Below, in pieces: positions 1 to 64,000 of a stretch of 64,000 bases of DNA (within the stretch, counting starts at the first letter, position 1; every line of letters begins with the position of its first letter). The notes beneath the pieces are model-generated. The model was not told the origin of the DNA. It searched no databases and was given only the letters and a program-made list of their open reading frames with translations. This DNA comes from Methanoculleus chikugoensis (GTDB lineage: Archaea; Halobacteriota; Methanomicrobia; Methanomicrobiales; Methanoculleaceae), in assembly GCF_900095385.1 (NCBI RefSeq), contig NZ_FMID01000024.1, positions 1 to 64,000 on the forward strand. The letters are read 5' to 3'. The position numbers were made by a program, and so were the translations under genes.

Positions 1-44
1 ACTAGTGATATTGGCTATGAGGCGAGAACATTGGCAGATACGTG

Positions 45-400
45 GAGAAAGGGGAGGGGGATGTTCCTCCCTTCTGCCTCTACCTGATTCGAGGACTACG
101 CTAACCCCCACCGCCCGCGCTTCGCGCTCCTCCCGTCCCCAAGGGGGCGGGCAGTTCATGGCGATTTCACCTTGAAAGCCGTGTCAGGGTGATGAGGTCA
201 TCTCAAAAAGTTCTATGAACTTTCCGACGTTTCTATCCTCTGTTCTATATCCTGGACATGGGGGTGAAACGGCTTTCCATCGGGTATCGCCTCTCGGGGG
301 AGGGTTCGGGAGGAGGTGTCCCCCTCCCGGCAAAGGGGTTTTGGAACAACCTCAATGAGCCGTCACAAGTCGCACCTGTAGTGCTCCCACTTCTATCCAT
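45..400 (+). repeat. Dispersed GC-rich repeat, copy A (gene-free tract 1-434)
   Basis: The first 434 bases hold no convincing gene. They carry a diverged copy of the repeat family also seen near 34.0, 40.5, 46.4, 57.0 and 60.8 kb. Bases 117-127 form the short hairpin GCGC-TTC-GCGC. Bases 133-152 form a second stem of CCCG..CCCC against GGGG..CGGG. The TGGCGAT motif follows at 159. A related GTATCGCC block with a G-run and C-run hairpin lies at 283-330, and the GCAC-CTGTA-GTGC mini-hairpin module is at 372-384. The function is unknown. Confidence 0.7.
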
Positions 401-434
401 CGGGTCGTCGCGCCCCGATTTCGCAAAAAAAGAA

Positions 435-2270
435 TTAAATAAACCGGGGCTTCCGTGAGAGAAGCTTCGGCGTATAGAGCTGCCGGAAGGGCTTTCCGGC
501 GGTCTCCAGCTTCACCGCCTGGATGAGTTCGCTCTCGGTCATCGACTCCTTGTAGGGTTTCTTCTTCGCCGAAAGTCTCCGGATGGTGACCATGAGCCGG
601 CCGGTCTCGGCCTCCTGGTCGCCGATCACCGCGACGTAGGGCACCCAGTCCATCCCGGCCTCGCGGACCTTCTTGTTCACGCTCTCGTCCCGGTCGTCGA
701 CATCCGCCCGGATGCCGGTCGCGTTCAGGCGGGCGCCGATCTCTTCCGCGAAACAGACGTGCCGCTCCGCCACCGGCACCAGCCTGACCTGGGTCGGGGC
801 GAGCCAGGTCGGGAACGAGGGGACCTCCTGGGTCGCGGTGTTCTCGAGCATCGCGCAGATCACCCGCTCGATCGAGCCCGTCGGCGAGCAGTGGAGGATC
901 GGCGGGTGAACCTCCGTCCCGTCAGGGGCGTAGTATTTGATGTCGAACCGGTCGGCGCTCTCCACATCGATCTGGACGGTCGGGTTCTCGATCGGCCTGC
1001 CCTGCGCATCGATCGCTGCGAGATCGGCTTTAGCGATCCAGTAGTGAGTCCGCTCCGAGAGGACCTCGACCAGCATCGGGACGCCCGACTTCGCGACGAT
1101 CCCCTTCACCCAGAGTTCGTACTGCTCAAAGAAGTCCCGGGTGCACCGGAATATCCCGACGAGCGGTGTCTCGAGATCCTCGCCGCTCTTCCAGCCTATC
1201 GCAAGCTGCTCCTCGAACGCCGTGAGCGCGCCGTCCACGTCCCGGCAGAGGGTGTGCATATCGGGCATCGTGAAGGCGCGGAGGCGCTTTAATCCGATAA
1301 CCTCGCCCTTCTGCTCGTGGCGGAACGAGTAGGTCGAGAGTTCGTAGAGTTTCATCGGGAGGGTGTTCGGGGATATGTGCATATCGTGCATGATCGAGAA
1401 CATCCCGAAACACGCCGCAAACCGGAGCATCATGTCGCGGTTGCCGCTCTTGAACCGGTACTGCCGTTCCCCGAACTTGGCGGCGTGCTCCGAGATTGCC
1501 CGGTCGCCGAGGTCGTACATCACCGGGGTCTCGACCGGCATCCCGCCGTACTCGAGCACCTGGGAGAGGACGTAGTCGGAGAGGAGGTCCCGGATCAGTT
1601 TCCCCCGGGGCATCCAGCGGTGATGCCCGACGTCGGAGCGCGGCTCATACTCCACGAGTTCCTTCGCGCGCATCAGATCGACGTGCGCCGGCTCGCCCCC
1701 TTCCGGCCCTGGATATCCGAGTTCTTTGCGGATCAGCGAGGCAAAAGGAGTGTTCTCCTTAGCGTAATCGGCCGCGTCTTTGCGGTCCCCCTCAGGGGTG
1801 ACGACGAAGAACTCGTGCTCGATCTCCTTCTTCGGTGCGGCCGCTCCTTCGCCGGGCACAATCGTCCGGGAGAGTTCCGAGAGCGGGTGGCCCTTGCAGG
1901 AGAGCGAGAAGGCCTTGTACCAGCCGAACGGCGCCCGCTTCACGACAACGTCGTCTATACCGGCGAGAGTTTCCTGGATGCCCTTAAGAACGCTCACCGC
2001 CGCATCCGGCGATGCAAGGTCGGAGGAGAGGTGGGCATAGGGGTAGATCATGATATTGGTAGTGCCGAGCTGCCGGGCGGTAGTGATGATCTCGTCCGCC
2101 GCCTGCCTGACGGCATCCTCGATGTTCTCCTCGTCGACAGACTCAACCGCGCAGAAGACGGCAAGCGCCTCGTCGAGTGCGTCCTTTGGGACCGCGTCCT
2201 CTTCGGCGACCTTCGTCTTCTTCCGGGCCTCGTATTCGATATGATCAGAGTGGATCAGAAGAAGTCGCAT
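435..2270 (-). CDS. thrS: Threonyl-tRNA synthetase, archaeal type
   Basis: Charges tRNA-Thr with threonine in the cytoplasm. The 611-residue protein has the archaeal layout. Residues 1 to about 140 resemble the D-aminoacyl-tRNA deacylase-like editing domain that removes mis-attached serine, starting [20 protein letters not shown]. The class II core (about 200-490) carries a motif 2 region at [20 protein letters not shown]. The C-terminal anticodon-binding domain contains [15 protein letters not shown]. The ATG at 2270 is kept because it starts exactly at the editing domain and has a TATA-like box about 40 bases upstream. The gene is monocistronic. No odd residues were noticed. Confidence 0.96.
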
Positions 2271-2308
2271 TGGTATCCCCAGTTGAATCGTTCAATATCT
2301 GTTTTCCT

Positions 2309-2318
2309 GCTATATAGT
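2309..2318 (-). promoter_or_regulatory. TATA-like box for thrS
   Basis: An AT-rich CTATATA block lies about 40 bases before the thrS start in otherwise GC-rich sequence. This spacing fits an archaeal TATA box with a short leader. Assigned by eye only. Confidence 0.5.
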
Positions 2319-2381
2319 GCATGACGCTCGGCGGGCGGGGGGCACGTCCCCCGGGCCGCCGCTCTTGCCGGATTCCCGGCA

Positions 2382-2945
2382 TCACTCCTGTGCGCGGCGC
2401 GCGTTCTCGTGGTAGCGGGAGAGGGTCGCCTGCCGCTGGTCCATGTATTTCGCGTCCTGCTTCATGTTGTACGGGCGCGCAGCGCGATCAGTCCGGTAGA
2501 AGACCAGTTGCCCGATCGGCATCCCCGCGTAGACCTTGACCGGCCGGGAGTTCACGTTGCACATCTCGAGCGTTATCGTCCCCCGGAACCCCGCGTCGAT
2601 CCAGCCCCCTGTCTGGTGGAGCTCGACCCCGAGGCGCGCGATGCTGCTCTTCCCCTCGATGCTCGCCACGACGTCGTCGGGGAGCTCGATCGACTCGAGC
2701 GTCTCGGCGAGGAGGAACCGGCCCGGTGTAAGGACGATCGAGTCGGCCACCGTCTCCTCGGTCTCTCTGCAGACGGTCTCTCTGTCGTAGGGGTCGATCA
2801 CGGTCTCTCCCGGGACGTACCAGACAAAGTGCGAACCGAGCCTGATATCCAGGGAATTTGGCTGGATCAGGGAAGGTTCGAAGGGGTCTACCCGGATATG
2901 CCCGCGCCTGATCCGATCCTCTATCTGCCAGTCGACAAGAATCAT
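2382..2945 (-). CDS. dcd: dCTP deaminase (possibly bifunctional dCTP deaminase/dUTPase)
   Basis: Deaminates dCTP to dUTP for thymidylate synthesis. The 187-residue protein shows the family core: [20 protein letters not shown], then [12 protein letters not shown] with the likely catalytic Glu, and [10 protein letters not shown]. Some archaeal members also hydrolyse dUTP to dUMP; sequence by eye cannot settle that here. The ATG at 2945 is preferred to the upstream TTG at 2966, because the family begins at MILVDWQI and a GGGAGA lies 12 bases upstream. It is the last gene of a long minus-strand run and follows the tRNA methylase gene by 22 bases. Confidence 0.93.
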
Positions 2946-2967
2946 TCTAGTAGATCTCTCCCGCAAC

Positions 2968-3666
2968 CTATTCTTTGTTTTCGAGATGCCACTCCGTCCG
3001 GCGCATCAACCCGTGAAGGGTGCTCGCCTCGCGGATGGTCAGTTTCGTCCGGCCGAGTATGCGGCGGATGAGCGTCATCGTATTCTCCTGCTTGAAGTCC
3101 GGGTGGTCGATCCGGTCGAGGAAGGCGCTGATGTGCCGGTAGAGCGAATCCATCTCGACCTGCCCCGCGAGCGGGTAGGTCCCGCGCGGCAGGTTCGCAA
3201 GCTCGTAGCAGAGGATGCCCACCGCGTGGGAGAGGTTGAGGATGGGATAGATCTCCGAGGTCGGGATGGTGCAGATGAGGTTCGCCCGCTTCAGTTCGGT
3301 GTTCGCGAGCCCCCAGTTCTCCCGCCCGAAGAGGATCGCGACCGTCCCGTCGATATCGCCGACGATCTCCCTGACCTCCGCCGGCGCGTAGTAAGGCATC
3401 CGCATCGGGGTGCAGACCGATTTGCTCACCTCGCCGGTCGTCGCGACGACGAAGTCGAACTCCCGGTAGACCTCCTCGACCGTCATCCGCCGGGCGCCGT
3501 CGAGAACGTCGCGGGCGTGGGAGGCGCGCATGGTCGCGTCGTCGCCGAGCGTGCAGGGGTTGACGAGAACCAGCCGGGTGAACCCGAAGTTCTTCATCAC
3601 CCGGGCGGTAAACCCGACGTTTCCCTCGTAGAGGGGTTCGACCAGGACGATCGAGATCTCAGGCAT
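2968..3666 (-). CDS. SPOUT-class RNA 2'-O-methyltransferase, TrmJ-like
   Basis: Predicted S-adenosylmethionine-dependent ribose methylase; the closest characterised relatives are TrmJ enzymes acting on tRNA position 32. The 232-residue protein starts with the family N-terminus [20 protein letters not shown]. It then has the knot motifs [12 protein letters not shown] and [16 protein letters not shown], which form the cofactor-binding trefoil knot. The C-terminal part is probably a dimerisation or helical extension. It lies 3 bases after the GGGP synthase stop, so it is almost certainly co-transcribed with it. The target nucleotide is inferred from the family only. Confidence 0.88.
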
Positions 3667-3669
3667 GCC

Positions 3670-4362
3670 TCATTGTACCGCCCGGACCGTCGCCCGGAGT
3701 ACGTCGATCCCTTCCTCGTAGACCGCGTTCCCCACGACGATCGTGTCGGCATAGCGGCCCATCTCCGTCGCCTGCTCGGCCGAACGGATCCCGCCGCCGT
3801 AGTAGAGGACGGCGTGCTCGATCGCCTCGGACGCCGCCTGCACGATTGCGGGATCCCCGTAGGTTCCGCTGTACTCGATGTAGACGATGGGGAACCGGAA
3901 GTAGCGGTCCGCGACCTGTGCGAACGCGGCTACGTCCTCCCCCGAGAGGCTGCAGTCCGCCCCCGTCACCCGACCGACGGCCGAGTTCGGGTTGAGGACG
4001 ATGTAGGCCTCGGGCACCACCATCTCCCAGTCGATACTGCTCGCCTGGCGCAGCCAGGCGTAGTGCTTCCCGACGACCCAGCGGACGTCGTTCGTGTTCA
4101 ACACGCTCGGCACGAAGAGGTGGTCGATCCCGTTATCAAAGATGGCGCAGTCGGGGCTCGCCGGTTCCACCACCAGCGGCAGCCCGTAGGAGGAGACCAG
4201 ATCCAGGAGTTCATGAAGATTCTCCCGCGTCACGTTCAGCGTGCCCGAGAGCATCAGGGCGTCGGTTCCGCTCGTCGCGATCTCCTCGACGGCTCCCTCA
4301 GGGAGGCGTTTATCAGGGTCAAGTTTCGTTACGTGTGCCCAGGTCTTCCAGTTCGCGTGCAT
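3670..4362 (-). CDS. Geranylgeranylglyceryl phosphate synthase
   Basis: Joins geranylgeranyl diphosphate to sn-glycerol 1-phosphate, the first committed step of archaeal ether-lipid synthesis. The 230-residue TIM-barrel protein (PcrB/GGGPS family) shows the substrate-binding segments YIEYSGTYGDP and YYGGGIRSAEQA, and TIVVGNAVYE near the C-terminus. The length fits the shorter group of archaeal GGGP synthases. It starts 4 bases after the topA stop. This enzyme is a strong archaeal marker for the window. The neighbours are information-processing genes, so the operon mixes pathways. Confidence 0.94.
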   Translation of the reverse strand: MHANWKTWAHVTKLDPDKRLPEGAVEEIATSGTDALMLSGTLNVTRENLHELLDLVSSYGLPLVVEPASPDCAIFDNGIDHLFVPSVLNTNDVRWVVGKHYAWLRQASSIDWEMVVPEAYIVLNPNSAVGRVTGADCSLSGEDVAAFAQVADRYFRFPIVYIEYSGTYGDPAIVQAASEAIEHAVLYYGGGIRSAEQATEMGRYADTIVVGNAVYEEGIDVLRATVRAVQ

Positions 4363-4366
4363 GGTG

Positions 4367-7162
4367 TCACTTCAGGTGGCCGATGTAGTCGCGGAGTCTG
4401 GCCTTCGGGATGCCGGTGATGGTAGCGATCTCATCGGGATTGGCATCACGGAGCGTAGCGGCGTCATAGATGCCTGCAAGGTAGAGCCTGTCCACGGTCG
4501 CCTCGCCGAGCCCGGGGATCTCAAGGAGTTCTTTGCGCCCGCGCTCGAAGACTGCCTTTGAGATCTTCTGGGGGGCAGGGCGACCGAGGTGCCTGCAGAC
4601 CAGATCCACATGTTTATGTACGGTTTCCGGGTTAATGCCGGTTTTGCTTGCAAGGTAGGGGATGGGGAGGTAGCAGAGGTCGTCGGGACTCGAGACGCCG
4701 CCTGCCTGGTACTTCTTCAGGCTGACCGCGGGAACCCCGGCCTCCCGGAGGGCGCGCTCGTTGCAGAGCCCGCGGGCCGCGTCCAGGAGTTCGGTTCCGG
4801 TGGTCTCCGGTATCCCGGCCTTCTTGATCGCCGCAACGTCGGCGAGCGAGAGCGCGTGGATATCGCCGATCCCCTGTTCGAGGAGGTTCTTGATGATCTT
4901 CGCGTGGCTCCGGCCCTTCCTCGGGGGCACGATCTTGCGGACGAACTTCCTGAGTTCCGAACGGCGGCGGAGAACCTCGAGCGCATCTTCTGCCTCTCTC
5001 GCGAGTTGTGCTGCCTCTTTCGTCTCGGTGTCGACGGTTTTCGCGAGTTCTTCAGGCTGCATGCCCGCGATCTCGGAGACCGTGTAGATGTGATGCGCGT
5101 GCAGGCGGTGCATGAGGTCGTCGGTCATCGAGGGCATCATCCGGAGCGCCTCGACGTTCGAGGCGATATGGCTGCAGAGCGGGCAGCCGATGTCCCACGG
5201 GCGGGAGCCTTTCCGGATCAGGCGGACGTGGGAGAGGTTGTGCTCTCCGCAGGTCGCTTCGACCCGGATTGCCTTGCCCCAGGTGCTGCCGGGCAGGCTG
5301 ATGTTGAACCTGCACTCGGGGTAGCCGGTGCAGCCGATGAACTGGGAGACGCCGATGTGCCGGATCCGGAGATCGTGGCCGCAGGCCGGGCAGGGGCCGA
5401 CGGTATGCTCCTCGGCGGTCTGCTCCATGATCTCGGTGCCGATCTCCGACTTATGCGCCTCGAGTTTGTCGAAGACCCGATGAAGCATCTCGCGGGACTC
5501 GGTGACGACGTCGTCGCGGGAGCGCCGGCTCTGCTTGATGAGCTGCATGTGCTCCTCGAGCGTCCGGGTCATCTCCGGCTCCGTGATCGTCTCGGCGTGG
5601 TTGTCGAGCGCGTCGATGACCGCCCGGCCGACGAGGGTCGGGCGAAGCGGGTTGCCTTCCACGTAGCGGCGGGAGACGAGTTTGCCGATCACCTCGTGCC
5701 GGGTACTCTTCGTGCCGAGGCCGAGTTCCTCCATCACCTGGATGAGCCGGCTCTGGGAGTAGCGCGCCGGCGGCTGCGTCTCCTTCTCCTCGAGGCTCAC
5801 CTCCCTGATCGGCAGCCTCTCACCCGGGGCGAGCACCGGGAGGATGTTCTCCTTCGCCTCCGAGTAGGGGTAGACCCGGCGCCACCCGGCGTAGAGGAGC
5901 CTGCCGCCCGTGGCCTTGTAGGACTCGCCGGACGCGTCGAAGGTGCATCGCGTGGTCGTCCAGTTCGCGTCGGGGGAGAGGGTCGCGAGGAACCTCCGCA
6001 CGACGAGTTCGTAGACCTTCCACCGGTCCTGCCCGAGAGCCTCCCGGGTCGCGGAGCCCGTCGGGTGGATCGGCGGGTGGTCGGTGCTCTCCTTCTTGCC
6101 CCGGGTCGGGACGGGCCGCCGGTTCTGCTGCACCCAGGCGACGTCCTTATCAAAGATTCCTCCTTTGAGGGTGTTGAGGATCGCGTCCAGGTTCAGCGAT
6201 TTCGGGTAGACCGTGTTGTCGGTCCTCGGGTAGGAGATGTACCCGTTCATGTAGAGGTCTTCGGCGATCCGCATCGCGTTCGCCGCCGAAAGGCCCAGGC
6301 GGCTCGCCGCGACGATGAACGTCGTGGTGTCGAACGGCGTCGGTGCCCGGTCGACTTTCTGCCCCTCTTTCACGTCCGTGACGATGAGCGGCTCCTTCGT
6401 CCCCGCCTCCGCGGCGAGGGCCGTATCGTGGTCGGTGAACCGCCCGGCGGTGTGCCGCGCCTCGATCGCTACACCGTCCTTCTCGGTTTCGAGTGAGAGC
6501 ATCCAGTAGGTCTGGGGGACGAAACTCTCGATCTCGCGCTCCCGGTCAACGATCATGGCGAGTGTCGGGCTCTGGACGCGGCCGACGGAGAGGATATTCG
6601 TGCCGCCCCGGCGTGCCGCGAGGCTGATGAACCGGGTCAGCGACGCCCCCCACATAAGGTCGACCGCCTGGCGGGCCTCGCCGGCAGCCGCGAGGTCGAA
6701 GTCGAGGTCGGTCAGGTTCTCGAACGCGGAGCGGATCTCCGCCGGGGTTATCGCGGAGAACCGGGCCCGGTTGATCCTGACGCCGGGGTTCACCGCACGG
6801 ACGAGTTCGTAGGCCTCCTTCCCGATCAGTTCTCCTTCCGTATCGTAATCGGTCGCAATGGTGACGAGGTCCGCCTTCTTCGAGAGTTTCTGGATGAGGT
6901 TTACGATCTTCTTCTCGGTCGGCTTCTTGACGATACCCGCGTCGATGAGGCTTCGCGGTGTATGGGTCTCGCTTCGCCAGTTCGTGTAGCCCGGCTCGAA
7001 ATCCACCTCCACCACGTGCCCTTTGAGGCCGACCACCGTCTTTGTGTCGAAGGAGTAGGTGGATACGCTTCCGTCCTTCGTCGCTCTCACCTTCTCGCTG
7101 CCGGCGAGGATCTGCGCGATCCGGTTTGCCGAGATGTTCTTCTCTGCGATGATCAGATGCAC
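4367..7162 (-). CDS. topA: DNA topoisomerase I (type IA)
   Basis: Relaxes negative supercoils by a single-strand break and passage mechanism. The 931-residue protein has an N-terminal Toprim domain starting HLIIAEKN and containing DYDTEGELIGKEAYELV. The active-site tyrosine lies in YISYPRTDNTVYP near residue 315. Two Cys-rich zinc segments follow (CPACGHDLRI...CTGYPEC and CGEHN...CPLC). The long C-terminal tail has repeated helix-hairpin-helix-like units, such as EIPGLGEATVDRLYLAGI. The start codon is GTG, 6 bases after gatB. The repeated HhH tail makes it longer than many type IA enzymes, but this is common in methanogens. Confidence 0.95.
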   Translation of the reverse strand: MHLIIAEKNISANRIAQILAGSEKVRATKDGSVSTYSFDTKTVVGLKGHVVEVDFEPGYTNWRSETHTPRSLIDAGIVKKPTEKKIVNLIQKLSKKADLVTIATDYDTEGELIGKEAYELVRAVNPGVRINRARFSAITPAEIRSAFENLTDLDFDLAAAGEARQAVDLMWGASLTRFISLAARRGGTNILSVGRVQSPTLAMIVDREREIESFVPQTYWMLSLETEKDGVAIEARHTAGRFTDHDTALAAEAGTKEPLIVTDVKEGQKVDRAPTPFDTTTFIVAASRLGLSAANAMRIAEDLYMNGYISYPRTDNTVYPKSLNLDAILNTLKGGIFDKDVAWVQQNRRPVPTRGKKESTDHPPIHPTGSATREALGQDRWKVYELVVRRFLATLSPDANWTTTRCTFDASGESYKATGGRLLYAGWRRVYPYSEAKENILPVLAPGERLPIREVSLEEKETQPPARYSQSRLIQVMEELGLGTKSTRHEVIGKLVSRRYVEGNPLRPTLVGRAVIDALDNHAETITEPEMTRTLEEHMQLIKQSRRSRDDVVTESREMLHRVFDKLEAHKSEIGTEIMEQTAEEHTVGPCPACGHDLRIRHIGVSQFIGCTGYPECRFNISLPGSTWGKAIRVEATCGEHNLSHVRLIRKGSRPWDIGCPLCSHIASNVEALRMMPSMTDDLMHRLHAHHIYTVSEIAGMQPEELAKTVDTETKEAAQLAREAEDALEVLRRRSELRKFVRKIVPPRKGRSHAKIIKNLLEQGIGDIHALSLADVAAIKKAGIPETTGTELLDAARGLCNERALREAGVPAVSLKKYQAGGVSSPDDLCYLPIPYLASKTGINPETVHKHVDLVCRHLGRPAPQKISKAVFERGRKELLEIPGLGEATVDRLYLAGIYDAATLRDANPDEIATITGIPKARLRDYIGHLK

Positions 7163-7168
7163 TGCGGA

Positions 7169-8584
7169 TTACACCCCGCCTGTATCAATGTACCCGGATA
7201 CGATGCGGCCGAGTTCCCGCGGGTCTGCCCGTCCGCGGGTCTCTTTCATCACCTGCCCCACGAGGAAGTTCAGGGCTCCCTTCTTGCCGGCCCGGTAGTC
7301 CTCCACGGCCTGGGGGTTCGCGGCGACCACTTTCTCAACGACCTGCGTGAACTCGTCTCCCGCGGCCCTGGCGAGCCCCTCGCGCTCCACGATTGCGGCG
7401 GGAGGCTCGCAGGGCTTGCCGGCGGCGCAGGCATCGAGCATCTCCCGCAGAACCTTGACGCCGGCCGCATCGGTGATCGTCTCCGACCGCAGAAGCGCGA
7501 GGAGTTCCGCGATGCGTTCGGCCGGGACGGCGGCGATGCTCATCTCGCGGTAGTTGAGTTCTCCAAGGAGCGTGTCGGCCACCCATGTGGCGGCGAGGGC
7601 GGGGTCGACGTGAGCGACCTCCTCGTAGAAGTCGGCGAGCTTCGGGTCGCCGGTCAGCGTCCGGGCATGGTTGAGCGATATGCCGTACTGCGCCGTGAAC
7701 CGGTTCTTCCGGGCGACAGGCAGTTCAGGAAGGTCGATTGCCGCGACCCAGTCTGCGACCCGGAGCGGCGGGAGATCCGGGTCGGGGAAGTAGCGGTAGT
7801 CGTGCGCCTCCTCCTTGCTGCGGGCGGAGGTGGTGATCCCGCGCCCTTCCATGAAGTGCCGGGTCTCTCGCGCCACTTTCTGGCCGCGCCGGAGCAGGTT
7901 CTTCTGCCGGGTCATCTCGAAGGTGAGGGCTTTCTCGACGCCCTTGTAGGAGGAGATGTTCTTGACCTCGACCCGTTCGGAGCCCTCAATCGATATGTTT
8001 GCATCCACGCGGAGGCCGCCCTCCCGCTCGCCGTCGAAGACGCCGAGATACTCGAGGATCGTCCGGAGTTTGTTGAGGAACCGGCGCGCCTCCTGTGGTG
8101 AGCGCATGTCCGGTTCGGTGACGATCTCAAGGAGGGGGATACCCGATCGGTTGTAGTCGACGAGCGAGTACTTCGACCCGCCCGCGACGTGGATGAGCCT
8201 TCCGGGGTCTTCTTCGAGGTGCGCCCGGGTGATCCGGACGATCTTCTCGTGTCCCTCGTCGTCCTCGATCTCGATCGTCCCCTCTACCGCGAGCGGTTTA
8301 TCGCTCTGGGTGATCTGGTAGGCCTTTGCAAGATCGGGGTAGAAGTAGTTCTTCCGGGCGAACTCCGACTCTTCCGGGACCTTCATATCGAGGGCTTTTG
8401 CCACCTTCAGGCCGTACTCGACCGCTCTTCGGTTCAGGCGCGGGAGCGCGCCGGGAAGGCCGAGACAGACCGGACAGCAGTGGGTGTTCGGCTCGTCGTC
8501 GCGGTAGTCGGTCGAGCACCCGCAGAAGAGTTTTGTCGCGGTCGAGAGCTGGACGTGGATCTCGAGCCCGACGATCGTCTTCAT
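7169..8584 (-). CDS. gatB: Aspartyl/glutamyl-tRNA amidotransferase subunit B
   Basis: The tRNA-binding and phosphorylating subunit of GatCAB. In archaea GatCAB is expected to make Asn-tRNA(Asn), because Gln-tRNA is made by GatDE. The 471-residue protein begins [20 protein letters not shown] and carries the zinc cysteines CGCS...HCCPVC (residues about 20-45), then [17 protein letters not shown]. The C-terminal YqeY-like domain ends with [13 protein letters not shown]. The ATG at 8584 overlaps the gatA stop as ATGA; a longer reading frame upstream runs inside gatA and is not used. Confidence 0.95.
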
Positions 8585-9882
8585 GCCCTCACCTCCTGCT
8601 CGTAGGCAAACGCGACATCGACGACGCGCTCGTCCTCGAACTGTCTTCCCATGATCTGGAGGCCCACGGGGAGTCCGTCCACCCTGCCGCACGGGACGGA
8701 TATCGCCGGGATCCCGGCGAGGTTCGCAGGCGCCGTGAGGATGTCCGAGAGGTACATCGAGATCGGGTCGGTCTTCTCGCCGAGACGGAAGGCGACCGTC
8801 GGCATCGTCGGACCGGCGATGATGTCTACCTCGCGGAGCGCCCGCTCGAAGTCCTCCCGGATCTTCCGGCGGGCTACCTGCGCCTTCGCGTAGTACCGGC
8901 CGGCGTAACCGGCCGAGAGGGCGAAGGTCCCGAGCATGATCCGGCGCCGGACCTCGGCGCCGAACAACTCCAGCCGCAGGTCCTGGTAGGCTTCGTGCCA
9001 GGATTTCCTGGTATCGACCGCCGGGCCGTAGCGGACGCCGTCGAACCTCGCGAGGTTTGAGGAGGCTTCGCTCGTGCAGATGACGTAGTAGGCCGCGAGC
9101 GCGTGCCGCATTCCGGGGATGCTCACCGGGACGGTCTCGGCCCCGAGCCCTTCGAGGACTCCGATGGCGTCGCGGACCCTCTCTCCAACACGGGGGTCGA
9201 CGCCTTCGCCGAAGTACTCCTCCGGTATCCCGACCCGGAGCCCTTTGACCTCGGCTACAGGCCGGTGGTCGTACGGGCGGTCGAGCATCGTCGAGTCGCG
9301 GGGGTCGTAGTGCGCGATCACCGACATCAGCCTTGAGGCGTCCTCGACCGTCCGCGCCATCGACCCGACCTGTTCGAGGGAGTTTGCGTAGGCGATGAGA
9401 CCGTAGCGGGAGACGCGGCCGTAGGTAGGTTTGAGCCCCACGATCCCGCAGAACGCCGCGGGGCAGCGGATCGAGCCGCCGGTATCGGTGCCGAGCGCCA
9501 TCGGGACGAGGCCCGCGGCGACGGCGGCGGCGCTCCCGCCGGACGAACCGCCGGGCACCCGCTCCGGGTCTGCCGGGTTTCTGGTGGGGCCGAACGCGCT
9601 CGTCTCGGTGGTGGAGCCCATCCCGAACTCATCCATGTTGGTCTTGCCGACGATCGCGGCTCCTGCCTGCCGGAGGAGTTCCACGACGTGGGCGTCGTAC
9701 GGCGGGACGTAGCCCTCGAGGATCTTCGATCCGCAGGTGGTCCGTATCCCCGCCGTGGAGATGTTGTCCTTGACCGCGACGGCGGTGCCGGCGAGCGTCC
9801 CGTCAGAGAACGGCGCCTGGCGGCAGGTGGTGATGAAGGCGTTGTACCGGTCGTCCGGCGAGAAGTCGAGGGTTCCCGCCAC
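8581..9882 (-). CDS. gatA: Aspartyl/glutamyl-tRNA amidotransferase subunit A
   Basis: The glutaminase subunit of GatCAB, which releases ammonia for transamidation. The 433-residue protein has the amidase signature with the Ser-cisSer-Lys triad: Lys in [12 protein letters not shown], and the serines in [20 protein letters not shown] followed by [16 protein letters not shown]. It starts with GTG at 9882, directly against the gatC stop, which indicates translational coupling. It is slightly shorter than many bacterial GatA proteins but all catalytic blocks are present. Confidence 0.95.
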
Positions 9883-10152
9883 TCACATCACCCTCGGTGC
9901 CTTGATAAATCCGTTCTCGGTCGACCCCGCGTTCGCGAGTGCCTCTTCCTGCGAGAGGCCTGGCCGGGGCTCATCTTCCCGGAAGACGTTGGTGATCCCG
10001 ACGACCGGGGCGCTCTCGCCCTCGACGGTGTCGAGGACCTCGAAGTACTCGATAATCGCGTTGAACTGTTTGGTGAACTCCGGCACCTCGTCTCTCGATA
10101 TGCCGATATCCGCAAGTTCTGCTATATGCTCAATATCGCTCTCAGTAATCAT
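9883..10152 (-). CDS. gatC: Aspartyl/glutamyl-tRNA amidotransferase subunit C
   Basis: Small subunit (89 residues) that wraps around GatA and GatB and stabilises the complex. The N-terminus ITESDIEHIAELADIGISRD and the conserved ending EEALANAGSTENGFIKAPRV are typical. The gene overlaps the end of the upstream asparagine-synthetase-like gene by 11 bases, and its stop abuts the gatA start. All three Gat subunits are therefore in order C-A-B and probably made from one transcript. Confidence 0.93.
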   Translation of the reverse strand: MITESDIEHIAELADIGISRDEVPEFTKQFNAIIEYFEVLDTVEGESAPVVGITNVFREDEPRPGLSQEEALANAGSTENGFIKAPRVM

Positions 10153-11149
10153 GTTCCGCCCTACTGATCTCCGTTAAGTACCCTTGTACCGACTTTTTAT
10201 AACCATTGTCACGTGTGAGCCGTTGCATCGCTCTCCAGATCCCGCTCCCGTATTGCATCGCTTTCTTCTCTGCCCGGGCGATTTCGGCGGGAATGTGCCG
10301 CTCCGCGATCTCGCGCAGGGGGTGTTTTCTCACCCCGCCGCGCACCTTCTCCCCGGCCGGGATCGCTCGAGCGGCGCGCACCACCCTGACGTCGAGGTAG
10401 GGCATCGAGAAGTATGCCCCGTGAAGCGCCGCCACCGCCTGGTCCCGCGTTCTCTGGCGTCCATGGTCCGCGAGGTCCCGTTCGAGTTCCGCTACGAGGT
10501 CGGGGGAGGAGAGGTAGCGGGCGTAACCGCCGAAGAGCTCGTCCGCCCCCTGCCCGGCAAGGATCCGGGTATGGCCGCGCTCTTCCGCCCACGCGGCGAC
10601 GAAGGAGAGGGTCGTCGCGATCGAAGCCTCGAGGGGGTTCGTCGGGTCGGGGATGACCCGGACGACCCGGGCGAGCGCCTCCGCGACCTCGTCCTCTGTC
10701 GGCGTGACGATCTCGAGGTCGAGCCCCATCGTCCGGGCGGCTGCGGCGGCCCGCCTGACGTCGTGCGACCCTTCGAGTCCCACGGCCACGCAGGGGAGGC
10801 GGGCGAGGTGGGCGATGAGGGCTGAATCCACGCCGCCGGAGAACGCAACGACGCCCTCGTCGCTCCGGAGACTGACCGCGGTGACGATCGCCTCCTCAAG
10901 CGTGCAGGGCGCCGGGTCGGGGGCTACCCGGGCAACCTCCCGCCCGTCGCAGCATATGGTTCCCGGCGGAACCGGGCCGGGCATGATCCCGAAGGTGTCG
11001 CGTGCGGTGCAGTCGCCGCAGGTGAGCAGGAACTCGCCGCCGCACCGGGTGAGGGTCTCCGGTCCCTCCGAGAGCATCCGCTCTACGTCGGTCGGCATAA
11101 GCCGCACCCCGTCGTGTTCGATCCAGCCCGTCAGGTTCATGGTCGGCAT
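10142..11149 (-). CDS. Asparagine-synthetase-like ATP-pyrophosphatase lacking a full glutaminase domain
   Basis: The 335-residue protein has the C-terminal half of glutamine-hydrolysing asparagine synthetase. The PP-loop is VVAFSGGVDSALIAHLA, followed by ILAGQGADELFGGYARY and a C-terminal HPLREIAERHIPAEIARAEK. The N-terminal 100 residues are only a remnant of the class II glutaminase, and no mature N-terminal catalytic Cys is seen. Ammonia must therefore come from elsewhere if the enzyme makes asparagine. It is the first gene of the gatCAB-topA run and overlaps gatC by 11 bases. ATG codons at 11149 and 11140 are both possible; a GTG lies further out at 11185. The substrate is uncertain. Confidence 0.82.
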   Translation of the reverse strand: MPTMNLTGWIEHDGVRLMPTDVERMLSEGPETLTRCGGEFLLTCGDCTARDTFGIMPGPVPPGTICCDGREVARVAPDPAPCTLEEAIVTAVSLRSDEGVVAFSGGVDSALIAHLARLPCVAVGLEGSHDVRRAAAAARTMGLDLEIVTPTEDEVAEALARVVRVIPDPTNPLEASIATTLSFVAAWAEERGHTRILAGQGADELFGGYARYLSSPDLVAELERDLADHGRQRTRDQAVAALHGAYFSMPYLDVRVVRAARAIPAGEKVRGGVRKHPLREIAERHIPAEIARAEKKAMQYGSGIWRAMQRLTRDNGYKKSVQGYLTEISRAEHDY

Positions 11150-11238
11150 ATTCCGTAATCCGGCAGTTGTCGCCGTGAGGCTCACGCGGTACGCGATCGC
11201 CTCAAAAAACGGATCCGTGTCAGTGTTTGCACTGTTGA

Positions 11239-11248
11239 ACTATAAATG
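11239..11248 (-). promoter_or_regulatory. TATA-like box for the asn-gatCAB-topA gene run
   Basis: On the minus strand the block CATTTATAG lies about 90-100 bases before the first gene of the run. It is the only strong AT-rich box in the upstream sequence and would give a leader of roughly 65 nt. Assigned by eye. Confidence 0.45.
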
Positions 11249-11425
11249 TGCGTACATTGGTCGGAGCGAAATGCGGGCGGTTTGGGGGGTTTCAGCCTGA
11301 ATATCACCCCCGGGCGGATACGGCGACCCTGACCAGGCGCAGCGTCACCTCGGGCACGTGGCCTTGCCGCCTCGCTACGTGCTATCTATTGGGGTGGCAA
11401 TACATTTGGTGTTATTTACTGTAGA

Positions 11426-11610
11426 TATAATCACATATAGTTATATTTTTATTGTTGTTCGTATTATTCCCTCGTAGTCAGCCGTGGAGAGACTCGCCCG
11501 GCTGAAGAGGCGATGATGCATGTTGCATGGGAGAGGGAGCAATGAGAACACTGTCTCGCCGGTTATCGGCGTGATGCTGATGCTGGTCGTGACGTCAGGA
11601 TCACGTTGCG
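11426..11610 (+). pseudogene. Remnant of a type IV pilin gene (N-terminal fragment)
   Basis: The gap between 11186 and 11728 contains one recognisable piece. An AT-rich promoter-like stretch (11426-11460) is followed from 11520 by a short frame reading NENTVSPVIGVMLMLVVT. That is the class III signal and start of the hydrophobic helix of archaeal pilins (Pilin_N family). Family members continue with more hydrophobic residues, then about 100 residues of head domain. Here the frame turns into unrelated Arg/Pro-rich sequence right after the T and stops at 11732. This looks like a truncated pilin gene; the rest of the gap shows nothing. Confidence 0.6.
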
Positions 11611-11728
11611 GTATCGCTACGGGGAAGAGGCCGGTGCGTTCTGCGCCGGCCGCAGACCTTGAACCAGAAAACAATGGGGGCTGCGCATCCTTCCCGGTTG
11701 AAATCCGGGATTCCTGCGCGACGATATT

Positions 11729-12817
11729 ATGAAGAATGCTATTAAGTTGCTATCCGGCATCCTGCTGGTATGCCTGCTCTGTGTCCCGGCAATGGCGGCA
11801 TTGCCGGACGCGGACCGTATGGACGAACTGGGACAGCGCGCGGCACTGACCGCGATGGATCAGTTGAAATTCAGTAAAGGCGACCCGAACGTCCTCGTGT
11901 TGACCAACGCCGGTCGCGCCGTCGTGGACGGCCAGACGACCGAGCGAGCGATATCGGGGATCACGAAGGTGAGCGGCCTGCAGAACGGGGACAACACGCT
12001 CTGGCAGGTGAACCGGGCCGACTGGAAACCGCTCTGGTTCTACTTCTATAACAAAAAGTCCGGAAAGGCCGTCTACCTGGAACCGGATGTAGCCAGTTAC
12101 ACCAAAAGTCCGGCCGAACTGAAGGCGACGCCCATCCGCAAGACATTCTCGAAGGTCGTTGTCGTCACCGGCGACCTGGATAAGATGCTCGCCGACACCG
12201 GGGTAGGAAATGAAACCATGAAAAACCTGGGCGGGGACGCCTTCTCCCTGATCTCGATCGCCAACGCATGGGCGCACGGGGCGCCGTATGATCTCATGTC
12301 ATGCGTCATGCTCCACAACCACTTCTGTCCCGGTGTATCCAGCGGATATCTGCTCGCAAAGTACGTCGAGCAGGAGATGCCGATCACCAACGATACTTCC
12401 TATGTGGTCATCTCCTGTCCCATGTGGTGCAAAGACGACGTATTCCCGATCCTCTGGGACCTTACCCCCGGAAAAGGCGGTCACTACATCTTCCCGCTCT
12501 CCGGGGAAGACGAGAAAGAACTGACGGAGGCGTACGGCACCCGCCCGGCAGGAATCTTCGTCCGCTGGGATAGTAAACAGAAGACCGGTCATGCGCTTGC
12601 CCTTGGCTTCCAGTTTGATTCGACGGCCTGGACCGGTCCTTCGTGGGGAGAGAAGCCCACACGGACCGTCGAGATGGTTGAGAATATCGGGAACCCCGGG
12701 GACTACGTCACGGTGATGGAGGAGTTCGAGGTGAACGAGCAGATGCTTGCCGACCTGAAGAATCCGGCCAACAATCCTTATGAGGTGGTCGGGATGCTGG
12801 GCGCGACCTGCGCATAG
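11729..12817 (+). CDS. Exported FmdE-family protein
   Basis: A 362-residue protein with a clear signal peptide (KLLSGILLVCLLCVPAMAA). Its C-terminal half matches the FmdE family, named after a formylmethanofuran dehydrogenase operon gene. The metal-site region reads MLHNHFCPGVSSGYLLAKYV (about residue 190), followed by SCPMWCKDDVFPI and GKGGHYIFP. Cytoplasmic FmdE proteins share the HxHxCPG motif. The secreted form here cannot be a dehydrogenase subunit in the usual sense; metal binding outside the cell is an inference. It ends with GMLGATCA. No fmd/fwd genes are nearby. A strong hairpin follows the stop. Confidence 0.8.
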   Translation: MKNAIKLLSGILLVCLLCVPAMAALPDADRMDELGQRAALTAMDQLKFSKGDPNVLVLTNAGRAVVDGQTTERAISGITKVSGLQNGDNTLWQVNRADWKPLWFYFYNKKSGKAVYLEPDVASYTKSPAELKATPIRKTFSKVVVVTGDLDKMLADTGVGNETMKNLGGDAFSLISIANAWAHGAPYDLMSCVMLHNHFCPGVSSGYLLAKYVEQEMPITNDTSYVVISCPMWCKDDVFPILWDLTPGKGGHYIFPLSGEDEKELTEAYGTRPAGIFVRWDSKQKTGHALALGFQFDSTAWTGPSWGEKPTRTVEMVENIGNPGDYVTVMEEFEVNEQMLADLKNPANNPYEVVGMLGATCA

Positions 12818-12841
12818 CCTCCCTCTTTTGTGAACAATGCG

Positions 12842-12868
12842 CCGGGCAGGGGTTCAGCCCCTGCTCGG
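12842..12868 (+). terminator. Hairpin downstream of the FmdE-family gene
   Basis: Arms GCAGGGG and CCCCTGC around a TTCAG loop, extended by further C/G pairs with one mismatch, start 25 bases after the stop codon. No clear T-run follows at once. A role in ending or stabilising the transcript is likely but not proven. The rest of the 12818-13174 gap holds an AT-rich block (12968-13020) that may be the promoter for the next gene, and no other gene. Confidence 0.45.
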
Positions 12869-13174
12869 GTTTAGATCTCCGAATGAGGCCTGGAAGTTGA
12901 AGATTTCGGCGGGTACATGTAGCGCGCCCTTAGAGCGGCCGTGGCATGCCCTTCAGGCCCTTTGTTACAAAAATATATCAGATATATTATTTTATGTTAC
13001 TATTCAAAAGATATATGTTACCTGCCGTTCTATCCCCAACCGGCGGGCGGTGGCAAAACCTCCTGTTCGGCCCGGGCCGCGGAAGGGCCATGGCCACCTC
13101 ACCGGGCTCCCGGAGCTCATCGTCGCCGCCTGCCGAACTGCCCTGCACGGCCGGCGGGGCAGAGGTGACTGAAC

Positions 13175-13507
13175 ATGAAGAGATGTATTCAATCCGAGAA
13201 AGGCGAGATCCTCCTCGACACCGACCGCGACGCCTGGCTCTACCTCGCGCCGCGGGGCGGTGACGCAGGCGGGGCATTCGGGCGCGGAAGGGATCTCTAC
13301 CTGCACGAAGAGGAGGGGCTGCCGGACATCTACTACATCCATACCTGGTCGATGGAGCCCGGTGAAGACGAGCAGCTTCAGCCCATCTCCATCGTCTCCG
13401 CCGAGGAGTTTCTGGAGTCGCGGGGGCTCGTGCTTGCCGCATACCCGGAGCAGAGGGGGAGTTGGATACTGCGGTCGTACGGCTACGGCATCGCGGAAGA
13501 GTTCTGA
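13175..13507 (+). CDS. Hypothetical protein, 110 residues
   Basis: I do not recognise this family. The frame begins with ATG 8-9 bases after a good ribosome binding site (GAGGTGA) and codes an acidic, soluble protein with a Tyr/Trp-rich middle (DIYYIHTWSMEPGEDEQ) and an ending WILRSYGYGIAEEF. There is no signal peptide, membrane segment or Cys motif. Codon use matches the neighbours. It stands alone between the FmdE-like gene and a membrane protein gene. Confidence 0.6.
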   Translation: MKRCIQSEKGEILLDTDRDAWLYLAPRGGDAGGAFGRGRDLYLHEEEGLPDIYYIHTWSMEPGEDEQLQPISIVSAEEFLESRGLVLAAYPEQRGSWILRSYGYGIAEEF

Positions 13508-13801
13508 ACATGCCGGCGGGGGCACTACCCGATCGCCGACCTTTCGGGCTCCTGCGGGAGATCGCGGCGGCCGAACGGGATGCGATGGTGCATCCCGCCT
13601 GAATCGCCGCCAGCCTCTTTCTCCGGCGGGTGCCGTGCTCTGCTCTGATCCGACTCCTGTTTCGTTATTCTATTTTGGGCAAGGGGTCGGCCGGTATCGG
13701 CTGTTCGTGTTGGATATGCCTGCGAAACACCGATACGTATCTTAGTTTCATTCTCTTTATTTGCAGAACGCGAATAGATAGATAGACCGGTGAAAACCTC
13801 C

Positions 13802-14452
13802 ATGCACGAATCAGCACTCGTCCGGTTCAGAAGCGAGATCCGGCACTTCTATATTGTTACTGTCGCGAACATCATCTTTGCCGCAGTTGTGATGGCGTTC
13901 GGCATCAGCGTGATCGTCGGAGAGGCGGTCTCGATGTACGAGACCTTCTCTACCGCGCTGTACGTACTCTATTCCCCGGTCGTCCTGTTTATCGCACTTG
14001 TTGCCGCCCTTACGGGCATTCGCTGGCTTCTCACCAGCGTCCGGGTCTTCGAAGGGGTCGAGGCGATCAAGGACGACCTGAACGGGATGGGAGGCGAGGT
14101 CCCGGACGAGGCTCTCACCCGTCTCATCGTAAGGATGCTCTCCCACTACCGCGATAACCGCGCAACCATCCGTACCATGATCCTGGTCTGCACGCTCGGC
14201 GGCGTCTGCTCGTTTCTCCTCGGGGTTGCCGTCAGCCTGGAGCACCTCTCTATCTCAGCGGACGGTATCTCCTTCACCATCAACAACTACCTGGTCATCC
14301 CGTTCATGCTCCTCACGCTCGGGGTCGCCCTCGTCAGCCTTGCCTCCTCGTACTACTTCTCCCGGTTCGCAAACGTCTGGGACGAGCGGCTCGACGAGAT
14401 CGAGGAGTCCGAGGCCCTCCTGAAAGAAACGCTGGAGATGGATCGGCGATGA
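13802..14452 (+). CDS. Four-helix membrane protein, unknown function
   Basis: The 216-residue protein has four predicted membrane helices. Helices 1 and 2 lie near residues 20-45 and 58-80. Helices 3 and 4 lie near 120-145 and 163-185. A charged loop of about 40 residues sits between helices 2 and 3, and the C-terminal tail is Glu-rich (DERLDEIEESEALLKE). The ATG at 13802 is preferred to a GTG at 13790. The gene overlaps the following winged-helix gene by 4 bases (ATGA), which strongly suggests the two work together. No family name can be given. Confidence 0.8.
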   Translation: MHESALVRFRSEIRHFYIVTVANIIFAAVVMAFGISVIVGEAVSMYETFSTALYVLYSPVVLFIALVAALTGIRWLLTSVRVFEGVEAIKDDLNGMGGEVPDEALTRLIVRMLSHYRDNRATIRTMILVCTLGGVCSFLLGVAVSLEHLSISADGISFTINNYLVIPFMLLTLGVALVSLASSYYFSRFANVWDERLDEIEESEALLKETLEMDRR

Positions 14453-14724
14453 GCGGGCGCAGGACGGCGTTCGAGATCTACTGGGAGATCCTGGTCTTCT
14501 GCAGAACGCCGCAGTCGTTTACCGGCATCATCAACCGGTGCGACCTGAACTCGAAGACCGGGCAGGAGTATCTCCGGTTCCTCGTGGAAAAAGGGTATAT
14601 CGTTGAAGTGGCCGAGGGGGATAAGACCCGGTACCTCGCCACCGAGAGGGCCGGGGAGTACACCGCGCTCTTCAGTTCGCTCTACCGCAAACTCTTCGAT
14701 GCCCCTCCCCGGTTCAAACTATGA
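14449..14724 (+). CDS. Small winged-helix transcriptional regulator
   Basis: A 91-residue protein that is one winged helix-turn-helix domain. The recognition region is around GIINRCDLNSKTGQEYLRFLVEKGYI, and the wing is EVAEGDKTRYLATERAGEYT. This pattern matches the archaeal HTH domains that often have no ligand domain of their own. The ATGA overlap with the upstream membrane protein gene suggests a membrane-linked sensing pair. Whether it binds DNA near its own promoter is unknown. Confidence 0.82.
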   Translation: MSGRRTAFEIYWEILVFCRTPQSFTGIINRCDLNSKTGQEYLRFLVEKGYIVEVAEGDKTRYLATERAGEYTALFSSLYRKLFDAPPRFKL

Positions 14725-14742
14725 GGGCCGCCCGGGATCCCT

Positions 14743-16083
14743 TCACCGGCAGAGCGGCGTGAGTTTCTCGATCAGCCGCTCCACCTGCCGGACGGCCGTC
14801 CCGATGTAGGCGTCGGGGTCGAGGAGCGCATCGAGTTCCTCGCGGGTGACGAACGCCGTGACCTCCGGCCGCTCGCCGAGCACCTCGGCGAGGTCGCGGT
14901 CCTCGGCGAGGGCCTGCATGCTCGCCGTCCGCATCACCTCGTGGGCCTCCTGCCGGTTCATGCCCCGCCTCGTGAGGTCGATCATCACCGACTCGGCGAG
15001 ATTCACGCCCCGGAGCATCATCAGGTTCTTCCGGATGTTTGCCTTGTTGAACTCGAGCCCTTCCATCACGCCGATCATCACGTTCAGGATGTGGTCGGCG
15101 AGCACCGACGCCTCGGGGAAGAGCACCCGCTCGGGGGAGGAGTTCGTCAGGTCGCGCTCGTCCCAGAGGACGTTGTTCTGCAGGGCGGGTTCGACCGCGG
15201 AGCGGACGATCCGCGCAAGGCCGCAGACCTGCTCGCTCTTGATCGGGTTTCTCTTGTGGGGCATCGTGCTCGAACCCACCTGCTTCTTCCCGAACGCCTC
15301 CGCGAGCTCCCCGATCTCGGAACGCTGCATCAGCCGGAGTTCAAGGCCGATCTTATCGAGCGTCGTCGCGATGTTTGCGAGGAGCATGAAGTACTCCGCG
15401 TAGCGGTCCCGTGCGATGATCTGGTTAGAGACGTCCACGGCCTGGATCCCGAGGAACTCCATCATCGTCTCCTGTATCTCGATACCGGCATCTCCGAGGG
15501 CCGCCTGGGTGCCTACGGCGCCGGTGAGCTGCCCAACGACGACCCGCGGGCGCATCTGGCGGAGCCGCTCGATGTGGCGGGAGACCTCGCTCGCCCAGAT
15601 CGCGAACCGGAGGCCGTAGGTCGTCGGGACGCCGATCTGCCCGTGGGTGCGGCCGGCGCAGACCAGAGTCTTCGTCTCGGCGCTCCGGGCGAGAAGCACG
15701 CAGAGGAGTCTCCCGAGTTTCTCCTCGATGAGTGCGAGGCTATCCCGGACCTGCAGGGCGGTCGCCGTATCCAGGATGTCGTTCGAGGTCGCGCCGTAGT
15801 GGATCCACCGCCCGGCGTCGCCGCAGACCTCGGTGACGGCCTTGACGATCGCCATCATATCGTGGTTGATCTCGGCCTCGATCTCCTTCGCCCGCTCGAG
15901 GCGGGCCTCGGGTGCGGAGGCTGCGATCATCTCCGCATCCTCGCGGGGGATCATCCCGTGCGCCGCCTCGGCACGGGCCAGCGCCACTTCGGCCGTGACG
16001 ATCGCCCGGAAGCGGTTCTCCTCACTCCAGACGGCACGCATCTCCGGGGTGCCGTACCGGTAGTCGATGGGATGGATTGCCAT
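14743..16083 (-). CDS. purB: Adenylosuccinate lyase
   Basis: Catalyses two steps of purine synthesis: cleavage of SAICAR to AICAR, and of adenylosuccinate to AMP. The 446-residue protein has the fumarase/aspartase superfamily signature GSSTMPHKRNPIKSEQV (about residue 264) and the earlier conserved block GRTHGQIGVPTTYG with the catalytic His. The N-terminus AIHPIDYRYGTPEMRAVWS is typical of the family. It ends 18 bases from the convergent winged-helix gene. No anomaly was seen. Confidence 0.96.
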   Translation of the reverse strand: MAIHPIDYRYGTPEMRAVWSEENRFRAIVTAEVALARAEAAHGMIPREDAEMIAASAPEARLERAKEIEAEINHDMMAIVKAVTEVCGDAGRWIHYGATSNDILDTATALQVRDSLALIEEKLGRLLCVLLARSAETKTLVCAGRTHGQIGVPTTYGLRFAIWASEVSRHIERLRQMRPRVVVGQLTGAVGTQAALGDAGIEIQETMMEFLGIQAVDVSNQIIARDRYAEYFMLLANIATTLDKIGLELRLMQRSEIGELAEAFGKKQVGSSTMPHKRNPIKSEQVCGLARIVRSAVEPALQNNVLWDERDLTNSSPERVLFPEASVLADHILNVMIGVMEGLEFNKANIRKNLMMLRGVNLAESVMIDLTRRGMNRQEAHEVMRTASMQALAEDRDLAEVLGERPEVTAFVTREELDALLDPDAYIGTAVRQVERLIEKLTPLCR

Positions 16084-16156
16084 AATGGAGAAGTGTTGGT
16101 ATTCTCGCTACAAAAAGGGGGTTGCCGCCCCTCTCCCCGCGGCGCGGGGCCCGGCG

Positions 16157-17155
16157 TCATATCCACTCTTTCTTCCTGAAGTAGAGGAGCATCGCGACCG
16201 CGACACCCAGCATGAGGATGAGGACAAGAGGATATCCAAGCGGCGAGTCTTCGAGCGGTATGTTCCTGAGATTCATCCCGTAAAACCCGGTGATGAAACT
16301 CAGGGGGATGAAGATGCTCGCGACGATGGTGAGGATCGTCGTGATCTCGGCGAGTCTGTTGTTCTGGTTCGAGGTATGGAGGTCCATCACGCCGGAGAGC
16401 GTATCCCGGGTATACTCCGCAACCTCTGCTGCCTGGATGCACCGTTCGTATATATCCCGGAAATACGGGATCGTCTCCTTCCGAACAAGGCTCAACTCCC
16501 GGCTCGCGAGCGACCCGAGAACCTCGCGTGCCGGCACGGCCGCTCTCCGGATGGTCAGGAGATCCTCTTTGAGTTCGTAGATCTGCTTTAAGGCAAGCGG
16601 GTCCGCGGAAGCCAGAACCCTGCCCTGGAGGTCTTCCACCCGGTCGTCGACCGCGTCGAGGATGGCGAGGTAGGCGCTCACGATGGCGTCGAGGAGCGTG
16701 TACGCGAGGAAATCCGGTCCCGCTCCCCGGATGACGCTCAGCTCGTTCCTGAGCCGTTCCCTGACCTGTTCGAAGACCCGGAATGGCTGCTCCCGGAACG
16801 TTATGACGTAGTTCTCCCCGAAGATCAGGCTGACCTGCTCGCTTGCAACCCTGCCGCCTATCTCCGAGAGCATCCTCGCGATGACGGCGACGTAGCTCCC
16901 GAACTCCTCCACCTTCGGCCGCTGGTCCGGGGCCGTGATATCTCCCATCGTGAGGGGGTGGATCCCCGCCTGTCTGCCGAGGATCACGAGTTCGTCGCGC
17001 TCCGGCACCCCGACGACGTCGATCCAGGTGACCGTCTCCCGGCCGATCCACGACCAGGCCTCGGTGAGTTCGATGCACTCGTGCTCCTCGATGCGGTCCT
17101 GCGTGTAGTCGATCACCCGGATCGAGAGTATCCCACAGGTTTTTTCCGGCTGCAT
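16157..17155 (-). CDS. corA: CorA-family divalent cation transporter 1
   Basis: Predicted Mg2+ (or Co2+/Ni2+) channel of the CorA family. The 332-residue protein has a long cytoplasmic funnel domain, then two C-terminal membrane helices. The signature FYGMNLRNIPLED comes directly after helix 1, and the protein ends with the positively charged RKKEWI. The ATG at 17155 has an excellent ribosome binding site (GGAGGTG) upstream. A longer frame from 17257 is rejected for that reason. A second CorA lies immediately upstream on the same strand. Confidence 0.93.
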   Translation of the reverse strand: MQPEKTCGILSIRVIDYTQDRIEEHECIELTEAWSWIGRETVTWIDVVGVPERDELVILGRQAGIHPLTMGDITAPDQRPKVEEFGSYVAVIARMLSEIGGRVASEQVSLIFGENYVITFREQPFRVFEQVRERLRNELSVIRGAGPDFLAYTLLDAIVSAYLAILDAVDDRVEDLQGRVLASADPLALKQIYELKEDLLTIRRAAVPAREVLGSLASRELSLVRKETIPYFRDIYERCIQAAEVAEYTRDTLSGVMDLHTSNQNNRLAEITTILTIVASIFIPLSFITGFYGMNLRNIPLEDSPLGYPLVLILMLGVAVAMLLYFRKKEWI

Positions 17156-17283
17156 CACCACCTCCGGCCTGCCCGCTCCCCGGGGAAGAGGCGGGTACAC
17201 CTCGCCGGTCCCGGGGAATCGCCCGGCGAGCCGCCCGGCAGGAGTCGTGGACACCATCCCGGGGAAGGGGCATTCATCCCAAG

Positions 17284-17292
17284 GTATAAAAC
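17284..17292 (-). promoter_or_regulatory. TATA-like box for the first corA
   Basis: TTTATACC on the minus strand, about 130 bases before the ATG at 17155. It shows that this corA probably has its own promoter and is not only read from the upstream corA. Confidence 0.45.
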
Positions 17293-17348
17293 ATCACTGC
17301 CGGGCCGATCATGCGTCTTTTACCGGCCCGCCGCCGTAGGAGATGGAT

Positions 17349-17456
17349 CTACTCGGTCGCGACGGCGGTTCCCGCGCCGACGATCCCGTAGGCGACCAGG
17401 ATGCAGTTGGCGTCGATCCGGACTCGAAGGGGAATGACGCCGATAACGACGACCAT
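17349..17456 (-). pseudogene. Short frame between the corA genes, possible gene remnant
   Basis: The 17293-17582 gap holds a 35-codon frame ending in LVAYGIVGAGTAVATE. The ending vaguely recalls the C-terminus of YbjQ/UPF0145 proteins, but no upstream part of such a protein is readable. Remnant or chance frame; nothing else is seen in this gap. Confidence 0.2.
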
Positions 17457-17582
17457 TAAGGTGGATGCCGTTCTCCGAAACGAGTAGCGTTCCCGCTCGC
17501 CCCTGCTGTCGCCGGCGCCCACGGGCTTCGACGCAACGGGAGATACTGGTATCCGGCTATGAGCGGGGGTGCCGGCCGAGGT

Positions 17583-18629
17583 TCAGATCCACCCTTTCTT
17601 CCTGAAGTAGAGGAGCATCGCGGCCGCGACGGCCGCCATGGAGGCGAGGGCGGCCGGATAGCCCCAGGGATGGCTGATCTCCGGCATGTAGGCGAAGTTC
17701 ATGCCGTAGACCCCGGCGATGAAGGTGAGCGGGATGAAGATGGTGGCGATGACGGTGAGGACCTTCATGATCTCGTTCATCCGGCTGCTCTGGCTCGAGA
17801 GATAGACGTCGAGCGTCCCGGATACCATATCCCGGTAGGTCTCCACCGTCTCGGCGACCTCTATGGTGTGGTCGTAGACGTCCCGGAAGTAGACGAGCGT
17901 CGCTTCATCGATCAGGGGCGATTCGCCCCGTTCGAGTTGTGCAACCGCTTCGCGGAGCGGCCATACCGAGCGCCGGAGCGCGATTAAGGAGCGTTTTAAC
18001 GCATATATCACCTGCAGCGTCCCGCGGTCGGGGTCCGCCACCACCTCCTCCTCGACAATCTCGATACGCTCCCCGAGTTCCTCGATCCTGGCAAAGTAGC
18101 CGTCGACGATCGCGTCCAGAAGAGCGTGGAAGAGGTAGTCCGGCCCGACGCTTCGGAGCCGGCCGGCTCCCGCACGCAGGCGCTCCCGGATACGCTCGAA
18201 GACGTCGCCCGGCTGCTCCTGGAAGGATACGACGTAACCCCTCCCGAGCACCAGGCTGACCTGCTCGCTCTTGGACTCGCCGTCGCCGGGAGCGAGCATC
18301 CGGACCGCGACGTAGAGGTAATCGCCGTAATCCTCGATCTTCGGCCGCTGGCGGGCGTTTGCGATGTCCTCCAGGGTCAGGGGGTGAATCCCGACGGCAT
18401 CCCCGACCGCCTGGATCACCCCGGCATCGTGGACGCCGTCGACGTCGATCCAGGTGACTCCCTGGGGGAGGATGGCGATCTGGATCTCCCCCGGCAGGGT
18501 GTACGTTCGCTCATCGAAGCGGACCTCATCGTAGTCGATGACCGTGGCGGTGACCGGTCGTGAGCGGGAAACGTCCGTCTCGGTAATGCTTCCGCTCGAT
18601 CCCCGGCTCTGGTCGTCGCGCGGGCTCAT
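17583..18629 (-). CDS. corA: CorA-family divalent cation transporter 2
   Basis: A 348-residue CorA paralogue with the same layout as its neighbour: a cytoplasmic domain starting near VIDYDEVRFDERTY, a long coiled-coil helix, and two C-terminal membrane helices with the motif VYGMNFAYMPE. It ends RKKGWI. The ATG at 18629 is chosen over the longer frame from 18713, which would overlap the next gene. The two CorA proteins are clearly related but well diverged, so this is not a recent tandem copy. They may handle different ions or form different pentamers. Confidence 0.92.
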   Translation of the reverse strand: MSPRDDQSRGSSGSITETDVSRSRPVTATVIDYDEVRFDERTYTLPGEIQIAILPQGVTWIDVDGVHDAGVIQAVGDAVGIHPLTLEDIANARQRPKIEDYGDYLYVAVRMLAPGDGESKSEQVSLVLGRGYVVSFQEQPGDVFERIRERLRAGAGRLRSVGPDYLFHALLDAIVDGYFARIEELGERIEIVEEEVVADPDRGTLQVIYALKRSLIALRRSVWPLREAVAQLERGESPLIDEATLVYFRDVYDHTIEVAETVETYRDMVSGTLDVYLSSQSSRMNEIMKVLTVIATIFIPLTFIAGVYGMNFAYMPEISHPWGYPAALASMAAVAAAMLLYFRKKGWI

Positions 18630-18687
18630 GGAAGGTAGGATTAATTCCGGTTCAGATGAATCTGCCGAAAAAGAGTGGGTTTGTGTT

Positions 18688-18942
18688 TCACCTTTTTGCT
18701 GCCGCCAGCTCATCCTCTCTCTTCGCCTTCGCGGCGGCGCGGCCGATCAGGATCACCACGATCACCGCGATGATCGTCACGACGATGGCATACACTAACA
18801 TGGCAACGAGCGTGCTCTGTTCCCCGAATATGAGGGCAAAAAGTTCCTGAATGGCGCCGTTCCATGCGAGAGCGGCGACCAGACCAAATGCGGCCGTGAC
18901 GAGGGCCGCTATCTTGTCGATGACCTCTGTTTTGAAAGACAT
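18688..18942 (-). CDS. Small two-helix membrane protein (DUF5654 type)
   Basis: An 84-residue protein with two hydrophobic helices (about residues 12-35 and 44-68) and a basic-acidic tail ending EDELAAAKR. The pattern KTEVIDKIAALVTAAFGLVA with AWNGAI matches the DUF5654 family common in archaea; its role is unknown. It has its own TATA-like box 30 bases upstream and lies 58 bases before the second corA, so co-transcription with corA is possible. Confidence 0.75.
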   Translation of the reverse strand: MSFKTEVIDKIAALVTAAFGLVAALAWNGAIQELFALIFGEQSTLVAMLVYAIVVTIIAVIVVILIGRAAAKAKREDELAAAKR

Positions 18943-18973
18943 ATGGTTCCTCAGTCGGGAGGTGTACGGTAAA

Positions 18974-18983
18974 TGATATAATA
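18974..18983 (-). promoter_or_regulatory. TATA-like box for the DUF5654-type gene
   Basis: ATTATATCA on the minus strand, centred about 35 bases before the ATG at 18942. Confidence 0.5.
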
Positions 18984-19192
18984 CTTTCGCCGTGCGGGAT
19001 TCTCCGGCCTCCGTCAGGCTTTTGAGTCTCCCTTAGGGGCTCTTATGGGAAACAGGGCCGGATATGCGCGCCGCGAAACGTTCCCGGCAGGGTCGCCGTA
19101 GATCCGGCATCACCCTCTCCCCGGCCTTCCTCGCCTTCACTTTCGCCCCGGGCACCCAAACTACATTGACGTACGACGTCGAACTGTATGCA

Positions 19193-21202
19193 ATGGATAG
19201 CCTCGACGACTGGTTCCCGTACCGGGAGTACCGGCCTCATCAGCGGGAGATGCTTGAATTGGCCGCATCCATCGCCCGCGACGGCGGCATCGCCATGATC
19301 GATGCGCCGACCGGGAGCGGCAAGTCGAGCGTGGCCTCCGCGCTCCTCGCGGAGAGCCGGGGCCGGAAAGTGCTCGTCGCCGTCCGGACCATCAGCCAGC
19401 TTGCGACGTTCATGCGCGAGCTCGAGCTCATCCGGAAGAAGCGCGGCAATCTCAAGTTCGCCTACCTCATCGGCAAGTCCAGCATGTGCCCGCTCGGCGG
19501 CGAAGGTGACATCTACCGGCGGTGCGAGGGCGTCAAGTCCTTCTCGACGGCCCTGATGCGGGAGCGGGCGCAGAAGGGGTCGCTTGTCCCGGCGAACGAT
19601 CGCCAGATCAAACAGCAGATCCGGAAGATGGACCCGGAACACCCGCTCATCTGCCCCTACTTCATCCACGGCAAATCCTTCGTGGAGCCCGAGGACGGGG
19701 GATTGAAGATGATCCCGTCGGCGGCCCTGCGCGTCAGGGCCGAGCGGGTGAGCACCGAACTGATCTGGCCCGACCAACTCGCCGGGTTCTGCGGCGACAT
19801 CTGCCCTTACGATACGATGATGCACGCCGCCCGGGACGCCGACGTGGTGCTCGTGAACTTCTACCACCTCTTCGACGATATCATCCGGGAACAGATCTAC
19901 CAGTCGCTCGGGATCGAGGGGCACGACGCCATGCTGCTCATCGACGAGGCCCATAACTGCGGCGACGTCGTCCAGAGCATCGAGAGCGTGACGATCGAGG
20001 AGCGCGATATCGTGCAGGCCGGCCATGAACTCTCCGGACGCCGCCGGTCGCCGCAGGCGGACGCCATCGTCCAGATCCTGCCGCAGATCACCCGGTTCAT
20101 GGAGGCGCTCAAAGGTTCGCACGAGGTCGAGGACTGGTTCGACCCCGCGATCTTCCAGCGAATGATCCTCTCCGGGACGCTCTACCGGAACGTGGAGGAG
20201 ATCGTGGACGACCTCCTCAAGATCAGCGAGGGGATCCGCGAGAAGAACATGCAGGCGGGCGAGTTCCGGGAGAGCGCGATCGAGCGGCTGACCGAGTTCT
20301 TCTACCGGATCTTCCGATCCGCCGCCGACCCGGCCTACCTCACGGTCTACCGCAAAGAGGAGGACGGGGCGGTGGCGCTCGAGGTCCGAAACATCGACCC
20401 GAGCACCAAACTCCAGGAGATCGCCCGGGCGCACGCCTGCTGCGTCCTGATCTCGGGGACGCTCTCGCCGATCGAGAGTTACCGCCGCTACTACTTCGGC
20501 GACCTTCCCGTCACGACGATCTCGCTCCCGAACTCCTTCCCCCCGGAGAACCGCCGCATCTTTTGCGCAACCGACATCACCACCGCCTACTCGATGCGCC
20601 GGGACAGAGAGAACCTCGCACGGACCGAGGACTACATCACGACGTTTGCCCGCCTCCCCGGGAACCTCGCGATCTATTTCCCCTCCTACGACCTCCTGAA
20701 CACCTTCGCGGATCGCTGCGCTCCCCGGATCAGAAAGAAGCAGATCTACATCGAGTCCAAGGATACCGCGGCCTCGGCCGCGATGCTCCGGGAGTTCATG
20801 GCCCTCCCCGGAACCGGCCGCTCGGGCATCCTCTTTGCGGTCTGCGGCGGCAAGTGGAGCGAGGGCCTGGACTACCGCGGCGAGATGCTCTCGGGTGCGC
20901 TCGTCATCGGCCTCCCGCTCGCGCCGTTCAACCGCGTCAGGAGGATGGTCATCGACTACTTCCGGATGAAGTTCGGCGAGGAGGGGGAGTTCATCAGTTA
21001 CACTCTCCCGGCGGTCAACCGCGCCCTGCAGGCGCTCGGCCGGGTGCTCCGGACGCCCGAGGACAGGGGTATGCTCGTCCTCGGCGAGAAAAGGTTCCTG
21101 GAACGCCGGGTTCATGCGGGGCTGCCGCCGTGGATGCAGGAGGAGATGACGACATGCACCGTCGAAGCGTTCCGAAAGGAGGCCGAGAGATGGCGATCCT
21201 GA
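19193..21202 (+). CDS. XPD/Rad3-like superfamily 2 DNA helicase
   Basis: A 669-residue ATP-dependent 5'-3' DNA helicase of the XPD/DinG group. Walker A is DAPTGSGKSSVASALL, and the DEAH box is LLIDEAHNCGDVV. Cysteines that could hold the 4Fe-4S cluster sit between them (SMCPLGG, RRCEG, ICPYF, ICPYD). C-terminal motif VI includes NRALQALGRVLRTPEDRGM. The ATG at 19193 is preferred because the Q-motif-like WFPYREYRPHQREML follows at once; an upstream ATG at 19064 adds an unrelated 43-residue piece. It overlaps the DNA-repair gene ogt by 13 bases, which fits a role in DNA repair. Confidence 0.92.
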   Translation: MDSLDDWFPYREYRPHQREMLELAASIARDGGIAMIDAPTGSGKSSVASALLAESRGRKVLVAVRTISQLATFMRELELIRKKRGNLKFAYLIGKSSMCPLGGEGDIYRRCEGVKSFSTALMRERAQKGSLVPANDRQIKQQIRKMDPEHPLICPYFIHGKSFVEPEDGGLKMIPSAALRVRAERVSTELIWPDQLAGFCGDICPYDTMMHAARDADVVLVNFYHLFDDIIREQIYQSLGIEGHDAMLLIDEAHNCGDVVQSIESVTIEERDIVQAGHELSGRRRSPQADAIVQILPQITRFMEALKGSHEVEDWFDPAIFQRMILSGTLYRNVEEIVDDLLKISEGIREKNMQAGEFRESAIERLTEFFYRIFRSAADPAYLTVYRKEEDGAVALEVRNIDPSTKLQEIARAHACCVLISGTLSPIESYRRYYFGDLPVTTISLPNSFPPENRRIFCATDITTAYSMRRDRENLARTEDYITTFARLPGNLAIYFPSYDLLNTFADRCAPRIRKKQIYIESKDTAASAAMLREFMALPGTGRSGILFAVCGGKWSEGLDYRGEMLSGALVIGLPLAPFNRVRRMVIDYFRMKFGEEGEFISYTLPAVNRALQALGRVLRTPEDRGMLVLGEKRFLERRVHAGLPPWMQEEMTTCTVEAFRKEAERWRS

Positions 21203-21657
21203 ACGGGTCGTGCCGGCTGGACCTCTGGTACGTCCACGTCGCATGGCAGGACGATCTCGTCTACCGGGTGCGGTTCGCGCGTGAAGGCATTGCAGGATCG
21301 GTGCCGGAAGAGATCCTGCGCTACTGTGCCGGGCGACCGGCGGACCTCTCCTCGCTCAGGAGCATCGCGACCGAGGGTGAAACGACGTTTGCGAAGATCT
21401 ACCGTGCCGTCCGGGCAATCCCCTGCGGGGAGACCGTCACCTACGGCGAGGTCGCCCGGATGGTCGGGACCGCGCCCCGGGCGGTCGGGGCGGCGATGGC
21501 GCGGAACCCGACCCCGATCGTGGTGCCCTGCCACCGGGTCGTCGCGAAAGCCGGCATAGGCGGATTTTCCCCCGATCTCGCCATCAAAGAGACCCTGCTT
21601 GCCCTGGAACGCAGGGGAGATGTCTGCACCCTGGAAAAGAGAGGAGTTAACAGGTAA
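21190..21657 (+). CDS. ogt: Methylated-DNA-[protein]-cysteine S-methyltransferase
   Basis: Repairs O6-alkylguanine by transferring the alkyl group to its own cysteine. The 155-residue protein contains the active-site motif PIVVPCHRVVAKAGIGGFS and the helix-turn-helix DNA-binding part GETVTYGEVARMVGTAPRAV. It starts inside the end of the helicase gene (ATG at 21190, helicase stop at 21202), so the two are probably translationally coupled. The N-terminal domain is short, as in archaeal Ogt proteins. Confidence 0.95.
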   Translation: MAILNGSCRLDLWYVHVAWQDDLVYRVRFAREGIAGSVPEEILRYCAGRPADLSSLRSIATEGETTFAKIYRAVRAIPCGETVTYGEVARMVGTAPRAVGAAMARNPTPIVVPCHRVVAKAGIGGFSPDLAIKETLLALERRGDVCTLEKRGVNR

Positions 21658-21677
21658 CTCCGTCATAATATAGTGAA

Positions 21678-22589
21678 ATGAAGATCGTGGTCCTGGGTGC
21701 CGGGGCGGTCGGGCTGACCGTTGCCGCAAAGTTGTCCCGCGTCGCGGACGTTCATGCCGTAGCGAGGACGCGGCACGCGGATGCAGTGCAGGAGCGGGGC
21801 TTTCTGATGACCGGCATATGGGGAGAGGGCGCATACCGGTTCAGCTGCTCCGAGGAACTCCCCGACGCATGGCGGGATGCCGACTACTACATCGTCGCCG
21901 CAAAGTCCACCGACACGGAGGCGATCTGCCGTCAGTTCGCCGACGCCATCGGGGGACACGAGGTGGTGAGCCTCCAGAACGGCATCGGAAACGAGGAGAT
22001 CATCGCGCGGTTCACCGACCGGGTCATCGGGGCCATGATCATCACCGGGTTCGAGTGGCGAGGCGATGCCTCAGTCCACGTCTCCGTGGAGGCGGCGCCC
22101 ATGAAACTCGGGCGGTTCCCGTCCGGTACGGACGCCGCGGTCGAAGACCTCGCCGCCCTCATCCGGGAAGCCGGTATCCGGGCGGAGGTGACCGCCGGCA
22201 TCAGGACGGATGTCTGGAGCAAGACCCTCTACAACTGCGCGCTAAACCCGCTCGGCGCCCTCATGAACGTCCCTTACGGCGCGCTCGTCGATCCGCACGC
22301 ATGGGCGGTCGTCACCGCGATTGTGGAGGAGGCTTACCGGGTGGCGGAAGCAGAAGGTGTCTCCCTCCCCTGGGAGACGGCGGAGGCGTACCTCGAGTAT
22401 CTCCGGACGGCGCAGCTCCCCGCGACGGCCGCCCACCACTCGTCGATGCTCCAGGATATCGCCGGCGGGAGGAAGACCGAGATCGACTTCATGAACGGTG
22501 CGGTGGCGGCACTCGCCGAAAGGCACGGCATCGGGGCGCCTTACAACACCTGCATCGCCGAACTGATCCGCTTCCGGGAGCGGCTCTGA
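21678..22589 (+). CDS. panE: 2-dehydropantoate 2-reductase (ketopantoate reductase)
   Basis: Reduces ketopantoate to pantoate with NAD(P)H in coenzyme A synthesis. The 303-residue protein begins with the Rossmann fingerprint KIVVLGAGAVGLTVAAKL. It then has the family blocks VSLQNGIGNEE and a catalytic Lys in VWSKTLYNCALNPLGAL. The C-terminal block contains SMLQDIAGGRKTEIDFMNGA, typical of archaeal and bacterial PanE. It is followed 18 bases later by mobA on the same strand. Confidence 0.93.
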   Translation: MKIVVLGAGAVGLTVAAKLSRVADVHAVARTRHADAVQERGFLMTGIWGEGAYRFSCSEELPDAWRDADYYIVAAKSTDTEAICRQFADAIGGHEVVSLQNGIGNEEIIARFTDRVIGAMIITGFEWRGDASVHVSVEAAPMKLGRFPSGTDAAVEDLAALIREAGIRAEVTAGIRTDVWSKTLYNCALNPLGALMNVPYGALVDPHAWAVVTAIVEEAYRVAEAEGVSLPWETAEAYLEYLRTAQLPATAAHHSSMLQDIAGGRKTEIDFMNGAVAALAERHGIGAPYNTCIAELIRFRERL

Positions 22590-22607
22590 CGGCCGGGAGA
22601 GAGGAGC

Positions 22608-23231
22608 ATGCGATCTGCGATAGTCCTTGTCGGCGGAGCGGCACGCCGTGCCGGGGGACGGGAGAAGTACTTCTTCACGTTCCGGGGCAAGACCTTCATC
22701 GACCGCCTTATCGACGCCCTGGAGGAGGCGGTCGACGAGATCGTGGTCGTTGCGCGGGATCCCGGGCAGTGCGAGCGGTTCGGCCATATCGGGAATATCA
22801 GGTGCATAGCGGACGTCCGGCAAGGTCTCGGCCCCATCGGCGGCCTGCACGCGGGGGCGCTCGCGGTGCACGGCGAGTACGTCTTCGTTGCCGCCTGCGA
22901 CATGCCCTGCATCAATCCGGGAGTGGTTCGGCTGCTATTCGACACCGCAGTCGGCTGCGATGCCGCCATCCCCAGCTGGAACGCCGATATGCTCGAACCG
23001 CTCCACGCGGTCTACCGGAGGAGCGCACTGCTCGATTACCTGGAGGAGCACGAGTCGCTCTCGCTCCGGGCGATGATCTGGAGTCTCGATACCCGCTACG
23101 TGCCTGTAGAAAAGATTCGCGAGATCGATCCCAACCTGCTGACGTTTACGAATATCAACAATCTTGAAGACCTGGAGTCGATCGATCCCGCGGCAGGACG
23201 CGACACCGACGACCTGCGTGGCCCTTGCTGA
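22608..23231 (+). CDS. mobA: Molybdenum cofactor guanylyltransferase-like protein
   Basis: A nucleotidyltransferase of the MobA family, predicted to attach GMP to molybdopterin for enzymes such as formate and formylmethanofuran dehydrogenases. The 207-residue protein has the N-terminal loop AIVLVGGAARRAGGREKYFF, in place of the usual GGxSxRMGxDK, and the metal-site segment FVAACDMPCINPGVVRLL. The loop lacks the canonical Ser/Met residues, so a related nucleotidyltransferase role is possible. A good ribosome binding site (GAGAGGAG) precedes the ATG. Confidence 0.82.
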   Translation: MRSAIVLVGGAARRAGGREKYFFTFRGKTFIDRLIDALEEAVDEIVVVARDPGQCERFGHIGNIRCIADVRQGLGPIGGLHAGALAVHGEYVFVAACDMPCINPGVVRLLFDTAVGCDAAIPSWNADMLEPLHAVYRRSALLDYLEEHESLSLRAMIWSLDTRYVPVEKIREIDPNLLTFTNINNLEDLESIDPAAGRDTDDLRGPC

Positions 23232-23423
23232 ACGTCGTCACGCCGATCTTCGCACGGAACCCCGACCCGTAACCGGACGGGAGACCGCCCGGCTTGCCGT
23301 ATCTCTGCGAGCATTCCCCGTTCAAGAACCTCCTTTTCTCGTGCCCGAGCGGTGAGTTCCCGAATCCGGCTCAGTACTTTGCTAACATGGTTGGAGCAGT
23401 CCACCCGGAGGATCAACCATCGA

Positions 23424-23545
23424 GGCTTCTCAAACTCCATTCTTGATGGAACGTCGCGGCTCGAAACTTGATGGCTTCTCATGCTCGCTACACTCGCACT
23501 TCGCACCTAACGGTGCTCAAGCACCTGTCCTACGGGCAGTCGCAC
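23424..23545 (+). repeat. GCACC/GGTGC mini-hairpin module, stand-alone copy
   Basis: The 23232-23824 gap has no gene. It contains a stretch like that at 46228-46309: shared blocks GGCTTCTCATGCTC, CGCACTTCGCACCT and GGTGCTCAA, with a hairpin GCACC-taac-GGTGC at 23503-23516. Nearby TCAAACTCCATTC (23432) is also shared. The module recurs in or beside the large repeat tracts A, B, C and D. Confidence 0.55.
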
Positions 23546-23551
23546 TTCGCG

Positions 23552-23616
23552 GCTTCGCGCTCTTCGCGTGAGATTTCGGTACTGCTCCCGCCGTCACCTC
23601 ACGCGAAGGCGCGAAG
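23552..23616. repeat. Long inverted repeat (family 2), first copy
   Basis: The left arm at 23552-23572 (GCTTCGCGCTCTTCGCGTGAG) pairs with the right arm at 23598-23616 (CTCACGCGAAGGCGCGAAG), with one bulged base and a loop of about 25 nt. The same arm sequences recur at 35708-35773. It lies in a gene-free gap before the propeller gene. Confidence 0.7.
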
Positions 23617-23793
23617 AACGCGAAGTCCGGTGTCGGGTGCCGAAATTAGTGAAGTACTGAGACTCTCCCGGTTCCTCAAAAAGTTCTACCGGCCCTCCCG
23701 AAACCGTGGCAACCTCCGGCCGTCCCTGATCGGGGTCGTTCAGGACCCGCCGAACCGTCCCGGGAGCCGGAGGCGGTACATCGCCCGAAAGAA

Positions 23794-23802
23794 TTATATA
23801 CT
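23794..23802 (+). promoter_or_regulatory. TATA-like box for the beta-propeller gene
   Basis: TTATATACT lies 24-31 bases before the ATG at 23825. If used, the transcript would be nearly leaderless for that start, or have a 60-base leader for the ATG at 23888. Confidence 0.5.
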
Positions 23803-23824
23803 ATCTCCGAGAAGTCAGGCCGTG

Positions 23825-25075
23825 ATGTCATCGGGGGAAGTGACTTCATCCAGTTCTACCGCCAGGGTTCCGGCCGGTTCCGGAATAATGCGTTCCGGGC
23901 GTGCGATCCGGGGAAATCGAGCCGGACGTATAGCGACACCGCTCCTTCTCTTCTGCTGTCTTGTTGCAGCCCTGTGCGGGGTTGTCTCCGCCGACGAAGG
24001 GGAGTATGTTCCCGTCTGGAGCCTGGGGGCAAGCGGCCCGGTCAGTTCCGTGGCGGTCACGCACGACGGTTCCACGATCGTTGCCTCTGCGGGTTCGATG
24101 GTATACCTTCTCGACCGGCAGGGCAACGTCCTCTGGCAGAACTCCGCCGGCTCCCGTGTGAACGGCGTTGGGATATCGCCCGAAGGATCGTGGATCGGCG
24201 TTGCTGCGGACAAACTTTACCTCTACAACCGGGACGGAGACCTGCTCTGGACGGTGAAGACCTCTTTTGTCTACCGGAGCGTGGATCTCTCGTCGAACGG
24301 GATGTATGTCGCCGCCGGCTGCGACAACGGCGCGGTCTACATCTTTGATCGGAACAAGAAGCAGCTCTGGGACTACGATATGGGAACCGACAGTTACGGT
24401 CTCGCGATATCGGAGAACGGCCGCAGGATCGCGATCGGCTGCGATAACCAGGGGGTCTACCTCCTCAACAGCAGGGAAGGAGAGTCCTGGAGTTACGGAA
24501 CCGGCAGACTGGTGAGGGGGATTGACCTCACCCCCGACGGGCGGTTCGTGGCGGCCGGGTCGGTCGACCGGTGCCTCTATCTCTCCACGGGGGAGGGCGA
24601 ACACCTCTGGAAATACCCCGTGGGCGATGCCGTTTCCTCGACGGCCCTGACGAACGAGGCTGACAGGATCTTCGCTGCAGCCGGCAAGACGATCCACGTC
24701 ATCGACCGCACGGGAGCCGAGGTCCAGAAGATCGGCCTTGGCGGCCGCGCGGAGTCCGTCGCGGTGACCCCCGAAGGTTCGTTCCTCGTCGTCGGGGGCG
24801 GCGAGGGCGATCGCTCAATCCGTCTCTTCGCAAACGATCCGGACCTGGTCGAGGCCTGGAATCCGCCGGAGGCCGTTATCAACGAGACCGAACAGCCGGA
24901 AGAGGGGACGGCCGGCGTGACCGTCTCCCCGGCACCCGGGAACACCAGCACGGATACGGGGGCGGAAGTGGGCGCCGCGGCCCGGGAAGAAGTCCCGATA
25001 ACGTCAAGGGTATCCGGGTGGGTGGAGAACATCATCTCCCTCCTCTTTAAACCCCAGGAAGACTTCCTGGCCTGA
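23825..25075 (+). CDS. Exported beta-propeller (WD40/PQQ-like repeat) protein
   Basis: A 416-residue protein with an N-terminal signal sequence (ATPLLLFCCLVAALCGVVSA), then about seven blade repeats of the form ...VAAGxxxxxVYLxDRxGxxLW. Examples are MVYLLDRQGNVLWQNSAG, AVYIFDRNKKQLWDYDM and GVYLLNSREGESWSYG. The region after residue 340 is a Thr/Glu-rich linker ending in an amphipathic segment WVENIISLLFK. No enzyme motif is seen; binding or sensing at the cell surface is inferred. Starts at 23825 and 23888 are both possible; the longer reading from 23468 runs through repeat DNA and is rejected. Confidence 0.78.
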   Translation: MSSGEVTSSSSTARVPAGSGIMRSGRAIRGNRAGRIATPLLLFCCLVAALCGVVSADEGEYVPVWSLGASGPVSSVAVTHDGSTIVASAGSMVYLLDRQGNVLWQNSAGSRVNGVGISPEGSWIGVAADKLYLYNRDGDLLWTVKTSFVYRSVDLSSNGMYVAAGCDNGAVYIFDRNKKQLWDYDMGTDSYGLAISENGRRIAIGCDNQGVYLLNSREGESWSYGTGRLVRGIDLTPDGRFVAAGSVDRCLYLSTGEGEHLWKYPVGDAVSSTALTNEADRIFAAAGKTIHVIDRTGAEVQKIGLGGRAESVAVTPEGSFLVVGGGEGDRSIRLFANDPDLVEAWNPPEAVINETEQPEEGTAGVTVSPAPGNTSTDTGAEVGAAAREEVPITSRVSGWVENIISLLFKPQEDFLA

Positions 25076-25103
25076 CCCACTCTTTTCGGGCAGGATGGGC
25101 GGA

Positions 25104-25871
25104 CTAGATCCGGCGCCTGCTTCCGCTCGCGTCGCGCGCGTAATGCCCGAACTCGCTATCGAGCAGGGTGTCGCCGGAGAAGACGGGACCGTCCCTGCAG
25201 ACCCGCAGGCCGTGCGGGTCGGTGCAGCACGAACCGCAGAGGCCGACGCCGCACTTCATGTAGCGGTGGAGGGAGAAGAGTCCCCGCTCGGCACACCCTT
25301 CCCGGTCGAGGACGGCGAGCACCGCCGCCATCATCACCTCGGGACCGCAGACGCAGATGCGGTCGAAGTCGGCGAGATCCACCCTTGAGATGAGCTCCGT
25401 CACGAACCCGTGGTGGCCGGCGGTGCCGTCGTCGGTCGCGACCATCATCAGCGTCACCGCATCGCGTATACGGTCGGCGAAGAGGAGTTCGGAGGCCGTC
25501 CTGGCGCCGAGGAGGAAGGTGTCGACCAGCCCGGCCGTGACAAGCGGCAGGAGCGGAGAGGCCCCGACGCCGCCGCCGACGGCAAGCGTTCTTCCGGAGA
25601 CGGCAAAACCGTTTCCGTAAGGGCCCCTGACACCGATTCGGTCGCCCTCGTGCATCGCAAAGAGAGCGGCGGTCGCGTCGCCGACCTTCTGGACGGTGAT
25701 CGAGGATGGGGAGGAGAGGGCCATCGGCACCTCGTCCACGCCCGGCACCCAGACCATCACGAACTGACCCGGCCGCGCTGCAATCTCGCGGTCGAAGACG
25801 AACGTCCTGATTGACGGCGTCTCCTCGACGATCTCCGTTATCGTGACCCCGGCGGGCATCTGCTCATGCAT
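25104..25871 (-). CDS. pyrK: Dihydroorotate dehydrogenase electron-transfer subunit
   Basis: Passes electrons from dihydroorotate oxidation to NAD+ in class 1B dihydroorotate dehydrogenase. The 255-residue protein has an FAD-binding domain (GQFVMVWVPGVDEVPMALSS), an NAD-binding domain with CGPEVMMAAVL, and a 2Fe-2S cysteine set in MKCGVGLCGSCC plus a later Cys in LRVCRDGPVF. The ATG at 25871 overlaps the end of pyrD by 8 bases; an ATG at 25859 is also possible. It is co-transcribed with pyrD. Confidence 0.93.
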   Translation of the reverse strand: MHEQMPAGVTITEIVEETPSIRTFVFDREIAARPGQFVMVWVPGVDEVPMALSSPSSITVQKVGDATAALFAMHEGDRIGVRGPYGNGFAVSGRTLAVGGGVGASPLLPLVTAGLVDTFLLGARTASELLFADRIRDAVTLMMVATDDGTAGHHGFVTELISRVDLADFDRICVCGPEVMMAAVLAVLDREGCAERGLFSLHRYMKCGVGLCGSCCTDPHGLRVCRDGPVFSGDTLLDSEFGHYARDASGSRRRI

Positions 25872-26751
25872 GGGCGCACCCCACGATCTCGCCCGCATCG
25901 ATGCCGTCAGGGCTATAGAGGTCGTCTGCAATCGCGGCAAAGATACCGACGTCGTCGATGACCGCGCTCCCGATCTCGACGGCGCTCGCACCCGCCATCA
26001 TCATCTCGACGACGTTGTCGGCGGTGGAGACCCCGCCGCACCCGACGATCGGGATGGAGCACGCCTCGTAGAGGTCGTAGACACACCGGACCGCGACGGG
26101 GAAGATGGCTTTCCCCGAGAGCCCGCCGAACCGGTTCCCGAGCACCGGCCGGCGGAGCGCCGTCGATATCCGCATCGCTTTCACGGTGTTGACCGCGACG
26201 ATCGCGTCCGCCCCGCCGCGCTCCGCCGCCGCTCCGATCTCGGCGATATCGGCGACGTTCGGGGTGAGTTTCACCCAGGTCGGAACCCCGAGGGAGGCTA
26301 CCGCCCGGGTACACTCCTCCACGAGAGCCGGGTCGCTCCCGATGGCCGCCCCGTAGCCCTCTGCGTGGGGGCAGGAGAGGTTCAGTTCGAGCCCGGAGGC
26401 CGTCCCGGCGAACCACCCGGCGACCGTCCGGAACTCCTCCGGCGTCCCGCCGAAGATGCTCACGATCACCGGATCGCCCGTGAGAGCGGTCAGCTCGTCC
26501 ACAAACGCGGCCGAGGGGTTCGGCAGGCCCATGGCGTTGATGATGCCGCCGTCGACCACGACCAGACAGGGGCCGGGATGCCCTTCTTTCGGGCTCGGGC
26601 CGATGGATTTCGTGACCACACCGCCCGCTCCGTTCGCGAGGATACGTGCGAGCGACGCCCCGGTGGTACCGAGGATGCCGGCCGCGAGCAGCAGGTGGTT
26701 CCTCAACCGGATGCCGCCGACCTCGATGGGGCCTGGATAAAGCGCAACCAT
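25864..26751 (-). CDS. pyrD: Dihydroorotate dehydrogenase, catalytic subunit
   Basis: Oxidises dihydroorotate to orotate in pyrimidine synthesis. The 295-residue FMN barrel begins VALYPGPIEVGGIRLRNHLL and has NLSCPHAEGYGAAIG, where family 1B enzymes carry the catalytic Cys. It also has VKLTPNVADIAEIG and the FMN phosphate site VGCGGVSTADNVVEMMMAGA. The ATG at 26751 fits the family start; an upstream extension to 26847 is a shadow. The partner PyrK is encoded next, overlapping. Confidence 0.95.
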   Translation of the reverse strand: MVALYPGPIEVGGIRLRNHLLLAAGILGTTGASLARILANGAGGVVTKSIGPSPKEGHPGPCLVVVDGGIINAMGLPNPSAAFVDELTALTGDPVIVSIFGGTPEEFRTVAGWFAGTASGLELNLSCPHAEGYGAAIGSDPALVEECTRAVASLGVPTWVKLTPNVADIAEIGAAAERGGADAIVAVNTVKAMRISTALRRPVLGNRFGGLSGKAIFPVAVRCVYDLYEACSIPIVGCGGVSTADNVVEMMMAGASAVEIGSAVIDDVGIFAAIADDLYSPDGIDAGEIVGCAHA

Positions 26752-26954
26752 TGAAAAAAGGTGGGAGCGGGGTATTATTATACTCTCGCGCCAAGTGTAC
26801 TGACAGGAAAGTATGTGCTCCGCTCTCCGGAGCCCGGGTACCGGCACGGGAAGCGGTAAGGAGGCTTTTTCCCCGCCGGATTGTTATTTTCCGTGCAGTC
26901 CGGGGCTTCTTTGCGCGCATACCTTATACCATTACTCTGATTAGGACCGATACT

Positions 26955-27821
26955 ATGACCTCGCTTGCAATCTTGGGCGTCGGAAAGGTGGGGGGCGAGA
27001 CGGCGTTCCTCTCCGCCGCGCTCGGTCTCGTAGACGAGATCGTCGTCTACGACGTATACGAGCCCCTCCTCCGGGCGCAGGTGCTCGACCTGCAGCACAC
27101 GGGTATCGACGTTGCGATCTCCACCGAAACGGCGGCGATACGGGATGCCGATATATTCGTCTTTGCGGCAGGCACCCCGAGGACACCGGATATCAAGACC
27201 CGGGCAGACCTCCTCGACGCCAATATACCGGTGGCGAAGCGGTGCAGCGAGTTCCTGCAGGGATTCCCCGGAATCGTCATCTCCGTCACGAACCCGATGG
27301 ACGCGAACAACTACGGCCTCTGGAAGATGATGGGCATCGACCGGCACCGGTGCATCGGTTTCGGCGGCCAGCTCGACAGCGCCCGGTTTGCCCGCTACCT
27401 CGATGAAGCGGGGAAACCGGGACCCGCATGGGTGCTCGGCGAGCATGGTGAGCACCAGGTGCCGCTCTTCTCGAAGACCGGGGCTGATCTCGGTATCGAG
27501 GAGCGGGAAGCAATCCTCTCCCGGATGCGTGGGGCGAGCATGGAGGTGATCCGCGGCAAAGGGGGGACGGTCTTCGGGCCCGCGTACCACGTCACCATGC
27601 TGATCCGGGCGATCCTCGACGACCGGCGCGAGGTGCTCCCCTGCTCGTGCGTGCTCGACGGCGAATACGGTCTTTCCGGCTGCTCCCTCGGCGTTCCCGC
27701 CCGGATAGGCCGCGAGGGCATCCTCGGCATCGAGGAGTGGGATCTCGATACCTGGGAGTCCGCAAGGATGGCGGAGGCGGGGGCGTTTGTCAGGGACCTC
27801 TGCAGGAGATTCGATGGCTGA
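26955..27821 (+). CDS. mdh: Malate dehydrogenase (lactate/malate dehydrogenase family)
   Basis: Interconverts malate and oxaloacetate with NAD(P)H. The 288-residue protein has the nucleotide-binding start SLAILGVGKVGGETAFLSA, the substrate-loop block AAGTPRTPDIKTRADLLDAN, and the catalytic His in LGEHGEHQVPLFS. Arginines in the loop suggest a dicarboxylic substrate, so malate is preferred to lactate; that choice is inference. It is a little short for the family (about 300-330). The stop overlaps the start of the polB gene by 8 bases. Confidence 0.9.
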   Translation: MTSLAILGVGKVGGETAFLSAALGLVDEIVVYDVYEPLLRAQVLDLQHTGIDVAISTETAAIRDADIFVFAAGTPRTPDIKTRADLLDANIPVAKRCSEFLQGFPGIVISVTNPMDANNYGLWKMMGIDRHRCIGFGGQLDSARFARYLDEAGKPGPAWVLGEHGEHQVPLFSKTGADLGIEEREAILSRMRGASMEVIRGKGGTVFGPAYHVTMLIRAILDDRREVLPCSCVLDGEYGLSGCSLGVPARIGREGILGIEEWDLDTWESARMAEAGAFVRDLCRRFDG

Positions 27822-30276
27822 CCGGGTGCTTGAGTCCGGCATGAGCGTTGCGACCGTCCTCGACGACTTCGGGAAGATGCGTGTCGGTATTCATCAGGTG
27901 GAGTACAGCGTCGGTGCCGATACCCCGGTCGTTCACATCTTCGGACGGGACGCATCCGGGAAGGCCACCCAGGTCCGGGTGACCGGTTTTCGGCCTTACT
28001 TCTACGTGCCTGCCGATCAGGTGGACGGCAGATCCCTCCCCCGGGAGATCGTCGACGTTGACCCGAATACAGACTACCGCTCTATCCAGGACGTTCCCCT
28101 CCGGCGGCTCTACACCCGGCGTCCCGGCGACGTCCGTGCCGTCCGCGATGACTTTAAGCAGCACTATGAGGCTGATATCCCGTTTACCACCCGTTTCATG
28201 ATAGACCGCGGCCTTACCGGCGGTGTCGAACTGCCGGCCGATGCTGTTGCATTACCCGATGGTGCCTTTGAGGTCGAGTACTCCGACCTCGCGCCGGCCG
28301 AGATCAAGGCTCCCGCCCGGACGTGCATCATGGATATCGAGTGCGTGGACGAGGAGGGGTTCCCCGAGCCCGAGCGCGACCCGATCATCTGCGTCACCTG
28401 CTGGGACTCGTTCGACGGCGACTACCTGACCCTCCTCTGGCAGCCCGGCGCGGCGGCGGGCGACGTGCCCGACCTCTCTGTCAACGAGCGGCACCGGGTC
28501 GTCCGGTACCCGGACGAGGCCTCGATGCTCCGCGGGCTCGTCGCCTACACGAGGGAGCGCGACCCGGATATCCTCTCGGGCTGGAACTTCGTGGAGTTCG
28601 ATATCCCCTACATCGTGAAGCGGATGGCAGCGCTTGGTCTCCCGGCCGAGGATCTTGCCCGTATCCCCGGGCAGACCGAGCGAAACGCCGTCCGTGGGCG
28701 TTCGATCTTCGATCTCCTCGGTGCCTACCGGAAGATGCACCAGGCGCAGAAGGAGTCTTATCGGCTCGACGCGGTCGCCGAAGAGGAACTCGGGGTGACG
28801 AAGGTCCGCTACACCGGGACGATCACCGAGCTCTGGCGGTCGGACCCGAAGCGGCTCGTGGAGTACAACTGCCGCGACGTCGAACTCTGCGTCGGGATCG
28901 ATCAAAAGAACAACATCATCGAGTTCTACCGGGAGATCGCCAGGTACGTCGGGTGCCCGCTCGACCGGACGCTGAACTCCTCGAACGTCATCGACATCTA
29001 CGTCCTGCGGAAGGCATCGGGAAGGTTTGTCCTCCCCTCCAAGGGCCTCGCCGCCGGGGACGAGTTCGAGGGGGCGACCGTCTTTGAGCCCGCGACGGGC
29101 CTCCGGGAGAACGTGGTGGTCCTCGACTTAAAGTCCCTCTATCCGATGGCGATGATGACGATCAACGCCTCGCCCGAGACGAAGAACCCGGACGGCGAAC
29201 TGCGGGCGCCGAACGGCGTCCGGTTCTCCCGGGAACCGGACGGGTTGACGCGGAGCATCATCGCCGAACTCCTCGAGGAACGGGACGAGCGAAAGCGCCT
29301 CCGAAACCTTTACCCCTTCGGGTCGCCGGAGTACGTCCTCTACGACCTCCAGCAGAACGTCCTGAAGGTGATCATGAACTCCTACTACGGGGTCTCGGGC
29401 TACACCCGGTTCAGGCTCTACGACCGCGAGATCGGGTCGGCCGTCACGTCGGTCGGCCGGGCGATCATCAGGCACACCCGGGACATCATCACCGGTCTCG
29501 GCTACACCGTCCTCTATGGCGATACCGACTCCTGTATGGTGCAGGTTCCGCCGGGGAACCTCGAAGAGACGATCGCCCGTGCGAGGGCAATCGAGGCGAA
29601 GCTGAACGCGAGTTACGGCGGCTTCGCGAAGACCGAGCTGAACGCCGATACGCACTACTTCTCCATCAAGTTCGAGAAGGTCTACCGCCGCTTCTTCCAG
29701 GCAGGCAAGAAGAAGCGCTACGCCGGGCACCTGGTCTGGAAGGAGGGCAAGGACGTCGACGAGGTGGACGTCGTCGGCTTTGAGATCCGGCGGAGCGACT
29801 CCCCGCAGATCACGCGGGGGGTGCAACGTGCCGTCATCGAGATGATCCTTCGCGGGGACGCGTTCAGCGACGTGCAAGCCTACCTGCGCGACGTTATCAG
29901 GAAGTACCGCCGGGGGGAGTACTCCCTCGACGAGGCCGGTATCCCCGGCGGTATCGGGAAGAACCTCGACAGTTACGAGAACGACGACGCCCACATCCGG
30001 GGCGCCAAGTACTCGAACGAGCATCTCGGAACCGACTTCAAGCGGGGCAGCAAGCCCAAACGGGTCTACATCAAGAACGTGACGGAGAAGTACCCGCGCA
30101 CAGACGTGGTCTGTTTCGAGTACGCCGACCAGGTGCCGCCGGAGTTCGTCGTCGACTGGGAGACGATGCTCGAGAAGACGCTCAAAGGCCCCATCTCACG
30201 GATCATCGAGCCGCTCGGGTGGGACTGGCACGACGTCGATCCCTCGCGGACGACGCTCTTTGATTTCGGGATGTGA
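27814..30276 (+). CDS. polB: DNA polymerase, family B
   Basis: Replicative or repair DNA polymerase of 820 residues. The 3'-5' exonuclease domain has the ExoI motif CIMDIECVDEEGFPEPERD. The polymerase motifs are A (VLDLKSLYPMAMMTINAS), B (MNSYYGVSGYTRFRLYD) and C (YGDTDSCMV), followed by KKKRYAGHLVW. No intein interrupts motif A or C. The ATG at 27814 lies inside the end of mdh; an alternative start 27 bases upstream adds nine residues. The pairing with mdh looks like simple proximity. Confidence 0.96.
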   Translation: MADRVLESGMSVATVLDDFGKMRVGIHQVEYSVGADTPVVHIFGRDASGKATQVRVTGFRPYFYVPADQVDGRSLPREIVDVDPNTDYRSIQDVPLRRLYTRRPGDVRAVRDDFKQHYEADIPFTTRFMIDRGLTGGVELPADAVALPDGAFEVEYSDLAPAEIKAPARTCIMDIECVDEEGFPEPERDPIICVTCWDSFDGDYLTLLWQPGAAAGDVPDLSVNERHRVVRYPDEASMLRGLVAYTRERDPDILSGWNFVEFDIPYIVKRMAALGLPAEDLARIPGQTERNAVRGRSIFDLLGAYRKMHQAQKESYRLDAVAEEELGVTKVRYTGTITELWRSDPKRLVEYNCRDVELCVGIDQKNNIIEFYREIARYVGCPLDRTLNSSNVIDIYVLRKASGRFVLPSKGLAAGDEFEGATVFEPATGLRENVVVLDLKSLYPMAMMTINASPETKNPDGELRAPNGVRFSREPDGLTRSIIAELLEERDERKRLRNLYPFGSPEYVLYDLQQNVLKVIMNSYYGVSGYTRFRLYDREIGSAVTSVGRAIIRHTRDIITGLGYTVLYGDTDSCMVQVPPGNLEETIARARAIEAKLNASYGGFAKTELNADTHYFSIKFEKVYRRFFQAGKKKRYAGHLVWKEGKDVDEVDVVGFEIRRSDSPQITRGVQRAVIEMILRGDAFSDVQAYLRDVIRKYRRGEYSLDEAGIPGGIGKNLDSYENDDAHIRGAKYSNEHLGTDFKRGSKPKRVYIKNVTEKYPRTDVVCFEYADQVPPEFVVDWETMLEKTLKGPISRIIEPLGWDWHDVDPSRTTLFDFGM

Positions 30277-30414
30277 CCTTCCCCGAACCGGCGATAGCGC
30301 GGCCCAGTCGGCCGGGGTTCTGCACCCCCGGTTCGTGCCGGCTCTCTCTACGCACGGAAAACGGCGTGAACACCCCGGTCCCGTGGCCCGGAGTTACCCT
30401 GCTTCTTCCCCCCT

Positions 30415-31065
30415 TTATACAAGTTCGAACTCCCTGGTGAGGTTGCGCCCATACCATATCCGGTACTTCCCGGGAGTAAGGGGGTCGTCGTGAATCCGAA
30501 TCTCATATGGGTGTACAGGACTTCCGCTCGCCTCTGCAGTATCCCACCAGTCTGTAGTGTTCCATCGCACCCGTTCCTCCGTCCAGCTGTATTTGAGATC
30601 TCCGGTTGCTCTTTCCTGAGCTGAGGTTCGATAGAGCGTCCAGTTTTGTCCTGGATTGAGGTAGCACCTTGCACATGGAGTACACCCGGCATCGCCGATG
30701 ATCTCCCATGTGCCTATATTGTTCCCCGGCGTGCCCTCGGATGCGTTCGTGACCCACTTATCGATCCGCCACGGGGACGGGTTGCTGAATTCCATCTGCT
30801 CATCGCCGCAGTTGACGATGCCGAACTCCACCACGTCCCCGATCCGGTAGACGTTCCTGTCCGTGAAGACGTAGACGCCGTCCACCGGCTCCCCCGGGCA
30901 GACCCCGGGCGGTCCGCAGAAGTCCTCGGGTACGGTGCAGGTCTCGCAGGGTTCCGGTGTCGGTTCCGGGGTGGCATTTACGGCGGTATCGGCCGGTCCC
31001 AGACACCCGGTGGTCGCGAGGACGGCGATGAGAACCACAACCCGGATGCACGGTCCGGCGTACAT
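30415..31065 (-). CDS. Putative lipoprotein with a Cys-rich linker
   Basis: A 216-residue exported protein. The signal peptide ends in a lipobox (LIAVLATTGC), followed by a Thr/Pro/Glu linker and cysteine pairs CETC and CGPPGVCPG. The mature part has a beta-rich look (GVYVFTDRNVYRIGDVVEFG, YEIRIHDDPLTPGKYRIWYG), as in small immunoglobulin-like or intracellular proteinase inhibitor-like folds, plus CTPCARC. The family is not recognised. A TATA-like box 20-28 bases upstream means the transcript is almost leaderless. Confidence 0.72.
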   Translation of the reverse strand: MYAGPCIRVVVLIAVLATTGCLGPADTAVNATPEPTPEPCETCTVPEDFCGPPGVCPGEPVDGVYVFTDRNVYRIGDVVEFGIVNCGDEQMEFSNPSPWRIDKWVTNASEGTPGNNIGTWEIIGDAGCTPCARCYLNPGQNWTLYRTSAQERATGDLKYSWTEERVRWNTTDWWDTAEASGSPVHPYEIRIHDDPLTPGKYRIWYGRNLTREFELV

Positions 31066-31085
31066 GGTTGAAAATCAATGTTCCG

Positions 31086-31094
31086 CTATATACC
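31086..31094 (-). promoter_or_regulatory. TATA-like box for the lipoprotein gene
   Basis: GGTATATAG on the minus strand, 21-29 bases before the ATG at 31065. The rest of the 31095-31413 gap shows no gene or clear structure. Confidence 0.5.
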
Positions 31095-31413
31095 TTTTCT
31101 GTGACATCCGTCTACACATCGGAGGTATCAGATCGACTCTTTCCCTGAAAACAGCCGTTACGAGACGGGAAGCGGAGCCGCGCGAATGATTGAAGAACCC
31201 GCCTGGCAGATGAGATCCCGATTCCCGGGCGGATCGTGGGCAAACACACTCACCCATGCGTATGAGCGTCATCTACCCCGCCTCGGGGTGCCGGGGCTCG
31301 CCGGAGCTGGACTGACCGCGAATGGGTGTTAAAATCCCAAAAATGCAACGCTCCCCCCTCCTGAGTAGAGGAACTGCCCAAACGTCGTTGTAAAATTGTA
31401 GTGAAGGGCCGCT

Positions 31414-31827
31414 TTACGCGAGACCCCTTCTCGCGCGCTCCTCTTCAAGGAACGCGCTTCTCTCGATGTTCTTCGCCCAGGCGATGCGGCCGCCGACGAT
31501 CTGCCAGTTGCCCATCTCCAGGACGTCGACCCCCTCGGGAACATCCGGGACGGCCGCCCCGCCGGGCACGACGAGGACAGCCCTGTCTGCTTTTCCGGCG
31601 CTTGCGGCAGCCTCGAGTGCCTGGACGGTGCCTGCCGGGACACTGGGGGTCATCTTCACGTTCACGAGCACCCGCTCCGTCCTGCCGGCGACCCGGCGGG
31701 AGAGCAGACCCTCAGGCTGCGCACTGCCGGCCGGAGACCATGCGAACTGCCACCCGTCCTGGGGAGAGAACCGCCGGGCGAGGGCTTTCTGGACATCAAG
31801 ATACGTAGAATCCTTTATGCCACCCAT
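31414..31827 (-). CDS. Hypothetical protein, 137 residues
   Basis: Family not recognised. The protein reads like one small alpha/beta domain: an N-terminal GIKDSTYLDVQKALARRF, a strand RVLVNVKMTPSV, a helix GTVQALEAAASAGKADRAV, then AVLVVPGGAAVPDVPEGVDV and a tail WAKNIERSAFLEEERARRG. The order of strand, helix and strand resembles restriction-endonuclease-like or NYN-like folds, but no catalytic residues can be named. Codon use is normal for the window. It stands alone. Confidence 0.6.
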   Translation of the reverse strand: MGGIKDSTYLDVQKALARRFSPQDGWQFAWSPAGSAQPEGLLSRRVAGRTERVLVNVKMTPSVPAGTVQALEAAASAGKADRAVLVVPGGAAVPDVPEGVDVLEMGNWQIVGGRIAWAKNIERSAFLEEERARRGLA

Positions 31828-32039
31828 ATCAATATCCTCTGCTTTACTCTATGGTCACGTTCGAATATAAGCATTATAGTTCTTCCTTCCCCTCATGTAT
31901 TCGATGGCGGTGCCGGCGGTTTCCCTTCTCCGGGACCGGTACGGGGCCGGGAACATACGTCTATCCGGGCGGCGTACCTGGAAAACACGGAGGAACACTT
32001 TTATCCTACCACCGGTATTATGCAGCGGGGTTTGTTAGC

Positions 32040-32672
32040 ATGGCAGAGGCAACGCAGAGAGAGGCCGGGGTTGTGGAAGCGTACGAGAATCTGGCCCGCC
32101 AGGTGCTGGATCGGCCGGAGAGCATTCCAAGTGCCATCCATTACCTCCTCCTGAAACTGGCGGAGACGCACCCGGGAGCGGTCTACTGGATCATCCGCAA
32201 GTTCTACCAGGAGTATCTCCGGCTCTACGTCTCCGATACCGGCTACATCGGGATCGCAGATCGGTATGAACCCGATCTGATGTACCCGGGCGACATCGTC
32301 CTCTACGTGGTGCCCGAGAGCCCGCAGCCGGACGACATCGTCCAGATCTCCTTCACCGACAAAGACGAGGTGAGCGTCTACGTCATCCACGCCCGGGTCG
32401 TCAGGTGCAACGACGACCGGTCGATACAGGTGGCGGACACCAGCACCGGAGAGGAGTACCGGGTCGTCGACTGGAACATCCTCGGTAAACTGGTCAAAGT
32501 CATCCCGTTCGGCTCCGGAGAGTGGCAGGAGCTCTTCACGGCGTCCGGCGTCCCGAAGGAGTGGGTGGCCACGTCGATCGAGGAGAACATTCGATCCGTC
32601 CAGGATTCGGAAGTCCCCGGGAAGGACGAGGCGCTCGCCGAGCTCAAGCGCCGCCTCGGGGATCTGGTGTAG
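32040..32672 (+). CDS. Conserved-looking hypothetical protein, 210 residues
   Basis: Family not recognised. The N-terminal half is helical (VVEAYENLARQVLDRPESIP, AIHYLLLKLAETHPGAVYWI). The middle is beta-rich (YEPDLMYPGDIVLYVVPE, DDIVQISFTDKDEVSVYVIH) and may be an OB- or SH3-like barrel. The C-terminus is a charged helix (DEALAELKRRLGDLV). There is no signal peptide. The ATG at 32040 is chosen because the longer frame from 31851 contains low-complexity sequence and a TTTTATCC promoter-like box at 31998-32006. Confidence 0.65.
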   Translation: MAEATQREAGVVEAYENLARQVLDRPESIPSAIHYLLLKLAETHPGAVYWIIRKFYQEYLRLYVSDTGYIGIADRYEPDLMYPGDIVLYVVPESPQPDDIVQISFTDKDEVSVYVIHARVVRCNDDRSIQVADTSTGEEYRVVDWNILGKLVKVIPFGSGEWQELFTASGVPKEWVATSIEENIRSVQDSEVPGKDEALAELKRRLGDLV

Positions 32673-32807
32673 CAGGAACGGTTCCAGGACGCGCTTTCTC
32701 CGGATTGCGGGCTTATCGGCCTTAATCTCGGCCGTGAGCACCACCGATCCGGTATCACCTTCCCTTTCGCGCGAAGATTTTTGAGGGGAGCACTCTATTC
32801 CTGGTGT

Positions 32808-33788
32808 ATGAAGCATCTGGCAGTGCTGATTATCGGCCTGCTGCTCATCCCGTCCGGAGTTCAGGCGCTCACCTTCCTCGGCGGGGATCAGCAGGTGATC
32901 GATACCCCCATCCCCGACGACGTGGTCGCCTCGGGCGGATCCGTGACCGTCAACGCCCCCGTAGACAGCCTGACGGTCGCCGGGGGTATGGTGACGGTGG
33001 ATGCGCCGGTCGCCGGCGACGTCATCGCCGCGGGAGGAACCCTGGTCATCAACGGCGATGTCGGCGGAAAGGTGCTTGCCGCCGGGGGCGATATCGAACT
33101 GAACGGGAACGCGACGAACGCCCTCATAACCGGAGGCACGGTCAGGATCGGGGAGAATGCCGTCATAGAGCGCGACGCGTTCATCTCGGCGGGAGAGGTC
33201 ACCAACGCAGGATCGGTTCTCCGCAACCTGACGGTATCGGGCGAGACGTTCAACAATCCCGGCACGGCCGGGAACGTGACGTTCGAAGAGTCGCCGGAGC
33301 CCGGAATGCTGCCCGACCTCTTCTCGGTGTTCTTTGCCGTCGGGTTCCTTATCCTCGGGCTTCTCCTCATCCGGGGGTTCCCCGACCTCTTTGCGGCGGT
33401 GGTCGGGCAGGTCGAGAAGAGCCCGGTTCTCCTGACGGTTCTCGGGTTCGTCGCGATCGTCGTATCGGCGATCATCCTCGTCATCATCGCGATCACGATC
33501 GTCGGCCTCCCCATCGCGCTCGTCGCAGGAATGCTCTTCATCATCGCCCTGATGCTCTCGTCGCTCTTTGTTGCATACGCCCTCGGGGACGTCATCGCCT
33601 CCCGGGCAGGATGGAGCCCGGGGCGTTCGTGGATCTTTGTCCTCGGGTTCGTGATCCTGCAGATCCTCATCTTCATCCCGCTGCTCGGGGCGATCGTTCA
33701 GATTATCGCGGTCAGTCTCGGTTACGGCGGGCTGCTCTACGCGCTCAGGGGCGCCTGTCCGTTCCGTGCCGGTGGTGGCGGGGCGTAG
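32808..33788 (+). CDS. Membrane protein with bactofilin-like polymer-forming repeats
   Basis: A 326-residue protein. After a signal peptide (HLAVLIIGLLLIPSGVQA) comes a run of short beta repeats of the type VxxPVxGDVIAAGGTLVINGDVGGKVLAAGGDIELNG, typical of right-handed beta-solenoids such as bactofilins. From about residue 175 there are four to five membrane helices, with FLILGLLLIRGFPDLFAAVV before a long hydrophobic stretch. The repeats would lie outside the cell. The ATG at 32808 is preferred to an earlier one at 32781. Its role is probably surface or shape related; that is inference. Confidence 0.78.
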   Translation: MKHLAVLIIGLLLIPSGVQALTFLGGDQQVIDTPIPDDVVASGGSVTVNAPVDSLTVAGGMVTVDAPVAGDVIAAGGTLVINGDVGGKVLAAGGDIELNGNATNALITGGTVRIGENAVIERDAFISAGEVTNAGSVLRNLTVSGETFNNPGTAGNVTFEESPEPGMLPDLFSVFFAVGFLILGLLLIRGFPDLFAAVVGQVEKSPVLLTVLGFVAIVVSAIILVIIAITIVGLPIALVAGMLFIIALMLSSLFVAYALGDVIASRAGWSPGRSWIFVLGFVILQILIFIPLLGAIVQIIAVSLGYGGLLYALRGACPFRAGGGGA

Positions 33789-33954
33789 TCTCTTTTTCGG
33801 CGGGGTTGCGGGGGCGCTCCCTTGCGCCCCGGCAGGGGATGTGTGGCCGTTAGCGACAAAGTTCTTGGTCTGTGGAAAGAACACGCATTCTCCTTCTCTA
33901 GGTTAGGAGCATCTCAATTGTGTGAATAACTAGAACAGTGAAAAGACGAGAGCA

Positions 33955-34216
33955 AAGCCCCATGCAGTGGACCGTGGGAATATCGCCATGGGGGAGGGGC
34001 TGACGGGGAGGGGGCGTGCCCCCTCCCCCGTCTCTACCTTGTACACGGACACCTGTGACTCCACCTCGCCCGGCCTCCGGCCTCCCCCCGCCGCCCCTCA
34101 GGGGCGGGGCAGTGCGTGGCGATAAGCGATGTTCCGATAGGAATGGAGTTCGAGCACCGCTGGGTGCGCAGTCCCTCGAAACCCGTACATGGGAGTTGTA
34201 ACTGACCATGCGGCTC
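33955..34216 (+). repeat. Dispersed GC-rich repeat, copy B (gap 33789-34280)
   Basis: Contains the CATGCAGTGGACCGTGGG start, TATCGCCA (33981), a GGGGAGGGGGC/GCCCCCTCCCCC hairpin, the CGGCCTCCGGCC hairpin (34071-34082), a CCGCCCC/GGGGCGG stem and TGGCGATA (34117). The mini-hairpin GCACC-gct-GGGTGC is at 34154-34167 in inverted direction. No gene is seen in this gap. Confidence 0.8.
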
Positions 34217-34280
34217 TCCCCCCTGAACAGGATTGCAAGACCCTTTTACCAAAACTCCGGCAGAAGCCTCTTCAGTGGAT

Positions 34281-35615
34281 CTACGCTATCTCCGTCCCCT
34301 CTCCCCCCGGACGCCCGACCGGCTCGATCCGCGTCCCCGGCAGGACGACCAGATTATAGGCGTCATGGTCGCGGTTGAACCGGACGAGAACCCCGTAGAG
34401 CCGGACGATATCGCCGTAGGGGAGACCTTCGAGCGCGTCGCGGTTCGCGCCGCGGAGGGTTGCCGGGACGACGGCGTAGGTGGGGTCTGCCGGCGTCCCG
34501 TCGCAGACCTTGTAGACCTTCGTCCGGTTATCGCCGAGATTCCCGGACATCAGCGCGGTGACGACGTTGATCTTTTTGTCGCGATGCCGGCGGAGGTGGG
34601 AGAGGCGGGCGAACTTCGCTCCCGGCGGGACGCGGTAAGCGTGCTGCTTTTTTGCATCTTTCCGCAGGAGCGCTGACGAATATTTGATATCGACGTTGAT
34701 GAACCGGTAGCCGTCTTTCCGCGCTGCAAGGCGCTCCATCAGCCGGGTCGGCCGGATATCGCCCTTCTGCTCGAACGTCCAGCACCGGACGGGATTGCAG
34801 GCGGTTCCCCGGATGAACGAGCAGGGGCTGTAGATCGCAAGGCCGCGCTCAGCGATCGCCCGCACGGTCTGCCGCATGGCGGTGGAGTTGGCGAGGTCGG
34901 CCGGCTCCACGACGACGATCGTCCCGTCGGGCGCGAGCCGGTCGGCGAGACCGGCGACGAGGTCGGCGCGCCGGTCGATATCGAGATGGCGGAATTCGTT
35001 CAGGACGTTCGAGAAGACCATGAGGTCAATCCGGTCGGGCAGGTCCGCGGCCTCGAGCGCCCCGATGTCGGCACGGATGGGTTTTTCCACCCGCACGGCG
35101 TTGCCTCGCGCCGCGGCGGCGGCCGGGACGAGGGCGTTGTAGGCCTCGAAGTGCTCCTCCGATTGCTCGACGGCATAGACCTCTGCGGAGCCGCTCCCGA
35201 GCCGCCCGAGGAGATCGATGACGGCGAGCGGCACCACTCCCGGCCCGGTGCCGAGATCGAGGATGCGCATATGAGGTTTTGCGAGCCCCTGATTGATGAT
35301 CTGCCAGAGGATGTGCTCGAACTGCACCAGATAGACCGGCGCGTGGTAGGCCAGGTAGCCGAGAACCTGGTAGGCCTTCCGGTAACTCACCCGTTTCTCT
35401 TTCCAGTACCGGCTCTTCTGGGCAAGGATGGCGTTACGCATCCGGTCGAGCACGACCGGGTCGTCCCACGCTTTCCCGGTCTTCTTCTCGATGTAGGACT
35501 CGACCAGACGCTGGATGTAGTCCGGTATCGCCGGCTCCTCAAAGAACGCAAGTTGCCACTCGCGTCCGGCATCGTCGACCGCTAACGGCCTTTCAACGCT
35601 ACCCCGCTCGCTCAT
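34281..35615 (-). CDS. Rsm22-like class I SAM-dependent methyltransferase
   Basis: A 444-residue protein of the family of mitochondrial small-ribosomal-subunit protein Rsm22 (METTL17). SAM motif I is MRILDLGTGPGVVPLAV (about residue 118), with later motifs DLMVFSNVLNEF and GTIVVVEPADLANS. A Cys set CSFIRGTACNPVRC follows and resembles the iron-sulfur site described in this family. The C-terminal domain (about residue 360 on) is a small beta-rich region. Involvement in ribosome assembly is inferred from the family. It is monocistronic. Confidence 0.85.
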   Translation of the reverse strand: MSERGSVERPLAVDDAGREWQLAFFEEPAIPDYIQRLVESYIEKKTGKAWDDPVVLDRMRNAILAQKSRYWKEKRVSYRKAYQVLGYLAYHAPVYLVQFEHILWQIINQGLAKPHMRILDLGTGPGVVPLAVIDLLGRLGSGSAEVYAVEQSEEHFEAYNALVPAAAAARGNAVRVEKPIRADIGALEAADLPDRIDLMVFSNVLNEFRHLDIDRRADLVAGLADRLAPDGTIVVVEPADLANSTAMRQTVRAIAERGLAIYSPCSFIRGTACNPVRCWTFEQKGDIRPTRLMERLAARKDGYRFINVDIKYSSALLRKDAKKQHAYRVPPGAKFARLSHLRRHRDKKINVVTALMSGNLGDNRTKVYKVCDGTPADPTYAVVPATLRGANRDALEGLPYGDIVRLYGVLVRFNRDHDAYNLVVLPGTRIEPVGRPGGEGTEIA

Positions 35616-35707
35616 GGCATACCAGCTCGGCAGGATGGGTTATACAGGTTGCGGGCGCCAATTGGTGCTCCAAGCCTTCCAGATTTTTTACACATTCCAT
35701 ACCGTTA

Positions 35708-35773
35708 TTTCGCGATCTTCGCGTGAGACCCACTCCCGGTCTCAAAATCCTTGGCTCACGCGAAGCCGCGAAG
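35708..35773. repeat. Long inverted repeat (family 2), second copy
   Basis: Left arm 35708-35727 (TTTCGCGATCTTCGCGTGAG) and right arm 35755-35773 (CTCACGCGAAGCCGCGAAG) share their sequence with the copy at 23552-23616. An outer repeat ATTTCGC/GCGAAAT (to 35787) can pair as well. It lies in the gap between the Rsm22-like gene and iorB. Confidence 0.7.
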
Positions 35774-35848
35774 GGGCATGCGAAATACCGGGGTGCAGTT
35801 GTCCGATTGTGGTGGGGATGAGCGGGGTTCCTCCGCCCCCCTCACCGT

Positions 35849-36436
35849 TCAGGGCGTGCCGGCGCCCTTCTCCCGCCCGAGCCGGAAGGCCGCGGTGTTG
35901 ACCTCGACGGTTTTTGGCGGCACGCACCGCCGCACCGCCTCCTCGAGGGTCGCGGGCCGGAGCGGGATATCGCCCGACGCCGCGCCGAGCATCACGATGT
36001 TCTGCGAGAGGATGCTTCCCGCCTCCTCTGCGAGGGCCGCGGCGTCGATGCAGGTGACGTCGAGGTCGGCGAGCGCGGCGAGGATGCTCTCCTCGTCGGG
36101 GACGTCGATGCCCTGCTGGTAGACCGACGTCGGGACGACCAGGTTCCGGTTCACGACAAGCCTCCCACCTGCCGGGAGGTAATGCCGGTAGCGGAGCGCT
36201 TCGAGGAGGTCGAAGGCGACGAGGAGATCGGCCGTCCCCGGCACGATCAGGGAGCCGTGCTTCCCGTCGATGCGGATGTGGCTCTCCACCGACCCGCCGC
36301 GCTGCGCCATCCCGTGGGTCTCGGCACTCCGGACGGTCCGGTTCTCGATGATGCAGGCCTCGCCGAGGACGTTCGAGGCGAGAACGGTTCCCTGGCCGCC
36401 GATACCGACTATCAGGACGTCGAACGAGGTTTTCAT
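35849..36436 (-). CDS. iorB: Indolepyruvate oxidoreductase, subunit beta
   Basis: The smaller subunit of indolepyruvate:ferredoxin oxidoreductase, which oxidises aryl pyruvates to aryl-acetyl-CoA. The 195-residue protein starts FDVLIVGIGGQGTVLASNVL, the gamma-domain signature of 2-oxoacid oxidoreductases, and has SAETHGMAQRGGSVESHIRI. The ATG at 36436 overlaps the iorA stop (ATGA), so the two are translationally coupled. The C-terminus AFRLGREKGAGTP is intact. Confidence 0.94.
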   Translation of the reverse strand: MKTSFDVLIVGIGGQGTVLASNVLGEACIIENRTVRSAETHGMAQRGGSVESHIRIDGKHGSLIVPGTADLLVAFDLLEALRYRHYLPAGGRLVVNRNLVVPTSVYQQGIDVPDEESILAALADLDVTCIDAAALAEEAGSILSQNIVMLGAASGDIPLRPATLEEAVRRCVPPKTVEVNTAAFRLGREKGAGTP

Positions 36437-38202
36437 CGCCGTCCCTCCATGATGATCGCGCCCGACGGACAGATATCGGCGCAGACGCCGCAACCGGCGC
36501 AGAGTTCGGTTATCGTAGCGTTCTTATCGACGAACGCGATCGCCGGGCAGCCGAACGACCGGCAGGCGCCGCAGCCCGTGCACCGCCCGGGGTCGACCGT
36601 GTAGGGTTTGCGCTTGATCCCGCTCCGCCGTGCGGTGATGACGCAGGGCTGCTTTGCGATGACGACCCGGACACCCTTGCGCTCCTTTGCCCTGCGGAGG
36701 GTGTCGAGGAGCACCGGAAGGTCGTAGGGGTCGACCGTCTCGACCCAGGAGACCCCGCACGACCGGCAGATTGCGTCGAGCGATATCGGGGTGCTCTCCT
36801 CGCCCGTGGCCGTCATGCCGGTGTTGGGGTTCGGCTGGTGGCCGGTCATGGCGGTGATCCGGTTGTCCAGGATGACGACGACCATATCGGCGCCGTTGTA
36901 GACGGCGTTTAAGAGTCCCGGTATTCCCGTGTGCAGGAACGTCGAGTCGCCGATGGTCGAGACCACGGGGCGCTCCTCCCCTGACCGGGCGATCCCGCTC
37001 CCGACGGTGATCGAGGCGCCCATGCAGATGGTGGTGTCCACCGCGCCGAGCTGGAGCCCGAGGGTGTAGCACCCGATGTCGCTCGGGAAGATGCCGTCGC
37101 GGAAGACCTTCCGCATCGCGTAGAACGTCGGCCGGTGCATGCACCCGGCGCAGAGGATCGGCGGACGGGGCGGGACTCCCGGGACCGGGGCGGCCGCCGG
37201 GAAGGTCGTCGTGGAGGTTATGCCCGCCTTCTCCAGGGCGGCGGCGACGATCGCCGGGGTGAACTCCCCTTCATACGGGACCGTGCCGTCGATCTTGCCG
37301 AAGACCTCGGTCTTCGTCGCCACCTGCCGGACAACCTCCTCGACGACCGGATCGAGTTCTTCGACGACGAGAATCTTCTCGTGCCGGTCGACGAAGTCCC
37401 GGAGCCACTCCTCGTCGATCGGGTAGGCGCCGACGATCGCGAGCGAGACGTCGTCGCCGAGCACTTCCCGGACGTAGGCGGCCGAGACGCCGCTCGCGAC
37501 GACGGCGGTCCTGCCCCGGACGGTGTGGCGGTTGTAGCCGAGTTCGACCAGCCGCCGTTTGAGGTCCGGCTGTTTTTCGTTCAGTTTCTTGTGCAGCACC
37601 CGGGTATGCGCGGGGATGACCACGTACTGCTTCGGGTCGCGCCGGAACTCGGCGGCCCGGTGCTCGGTGCCGATCTCACCGAGATCGACGTCGCCCTTCG
37701 AGTGGCAGATCCGGGTGGTGGGGCGGAAGATCACCGGCAGACCGAACTCCTCGGAGAGGGCGAAGGCGTCTCGCATCATGTCGTGCGCCTCCTGGACCGA
37801 TGCCGGGTCGAGGCAGGGGAGCCGGGAGAAGTGCGCGTAGCGCCGGGTATCCTGCTCGTTCTGCGAGCTGTGTGCGAAGGGGTCGTCGGCGGTGAGGATG
37901 ACGAACCCGCCGGTCACCCCGGTGTATGCGCTCGTCATCAGGGGATCGGCCGCCACGTTCAGCCCGACATGCTTCATGGTGCAGAGCGCGCGGACCCCGC
38001 ACCAGGCGGCGGCGAGCGCGTTCTCGAAGGCGACCTTCTCGTTCGTGGACCACTCCACGGTGAAGGGCCGCTCCTTCTGCACCCGGAGGACGTCGATCAC
38101 TTCGGAGGACGGCGTTCCGGGATAGCCGCTGGCAAAATCGATGTTTGCCTCCAGGCACGCGTGAGCGATGCCCTCGTTTCCGAGTAGGTACCGTATTGCC
38201 AT
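36433..38202 (-). CDS. iorA: Indolepyruvate oxidoreductase, subunit alpha
   Basis: The thiamine-diphosphate and iron-sulfur subunit (589 residues). The N-terminal pyrimidine-binding domain begins AIRYLLGNEGIAHACLEANI and contains GYPGTPSSEV. The TPP motif is near TIGDSTFLHTGIPGLLNAVY...ILDNRITAMTGHQPNP. The C-terminal tail has two 4Fe-4S ferredoxin clusters (CTGCGACRSFGCP and CAGCGVCADICPSG). The ATG at 38202 is used; a TTG at 38214 is an alternative. Methanogens use this enzyme with arylacetates as a route to aromatic amino acids. Confidence 0.95.
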   Translation of the reverse strand: MAIRYLLGNEGIAHACLEANIDFASGYPGTPSSEVIDVLRVQKERPFTVEWSTNEKVAFENALAAAWCGVRALCTMKHVGLNVAADPLMTSAYTGVTGGFVILTADDPFAHSSQNEQDTRRYAHFSRLPCLDPASVQEAHDMMRDAFALSEEFGLPVIFRPTTRICHSKGDVDLGEIGTEHRAAEFRRDPKQYVVIPAHTRVLHKKLNEKQPDLKRRLVELGYNRHTVRGRTAVVASGVSAAYVREVLGDDVSLAIVGAYPIDEEWLRDFVDRHEKILVVEELDPVVEEVVRQVATKTEVFGKIDGTVPYEGEFTPAIVAAALEKAGITSTTTFPAAAPVPGVPPRPPILCAGCMHRPTFYAMRKVFRDGIFPSDIGCYTLGLQLGAVDTTICMGASITVGSGIARSGEERPVVSTIGDSTFLHTGIPGLLNAVYNGADMVVVILDNRITAMTGHQPNPNTGMTATGEESTPISLDAICRSCGVSWVETVDPYDLPVLLDTLRRAKERKGVRVVIAKQPCVITARRSGIKRKPYTVDPGRCTGCGACRSFGCPAIAFVDKNATITELCAGCGVCADICPSGAIIMEGRR

Positions 38203-38590
38203 TGTTCCACTCAACTGTACTTCTATTGTTGGGTTTCAACATAGCGCTTTGGATGCCTGTCCGGAACAATCCGGTGCCGAAATGCCGGGTATTGCGGGGC
38301 AGTCGCGACGGGCCGTAACCGTTGCATACCATCGTTCTCCGGGGGATGAAGGTGTTCTCTCCCGGAGTTTGATCACGGACGCCTCTTCCTCAGGATATGC
38401 GCATTGCCCGCGGCAGGGGCGGCGATGATCGCAACGCCTCTGCTCGCCCCGATGCAGCCATGCGCGACGGCTTTCGTCCCGGGAGGGCACTCACTCCTGG
38501 ACTGTTGCCCCTGTCGGTTCTTCAGCGATGTCACACTCAGGCGATTCCAGGGCAGGGTCCTTGCACAACCTTTAAATTGAAGATTATACA

Positions 38591-38600
38591 ACATTTATAG
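38591..38600 (+). promoter_or_regulatory. TATA-like box for tRNA-Ile
   Basis: ACATTTATAG, centred about 24 bases before the tRNA, at the end of the gene-free stretch 38203-38619. The rest of that stretch shows no gene. Confidence 0.55.
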
Positions 38601-38619
38601 GCACTACTACAAGTGCGTC

Positions 38620-38692
38620 GGGCCCGTAGCATAGCCGGTGGTGCACCCGGCTGATAACCGGGAGGTCGTGCGTTCGAATCGCACCGGGCCCA
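38620..38692 (+). tRNA. tRNA-Ile (anticodon GAT)
   Basis: The 73-base cloverleaf can be folded by hand. The acceptor stem is GGGCCCG/CGGGCCC with discriminator A. The D arm is GCAT/GTGC, and the anticodon stem CCCGG/CCGGG holds loop CTGATAA, so the anticodon is GAT. The T arm is GTGCG-TTCGAAT-CGCAC. CCA is not encoded. No intron is present. A broken second copy of its 3' half lies 42 bases downstream. Confidence 0.96.
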
Positions 38693-38733
38693 TCGTTTCT
38701 CATTCTAGCTTGTTTTCAGGAGTTGTTCGAACA

Positions 38734-38786
38734 GGTGGTGCACCCGGCTGATAACCGGGTGGTCGTGCGCTCAAATCTCACGGCCT
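38734..38786 (+). pseudogene. Partial tRNA-Ile copy (3' portion)
   Basis: GGTGGTGCACCCGGCTGATA and the following bases repeat the tRNA from within its D loop through the anticodon arm, with few changes, and decay through the T arm. The 5' acceptor strand and a matching 3' strand are absent, so it cannot form a working tRNA. Such partial tRNA copies often mark the far end of an integrated element. No integrase was seen in this window. Confidence 0.75.
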
Positions 38787-38913
38787 CGCTGTCCTCTGTA
38801 CTGTATATCTACTTGGTCTCCTATTCAAAATTCATGCTGTATCCGAGGTTCTCCGGCAATATTCTCTCGTTTAAAATCGCGGGAAACGGGAGGCGATGCA
38901 CGAGCGCACCCGT

Positions 38914-40197
38914 TCAGCTCGAAGCCTGTAGCCGCCGGTAGACGATGTGCTCGAGCAGTAAGACCGTGACGATACCCACAACGAAACCATTCGTGATCAG
39001 CGGGCGGATCATTGCCGGAAATCCTGCGGCGACCTCCGGGGGCAGGAAGGCCACCAGCGTCCCGAGAAGGAGAGGGATGCCGACGATCAGCCCCCCGTCG
39101 AACGTCCCGACCGCCCCGCTCTCCTGCCCGAGCATCAGCCCCGCCGCGATCTGGGCGGCCATGACGTAAGTGAGGACGACGCCGATGACGGGTGCCGGGA
39201 TGCTCTCCAGGTAGCCGATGGCAAGCGGCGATGCGGCCACGAGCCCGAGCCCGACTGCGGCCGGGACGAGGGCGAACCGTGACGCGCACCCGGTGGCGGC
39301 GATGATGCCCGGGGAGAGCGAGAAGTTCACCGGGCCGATAACTCCGGTAACGCCCGCGAGGACGTTCCCGAGGCCGGTGACGGCCACCCCGCGGTTCACC
39401 CGCTCGCCCATTCCGTCGGCTTTGAGCAAACTGCCCACCGACTGGATCGACCCGAGGTCGTTCGTGGCGAGCGCGAGGTAGCAGATCAGGAACGCTGCGA
39501 GCATCCCGGCGTCGGGCACGGCGAGCGGCGCGAGCAGGTTTTCAGGCAGTGCGACGAGGGCGGTATCTGCGGGAGGAGGAGCAACTGCCCCGAAGAGAGC
39601 GATGTAGAGCGGGGTGCCGAGGAGGATCGCCCAGAGCGGCAGGGTTGACTTCCATACCCCTTTGAGAAATCCGTGTGCGGCGAAGAGGGCGAGCGCAAAC
39701 GCGACGGCAAAGAGGAAGGTCTGCGTCGCCGGAACCGTGCCGCCGCCGTCCGTGATGAGATCGAGGATGGTGGGTGCGAGGGTGAACGCGATGAGCATGA
39801 GGACGACCGCGATCACCCGGGGCGTGAAGAGCCTCTGGAGGTGTCCGATGAGGCCGGTCGCCGCAAGTCCGGTGAGGAGGAGCCCGCCGATCACCAGCGA
39901 CGCGTTGATGGCCGGAAACCCTGCATCGAGGCTTGCAAGGATGCCGACCAGGAGCACCGTCGCCGGGCCGAGCACCAGGGGGAGCCTGTGCCCGAGATAC
40001 ACCTGCGTGAGCAGCACCAGGGCAACGAGGAGGAAGAGTCTCTGGAGGTACGGGACGGCCGATCCCCCGGCTTCGAGACCGGCAACCACCCTGCCGGTGA
40101 TGAGGACGAGGGGAACGCTCACTGCGAGCCACTGCAGGCCGAAGATGAGGAGCGATGCCGGCCGCGGCCGGTCGTCGATGCCGTAAGAGAACTCCAT
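38914..40197 (-). CDS. Nucleobase:cation symporter-2 family permease
   Basis: A 427-residue membrane protein with about 12-14 helices, in the NCS2 (uracil/xanthine permease) family. Characteristic blocks are FSYGIDDRPRPASLLIFGLQ at the start and the region ATNDLGSIQSVGSLLKADGM, which resembles the conserved E/D-x-x-G-S-x-x-S segment. GNVLAGVTGVIGPVNFSLSPG follows. The substrate (uracil, xanthine or another base) cannot be fixed by eye. The ATG at 40197 is preferred. It ends close to the broken tRNA copy. Confidence 0.85.
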   Translation of the reverse strand: MEFSYGIDDRPRPASLLIFGLQWLAVSVPLVLITGRVVAGLEAGGSAVPYLQRLFLLVALVLLTQVYLGHRLPLVLGPATVLLVGILASLDAGFPAINASLVIGGLLLTGLAATGLIGHLQRLFTPRVIAVVLMLIAFTLAPTILDLITDGGGTVPATQTFLFAVAFALALFAAHGFLKGVWKSTLPLWAILLGTPLYIALFGAVAPPPADTALVALPENLLAPLAVPDAGMLAAFLICYLALATNDLGSIQSVGSLLKADGMGERVNRGVAVTGLGNVLAGVTGVIGPVNFSLSPGIIAATGCASRFALVPAAVGLGLVAASPLAIGYLESIPAPVIGVVLTYVMAAQIAAGLMLGQESGAVGTFDGGLIVGIPLLLGTLVAFLPPEVAAGFPAMIRPLITNGFVVGIVTVLLLEHIVYRRLQASS

Positions 40198-40369
40198 TGT
40201 AGTGGCTCCCGGCGAAACGACCGGCCCGGGGTAGAGCACGGGGCGTTCCTGCCTATAATGATGATAATCTCCTCTCCGCCTCTATAATTGTTCCCATTTC
40301 GGTGAGAGAAGGTCTGGGCCGGATGGAGGATATGGGCGCGGTTCATCCGGGTGTTTGGCGGTACCTCTT

Positions 40370-40735
40370 TGCAGCCCTTGCCCCTGCTTCTACCCTGTAA
40401 AACTCTCCCGTAGTCACCACCAATTCAGTATATCTGTTGTAACCCCACCCCACCCGGCCTTCGGCCTCCTCACTCACACCTGCGGTGCTTTAACTCCTGC
40501 CGTTCCGGCAGTCGTTCCCCGCCCACGAGGGGCGGGGGCAGTCATGGCGATACCCCCATGAAAGCCGTACCAGGGGAGGTGAGTCATACATTCCCCCTCT
40601 CCGGAGCATATCCCCGGGCAGTGGACCGTGAGGGCATCGCACTTGGGGGGGCCGACGGGGAGGGGGAGCATCCCCCCCTCCCCTGTCTCTGTCGCGTAAG
40701 AGGGATGCCTGTCACTCTCCCTCCTACCCTACAGG
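40370..40735 (+). repeat. Dispersed GC-rich repeat, copy C, split by a mini-hairpin module
   Basis: The gap 40240-40878 carries this copy. The ACCCGGCCTTCGGCCTCCT hairpin is at 40453-40470. The GAGGGGCGGGGGCAGT half with TGGCGATA at 40545 is separated from it by about 43 bases (40471-40513). That insert includes CACC-TGC-GGTG (40477-40487) and TTAACTCC, the mini-hairpin module seen elsewhere. The GTGGACCGTG block and a G-run/C-run hairpin follow (40621-40690). Confidence 0.78.
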
Positions 40736-40878
40736 ATAAGGCTCCGGCGCCATCTCATGGTCGTTTCCGCACAAACCGATGGTTTGATGCCCCGTGGCCG
40801 GGAATTGATCGGTATGCTTTCACCCGGTCATGCGGCTGGATCCCGTATTCGTCCCGGCATCGAGCGGAGGGGGCGGGC

Positions 40879-41811
40879 GTGAACGCCGTCGAGGTCCGGG
40901 GCCTCTCGCGGTCGTTCGACGACCGCGATATCCTCCGCGACGTCTCGTTCACCGTCGGGCACGGCGAGATCTTCGGCTACCTCGGCCCGAACGGCGCCGG
41001 AAAGACCACGACAATCCGGATCCTGCTCGGCCTGCTCGCCCCCGGCGCGGGGAATGTCCGGGTTCTCGGCCGCGACCTCGCCGCCGACGACGATGCGCGG
41101 GCACGAGTCGGGGTGCTCTTCGAGAACAACGGTCTTTCCGATCGGATGAGCGCCGCGGACAACCTGGCCTACTACGCCGGACTCTACGGCGTCGAAGACC
41201 CTGCGGCGAGGATCGACGAACTCCTCGCGCTCGTCGGTCTCGCCGACCGGCGGGACGATCCGGTCGGGACGTTCTCGACCGGCATGAAGCGAAAGCTCGG
41301 GATCGCCCGGGCGATCCTCCACCGTCCCGAGGTCGTCTTCCTCGACGAACCCTCCTCCGGTCTCGACCCCGGCGCGCAGAGGATGGTCCGCGACCTCATC
41401 GTCGAACTCTCCCGCCGGGAGGAGATGACCGTCTTCCTGAACTCCCACCACCTCGACGAGGTCCAGCGCATCTGCTCCACGGTCGCGATCCTCGCCGAGG
41501 GCAGGATCCGCGCCTTCGACTCGGTGGAGAACCTCACCGCGGCATCCGGTCGCCCGGCCGTGACGGTCGCCCTCACCGACCCCGGCGACCGCGCCCGCGC
41601 GTGCGAGACCGTCGGGAGCCTCCCGTTCGTTGCCGGGTGCGACGCAGACGACGACGCCCTCCGATGCACCCTCGCCGATCCGGCTGCGATACCCGACCTC
41701 GTTGCGGCCCTTGTCGGGGCAGGGTTCCGTATCGAGGAGGTCCGCCGGTCGTCGCGGTCGCTTGAGGAGATCTACCTCGAACACGTCGGCCGGGTGGAGG
41801 GTGGGGCATGA
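40879..41811 (+). CDS. ABC transporter ATP-binding protein
   Basis: A 310-residue ATPase of the ABC-2 (drug/antibiotic exporter) type. Walker A is GYLGPNGAGKTTTIRILLG, the signature is TFSTGMKRKLGIARAILH, Walker B is VVFLDEPSSGLDPGAQRM, and the H-loop is SHHLDEVQRIC. A C-terminal extension of about 80 residues follows, as in DrrA-type proteins. The start is GTG at 40879 with a GGAGG ribosome binding site 8 bases upstream; longer frames run into repeat DNA. It overlaps the permease gene by 4 bases. Confidence 0.93.
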   Translation: MNAVEVRGLSRSFDDRDILRDVSFTVGHGEIFGYLGPNGAGKTTTIRILLGLLAPGAGNVRVLGRDLAADDDARARVGVLFENNGLSDRMSAADNLAYYAGLYGVEDPAARIDELLALVGLADRRDDPVGTFSTGMKRKLGIARAILHRPEVVFLDEPSSGLDPGAQRMVRDLIVELSRREEMTVFLNSHHLDEVQRICSTVAILAEGRIRAFDSVENLTAASGRPAVTVALTDPGDRARACETVGSLPFVAGCDADDDALRCTLADPAAIPDLVAALVGAGFRIEEVRRSSRSLEEIYLEHVGRVEGGA

Positions 41812-42509
41812 GCACGCTCTCCGTCATCGCCCGCCGGGAGGTAAGGCTCGCCCTCCGGAACCGGGGCGTCCTCATCACCGCGTTCATCTTCGCTATCTGG
41901 TTCCCGGTCATGACCGCCCTCGGCATCGCCGCGGCAGCCGGTGGAGACGCCGCGGCTGTTGCCGGCGGCATCGCAGCGATCACCCTCCCGGTCGGGGTCT
42001 TCATGGGCTATATCTTCTGCTCCGACGCCTTCCTCCGCGAGAAGCGGGACGGCACCATCGAGACCCTCCTCTGCGCCCCGGTCTCGCTCCAGCGCCTCTG
42101 GGAGGGGAAAGCCCTCGGGGTCGTCGTCCCGGCGTACCTGACGACCCTCCTCGCGGCCGCGGTGAGCATGGGGGCAGCCTCTGCTCTGGCGGACGCTCCC
42201 ATCGCCGCCGAACCCCTGCTCCTCCTCCACCTCGCGGCCGTCGTCCCGGTCTGGATCGCCGCCGCGGCCGGGCTCATCGGCGCGGCCCAGCTCGCGCTCG
42301 GGATGCGGGAGAACCAGATCCTCGGGTTCGCCTTCATATTCGGGTTCATCTTCCTGATCGGCGGGATCCAGGCCGTCGTATCCGGCGGGTCGGGAATCTC
42401 GGCGACGGCGGAGGCGGTCCTCGCGGTCGTGGGCCTGGCGCTCCTCGCCCTCGCCCGCTTCATCGCCGGAAAGGTGACAAAGGAGCGGATCGTCAGGACG
42501 ATCCCGTGA
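41808..42509 (+). CDS. ABC-2 type transporter permease
   Basis: A 233-residue membrane partner of the upstream ATPase with six predicted helices. It starts TLSVIARREVRLALRNRGVL, then a first helix, a second block with a cytoplasmic FCSDAFLREKRDGTIETLLC, and alanine-rich helices to the end. The REKRxGTIExLL motif is usual for ABC-2 permeases. The cargo is unknown. The next gene, an HTH-PAS sensor, follows after 130 bases and might regulate it. Confidence 0.88.
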   Translation: MSTLSVIARREVRLALRNRGVLITAFIFAIWFPVMTALGIAAAAGGDAAAVAGGIAAITLPVGVFMGYIFCSDAFLREKRDGTIETLLCAPVSLQRLWEGKALGVVVPAYLTTLLAAAVSMGAASALADAPIAAEPLLLLHLAAVVPVWIAAAAGLIGAAQLALGMRENQILGFAFIFGFIFLIGGIQAVVSGGSGISATAEAVLAVVGLALLALARFIAGKVTKERIVRTIP

Positions 42510-42642
42510 GGTGTGAGAGTGGAAGAGCGGCGGTTGCCGAATCCGGGCAGGCAGCGCTCGATCGGCGATCGCGCTGCTCCGGATGGGGAAACAGGAAGAT
42601 ATACCTGGGGATGCACCTCCCCGCTCTCGCCCCGACAGAAGT

Positions 42643-44214
42643 ATGATGTATCGGTGCAGCAAGGATGCACCTGTTATGCAGGAGGAACACGATCTCCCGA
42701 ACCGCATCCTTCGTGCTCTCCGGTTCCGGCCGAAGGGCATGACCATCACCGACGTGGCGAAACAGCTCGGTGTCACCCGGAACTCGGTCTCGAAGCACCT
42801 CGAGATCCTCCAGATCGCCGGCAAAGTCGACGTCCGCAGCATCGGCAACGCAAAACTCTACTCCCTCGCCCAGCGCGTCCCGATCTCCGCCTTCCTCTGC
42901 TTCACGAAGAACCTGATCATCATCCTGGATAACGAGCAGCGGATCGTCCAGGTCAACGACCAGTGCCAGAAAGCCCTCAAACGCTCGAAGGACGAGCTTA
43001 TTGGCCTGACGCTGGAGGAGGCCGCTCTTCCGGTCGTCTCTTCGCCGGAGGCGATCGCCGTCATCGAAGGCCTGGAACGCGAGCAGGTGATGACCGATCT
43101 CCGGTACCAGCGGGACGAGGGGGGAGACCTCTTCTACCAGATGCAGGCGATCCCGACGACGTTTGAGGACGGGGAGAAGGGGTGCACCCTCGTCCTCGAG
43201 GATATCACCGAGCGAAAGCGGTATACCCGGAACATGGAGTTCCTCGCCAGGACGGCGATGGAACTCGTCGATATGCCGGCGGAGGCGGATATCTACCAGT
43301 ACATCGCCGAGACAATTGTGAGAGTTGTTCCAAACCCACGATGTTACGTGCATTCCTATGACGAGGCCAAACAGGAGTTCTTTATACGTGCGATGACTCC
43401 CGATAGCATTCGGAACGGGGTGAAGGAGATCATAGGAAAGGATCCCGTCGGCATGACCTTTCCCGTCCGCGGGGTCTTTTACTCTGCCCCATTCAATGAG
43501 TCCCCGTCGACGTTCTTCGCCATGAGGGAGATGCACTTTTGTCCCTATTTTGAGGATGAAGAGTTGTCGTTTGCCGATGCGTGCCTGCATGTATTTCCCG
43601 AAGATACCTATGAGACGCTCCAGCAGAGGTTTGAGATCGCGAAGATATACCTCACCGGGCTGGTGTGGCAGGAACAACTCTTCGGTCTGGTCGGGATCTG
43701 TATGGGGCCCGAAGAAGTGCTCGAAGATAAGCCTGCAATCGAGTCCTTCCTCCGCCAGGCTTCGATCGCCCTCGCCCGGCGTCAGACCGAGGATCGCCTC
43801 CGCCGGAGCGAAGCACGGTTCCGGGACCTGGTCGACTCGTCACCGATTCCATCGGCCGTCATCGAGAGCGACGGGCACTATGCCTACATCAATCGGGCAT
43901 TCACCAACCTCTTCGGGTATACGCTCGTGGATATCCCCACCGGGAGAGACTGGTTCCGGCTCGCGTTCCCCGATCCCGCGCGCCGGCGGGAGGCGATCGC
44001 CGCCTGGAAGGCGGACCGGGAACTGGCCGGCCCCTGCCGGCCCCGTCCGCGGACGTTCTCCGTCCGGTGCCTGGACGGGACTGAAAAGGTGATCCTCTTT
44101 CGGCCGGTCGAACTCTCGGACGGGACGGAGTATGTCACCTACGAGGACGTCACCGAGGAGCGCCGGGCGTATGGTATGCTGCTTGGCGAGATAGCGGGAC
44201 TGCGAAAGAAGTAG
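42643..44214 (+). CDS. HTH-PAS-GAF-PAS one-component sensor-regulator
   Basis: A 523-residue soluble protein. It has an N-terminal winged helix (DLPNRILRALRFRPKGMTIT, DVAKQLGVTRNSVSKHLEIL) and a first PAS domain (LIIILDNEQRIVQVNDQCQK). The middle is GAF-like, about residues 220-390. A second PAS domain follows (FRDLVDSSPIPSAVIESDGH). No histidine kinase, cyclase or other output domain is present, so DNA binding is probably the output. A TATA-like GATATACC at 42597 precedes the ATG at 42643; an ATG at 42676 is the alternative. The base composition in the GAF part (43310-43640) is lower in GC than the rest. Confidence 0.85.
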   Translation: MMYRCSKDAPVMQEEHDLPNRILRALRFRPKGMTITDVAKQLGVTRNSVSKHLEILQIAGKVDVRSIGNAKLYSLAQRVPISAFLCFTKNLIIILDNEQRIVQVNDQCQKALKRSKDELIGLTLEEAALPVVSSPEAIAVIEGLEREQVMTDLRYQRDEGGDLFYQMQAIPTTFEDGEKGCTLVLEDITERKRYTRNMEFLARTAMELVDMPAEADIYQYIAETIVRVVPNPRCYVHSYDEAKQEFFIRAMTPDSIRNGVKEIIGKDPVGMTFPVRGVFYSAPFNESPSTFFAMREMHFCPYFEDEELSFADACLHVFPEDTYETLQQRFEIAKIYLTGLVWQEQLFGLVGICMGPEEVLEDKPAIESFLRQASIALARRQTEDRLRRSEARFRDLVDSSPIPSAVIESDGHYAYINRAFTNLFGYTLVDIPTGRDWFRLAFPDPARRREAIAAWKADRELAGPCRPRPRTFSVRCLDGTEKVILFRPVELSDGTEYVTYEDVTEERRAYGMLLGEIAGLRKK

Positions 44215-44260
44215 TTATCCGGCGCCCTGCATCCGCCGGAAAGATTGGTTGCCGGTTTCC

Positions 44261-45538
44261 CTACAGCGTCTCGCTGCCGTAGAGGTAGGGCCTGAGAGCC
44301 TCGGGGATCGTGACCGAACCGTCCTCGTTCTGATAGTTCTCGAGGATCGCCCGGATCGCGCGGGAGGTCGCTATCGCGGTGCTGTTCAGGGTATGCAGGT
44401 AGCGTTTCTCGGTGAACTCGGTCGGGTCGCGCACCTTGATGTTCAGCCTGACCGACTGGTAGGCCGTGCAGTTCGAGCAGGAGACCGCTTCGCGGTAACG
44501 CTCCTCGCGCGGCATCCAGACCTCGAGGTCGTACTTCTTCGCGGCGACCGTCCCGATATCCCCCGTGCAGATCGAGACGACCCGGTAGGGGAGGCCGAGA
44601 CGCTGGAAGACCTCCTCGGCGTTCGCGAGCAGTTCCTCGTGGAGGTCCCAGGACTGTTCGGGCGTCGCGTAGATGAACTGCTCCACCTTGTGGAACTGGT
44701 GGACGCGGAAGAGCCCCTTCGTGTCGAGCCCGTGCGCCCCGATCTCGCGCCGGAAACACGGGCTCAGCCCCGCCAGCCGGAGGGGGAGATCCTTCTCCTC
44801 GAAGATCTCGTCGCTGTACATCGCGGCCATCGGGTGCTCGCTCGTCGCGATCAGGTACTCGTCCTCGTCCTCGATCTTGTACATGACGTTCTCGAAGTCG
44901 GCGAGATCGGTCACGCCCTCGTATGCGGCCCGGTTCATCATGTAGGGAGGGATGATCGGGGTGTATCCGCGCTCGACGAGGATGTCCATCGCAAACCGCT
45001 GGAGCGCCATATCGAGCAGGGCGAGCCTGCCTTTCAGGAAGTAGAACCCGGCCCCGGCTATCTTCGCCGCGCGTTCGAAGTCCGCCCAGTCGTGTTCGAC
45101 GGCGAGAGCGCCGTGGTTCTCCAGGTCGAACGCGGGAAGTTTCGGTTCGCCCCATCGGCGGATCTCGACGTTCTCGGTATCGTCCTTGCCGACGGGCACG
45201 CTCTCGTGGAGGATGTTCGGGAGCCGCATCAGGCGGTACCGTACCGCTTCGGTGAGCGTCTCGCGCTCCGCCTCCGCCTCCTTGATCCGTTCCGGGAGGC
45301 CTGCGGCTTCGGCGAGGAGTTCAGTGATATCGTTCCCTGCCTTCCTCGCCTGGCTGATCTCGCGGGATATGACGTTTCTCCGGTTGCGCAGGTCGCCGGT
45401 CGCCACGGTGAGTTCCCGGGCCCTCCGGTCCATCTCCAGCACCTCGTCGACCCAGGCCAGTTTCTCGGTATCTCCTCTCTTCGTGAGGTCTGCCCGGACG
45501 ATCTCGGGGTGTGCACGAACGAATTTCAACTCAAGCAT
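44261..45538 (-). CDS. serS: Seryl-tRNA synthetase (common bacterial-type)
   Basis: Charges tRNA-Ser. The 425-residue protein has the N-terminal coiled-coil arm (about residues 35-105) and the class II core with motif 2 FRREIGAHGLDTKGLFRVHQF and CSNCTAYQSVRLNIKVRDPT. Motif 3 is LNSTAIATSRAIRAILENYQ. It is the common type, not the rare zinc-dependent methanogen type. The ATG at 45538 fits MLELKFVRAHPEIVRADL; a longer frame from 45694 is rejected. A TATA-like box is at 45571. Confidence 0.95.
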   Translation of the reverse strand: MLELKFVRAHPEIVRADLTKRGDTEKLAWVDEVLEMDRRARELTVATGDLRNRRNVISREISQARKAGNDITELLAEAAGLPERIKEAEAERETLTEAVRYRLMRLPNILHESVPVGKDDTENVEIRRWGEPKLPAFDLENHGALAVEHDWADFERAAKIAGAGFYFLKGRLALLDMALQRFAMDILVERGYTPIIPPYMMNRAAYEGVTDLADFENVMYKIEDEDEYLIATSEHPMAAMYSDEIFEEKDLPLRLAGLSPCFRREIGAHGLDTKGLFRVHQFHKVEQFIYATPEQSWDLHEELLANAEEVFQRLGLPYRVVSICTGDIGTVAAKKYDLEVWMPREERYREAVSCSNCTAYQSVRLNIKVRDPTEFTEKRYLHTLNSTAIATSRAIRAILENYQNEDGSVTIPEALRPYLYGSETL

Positions 45539-45570
45539 GCTGCCTCTCTGTAATACTTTCGTGACGACGG

Positions 45571-45578
45571 TATATGAT
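45571..45578 (-). promoter_or_regulatory. TATA-like box for serS
   Basis: ATCATATA on the minus strand, 33-40 bases before the ATG at 45538. Confidence 0.4.
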
Positions 45579-45666
45579 TCATGTTGCCCCTCATGTAGGA
45601 TGAGTGCCGGGGACTCCGGGGCCGAGCGCCCGGACTGCATCCTGCCGCCCCCCGTCCGAAGCCTAC

Positions 45667-45676
45667 TCTTATAATT
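45667..45676 (+). promoter_or_regulatory. TATA-like box for the 150-residue membrane protein gene
   Basis: CTTATAATT, about 25-33 bases before the ATG at 45700, so the transcript would be nearly leaderless. Confidence 0.5.
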
Positions 45677-45699
45677 TCCGGCGAACCAACTCATCTGGT

Positions 45700-46152
45700 A
45701 TGGAAAAGAACCAGAAGATCATCCTGGCGACGGCTGCCCTCATCACGCTGGGACTGCTCTTCATCGAGCCCTTCTTCGCCCTCATCGCACTCGTCTTCGT
45801 GCTTGTTCTCCTGATGAGCTTCCATATCATGGAAGATACGATGAGTTATCCGCTCGTCACCGCGGAGCTCTCGGAGGATGCGCGGGAGATCATCGTCATC
45901 AATACCGGGACCGCGAGGGCGCAGAAGATCCACGTTGCTCTCGTCCCGCTCGACATCGAGTTCGAGGTCGCCTCGCTCGACCCGGACGAGGAGTCCGGGT
46001 TCAGCCTGCCGTCGATGGTCCTGGAGGCAAAAGCGGTCGTCACCTACGAAAACGCCGAGGGGCAGCGGTTCCAGCGCTCATATTCCCTCACGGCGCTCGG
46101 GGCCGGGCGCGATCCCACCGAGCCGCTCTTTCCCATCTTTGGGCGCAGGTGA
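45700..46152 (+). CDS. Membrane-anchored hypothetical protein
   Basis: A 150-residue protein with two N-terminal helices (about residues 5-24 and 26-46) and a soluble C-terminal beta domain: EDAREIIVINTGTARAQKIH, then HVALVPLDIEFEVASLDPDE. The pattern of a short beta-sandwich with alternating polar strands resembles CARDB/BACON-like domains but is not a safe match. It is short enough to be a receptor or an assembly factor. It stands alone downstream of a TATA-like box. Confidence 0.7.
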   Translation: MEKNQKIILATAALITLGLLFIEPFFALIALVFVLVLLMSFHIMEDTMSYPLVTAELSEDAREIIVINTGTARAQKIHVALVPLDIEFEVASLDPDEESGFSLPSMVLEAKAVVTYENAEGQRFQRSYSLTALGAGRDPTEPLFPIFGRR

Positions 46153-46189
46153 AAGGGTCAGGTGGTGCATAATAGAACGAGCAGGACTC

Positions 46190-46560
46190 GATCAAAAGCC
46201 CAGTGCAGCGAATCGTGGGGCTGCGCACCTCGAAGCCTCACGGCTTCTCGTGCTCCGCTCCTCCGGAGCATCGCATTTTGCACCTCCTGTGCTCAAACTC
46301 CATTCCCGAAACCCTTCTGGTTTCTCCAGCTCCGATTTTGACGAACCGTCGCATCCTGAAGGAACGTCGTTCTTCTGTGCTCGATCTCCTGCCCCCGCAC
46401 CTTGGGGCGGAGGAGGAGCGCGAAGCGCGGGTGGGGTGGGGGTTACACGAACTCATTAATAAGCGGAGACAGGGGAGGGGGGCAAGCCCCCCGCCCCGTC
46501 AGCCCCTCCCCCTGGGGGCGATATTCAGTGGAAATCCGTGCATGGTGAGTCCCACCCATT
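46190..46560 (-). repeat. Dispersed GC-rich repeat, copy D (inverted), with mini-hairpin module
   Basis: The gap 46153-46695 holds an inverted copy. Read on the minus strand it gives CCCCACCCGCGCTTCGCGCT, the CGCC/GGTG stem and GGGGGCAGG. On the plus strand the G-run/C-run hairpin is at 46470-46512 (GGGGAGGGGGGCAAG... CCCCTCCCCC). The mini-hairpin GCAC-CTCCT-GTGC is at 46280-46292, with TCAAACTCCATTCC next to it. No gene is seen. Confidence 0.75.
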
Positions 46561-46695
46561 GCTCTTCGGGACACCCGAGGCTCGGAAGCTGCTGGCCTCC
46601 CCTCACCACACGCATGCAGCGATCAAAACCCCCAGGGCGGCCCGCTAAACCCGGCCCTCCCTCGATATCCGGGGGCGCTTTCGAAAAAAATGTTT

Positions 46696-47220
46696 TCAGG
46701 AGCCGATATACTCGAGCGTCCGCGCGAGCGCGGCCGTCAGCTCCTCGTCCATCTCTGCGTACTCGTAGAGCGCCCGGTAGAGCATGAAGACGAGTTCGTA
46801 GCCGTAGATGTCGAACGCCTCCTCCGGCGCGAGTGCGGCGAGGTAGGAATCCGTCCGGATATCGGTGTTGGTGTACATCAGTTCGTGGAAGGCCCCGTCC
46901 TCGTCGAGGACGCAGATCTGCGCATCGACGGGTTTTGTCGGGTCGTCGGGGCGGTAGGGGAGCGGGTCGCCTTTCCCGAGAACGATCATCTTCTTCTCGT
47001 AGAACACCTGGTCGTAGAGTTCCCCTGACGCCTCCCTCTTTGCGCGCCGGAGCATCTCGAGCCCGATCTGCTTCACGACCGGCGCCGTATCGGCAGCCAT
47101 CCGCGCAAGGAGGGTTCCCATGTTGCCCCGGAGTTCCGAGGCCGATTCTTCCTTCTTCGCCTGCAGGTCCTCAAGGGTTTCGAGGAGGCGGGCGTATCCC
47201 TCTTCGATGATCGGATCCAT
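46696..47220 (-). CDS. Hypothetical protein, 174 residues
   Basis: Family not recognised. The N-terminal 70 residues are helical and Glu/Lys-rich (GYARLLETLEDLQAKKEESA), likely a coiled coil. The middle is a beta segment (MIVLGKGDPLPYRPDDPTKP, VDAQICVLDEDGAFHELMYT). The C-terminus is helical and acidic (YALYEYAEMDEEL-like). There is no export signal. Good codon use and a clean ATG at 47220 suggest a real gene. It is downstream of and in the same direction as the Zn/Mn transporter genes, 50 bases after znuB. Confidence 0.6.
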   Translation of the reverse strand: MDPIIEEGYARLLETLEDLQAKKEESASELRGNMGTLLARMAADTAPVVKQIGLEMLRRAKREASGELYDQVFYEKKMIVLGKGDPLPYRPDDPTKPVDAQICVLDEDGAFHELMYTNTDIRTDSYLAALAPEEAFDIYGYELVFMLYRALYEYAEMDEELTAALARTLEYIGS

Positions 47221-47270
47221 TGCTCACTCACCTCTCGCGTACGCCGGCATAAGCGCACCGGTTTGTCCCG

Positions 47271-48080
47271 CTAGTCGCCCTGCCGGAGGCGCTCTATCCC
47301 GAGGGCGCCCGCATACGCGAGCGTGCTCACGAGGATGATCGTCGCGCCCGAGGGGACGTCGAGGAGGTAGGAGAGCCCTATCCCCGTCAGGGTGAAGACG
47401 ATGCCGAGGACGACGGCGAGTATCATCATGCTCCGGATCCGGGTGGTGTAGAGGCGGCTGATCGCCGCCGGGAGCGTCAGGAGCGCGATCACCAGGATGA
47501 TCCCCACCACCCGGATCAGCATCACCACCGTGAGCGCAATCAGCACGAGGAGGAGGAGCGAGAGCCGCTCGACCGGGAGGTTCATGACCTTCGCGTAGTC
47601 CGGGTCGAACGTGACCGCCTGGAGTTCCCGGTAGAGGAGGGCCACGACGGCGACGATGATGGCGACGAGCACCCCCATCAGGAGGATGTCTCCCCTTGGG
47701 ACGAGGAGGATGTTCCCGAAGAGGTAGGAGAAGAGGTCGGGGGCGAATCCCGGTGTTAAGTAGACGAAGAGGATCCCGATGGCCATCCCCGCCGCCCAGA
47801 CCGCACCGATGATGGTGTCCATCTGCTGCCGGGCTCGGAGCTGGAGCGCACCCATCCCGAGCGCCGTCGCCACGGTGAATCCGGTTGCCCCGAGGAGCGG
47901 GTCTATCCCGAAGAAGTAGCCGAGGCCGATCCCGCCGAAGGCCGCGTGGGATATACCGCCGCTGACCGAGACCATCCGCCGCACCACGACGTAGGTGCCG
48001 ATGATGCCGCAGGCCACGCTCGCGAGCACCCCGGCGATGAGGGCGTTCCTGAAGAACTCGAACCCGAGAATCTCGAACAC
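47271..48080 (-). CDS. znuB: Zn/Mn ABC transporter permease
   Basis: A 269-residue membrane permease of the ABC-3 (ZnuB/MntB) family with about eight helices. It contains VVRRMVSVSGGISHAAFGGI, the EAA-like block typical of this family, and DPDYAKVMNLPVERLSLLLL. It starts with GTG at 48080, 8 bases after a GGAGG ribosome binding site; a TTG at 48086 overlapping the upstream stop is possible. It works with the ATPase and the binding lipoprotein encoded upstream. Confidence 0.93.
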   Translation of the reverse strand: MFEILGFEFFRNALIAGVLASVACGIIGTYVVVRRMVSVSGGISHAAFGGIGLGYFFGIDPLLGATGFTVATALGMGALQLRARQQMDTIIGAVWAAGMAIGILFVYLTPGFAPDLFSYLFGNILLVPRGDILLMGVLVAIIVAVVALLYRELQAVTFDPDYAKVMNLPVERLSLLLLVLIALTVVMLIRVVGIILVIALLTLPAAISRLYTTRIRSMMILAVVLGIVFTLTGIGLSYLLDVPSGATIILVSTLAYAGALGIERLRQGD

Positions 48081-48082
48081 GC

Positions 48083-48850
48083 TCAATCCTCCTCCCGGTG
48101 CTCTGAAAAGACCCGGTGCGGAACCCCGTGGGCGATGAGATCGACCGGACAGTGGTATGCGGCTTCGAGCATATCCGGCGTGATCTCGTTCGTGTCGTGC
48201 GTATAGAGGCGCCTGTTCAGGCAGGCGACCCGGGTCACGTGCTCCGGGATCACCCCGATGTCGTGGGTCACGAGGACGATCGCCATCCGTTCGCGGAGCG
48301 CGTCAAGGATGCTGTAGAACTGCGCCGCCGTCGGCGCGTCCACGTAGACCGTCGGTTCATCGAGGAGCAGCACCTTCGGGTCGCCGACGAGCGCCCGGGC
48401 GATGATCGCCCGCTGCTGCTCTCCGCCGGAGAGGTTCCGGATCTGCCGGTCGGCGAGACCGGCGATGCCCATCGTCTCGAGCGCCTCCTCAGTCCGGGCA
48501 TGGTCATCGGCCCCGTAACGCCGCGGGATTCGGGTGATGTGACCGAGGCGACCGGAGAGAACCATCTCCCGCACGGTGATGGGATACTCGAAGTCGAACG
48601 TCCGGAACTGTGGGACGTAGCCGAGATCCCTCCTCGCCGCCGCCCCCGTCCCGCCGAGGATCCTGACCGTGCCGCTGGAGGGTTGGAGGAGGCCGAGGAT
48701 CACCTTGAGAAGCGTCGTCTTCCCGCCGCCGTTCGGCCCGATGATCGCGTAGAAGTCGTCCGGGTAGACGGCGAGGCTCACGTCTTCGAGGACGGTATGA
48801 CCGCGCAGCCTGACCCGGACGTCCTCGACCTCGATCACGGGTGCGGTCAT
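48083..48850 (-). CDS. znuC: Zn/Mn ABC transporter ATP-binding protein
   Basis: A 255-residue ATPase. Walker A is AIIGPNGGGKTTLLKVILGL, the signature is NLSGGEQQRAIIARALVGDP, and Walker B is KVLLLDEPTVYVDAPT. The C-terminal tail carries HDTNEITPDMLEAAYHCPVD, as in this subfamily. The ATG at 48850 overlaps the end of the lipoprotein gene by 4 bases, and the stop overlaps the permease start. All three transport genes are therefore coupled. Confidence 0.94.
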   Translation of the reverse strand: MTAPVIEVEDVRVRLRGHTVLEDVSLAVYPDDFYAIIGPNGGGKTTLLKVILGLLQPSSGTVRILGGTGAAARRDLGYVPQFRTFDFEYPITVREMVLSGRLGHITRIPRRYGADDHARTEEALETMGIAGLADRQIRNLSGGEQQRAIIARALVGDPKVLLLDEPTVYVDAPTAAQFYSILDALRERMAIVLVTHDIGVIPEHVTRVACLNRRLYTHDTNEITPDMLEAAYHCPVDLIAHGVPHRVFSEHREED

Positions 48851-49749
48851 GGCCTGCCGCTCTCCGCAAACGTCGAGGCCACGTGCCGCATGTTCGCGAG
48901 GTAGTCCTTCGCGAGCGGGCTCACCGTCACCACGGTGCCCCCGATCGCGTCCGCGATCACCTCGGCGCTCCGGGTGGAGTGCTCGGGCGACGCGAATATC
49001 ACCCGAATCTTCTCCTCCTTTGCCTGCTTGATGAGGTGCTCTATCCTCTGCGGCGAGGGTTCCTTTCCCTCGTTCTCGATCGGCACCTCGACAAAGCCGT
49101 AGTCCCGGGCGAGGTAGGCCCACGATGAGTGGTAGACCATGACCTTTTTCACCCCCGATGCGGCGAGCGCACCGGCGATCTCCGCGTCGAGGGCGTCGAG
49201 TTCCCCGAGATAGGCATCGGCGTTCCGGCGGTAGTCTTCAGCGTTTGCCGGGTCGACCGCAATGAGCCCGTCGCGGATGTTTTCGACCATGATCTTCGCG
49301 TTCTTCGGGGATGTCCAGATGTGGGGGTCGGCCCCCGCGTGTTCGCCGTCACCGGCCGCGATCAGGTCGACGCCGCGCGAACAGTCGACGACCCGCATCC
49401 CGGGGTTCAGGGCGGCGATCTTCTCCCGCCAGGCGAGTTCGAACTCGATCCCCGAACCGACCACGGCATACATATCCGCCCCCGCGACGTCGGCGAGAAC
49501 ACCCGGCGGGGGTTCGTAGGTGTGCGGGTCGGCTCCCGGCGGCACCAGCAGGATCACCCGGACGTGATCGCCGCCCACCCGCTCTACAAACTCCTGTTCG
49601 GGCGGTATGGTTACCGCGACGGCGACTTCCCCGGTGTCCTGCCGGTCGGTGCCGGTGCACCCCGCCGTGGCTGCTGCCAGCAGAATGACCGTGATTACGG
49701 CTGCGGCGAGAGATAAACGGCCGATATTGTTGTTATTCTGCGACCTCAT
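48847..49749 (-). CDS. znuA: Zn/Mn ABC transporter substrate-binding lipoprotein
   Basis: A 300-residue cluster A-I metal-binding protein. The lipobox is in LLAAATAGCTG. Metal-ligand histidines are in PPGADPHTYEPPPG, GADPHIWTSP and KVMVYHSSWAYLARDYGF. There is only a short His-poor loop, so a His-rich Zn-specific loop is absent and Mn or Zn cannot be decided. It is the first gene of the transporter run and lies 66 bases after the regulator gene on the same strand. Confidence 0.94.
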   Translation of the reverse strand: MRSQNNNNIGRLSLAAAVITVILLAAATAGCTGTDRQDTGEVAVAVTIPPEQEFVERVGGDHVRVILLVPPGADPHTYEPPPGVLADVAGADMYAVVGSGIEFELAWREKIAALNPGMRVVDCSRGVDLIAAGDGEHAGADPHIWTSPKNAKIMVENIRDGLIAVDPANAEDYRRNADAYLGELDALDAEIAGALAASGVKKVMVYHSSWAYLARDYGFVEVPIENEGKEPSPQRIEHLIKQAKEEKIRVIFASPEHSTRSAEVIADAIGGTVVTVSPLAKDYLANMRHVASTFAESGRP

Positions 49750-49815
49750 CGATCTCCACTCCTGGTTTGGTGTCTGTCTAAATTTTCCCGTACAAAAGAC
49801 AAAGGCGTTTCGCCG

Positions 49816-50259
49816 TCACCCGCGGTACCCGCCAAAAGACCCGCAGCATCGGTGATCGTGCTCGATCTCCCCGCAGACGCTCATCATCGGGTGCCCGAGC
49901 GACGTGCACATCCTGTCGGTGAGGTCTTTCGAGAAACACTGCTCGATCTTCTTTGCCTCCCTGCAGGCTTCTTCGGGCTCGAGCCCGTGGCGGCTGAGCA
50001 CCAGGGCGACGATCCGGTGGCGGCGAACCAGGAACCGGGCGTATTCGGTGCCGCGAGAGGTGACCCTCACCCCGTGGTAGGGCGTATGCTCGATATATCC
50101 CGCTTTTGCAATCTCCGTGAGCGCTTTCGTCACCGTCGAGGGCGCGACGGAGAAGTGGGCGGCGATCTCGGTCGTCTTTACGACGTCGTCCTGCATGTGA
50201 ATGTATTTGAGGTATTCCGCCTTCTTCGAGGAGAGTTCTTGCCCGGTGATCCCCTGCAT
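49816..50259 (-). CDS. mntR: DtxR/MntR-family metal-dependent regulator
   Basis: A 147-residue metal-sensing repressor, predicted to control the transporter directly downstream. The winged helix is TTEIAAHFSVAPSTVTKALT, followed by GYIEHTPYHGVRVTSRGTEY. The metal/dimer domain contains RRHRIVALVLSRHGLEPEEA and CREAKKIEQCFSKDL. The tail is unusually Cys- and His-rich (VCGEIEHDHRCCGSFGGYRG), probably extra metal ligands. The metal (Mn, Fe or Zn) is inferred only from the neighbours. Confidence 0.9.
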   Translation of the reverse strand: MQGITGQELSSKKAEYLKYIHMQDDVVKTTEIAAHFSVAPSTVTKALTEIAKAGYIEHTPYHGVRVTSRGTEYARFLVRRHRIVALVLSRHGLEPEEACREAKKIEQCFSKDLTDRMCTSLGHPMMSVCGEIEHDHRCCGSFGGYRG

Positions 50260-50302
50260 GGAGAGGAGATATGCCCTGTCGGGAGAAAAAGTTTCGCCGC
50301 GG

Positions 50303-51658
50303 CTAAACTTTCTCGTCGTCGGACGGGATCAGTTCGGCGGTGACGTAGTGCCGGCGGTTTTTGGTTATCACCGCCTTCCCGGTGAACCCGAACGGCAGAT
50401 CCTCTTCTACGACGACGTTGAGGTAGCAGGGATTCCGGCAGACGGTCGATCCCGGCGCGTTCTTCTCGGTCGCGACGATCGGCGTCTCCCGCCCGATCCA
50501 GCGCTCGTTGTAGGAGTCGTAGATCCGGTTTGCTTCGGCAAGCAGTATGCGGGAGCGGTCTTTGCGTATCCGCTCGGGGAGGTCTTTCAAGGCCGCCGCA
50601 GGCGTTCCGGGCCGCCGGGAGTAGCGGGTGATGTTCACCTTCACGAACGCCGCCCTCCGGAGGAGTTCGAGCGTCTGTGAAAACTCCTCGTCCGTCTCCC
50701 CGGGAAACCCGGTGATGAAGTCGGAGGAGATCATCATATCCGGGTAGCGTTCCCGGAACGTGTCGACGATCCGGACGACGTCGGCCGCAGCGTAGCCGCG
50801 CCGCATCCGTTCAAGGACGGTATCGGAGCCCGACTGGACGGGGAGGTGGAGGAACCGGAAGACTTTGTCGCTCTCGTAAGCCCTGACGAGCGGTTCAAGG
50901 ATTCCGAGCACCGTAGCCGGGTTCATCATCCCCGGCCTGACGGCGAACCTCCCGGGGATCTCCGCTATCTCCCGCAGCAGATCGGGGAGCGACTCACCCC
51001 GATCAAGCCCCCATGCGGCCACGTCCTGCCCGGTCAGCTGGATCTCGTAGGCACCCGACGCGACGAGAGCCCGGACGGCGTCGAGTATCTCCTCTGCAGG
51101 CGCACTCGCGAGCCGTCCCCGGGCGAACCGGGTGATGCAGTAACTGCACCGGCCGACGCACCCGCTCGCCACCTGCACCACGCCGGTCGCCCCCGGTCCC
51201 CGGGTGCCGACGCCGGCGGATCGCTTGCGGATCTCGTCGGGGTAGATGACGTGCGGCGTGCAGACCGAACGGATCTTATCCATCTGGACGACCGGCATGC
51301 ACCCGGTCACGTAGAGGTCGCGGTCGGCGAATAGGGCGAGGCGCCGGAGCATCTTACGTTCGGTCGCACCGATCACCGTGCAGGTGTTGACGATGACGGC
51401 ATCCGCCTCCTCCGGCCGTTCGGTCAGCGTGCAGCCGAAACCTTCCAGTATCGCCGCGAGCCTCTGTGTGTCGGCATGGTTGTAGGTGCACCCGTAGGTC
51501 TCGATGTAGACCCGTCTTTCCCGCAGTTCCTCAAACGTGATGGCGATCGACTCTCCCTGCGCGCGGTCGGCGGCCGGCCCGGCTCCCGGCGGTCCGGTTG
51601 CCTCTATCGGTCGGAGGATAGTTTGCTCCTCTTTCGACCGGTTTCGGCCTGAGCACAA
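50303..51658 (-). CDS. MiaB-like radical SAM tRNA methylthiotransferase (archaeal e-MtaB type)
   Basis: Expected to add the methylthio group to t6A37 of tRNA. The 451-residue frame has the UPF0004 domain with YIETYGCTYNHADTQRLA, NTCTVIGATERKML and YVTGCMP. The radical SAM CxxxCxxC is SGCVGRCSYCITRFARG, and a C-terminal TRAM domain ends the protein. No ATG lies before the first motif; the only start in frame is the TTG at 51658, and about 40 residues precede the conserved part, so the true start is uncertain. It is divergent from nadX. Confidence 0.9.
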   Translation of the reverse strand: MCSGRNRSKEEQTILRPIEATGPPGAGPAADRAQGESIAITFEELRERRVYIETYGCTYNHADTQRLAAILEGFGCTLTERPEEADAVIVNTCTVIGATERKMLRRLALFADRDLYVTGCMPVVQMDKIRSVCTPHVIYPDEIRKRSAGVGTRGPGATGVVQVASGCVGRCSYCITRFARGRLASAPAEEILDAVRALVASGAYEIQLTGQDVAAWGLDRGESLPDLLREIAEIPGRFAVRPGMMNPATVLGILEPLVRAYESDKVFRFLHLPVQSGSDTVLERMRRGYAAADVVRIVDTFRERYPDMMISSDFITGFPGETDEEFSQTLELLRRAAFVKVNITRYSRRPGTPAAALKDLPERIRKDRSRILLAEANRIYDSYNERWIGRETPIVATEKNAPGSTVCRNPCYLNVVVEEDLPFGFTGKAVITKNRRHYVTAELIPSDDEKV

Positions 51659-51665
51659 TACTTAA
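51657..51665 (+). promoter_or_regulatory. TATA-like box in the nadX/methylthiotransferase divergent gap
   Basis: AATACTTAACC lies about 30 bases before the nadX ATG in the short space between the divergent genes. Confidence 0.35.
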
Positions 51666-51692
51666 CCGCTGACATTACAACTTCTTTATTCG

Positions 51693-52451
51693 ATGATTAA
51701 AATAGGGTTGCTGGGATGCGGCAACGTCGGGCATATCATCGCCACACACGCCGAGAGCATCCAGGTCGCCGCCGTCTTCGATATCATCCCCGGACGAGCG
51801 GAGAAATTGGCGGCGCTCTGCCATGCGCGGCCATATACGGACTTCGACGCCTTCATGCGGGAAGACTTCTCGATCGTCGTGGAGGCCGCCTCGGTCGACG
51901 CCGTCAGGATATACGGCGAAGCGGTCCTCCGGTCGGGGCGGGATATCATCGTCCTCTCCGGGGGAGCTCTTGCGGACGACGAGTTCCGCGAGCACCTCGT
52001 CGAGGTCGCACGGGAGGTGGGAAAGAAGATCCGCATTCCGAGCGGCGCCATCATCGGACTCGACAACCTCAAGATCGGGCAGGTCTCGCCGCCGAGCCGC
52101 CTCCTCCTGCGGACGACGAAACCTCCAGCCTCGCTCGGGATAACCGCCGAAGCCCGGACAGAGATATTTAAGGGGCTGGCGCACGACTGTATAAAGCAAT
52201 ACCCTAAAAATATCAACGTCGCGGTAGCGTTGGGACTCGCCGCGGGCAGGGATGCCGACGTGGAACTCTGGGTCGACCCTGCGGCGGAGAGGAACATCCA
52301 CGAGATATTCGTCGAGGGGGACTTCGGGGAGATCTACGTCCGGGTCAGGAACGTCCCGAGCCCCGATAACCCTGCAACGAGCTATATGGCGGCCCTCTCC
52401 ATCCTGACGCTCTTAAAGAACCTCGAGAACCCTCTGGTGGTGGGTACGTAA
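51693..52451 (+). CDS. nadX: L-aspartate dehydrogenase
   Basis: Makes iminoaspartate from aspartate, the first step of NAD synthesis, replacing aspartate oxidase. The 252-residue protein begins with the Rossmann motif IKIGLLGCGNVGHIIATHAE. It then has VVEAASVDAVRIYGEAVLRS, the family block IPSGAIIGLDNLKIG, and NINVAVALGLAAGRDADVEL. It is the first gene of a compact NAD operon with nadA 2 bases downstream. The choice of dehydrogenase over oxidase fits an anaerobe. Confidence 0.95.
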   Translation: MIKIGLLGCGNVGHIIATHAESIQVAAVFDIIPGRAEKLAALCHARPYTDFDAFMREDFSIVVEAASVDAVRIYGEAVLRSGRDIIVLSGGALADDEFREHLVEVAREVGKKIRIPSGAIIGLDNLKIGQVSPPSRLLLRTTKPPASLGITAEARTEIFKGLAHDCIKQYPKNINVAVALGLAAGRDADVELWVDPAAERNIHEIFVEGDFGEIYVRVRNVPSPDNPATSYMAALSILTLLKNLENPLVVGT

Positions 52452-52453
52452 CA

Positions 52454-53350
52454 ATGGAAAAGGAGATTCGTGCGCTCAAGGCCGAGAAGAACGCAGTAAT
52501 CATGGCGCATAACTACCAGCCTCCTGAGATCCAGGGGCTCGCCGACGTGGTGGGCGACAGCCTCGAGCTCGCGGTGAAGGCGAAGGAGACCGCGGCGGAC
52601 CTGATCGTCGTCTGTGGTGTCCGGTTTATGGCCGAGACGGCAAAGATCCTCAACCCCGATCGCAAGGTGGTCATCCCCGTAGAGGACGCAGGATGCCCGC
52701 TTGCCGATTTCCTGACCCCGGATATGATCCGGGAGGCACGCCGGCGGCACCCCGATGCGGCCGTTGTGGTCTACGTCAACAGCACGGCGGAGAGCAAGGC
52801 GCTCGCCGACATCACCTGCACCTCGGCAAACGCGGTCCGGGTCGTGGCGTCCCTGCCGAACGACACGATTCTCTTCGGGCCGGACGCAAACCTCGCGGCA
52901 TACGTCCAGCGGGAACTCCCCGAAAAGACAATTATTCCGTTGCCTCCCGGCGGCCACTGCTACGTTCATGCGGGGTTCACCCTTGCCGACGTCGAGGCTG
53001 CCCGGAAGAAAGGCGGCACAATCGTCTGCCACCCCGAATGCCAGCCGGAGGTTCAGGAGCAGGCCGACCGGATAGCCTCCACGGGGGGCATGGTCCGGGA
53101 CGCCGCGGCCGGCGGGAACGAGCCCTGGTGGGTCTTCACCGAGCGGGAGATGGCCTCCCGTCTGCGGGTGCTCTATCCCGGAAGGATCTTTTACGAGAAG
53201 CCCGAGGCCGTCTGCGCGGATATGAAGAAGATCTCCCTTGAAGACCTCCGCCGGGCGCTCGAGTCCGGGGAGCACGAAGTTGTCCTCCCCGGAGAGGTCA
53301 TGGGCCGGGCACGGCGGGCGATCGAGCGGATGATCGCCGTCGGAGCGTGA
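52454..53350 (+). CDS. nadA: Quinolinate synthase
   Basis: Condenses iminoaspartate with dihydroxyacetone phosphate to quinolinate; a 4Fe-4S enzyme. The 298-residue protein has AVIMAHNYQPPEIQGLADVV, VVCGVRFMAETAKIL (first cluster Cys), YVNSTAESKALADITCTSAN (second), and VCHPECQPEVQEQADRIAST (third). It sits between nadX and nadC, with tight spacing on both sides. Confidence 0.97.
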   Translation: MEKEIRALKAEKNAVIMAHNYQPPEIQGLADVVGDSLELAVKAKETAADLIVVCGVRFMAETAKILNPDRKVVIPVEDAGCPLADFLTPDMIREARRRHPDAAVVVYVNSTAESKALADITCTSANAVRVVASLPNDTILFGPDANLAAYVQRELPEKTIIPLPPGGHCYVHAGFTLADVEAARKKGGTIVCHPECQPEVQEQADRIASTGGMVRDAAAGGNEPWWVFTEREMASRLRVLYPGRIFYEKPEAVCADMKKISLEDLRRALESGEHEVVLPGEVMGRARRAIERMIAVGA

Positions 53351-53356
53351 GTACGG

Positions 53357-54211
53357 ATGATCCCGATCGAGGACCTGCTCCGTTTTGTCCGGGAGGATGC
53401 GCCGTGGGGCGACGCCACCTCCGAAGCGGTCGTTCCCGACGTCGCCTGCCGGGCGGTGATCCGGGCGAAGGATGCGGGAATCGTCGCCGGCCTCGAGGAG
53501 GCACGGGTGCTCTTCGAGCATTTCGGGGTCGAGGTGCGTCAGCGTATCCCTGACGGCAGATCGGTTGCTCCCGGAACGGTTCTCCTCGAACTCGAGGGCC
53601 GGGCGAGGGCGATCCTTCTCCTGGAACGGACGGCGCTCAACATCATCGGGCGGATGAGCGGGATTTCGACCCGGACCCGGGAGGCGGTCGAGGCCGTCCG
53701 GGCGGTCTCTCCCGACGTGCGGATTGCCGCGACCCGGAAAACCGCTCCGGGTCTGCGGATGCTCGATAAGAAGGCGGTAGTTCTCGGCGGGGGCGACCCG
53801 CACCGCTACTGCCTCTCGGATATGGTCCTGATCAAGGATAACCACCTCGCGCTGGTGCCGCTCACCGAGGCGATTCGGAAGGCAAAGGAGCGGAGTCGCT
53901 ACCGGGCGGTCGAGGTTGAGGTCGAGACGGCACAGGACGCCGTCGAGGCGGCACTTGCCGGTGCCGATATCGTCCTTCTCGACAACATGGCGCCGGACGC
54001 CGTCCGGGAGGCGGTCGGGGCGCTGGCCGCCCGCGGTCTCCGGGAGCGGGTCACCCTCGAGGTCTCGGGAGGCGTCGCCGGCGACGATCTTGCCGGGTAT
54101 GCCGCGACCGGGATCGACATCATCAGCATGGGTGCCCTCACCCATACGGTCAGGAACTTCGACGTGAGCCTGGATATCCTGAAAGGCGCGGGCACCGTCA
54201 GGCTTCCATAA
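53357..54211 (+). CDS. nadC: Nicotinate-nucleotide pyrophosphorylase (quinolinate phosphoribosyltransferase)
   Basis: Converts quinolinate and PRPP to nicotinate mononucleotide. The 284-residue protein has the N-terminal domain DLLRFVREDAPWGDATSEAV. The barrel contains RTALNIIGRMSGISTRTREA, AATRKTAPGLRMLDKKAVVL, MVLIKDNHLALV and LEVSGGVAGDDL. The nadA stop is 6 bases before its ATG. Together nadX-nadA-nadC make the complete de novo pathway from aspartate to nicotinate mononucleotide. Confidence 0.97.
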   Translation: MIPIEDLLRFVREDAPWGDATSEAVVPDVACRAVIRAKDAGIVAGLEEARVLFEHFGVEVRQRIPDGRSVAPGTVLLELEGRARAILLLERTALNIIGRMSGISTRTREAVEAVRAVSPDVRIAATRKTAPGLRMLDKKAVVLGGGDPHRYCLSDMVLIKDNHLALVPLTEAIRKAKERSRYRAVEVEVETAQDAVEAALAGADIVLLDNMAPDAVREAVGALAARGLRERVTLEVSGGVAGDDLAGYAATGIDIISMGALTHTVRNFDVSLDILKGAGTVRLP

Positions 54212-54222
54212 AAAGAGAGGGT

Positions 54223-54648
54223 TCAGGATGCGGTCCCGGATTCCTCCATCGTGAGTTCGTCCAGAAACGGCATAAGCCCTTTGACGTACGGCACGAGTTT
54301 GCCCTCCTCTGTCCTGAGTTCCCCGTAGGCCGTGACTTCGATGACCAGCGGGAGCTCGTCCAGTCGCCGGGTGAAGAGGGGGTCCTGCTCGGCGGCGAAC
54401 CGGAGGAACGCATTCAGGTTGACGAACGGGCGGTCCAGGTCGGGAACGTCGCGGTATTCCTGCAGGTCTTCCCGGAGCGTGGAGTCTTTAGCCAGGTCTT
54501 CCTCGAAGTAGAGGTAGACGCGGAAGTTGTGGCGGCGACCCATCGCATCGAGGTCTCTGATATCGATCTTCGCTCCGGCAACGATGCCGAGACGTTCCAT
54601 ATCCGGGGGAAACGCTGTACCCTCCGGTGTAACCGTCGGACTCTCCAT
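54223..54648 (-). CDS. Hypothetical protein, 141 residues
   Basis: Family not recognised. The soluble protein has a mixed look: KIDIRDLDAMGRRHNFRVYL, YFEEDLAKDSTLREDLQEYR, FVNLNAFLRFAAEQDPLF and a beta-rich LPLVIEVTAYGELRTEEGKL. No Cys, signal or membrane segment is present. It converges on nadC with an 11-base gap and is divergent from the HEAT-repeat gene. Codon use is normal. Confidence 0.6.
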   Translation of the reverse strand: MESPTVTPEGTAFPPDMERLGIVAGAKIDIRDLDAMGRRHNFRVYLYFEEDLAKDSTLREDLQEYRDVPDLDRPFVNLNAFLRFAAEQDPLFTRRLDELPLVIEVTAYGELRTEEGKLVPYVKGLMPFLDELTMEESGTAS

Positions 54649-54709
54649 ACTATGGTGAAGGCAGGGAGAGGAGAAAAATGCACCCCCTGTGCGTATCTTC
54701 CGGGCAAAA

Positions 54710-54718
54710 CCTTATACC
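54710..54718 (+). promoter_or_regulatory. TATA-like box for the HEAT-repeat gene
   Basis: CCTTATACC, about 32-40 bases before the ATG at 54750. Confidence 0.45.
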
Positions 54719-54749
54719 CGGCCGACCCCAGATGGGCGTGAGGTGGCCC

Positions 54750-55292
54750 ATGGCAGGGAGGGATCCGCCGGTGCCGGAGAGAGAGACCGAAGGCCTTGAG
54801 GGGGAGGAGAAACTCCATAGGTACCTCTCGATGCTTGCGTCCGGGAATCTCAACGAGCGGTGGCGGGCTGCCGACGCGCTCGGGGAACTCGGCGACAGTC
54901 GCGCGGTAAGGCCGCTCATCGAGGCGCTGGAGGACGAATACGTCGATGTCCGGTGGAAAGCGGCGAAGGCGCTCGGGCTCCTCGATGGGCGCGAACCCGT
55001 CCTCCCGCTGATACGGAGCCTGGAAGACGACAGCCCCTGGGTTCGGATGGGGGCGGCCTGGGCGCTCGGGGAGATCGGCGATCCCCGGGCGGTCGAGCCG
55101 TTGATCCGGCTGCTTGACGACACGAAACCCCGGGTCAGGAGGATGGCGGCCTGGGCGCTCGGCCGGATAGGCAACCCGCGGGCCCGGGAACCCCTTTTGC
55201 GCCTCCTCGGGGATGCCGACCGCGACGTCAGGATTGCCGGCCGGCTGGCGCTCGACGAGATCGGAACCGAGCGGGAGATCCCGAGCGTCTGA
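54750..55292 (+). CDS. HEAT-repeat (PBS-lyase-like) protein
   Basis: A 180-residue all-helical repeat protein. Four to five units of about 31 residues share the pattern RWxAADALGELGDSRAVxPLIxALxD: for example VRWKAAKALGLLDGREPVLP, VRMGAAWALGEIGDPRAVEP and VRRMAAWALGRIGNPRAREP. Such proteins act as scaffolds or, in related families, as chromophore lyases. No partner is evident. The ATG at 54750 has GAGGTG upstream; ATG codons at 54732 and 54678 are less likely. Confidence 0.85.
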   Translation: MAGRDPPVPERETEGLEGEEKLHRYLSMLASGNLNERWRAADALGELGDSRAVRPLIEALEDEYVDVRWKAAKALGLLDGREPVLPLIRSLEDDSPWVRMGAAWALGEIGDPRAVEPLIRLLDDTKPRVRRMAAWALGRIGNPRAREPLLRLLGDADRDVRIAGRLALDEIGTEREIPSV

Positions 55293-55408
55293 AGGCGGCG
55301 GCTCTCTGTCCCGATACTTCGCCGTCGGTTCCCCAGGTTGCCGTTCTCGTCCCGTATGCGTTTATAATCCAGAAACGTCTTCTTATATCTGATAGGGTGT
55401 TGCAATCA

Positions 55409-55417
55409 GTTTATATG
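55409..55417 (+). promoter_or_regulatory. TATA-like box for the deaminase gene
   Basis: GTTTATATG, 24-32 bases before the ATG at 55441, so the transcript would be close to leaderless. A second AT-rich box (CTTATATCT) lies at 55382. Confidence 0.5.
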
Positions 55418-55440
55418 CCTGGCTGTGCGCCCGGGAAGAG

Positions 55441-55881
55441 ATGGATATGGACATATTCATGAAATGCGCCGTCGAAGAAGCGGAAGCGGGCCTGCGGGAA
55501 GGCGGAATACCTATCGGCTCGGTGCTGGTGCGCGACGGCCGGATCATCGGGCGCGGCCGGAACCGCCGGGTCCAGGCTGACGATCCCGTGCTCCATGCCG
55601 AGATTGACTGCCTGAGGGACGCCGGGAGGATCGGTAACTACGCGGATTGCACGCTCTACTCCACGCTGATGCCCTGCTACCTCTGTGCGGGAGCGGCCGT
55701 CCAGTTCGGGATCGGGAAGGTCGTGGCCGGAGAATCGGTAAATTTCACGGGAGCACGGGAGTTCCTCGAGTCGCACGGGGTCGAGGTGCTCGATCTGGAT
55801 CTCGACGTCTGCAAGGAGATGATGGGCGCGTTCATCGAGCAGCATCCCGATCTCTGGGACGAAGATATCGGGGAGTTGTGA
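55441..55881 (+). CDS. Cytosine deaminase-like nucleobase deaminase
   Basis: A 146-residue zinc-dependent deaminase of the CDA/tRNA-A34 fold. The catalytic motifs are PVLHAEIDCLRDAG (His and Glu) and LMPCYLCAGAAVQFG (the two zinc Cys). The N-terminal GLREGGIPIGSVLVRDGRII and the tail FIEQHPDLWDEDIGEL closely resemble yeast cytosine deaminase, so cytosine to uracil is the best guess; guanine deaminase is less likely. It lies 10 bases before the acetolactate decarboxylase gene. Confidence 0.88.
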   Translation: MDMDIFMKCAVEEAEAGLREGGIPIGSVLVRDGRIIGRGRNRRVQADDPVLHAEIDCLRDAGRIGNYADCTLYSTLMPCYLCAGAAVQFGIGKVVAGESVNFTGAREFLESHGVEVLDLDLDVCKEMMGAFIEQHPDLWDEDIGEL

Positions 55882-55891
55882 GGCGGCTCTT

Positions 55892-56704
55892 ATGGGTGGG
55901 GACAGATTGCTCCGTTACACGGTCGTTGCCGTCGCCTTCCTCCTTGCCGGGGTCTGGATCGGCCTTGCGGCCGCTCCTCTCCCGGCTGTCCCCGCGTTCG
56001 AAGATAGGGATACGCTCTTTCAGGTTTCGACCATCGATGCCCTCCTCCAGGGCACCTACGACGGCAGCATGGCGTTTGACGAGCTCGCGAGGCACGGTGA
56101 CTTCGGTATCGGGTGCGGCGACCGGCTCGACGGAGAACTGATCGGCATCGACGGCGAGTGGTACCTGATCCGGGTCGACGGACGGGCCTACCCGGTTTCC
56201 GGAAGTGCGACGACGCCGTTTGCGGCCGCGACCTTCTTCGATCCGGACATCACGGTCGCGGTCGACGAGCCGATGAACCTGACCGCTCTCCAGAGCCGCG
56301 TGGAGGCGGAGTTCCCTTCAGAGAACCTCTTCTACGCGATCAAGGTGGACGGCACCTTCCCGCACGTGGTGACCCGGAGCGTGCCCGCTCAGGAGAAGCC
56401 CTACCCGCGGCTCGTCGACGTGACGGCAAACCAGACGGTCTTTATGTTCGAGAACGTCACCGGAACCGCCGTCGGGTTCTGGACCCCGGCACTGGCAGAA
56501 GGGGTCAACGTTCCCGGCTACCACCTTCACTTCATCACCGGCGACCGCGCCGCTGGCGGTCACGTGCTTGAGATGACGGTGGCGGAGGGCACCGTGCAGG
56601 TCGACACCACAATGAACTTCACCATGGCGCTCCCGTCCGGCGGCGACTTCTTAACGGTTGATCTCTCGGGAGACCTCTCGGAAGATCTTGAAAAAGTCGA
56701 GTAG
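55892..56704 (+). CDS. budA: Exported alpha-acetolactate decarboxylase
   Basis: Converts acetolactate to acetoin. The 270-residue protein begins with a hydrophobic signal or anchor (YTVVAVAFLLAGVWIGLAAA). The family blocks follow: LFQVSTIDALLQGTYDGSMA, FGIGCGDRLDGELIGIDGEW, FYAIKVDGTFPHVVTRSVPA, and the zinc His motif GYHLHFITGDRAAGGHVLEM. An export signal is also known in some Gram-positive homologues. No acetolactate synthase gene is nearby, so its purpose in a methanogen is unclear. Confidence 0.92.
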   Translation: MGGDRLLRYTVVAVAFLLAGVWIGLAAAPLPAVPAFEDRDTLFQVSTIDALLQGTYDGSMAFDELARHGDFGIGCGDRLDGELIGIDGEWYLIRVDGRAYPVSGSATTPFAAATFFDPDITVAVDEPMNLTALQSRVEAEFPSENLFYAIKVDGTFPHVVTRSVPAQEKPYPRLVDVTANQTVFMFENVTGTAVGFWTPALAEGVNVPGYHLHFITGDRAAGGHVLEMTVAEGTVQVDTTMNFTMALPSGGDFLTVDLSGDLSEDLEKVE

Positions 56705-56774
56705 GTTCGGGACGAACTCCTTATTTTTTCGGTGCGCTTTTGCGAGCTTCCGCGGCCTCGCGTGGGTATTGATG

Positions 56775-57225
56775 GCGGGGCCCGCCTGAGGTATCCCGGC
56801 GGGAGCAGGACACCCCTTCTCCTACCTCTCCGGGGTATCTGGAACCCCCACCCCGCCCGGCCTTCGGCCTCCTCCCCCGCCCGCGAGGGGCGGGGGCAGT
56901 GCGTGGCGATAGCCGGTGGGAAGCCGTGTATGGTTCTTCTCCCGGCTCTCCCCATGTAGTGGACCGTGGGGGTATCGCCATTGGGGGAGGGGCTGACGGG
57001 GAGGGGGGCAGGGCCCCCCTCTCCTGTCTCTACCCATCCTGGATATCTGTAGCCCCCACCCCGCCCGGCCTTCGGCCTCCTCCCCCGCCCACGAGGGGCG
57101 GGGGCAGTGCGTGGCGATACCTGGTTGAAAGCCGTGCACGGTTCTTCTCCGGCATCTCCCCATGCAGTGGACCGTGGGAGTATCGCCATTGGGGGAGGCG
57201 GCCCGCGGGGAGGGGGGCCCTCACG
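56775..57225 (+). repeat. Dispersed GC-rich repeat, copies E1 and E2 in tandem
   Basis: The gap 56705-57296 contains two direct units offset by 208 bases. The CCTTCGGCCT hairpin is at 56861 and 57069. Each unit has the CCCCGCCC/GGGCGGGG stem, TGGCGATA (56904 and 57112) and TATCGCCA (56973 and 57181) separated by exactly 61 bases. The second unit has the perfect palindrome CCGTGCACGG at 57132-57141. A G-run/C-run hairpin separates them (56998-57024). These are the best-preserved copies in the window. Confidence 0.9.
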
Positions 57226-57296
57226 ATACAACGAGAGGCAACCGTCAGTAAACCGCCCCGGCTGTCCCGGCTGCCCGGGCTGAAAAAGAGGACGGT

Positions 57297-57746
57297 TCAG
57301 CGGACGACGAGCAGCGGCGGTCTGACCGCGCCGCCGATCTGTTCGAGCAGGGCGCCGATCCGGGACTTTCCGCTCCTGCCGAAAGCGCCCATGACGATCA
57401 GCCCGTATTCGCCGGAGTTTGCCTCCTCAAGGATCTCCTCCCTGATTGCCCCCTCGACGATCTTTGTCGAACACCGGATCCTCTCGCCCTGGTAGCGGGT
57501 GAGGATGCTGTTCTGGTCGTCCTCGATGCTCTTCCGCATATCCTTCCAGATCCGGCCCTCGTAGTCCTTCAGCTGGTCGCAGATCCCGCTCTGGGCGCAG
57601 AAGTTGAACGCCATCGCCTTGGCCTCCGCGATATCCAGCACCGAGAAGAGGACTACCTCGGCATTCTTCCGCTTTGCCAGTCCAATCGCATGCAGAGCCG
57701 CTTTCTGGCTCCACTTCGAACCATCGATAAGCACGAGAATCTTCAT
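57297..57746 (-). CDS. Universal stress protein (UspA family), 149 residues
   Basis: A single-domain Usp fold. The N-terminal strand and helix are KILVLIDGSKWSQKAALHAI. The ATP/phosphate-loop part is LIVMGAFGRSGKSRIGALLE, close to the G-2X-G-9X-G motif. Strand ends PPLLVVR. The ATG at 57746 is chosen because the longer frame from 57950 runs inside the permease gene. It follows the permease stop by 5 bases, and a second Usp-like gene precedes the permease, so all three are likely one unit. Confidence 0.9.
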   Translation of the reverse strand: MKILVLIDGSKWSQKAALHAIGLAKRKNAEVVLFSVLDIAEAKAMAFNFCAQSGICDQLKDYEGRIWKDMRKSIEDDQNSILTRYQGERIRCSTKIVEGAIREEILEEANSGEYGLIVMGAFGRSGKSRIGALLEQIGGAVRPPLLVVR

Positions 57747-57751
57747 GTCGT

Positions 57752-59077
57752 TCACATCGCAAATTTCAGCCAGAGCATTCCGAATCCTACCGCCACCGTC
57801 ACGAAGAGCACGAGCATCCCCACCTTCAGGAAGTCGATGAAGGTGATGCCGATCCCCTCGCGCTCGGCGATACCGATGACGACCACGTTTGCCGACGCAC
57901 CGATGGCGGTTCCGTTCCCGCCGAGGCACGCACCCAGAGCGAGCGACCACCAGAGCGGGTAAACGTCCATCGTCGCCCCCAGGTCATGGATGAGCGGGAT
58001 CATCGCCGCGGTGAGGGGGATGTTGTCCACGATCGCCGAGGCGATTGCGGCGAACCACGTCACGATGAACATCGCTTCACCTGTCGATCCCACGTTCTCG
58101 ATCATCACCGCGGCGATGCTCGAGATGATGCCGGTCTCGACGAGGGCGCCCACGATGACGAAGAGCCCGCCGAAGAAGAAGAGGGCCGGCCACTCGATCT
58201 TCTCGAATATCTCTTCGGGCGACTGCCTGCTCCAGAAGAGGAGGATCGCCGCCCCGATGAGAGCCACCTGGGCGGGTTCGAGCCCCATCGCCGGGTCGAC
58301 GAACGGCAGGACGACGTGCAGGATCTCTCCGATCCGGTCGTGGACAAAGAAGAGGAGGACCACGAAGGCGATGACGGCCACCGACTTGTTGAAGAGCGAT
58401 CTGTCGGTGATCGCCGCCCGCTCGTCGAGACCGTTGAGCGTCCGAACCATCTCCTGCCGCTCGTCGGGGCTCACCCTCATCGACCTGCCGTAGATGACGT
58501 ACATCATCAGGAGGAGGATCGCCATGTCGACGATCATGATGGGGCCGAGATGGATGATGAACTCGTTGAACGTCAGTCCTGCCGACGATGCGATCATGAT
58601 GTTCGGGGGGTCGCCGATGAGCGTCGCCGCCCCGCCGATGTTGGAGGCGAAGATCTCCGTGACCAGGAACGGGATGGGGTTGAGGTTCATCACCCTCGCG
58701 ACGTAGAGGAGCATCGGGGTGAGCAGGAGGACGGTGGTGACGTTGTCGAGGAACGCGCTCACGATCGCCGTTACGATCGCAAAGAGGACGAGAACCCGGA
58801 TCGGGCTTCCCCCCGCGAGTTTTGCGGTCCGTATCGCGATATACTCGAAGAGACCGCTGCCGCGGGCGGTATTGACGATGATCATCATCCCGATGAGCAG
58901 GAAGATCGTCCCGAAGTCGACGTGTTCGAGGAGTGCCTCCCAGGGGACGATCCCGACGAAGACCACGATCGCCGCACCGAGCATGGCGGCGACCGCCCGG
59001 TGGATCCGCTCGTCGATGATGAGCGCATAGGTGAAGAGGAAGACCGCTACCGCGATCAGCGCCACTGCTTCCATCAT
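57752..59077 (-). CDS. ArsB/NhaD-superfamily (ion transporter) permease
   Basis: A 441-residue membrane protein with about 11-12 helices in the ion-transporter superfamily (ArsB, NhaD, SLC13, P protein). Two inverted signature regions are seen: SAFLDNVTTVLLLTPMLLYV with NIGGAATLIGDPPNIMIASS, and SAIVDNIPLTAAMIPLIHDL with CLGGNGTAIGASANVVVIGI. This pair is the classic two-fold motif. The ion (sodium, arsenite or an organic anion) cannot be assigned. It lies between two stress-protein genes with gaps of 5-7 bases. Confidence 0.9.
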   Translation of the reverse strand: MMEAVALIAVAVFLFTYALIIDERIHRAVAAMLGAAIVVFVGIVPWEALLEHVDFGTIFLLIGMMIIVNTARGSGLFEYIAIRTAKLAGGSPIRVLVLFAIVTAIVSAFLDNVTTVLLLTPMLLYVARVMNLNPIPFLVTEIFASNIGGAATLIGDPPNIMIASSAGLTFNEFIIHLGPIMIVDMAILLLMMYVIYGRSMRVSPDERQEMVRTLNGLDERAAITDRSLFNKSVAVIAFVVLLFFVHDRIGEILHVVLPFVDPAMGLEPAQVALIGAAILLFWSRQSPEEIFEKIEWPALFFFGGLFVIVGALVETGIISSIAAVMIENVGSTGEAMFIVTWFAAIASAIVDNIPLTAAMIPLIHDLGATMDVYPLWWSLALGACLGGNGTAIGASANVVVIGIAEREGIGITFIDFLKVGMLVLFVTVAVGFGMLWLKFAM

Positions 59078-59084
59078 ACACCCG

Positions 59085-59627
59085 TCAGTAGATGAGCGCG
59101 GGGGTCTCCACCCGCTGGCAGATGCGCAGAACGATCGGGCTTACCGAGGCGTCGGTCGACTCCCCGTCGGCGTAGCGGCGGCAGAGCGCGACCATGTCGT
59201 GGTTCTTCGCCATCCGGACGACGTCGTCGCCCTTATGTCCGACAAACATCCGTGTCTGGGTCGAAAAGCCGTGTTCTTCGAGTCTCGCTGCGGTCCGTTC
59301 GAGGAGTTTCCGGCCGTACTCTTCCTTCTTTGTCCGGAACTCCTCCGTCGATTCACGGTCGAGCGCCTGTTCGAGGAGCTCGATCACCTCGGCGTCGGTG
59401 ATGTAGGCGAGCGAGATTGTGGCGTCGTAGGCGGAGAGTACGTCGATTGCTTCGTCGGTGATGTCGTGAACGAAGAGGTCGAGCGGCACCAGGATCGTTC
59501 TGACCTCGGGGACGAGCATCTCCTCGTCGGTCAGCAGGAACTCGCTGTAATCCTTCAAGACCGAGTCATACCGTCTCCCGACGATATCTTTGAACTTTCG
59601 CTGGATCAAGGAAGAAGAGTATCCCAT
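59085..59627 (-). CDS. Universal stress protein-like protein, 180 residues
   Basis: N-terminal 45 residues (SLIQRKFKDIVGRRYDSVLK) precede a Usp-type domain: VRTILVPLDLFVHDITDEAI, ISLAYITDAEVIELLEQALD, MFVGHKGDDVVRMAKNHDMV, and an ending SPIVLRICQRVETPALIY. The phosphate-loop glycines are poorly conserved (SVSPIVLR), so ATP binding is doubtful. It is the first gene of the three-gene cassette with the permease and the second stress protein. Confidence 0.82.
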   Translation of the reverse strand: MGYSSSLIQRKFKDIVGRRYDSVLKDYSEFLLTDEEMLVPEVRTILVPLDLFVHDITDEAIDVLSAYDATISLAYITDAEVIELLEQALDRESTEEFRTKKEEYGRKLLERTAARLEEHGFSTQTRMFVGHKGDDVVRMAKNHDMVALCRRYADGESTDASVSPIVLRICQRVETPALIY

Positions 59628-59743
59628 TGTGATCTAGGTTTCCCGGCACGTTCGTTTAATACTTTTGTTTGCCCGGTTCCTGTCGAAAAGCCGGAAGAGG
59701 CTCGCCCGGCGGGGATTATCGGCAGCAGGGATCGGGTTTGCCG

Positions 59744-60283
59744 TCAACGCCCGCCTGACGACGCGAGCGCCTCCCGGCAGGCCGGACAGAGCCTCTTCCT
59801 CTTCCGGTCCAGTTCGTCCAGGGTCTTCGGCCGGAACATGACGCACTCGGGGTCGGGGCAGTGGTCGAGCCCGAGGAGGTGCCCGAGTTCGTGCGCGCCT
59901 TCTTTTGCCGTCCGGTCGATGAGGTCGGTATCGTCCGGCACCCTGTCGTAGTAGTCGTTTCCGAGACGGGCGGTCGAGACGACGGCGACGCCGCATGCCG
60001 GTCTCGCGAGGCCGAAGACGAAGTCGCACCCGTTGACGTAGAGGTCGCGGGAGGTGACGAGCAGCAGGGGGCCGTCGATATCGTATCTGCGCGTGAGGGT
60101 GTCCTGCAGGCGGTCCAGGATCTTTTGAGCATCGTGCTGGTCGCGGTTCCGGTCGTACCCGTCGATGAGGAACGGGTATTCGACGAGCGCGGGTTCTTTC
60201 CCGAGGATCATCGCGATCATCCTGGCGACCGGGAGTTCGATACCTCCCGGTGCCTGTGGGTCCCAAAGAATATTGATGCCCAT
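59744..60283 (-). CDS. amzA: Archaemetzincin metalloprotease
   Basis: A 179-residue zinc metallopeptidase. The active-site motif is HELGHLLGLDHCPDPECVMF, and a second zinc site is formed by the extra cysteines HCPDPEC...KRLCPACRE. This is the diagnostic archaemetzincin pattern of extended metzincin motif plus a four-Cys finger. The N-terminus GINILWDPQAPGGIELPVAR matches archaeal AmzA. It is divergent from the UPF0146 gene with an 17-base gap. Confidence 0.95.
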   Translation of the reverse strand: MGINILWDPQAPGGIELPVARMIAMILGKEPALVEYPFLIDGYDRNRDQHDAQKILDRLQDTLTRRYDIDGPLLLVTSRDLYVNGCDFVFGLARPACGVAVVSTARLGNDYYDRVPDDTDLIDRTAKEGAHELGHLLGLDHCPDPECVMFRPKTLDELDRKRKRLCPACREALASSGGR

Positions 60284-60300
60284 TACCTAATCTCTGGGTA

Positions 60301-60708
60301 ATGTGTCACTATAAACGTATTGAACGGAGTATCGGGGAGTATATCGCCGCCCGGTATCGTCGGGCTGTCGAGGTGGGTATCGGCAACAACCCCGAGGCCG
60401 CAAGGCTGATCCAGGCCGCCGGCGCCCTGATGCTCTGCACCGACATCAGGTCGGGCATCCGGCACGACGGGCTTACTGTGGTGACCGACGACGTCTTTGA
60501 ACCGGATATCCGGTTGTATGAGGGTGCGGACCTGATCTACGCCGTGCGGCCCGGCGTGGAGATGGTCCCGCCGCTGATCGCGCTTGCCGACCGGATCGAC
60601 AGCGATCTCCTGGTCTACCACCTGGGATGCGAGATCTACGGGGACGGCGGCGAGTTCGTGGACTGCGGCCCGGTTCTCCTCCATTGCTACCGCTGCCGGG
60701 GTATGTAG
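60301..60708 (+). CDS. UPF0146 family protein
   Basis: A 135-residue protein of the archaeal UPF0146 family, a reduced Rossmann/methyltransferase-like fold of unknown function. It has RIERSIGEYIAARYRRAVEV, GIGNNPEAARLIQAAGALML and CTDIRSGIRHDGLTVVTDDV, then DLIYAVRPGVEMVPPLIALA. The SAM-like glycine motif VGIGNN is present, but no catalytic residue is known. It is divergent from amzA and is followed by a repeat tract. Confidence 0.9.
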   Translation: MCHYKRIERSIGEYIAARYRRAVEVGIGNNPEAARLIQAAGALMLCTDIRSGIRHDGLTVVTDDVFEPDIRLYEGADLIYAVRPGVEMVPPLIALADRIDSDLLVYHLGCEIYGDGGEFVDCGPVLLHCYRCRGM

Positions 60709-60744
60709 GGGATGATCTCACGTTATTTTGCGGATGCGTTGTAA

Positions 60745-60955
60745 AGTTCTCCCCTCGGAGCCCCATCTCTCTACCCTGTAAGGCTCTTCCGATAGCCCCC
60801 ACCCCGCCCGCGCTTCGCGCTCCTCCCCCGCCCCTCCGGGGGGGCAGTGCGTGGCGATAGCCACGGGAAATCCGTACACGGGCCTTTTCCAGGGTCACCC
60901 CATGCAGTGGACCGTGGGGATATCGCCATTTGGGATGGGGGCCGCCCCCTCTACC
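60745..60955 (+). repeat. Dispersed GC-rich repeat, copy F (gap 60709-61054)
   Basis: Contains CCCCACCCCGCCCGCGCTTC with the GCGC-TTC-GCGC hairpin, GGGGCAGTGCGTGGCGATAG (TGGCGATA at 60852), CCGTACACGG (60872-60881) and CATGCAGTGGACCGTGGGGA followed by TATCGCCA at 60921. The spacing between the two 8-mers is 61 bases, as in copies E1 and E2. No gene is seen in this gap. Confidence 0.85.
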
Positions 60956-61054
60956 TCCTGATCGGGCAACCCGGGTTCTTCCCGGCAATGCGGGAGAACA
61001 TGGCGCCCGCCCCGGCACGCGCCAAAAACTTCAAAAATATGATGATATGGTGTT

Positions 61055-62419
61055 CTAGAAGAGCGTCGCCTGGCCCGGGGGAGGATCCCGCCGCGATTCG
61101 CCGGTATCGACGGGAGGGTCGTCTTCCCGGGACTTCCTGGTCTTTCGGGCCGCCTTTTCTCCGGCGGCGGCCTTCTTTGCCCTCTCCTTCTCCTCCTTTG
61201 CCACGTCTTTGACGATCTTCGTCGCCCGGGCTTTGTCGTGGATGAAGAGGGTCAGTTCATCGGCGTCGAGCTCGAACTCGCGGACGTATTTTTCCGGGTC
61301 CTGCTCGACGAGGATGCTGATCGCGGTGAAGAAGTCTTCCCGAAGCGCATCTTCGGGAATATGCGCCATCTCGCTGAGCTTCCGGGAGAGGCCGGCCCGG
61401 ACCGCCTTCTGCTTCTTCGACGCCCCCATCTTCTGCCAGCGCGACGGCGGCATGATGCGGCCGCGGACGCCGTGTCCGCCGGCGGCGTCGGCGACGCCGA
61501 GGAGCATGACCGCGCTCGCGTAGCGCCAGAGGGTGTAATACTGCCGCCGGTAGGTCCTGCCGATATACTCGTCCGCCCTCGCGAGAGAGGCGTAGCCTTT
61601 CGCCCGGGAGGCGAGATCCGGCATGTGGTCGAGGTTCCCCTCGAGCCACTGTTCGACGGTGTCGGGGGTATCCTCGACCTCCACCGCCATGCGGAGCAGG
61701 TCGGCGTCTCTGCGCCCTTTGAAGGTCGCTCCGACGAGTTCGAAGATCGTCGAGCGCTCGTCCTTTGCGGAGGTGTGGACGTCGCCCGCCGCGAGGTGCT
61801 CCTTCCCGATGGCCGCGGCGTAGAGCATGTTCACCGCGGCCCGCATATCGCCGTCGGCGCGGCTCGCGATCTCGTCGAGCGCGGCGGGATCGCATGTCAC
61901 TCCTTCCGCGGCGCAGATCTGGCGGAGGCGGGGGACGATCGAGCGGGCCTGGAGCGCCCGGAACTGCACCGGCTCCGTGACCGCCTTGAGCTCTCTCGTG
62001 AGGGAGTAGTAGTCGTTCGCGATCAGGATGATCGGCTGTTGCGCCGCCGCGATGATCTCCACGATCGCCTTCGCCCCGCCCCGGTCGGCCTGCCCGTGCA
62101 GGTTGTCGGCCTCGTCCAGCAGGATGAGTTTGCGGCTCGCGCCGGAGAGGCTCGCCGTGGTGGATCCCGAGCCCGCCACCTTATCGAGGGCCGCTTTCGT
62201 CCGCTGGTCGGAGGCGTTCAGTTCCACGACCTCCCAGTTCATGTCGTTTGCGAGGGCATACGCGCTCGAGGTCTTGCCGGTGCCGGGTTTTCCGTACAGG
62301 ATGAGCGGCTTCTTCTGCCGCGACCAGTCCCGCGCCCACTCGTATATCTGCCTGACGGCGCCGGAGTTCCCCACGACATCCTGAAGATGCTGCGGCCTGT
62401 ACTTCTCCACCCAGTCCAT
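61055..62419 (-). CDS. rfcL: Replication factor C large subunit
   Basis: The clamp-loader subunit that opens the PCNA ring. The 454-residue AAA+ protein begins [20 protein letters not shown]. Walker A is [19 protein letters not shown] and Walker B is [19 protein letters not shown]. The C-terminal 60 residues are Lys/Arg/Glu-rich and end in PPPGQATLF, a PCNA-interacting (PIP) motif of Q-x-x-L-F form. The ATG at 62419 is preferred; the longer frame from 62566 is upstream DNA. It is divergent from the marker gene mmp2. No intein is present. Confidence 0.95.
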
Positions 62420-62640
62420 ACAGACTATTCGACGCGGGGTATCAAAAATGCCACCCCGGTGCGGATGCAGAAGGATCCGGGGGTGCGCTGCAAGGAAGTC
62501 ATACCTGTTCCGGCCGGATTCCTGCCGGCGGTTCCCTTCCCGATCGGTGCCCGGGACAGAGTGCATAATACCGGTGAATCAAATACATTATCTTTGATGA
62601 GGCAGAATACCATAAAGAAACGCGGAGTGTTGGTGTTCTT

Positions 62641-63651
62641 GTGGTGAAGGATTGCTCCACCGATACGGTAGCACGGGCCGTCAGGGAATACGAAGGCGTC
62701 ACCCGGAAGAGGGAGATCGGGGATATGATCCGGTCTCTCCGGATAGAGAGCCCCGATATTGTCGCTTCCTTCGGTGAGGATGCCGCGGTCATCCGGCATA
62801 ATGCAGAGGACGCGTTGCTTCTTGCGGCGGACGGTATCTGGAGCAGGTTGATGGAGGCGGACCCGTTCTGGGCGGGGTACTGCGCTGTGCTCGTGAACGT
62901 TCACGACATCGCCGCCATGGGCGGAAGGCCGGTTGCGATGGTCGATATCCTCTCCGTTACGGACGACCGGATCCGCGATGAGGTGACCCGGGGTATGGTC
63001 GCAGCATCCGCACAGTTCGGCGTCCCGATCGTGGGGGGGCACCTCCACCCGGAGACGCCCTACAGCGTTGTGGACGTGGCGATCCTCGGGACGGCCAGGA
63101 TGGATCAGCTCATCTTCTCGAACACGGCAGAGGAGGGGGATGTGGCCGTCGCGGCGATTGACCTCGACGGCCGGGTGCACCCGGCGTGCTGCTTCAACTG
63201 GGACTCGGTCACGATGAAGTCGGCGGAGACGGTGCGGGCCCAGATCCGGGTGATGGAGGATCTCGGAAAAGAGCGCCTGGTGACGGCCGGCAAGGACATC
63301 AGCAACCCGGGCGTCATCGGAACCCTCGGTATGCTCCTTGAGGTGAGCGGGAAGGGCGCGGTGATCGACCTCGAAGCGATACCCCGGCCGGATCTCTCGG
63401 CGATCGACCTCTCCTTCGAGCAGTGGGTGCGCATGTATCCCGGCATGGGGTTCATCCTGACCGTCAATCCGGCGAACGTGGAGGAGGTCCGCCGCCGGTT
63501 TGCCGACGTCGGAATCACCGCCGCTGCCATCGGGGAGGTTAACGGGACCGGGAGGCTCTCCGTCAGGTACCTGGGCCGGGAGACGCAGGTCTTCGATCTC
63601 GACCGGAACGGTATCATGGGGATCTTTTCGGACGGAGGGGCATGCCGGTAA
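62641..63651 (+). CDS. Methanogenesis marker protein 2 (AIR synthase-like)
   Basis: A 336-residue member of the AIR synthase/selenophosphate synthetase (PurM-like) superfamily, in the group known as methanogenesis marker 2, found in methanogens. It has ASFGEDAAVIRHNAEDALLL, VLVNVHDIAAMGGRPVAMVD and GGHLHPETPYSVVDVAILGT, which form the PurM-type ATP site, then DISNPGVIGTLGMLLE. The GTG at 62641 or 62644 is the likely start. It overlaps the next marker gene by 10 bases. Function unknown; a role in cofactor or enzyme maturation is inferred. Confidence 0.92.
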   Translation: MVKDCSTDTVARAVREYEGVTRKREIGDMIRSLRIESPDIVASFGEDAAVIRHNAEDALLLAADGIWSRLMEADPFWAGYCAVLVNVHDIAAMGGRPVAMVDILSVTDDRIRDEVTRGMVAASAQFGVPIVGGHLHPETPYSVVDVAILGTARMDQLIFSNTAEEGDVAVAAIDLDGRVHPACCFNWDSVTMKSAETVRAQIRVMEDLGKERLVTAGKDISNPGVIGTLGMLLEVSGKGAVIDLEAIPRPDLSAIDLSFEQWVRMYPGMGFILTVNPANVEEVRRRFADVGITAAAIGEVNGTGRLSVRYLGRETQVFDLDRNGIMGIFSDGGACR

Positions 63652-64000
63652 CGGTCGGTCTTGGTGCGGCGTCTCCCGACGCGAAGATCCTCTCGACCGT
63701 CCGGGCGGTCGGCCGGGAGGTCGATCTCATCCTTTTTTCCCCGCCGGGAACCACCGGAACGTTCGGTGATGCGGTTACGGTCGTCGAGGCCGCGGAACCA
63801 CAGATTGCCCTCATCGAAGCCCTCTATGCCGGCAGGATCGATGCCGCCGTCAGGGGCACTCTCCCTGCATCATCCACCCTGAAAGCCCTCAAGCAGGCTG
63901 CAGGCGTCGATCACCTGGAACGGATTGCCCTCCTCGAGACCGCCGACGGGCATCTCTTCCTCCTCGCCCCGGTCGGGGTCGACGAGGGCTGGACGGTCGA
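63642..64000 (+). CDS. mtxX: Methanogenesis marker protein 4 / MtxX (partial, runs off the window)
   Basis: Starts at ATG 63642, overlapping the end of the marker 2 gene, and stays open to the last base. The visible 119 residues begin PVTVGLGAASPDAKILSTVR and include IDAAVRGTLPASSTLKALKQ, followed by HLERIALLETADGHLFLLAP. That is the pattern of MtxX (methyltransferase-related protein, Mmp4), a relative of the phosphate acyltransferase fold. The tight overlap suggests it works with the marker 2 protein. The 3' part lies beyond the window. Confidence 0.85.
   Translation, partial: MPVTVGLGAASPDAKILSTVRAVGREVDLILFSPPGTTGTFGDAVTVVEAAEPQIALIEALYAGRIDAAVRGTLPASSTLKALKQAAGVDHLERIALLETADGHLFLLAPVGVDEGWTV

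Follow-up and report, generated by a model that had tools for sequence, protein, structure and literature searches.

Intergenic palindromic repeats of Methanoculleus as the probable body of an IS5-derived MITE

The palindromic repeats found between the genes of the window, the 64,000-nucleotide stretch of the Methanoculleus chikugoensis genome that was analysed, belong to a multi-copy family, which probably goes back to an IS5-derived MITE of this archaeal genus and comprises the palindromic body of the MITE and numerous copies of this body in solo, tandem or decayed form. The complete form is assigned to the IS5-derived MITEs because its terminal inverted repeats (TIRs) and the length of its target duplication are common to an IS5-family transposon of a relative. 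The units present in the window are, judged from their sequence, probably decayed or tandem derivatives of this complete MITE, and they are filed as such and not as MITEs.

In some relatives, the repeat unit sits inside longer shared flanks, and with one such flank as the query, an element dispersed over the genome was detected in 26 of 35 genomes. This complete element is roughly 200-800 bp long, some copies being lengthened by nested repeats, and is framed by 16-bp TIRs (GGCTCTGTTGAAACCC) and 8-bp target duplications. It contains no transposase gene and occurs in dispersed copies in most genomes of the genus. Its layout is GGCTCTGTTGAAACCC, ~80-90 nt, the unit from its left end X through the core to its right end Y, ~50 nt and GGGTTTCAACAAAGCC. 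The 16-bp TIR, formulated as GGCT(C/T)TGTTGAAACCC, was present in 22 of the 35 genomes of the genus, and the reversed control pattern gave 0 matches. At the predicted offset, the 8-bp duplications agree at 7-8 of 8 positions in 61 of 88 rows, as opposed to no more than 9 of 88 when the offset is shifted. Each element enters this count on both strands, some sites recur in more than one species and some matches fall within A/T runs. For the elements holding the X/Y body, a match at 7 or 8 of the 8 positions was observed in 15 of 24 cases. A complete copy of 341 bp is present in the genome of the window itself (G000, contig C50, 42519-42859), and its duplication CGAGGTCC matches at 8/8 positions. 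When the joined flanks of this copy were searched in the genus, an exact empty site was found in G032 (C3, ~776.7-777.2 kb), which is contiguous and contains a single CGAGGTCC. The same site is occupied in G028.

The autonomous partner was identified in G029 as a 1,010-bp IS5-family transposon flanked by the 8-bp duplication CAAGCATC. Its ends match the MITE TIR, one of them being exactly GGCTCTGTTGAAACCC and the opposite one reading GGCTCTGTTGAATTCC. The transposase of 288 amino acids was recognized by Pfam PF01609 (E 9e-22) as well as by the NCBIfam IS5 model NF033579 (231 bits, cut-off 140). IS6, suggested as the source of the ends by the 8-bp duplication, was rejected since this transposase belongs to the IS5 family. 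In the genome of the window, no close homologue of the G029 transposase was detected at E 1e-10, which speaks against the IS5-derived reading. Mechanistically, the IS5 transposase would recognize the inverted repeats and move the MITE in trans.

Short elements of ~97-285 bp carrying the same TIR, perfect 8-bp duplications and different interiors were observed at L229, L251, L258-L260 (G013), L236 (G004), L240 (G010), L245 and L261-L262. Several MITE families thus appear to share one IS5-type end. In G021 and G031 (L248, L249), many contigs start ~83-127 bases into an element carrying this TIR, which would be expected of an assembly broken by a multi-copy IS, and the copy counts in these genomes are therefore lower bounds.

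The unit itself spans ~200 bp and consists of the conserved left end X (GTGCAGTGGACCGTGG..TATCGCCA), G/C-rich hairpins and the conserved right end Y (TGGCGATA..GAAAGCCGTGCA), the latter reading TGGCGATA...GAAA(G/T)CCGTGCA. An alignment of full copies revealed the order X, hp1, a variable segment, a C-rich strand, hp2, hp3 and Y. Short variants comprising X, a single hairpin and Y exist as well. All the tracts which the original prediction had described along the window are present at approximately the same positions, as seen in both the sequence and the profile matches. The 208-bp tandem consists of three units. E1 (56810-56932, forward strand; profile model positions 70-200) has lost X, and its degenerate hp1 is followed by hp2, hp3 and Y. 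E2 (56947-57140, forward strand; model positions 8-200, E 5e-53) is a complete X-core-Y unit, and the third unit (57152-57219, forward strand; model positions 5-76) is truncated to X and the start of hp1. Since E1 lacks its left end, the most complete unit of the window is E2.

The remaining units were recovered by profile matches. On the forward strand, the unit at the left edge (45-187) lacks its left end and carries an hp2 of the GCGC type, and the unit at 34 kb (33951-34130) lies between convergent genes and is interrupted within Y by a repeat of a second family. This 34-kb site is also occupied in G003, where a 38-nt second-family insert absent from the window copy sits inside hp1 (L194). 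The tract at 40 kb (40383-40727, forward strand) comprises one and a half units at a divergent gene pair, and a split match as well as the sequence show that a second-family repeat of 45-46 nt (~40472-40516) separates hp2 from hp3. In the unit at 46 kb (46389-46526, reverse strand; profile match and sequence), a Y-type end replaces X, followed by a second-family array. The partial unit at 60.8 kb (60763-60940, forward strand), with hp2 of the GCGC type and the X end of a next unit, is located 3' of a replication factor C large-subunit-like gene at a site that is polymorphic in the genus.

This second short repeat family has small hairpins (GCACCT..AGGTGC, CTCC..GGAACG, GTCGC) and inserts into the hairpin stems of the first family; in the window, it occupies 40472-40516 and 46165-46390. 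Furthermore, at ~250-355 of the window as well as at L057 and L210, a Y-type end is combined with another hairpin and an end that reads GTTGTTCCAAAACCCC into a related composite, which is possibly a further MITE type. Another feature of the window is a tRNA gene at 38620-38692, followed 97 bp on by a stretch of 92% similarity over 48 bases (~38717-38789) below the Rfam tRNA threshold, possibly a decayed tRNA duplicate.

The link between the window units and the complete MITE is drawn from shared sequence. E2 shares 144 of 185 aligned bases with the C50 MITE body, and the linker between E1 and E2 (56933-56946, forward strand), when taken jointly with the X end, is similar to the right-hand portion of the left arm of the MITE. 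The equivalent linker and X end at 57142-57177 match the left-arm query with 86% over 36 bases (E 2e-5). It had been proposed that the repeats may be a non-autonomous mobile element with no transposase nearby. None was indeed found among the ten neighbouring proteins scanned, and for the family the proposal is supported by the IS5-type TIRs, 8-bp duplications, empty site and autonomous partner of the complete copies. It does not extend to the window units as such, which display neither an IS5-type TIR nor a detectable target duplication. These units without TIRs would have come from complete copies by loss of the ends, and the tandem units may have arisen by unequal exchange. An inversion between the short TATCGCCA/TGGCGATA repeats would be a further route. 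Several copies of the genome have a core whose orientation is reversed with respect to the ends, as would result from a flip at TATCGCCA/TGGCGATA, and an inverted core or an exchanged end type was observed at L024, L025, L051-L053, L055, L057 and L060 as well as at 46389-46526 of the window, which suggests flips at 8-bp inverted repeats.

A doubtful but possible alternative is that X-Y forms a palindromic cassette of its own, mobile or convertible and similar to REP/BIME or BOX sequences, which would spread independently of the IS5 machinery and was merely captured by an IS5-type MITE. Solo units are far more numerous than complete MITEs in the genome of the window, where eight matches to the left arm, some of them just the linker, stand against ~53 distinct unit sites, as counted in the retrieved stretches. 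Within the unit, conservation is highest at X and Y, which stay constant while the length of the core varies, and other MITEs with the same TIR are without an X-Y unit. In addition, G036, which belongs to another genus of the same family, displays 26 matches (L276-L295) in which the X/Y ends are conserved, the core is shorter and the outer arms are different. Since the ends are retained there with different outer arms, the unit may predate this MITE. Against such an independent cassette, 37 isolated copies revealed neither a target duplication nor an outer boundary held constant. The sequence from X to Y was found to contain no gene, and the RAYT/Y1 transposase (PF01797) has 0 matches in the genome of the window, while 5 of 14 control genomes were positive. 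The extended version, in which X-Y is a self-standing cassette that would spread without TIR or duplication, flip its core, ride in MITEs and settle between convergent genes as a possible boundary at DNA or RNA level, is considered unlikely.

The origin as MITE body also bears on the hairpins, whose paired changes had originally been taken to suggest selection on a folded RNA or cruciform. The paired changes reported there are real. The sequence of the small hairpin is GGCC-TTC-GGCC in the 40-kb tract as well as in E1 and E2, and GCGC-TTC-GCGC in the units at 0.1, 46 and 60.8 kb. The 34-kb unit has GGCC-TCC-GGCC, and the second stem keeps pairing at 0.1 kb with one T.G pair (CCCGTCCCC/GGGGGCGGG). 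Furthermore, the fold of E2 beats 200 of 200 shuffles (z = -4.1), stems are paired in 96.7% of cells compared to 94.4% with arms shuffled between copies, and the arms of hp2 change together in 13 of 42 copies, all of which would fit a structured non-coding or cis-acting RNA under selection for pairing. Nevertheless, the covariation is weak. Among the 42 copies, both-sided changes are confined, bar a single sequence, to two adjacent inner pairs of hp2 (29 GC/CG vs 13 CG/GC). These pairs rank top in a G-statistic with a tree-based null, although at E = 0.1 and 0.23. In the named structure of 42 pairs across the 42 copies, 26 of the 27 double-change cells derive from this essentially two-state hp2 swap. 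The cell count and the score are above those of shuffles, whereas the number of pairs with both-sided changes (3) is not. When the copies were placed on a tree from which hp2 had been left out, the swap required 11 changes, the same as random labels, and exchange between copies or copying from arm to arm would explain this scatter more simply than repeated compensatory mutation. For the X and Y arms, a permutation approach revealed no significant co-adaptation (24 of 300 shuffles were equally good), and pairing within copies was not clearly above that between copies.

Also the mismatches give no uniform picture. The ratios of G.U to A.C are 1:7 for hp2, 4:14 for hp3 and 24:11 for hp1, of which the main classes alone count since the parser discarded many misreads. 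As the sign differs between the hairpins, neither strand is consistently protected. With curated thresholds, Rfam identified a tRNA alone in the window, and a permissive search yielded matches at chance level. Together with the random orientation toward genes described below, these results make a selected RNA very improbable. Since the body would have been moved by the enzyme of an ordinary IS5-type transposon, the hairpins are real yet poor evidence for a new functional RNA. With an origin as MITE body, they would be mobile-DNA anatomy rather than selected RNA.

The genomic placement of the family is clearly biased. Genes were placed by a simple codon-usage caller trained on the window, and no unit lies inside a gene according to these calls. 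From 87 classifiable sites, 54 are convergent, 26 co-directional and 7 divergent gene gaps, whereas convergent gaps account for 17% of gene pairs and 30% of intergenic bases (binomial P ~2e-20 and ~9e-10, respectively). Beside co-directional genes, the orientation of the units is random (15 same vs 11 opposite). At three convergent gaps followed across the genus, the unit is, depending on the species, present, absent, replaced by another repeat or reversed. G003, which is ~95% identical over most of the window, is devoid of the 57-kb and 60.8-kb copies and contains a unit pair ~1.1 kb beyond the equivalent of the right edge of the window, where G000 has a short remnant-like stretch. The gathering between convergent genes would result from selection purging insertions in genes and promoters. 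Comparable to the enterobacterial BIME-2, the units between convergent genes could serve the ends of these genes, for instance by bounding transcription in both directions or as gyrase sites. Such a useful role would fit the convergent bias and the occupation of several sites in more than one species, but deserves very little credence since many species hold just a few bases or an unrelated repeat at the three gaps and avoidance of promoters and genes accounts equally for the bias.

Copies were gathered by BLAST and a nucleotide profile. In the genome of the window, a 211-base query yielded 82 BLAST pieces (best E 1e-106, many below 1e-20), which is far above chance. The family is present in 33 of 34 other genomes of the genus. 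In other genera of the same family, two genomes were positive, one of them merely at E 7e-5 and not recovered in the repeat search, and the repeats are absent from 24 of 24 genomes of other families of the order.

In comparison to known systems, a TIR common with an autonomous IS5 element, 8-bp duplications and non-coding, multi-copy, intergenic sequences are likewise found in the MITEs of the IS5 family. In contrast to these, the family described here has a large G/C-rich palindromic body and also many TIR-less and tandem copies. The REP/BIME sequences of bacteria occur as many short palindromic intergenic copies, in arrays of tandem or mixed orientation and with a bias toward the 3' ends of genes, and they resemble our family in all of these points. 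Unlike REP/BIME with their RAYTs, however, the genome here is without a Y1 (RAYT) transposase and the complete copies have IS5-type ends. Repeats of the BOX, ERIC and NEMIS type are modular, foldable and intergenic with ~100-200 bp, as are the units here, a likeness in general features. The present family differs from them in being archaeal and in having an identified IS5-type partner for its complete copies. An integron attC site was set aside, as the known core-site motifs are absent on inspection. Our literature search returned no description of this repeat family. The satellite families of Methanoculleus marisnigri have unit lengths of 45 and 51 bp ("Satellites in the prokaryote world"; PMC6749651), which do not match the 208-bp tandem.

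With the family probably being the body of an IS5-derived MITE, a candidate functional RNA is replaced by an explained origin, and the genus gains a defined mobile element whose copies can be counted, for which an autonomous partner and an empty site have been identified and which is clearly biased in its placement. Furthermore, concerted changes of both arms in a repeated palindrome can mimic RNA covariation.
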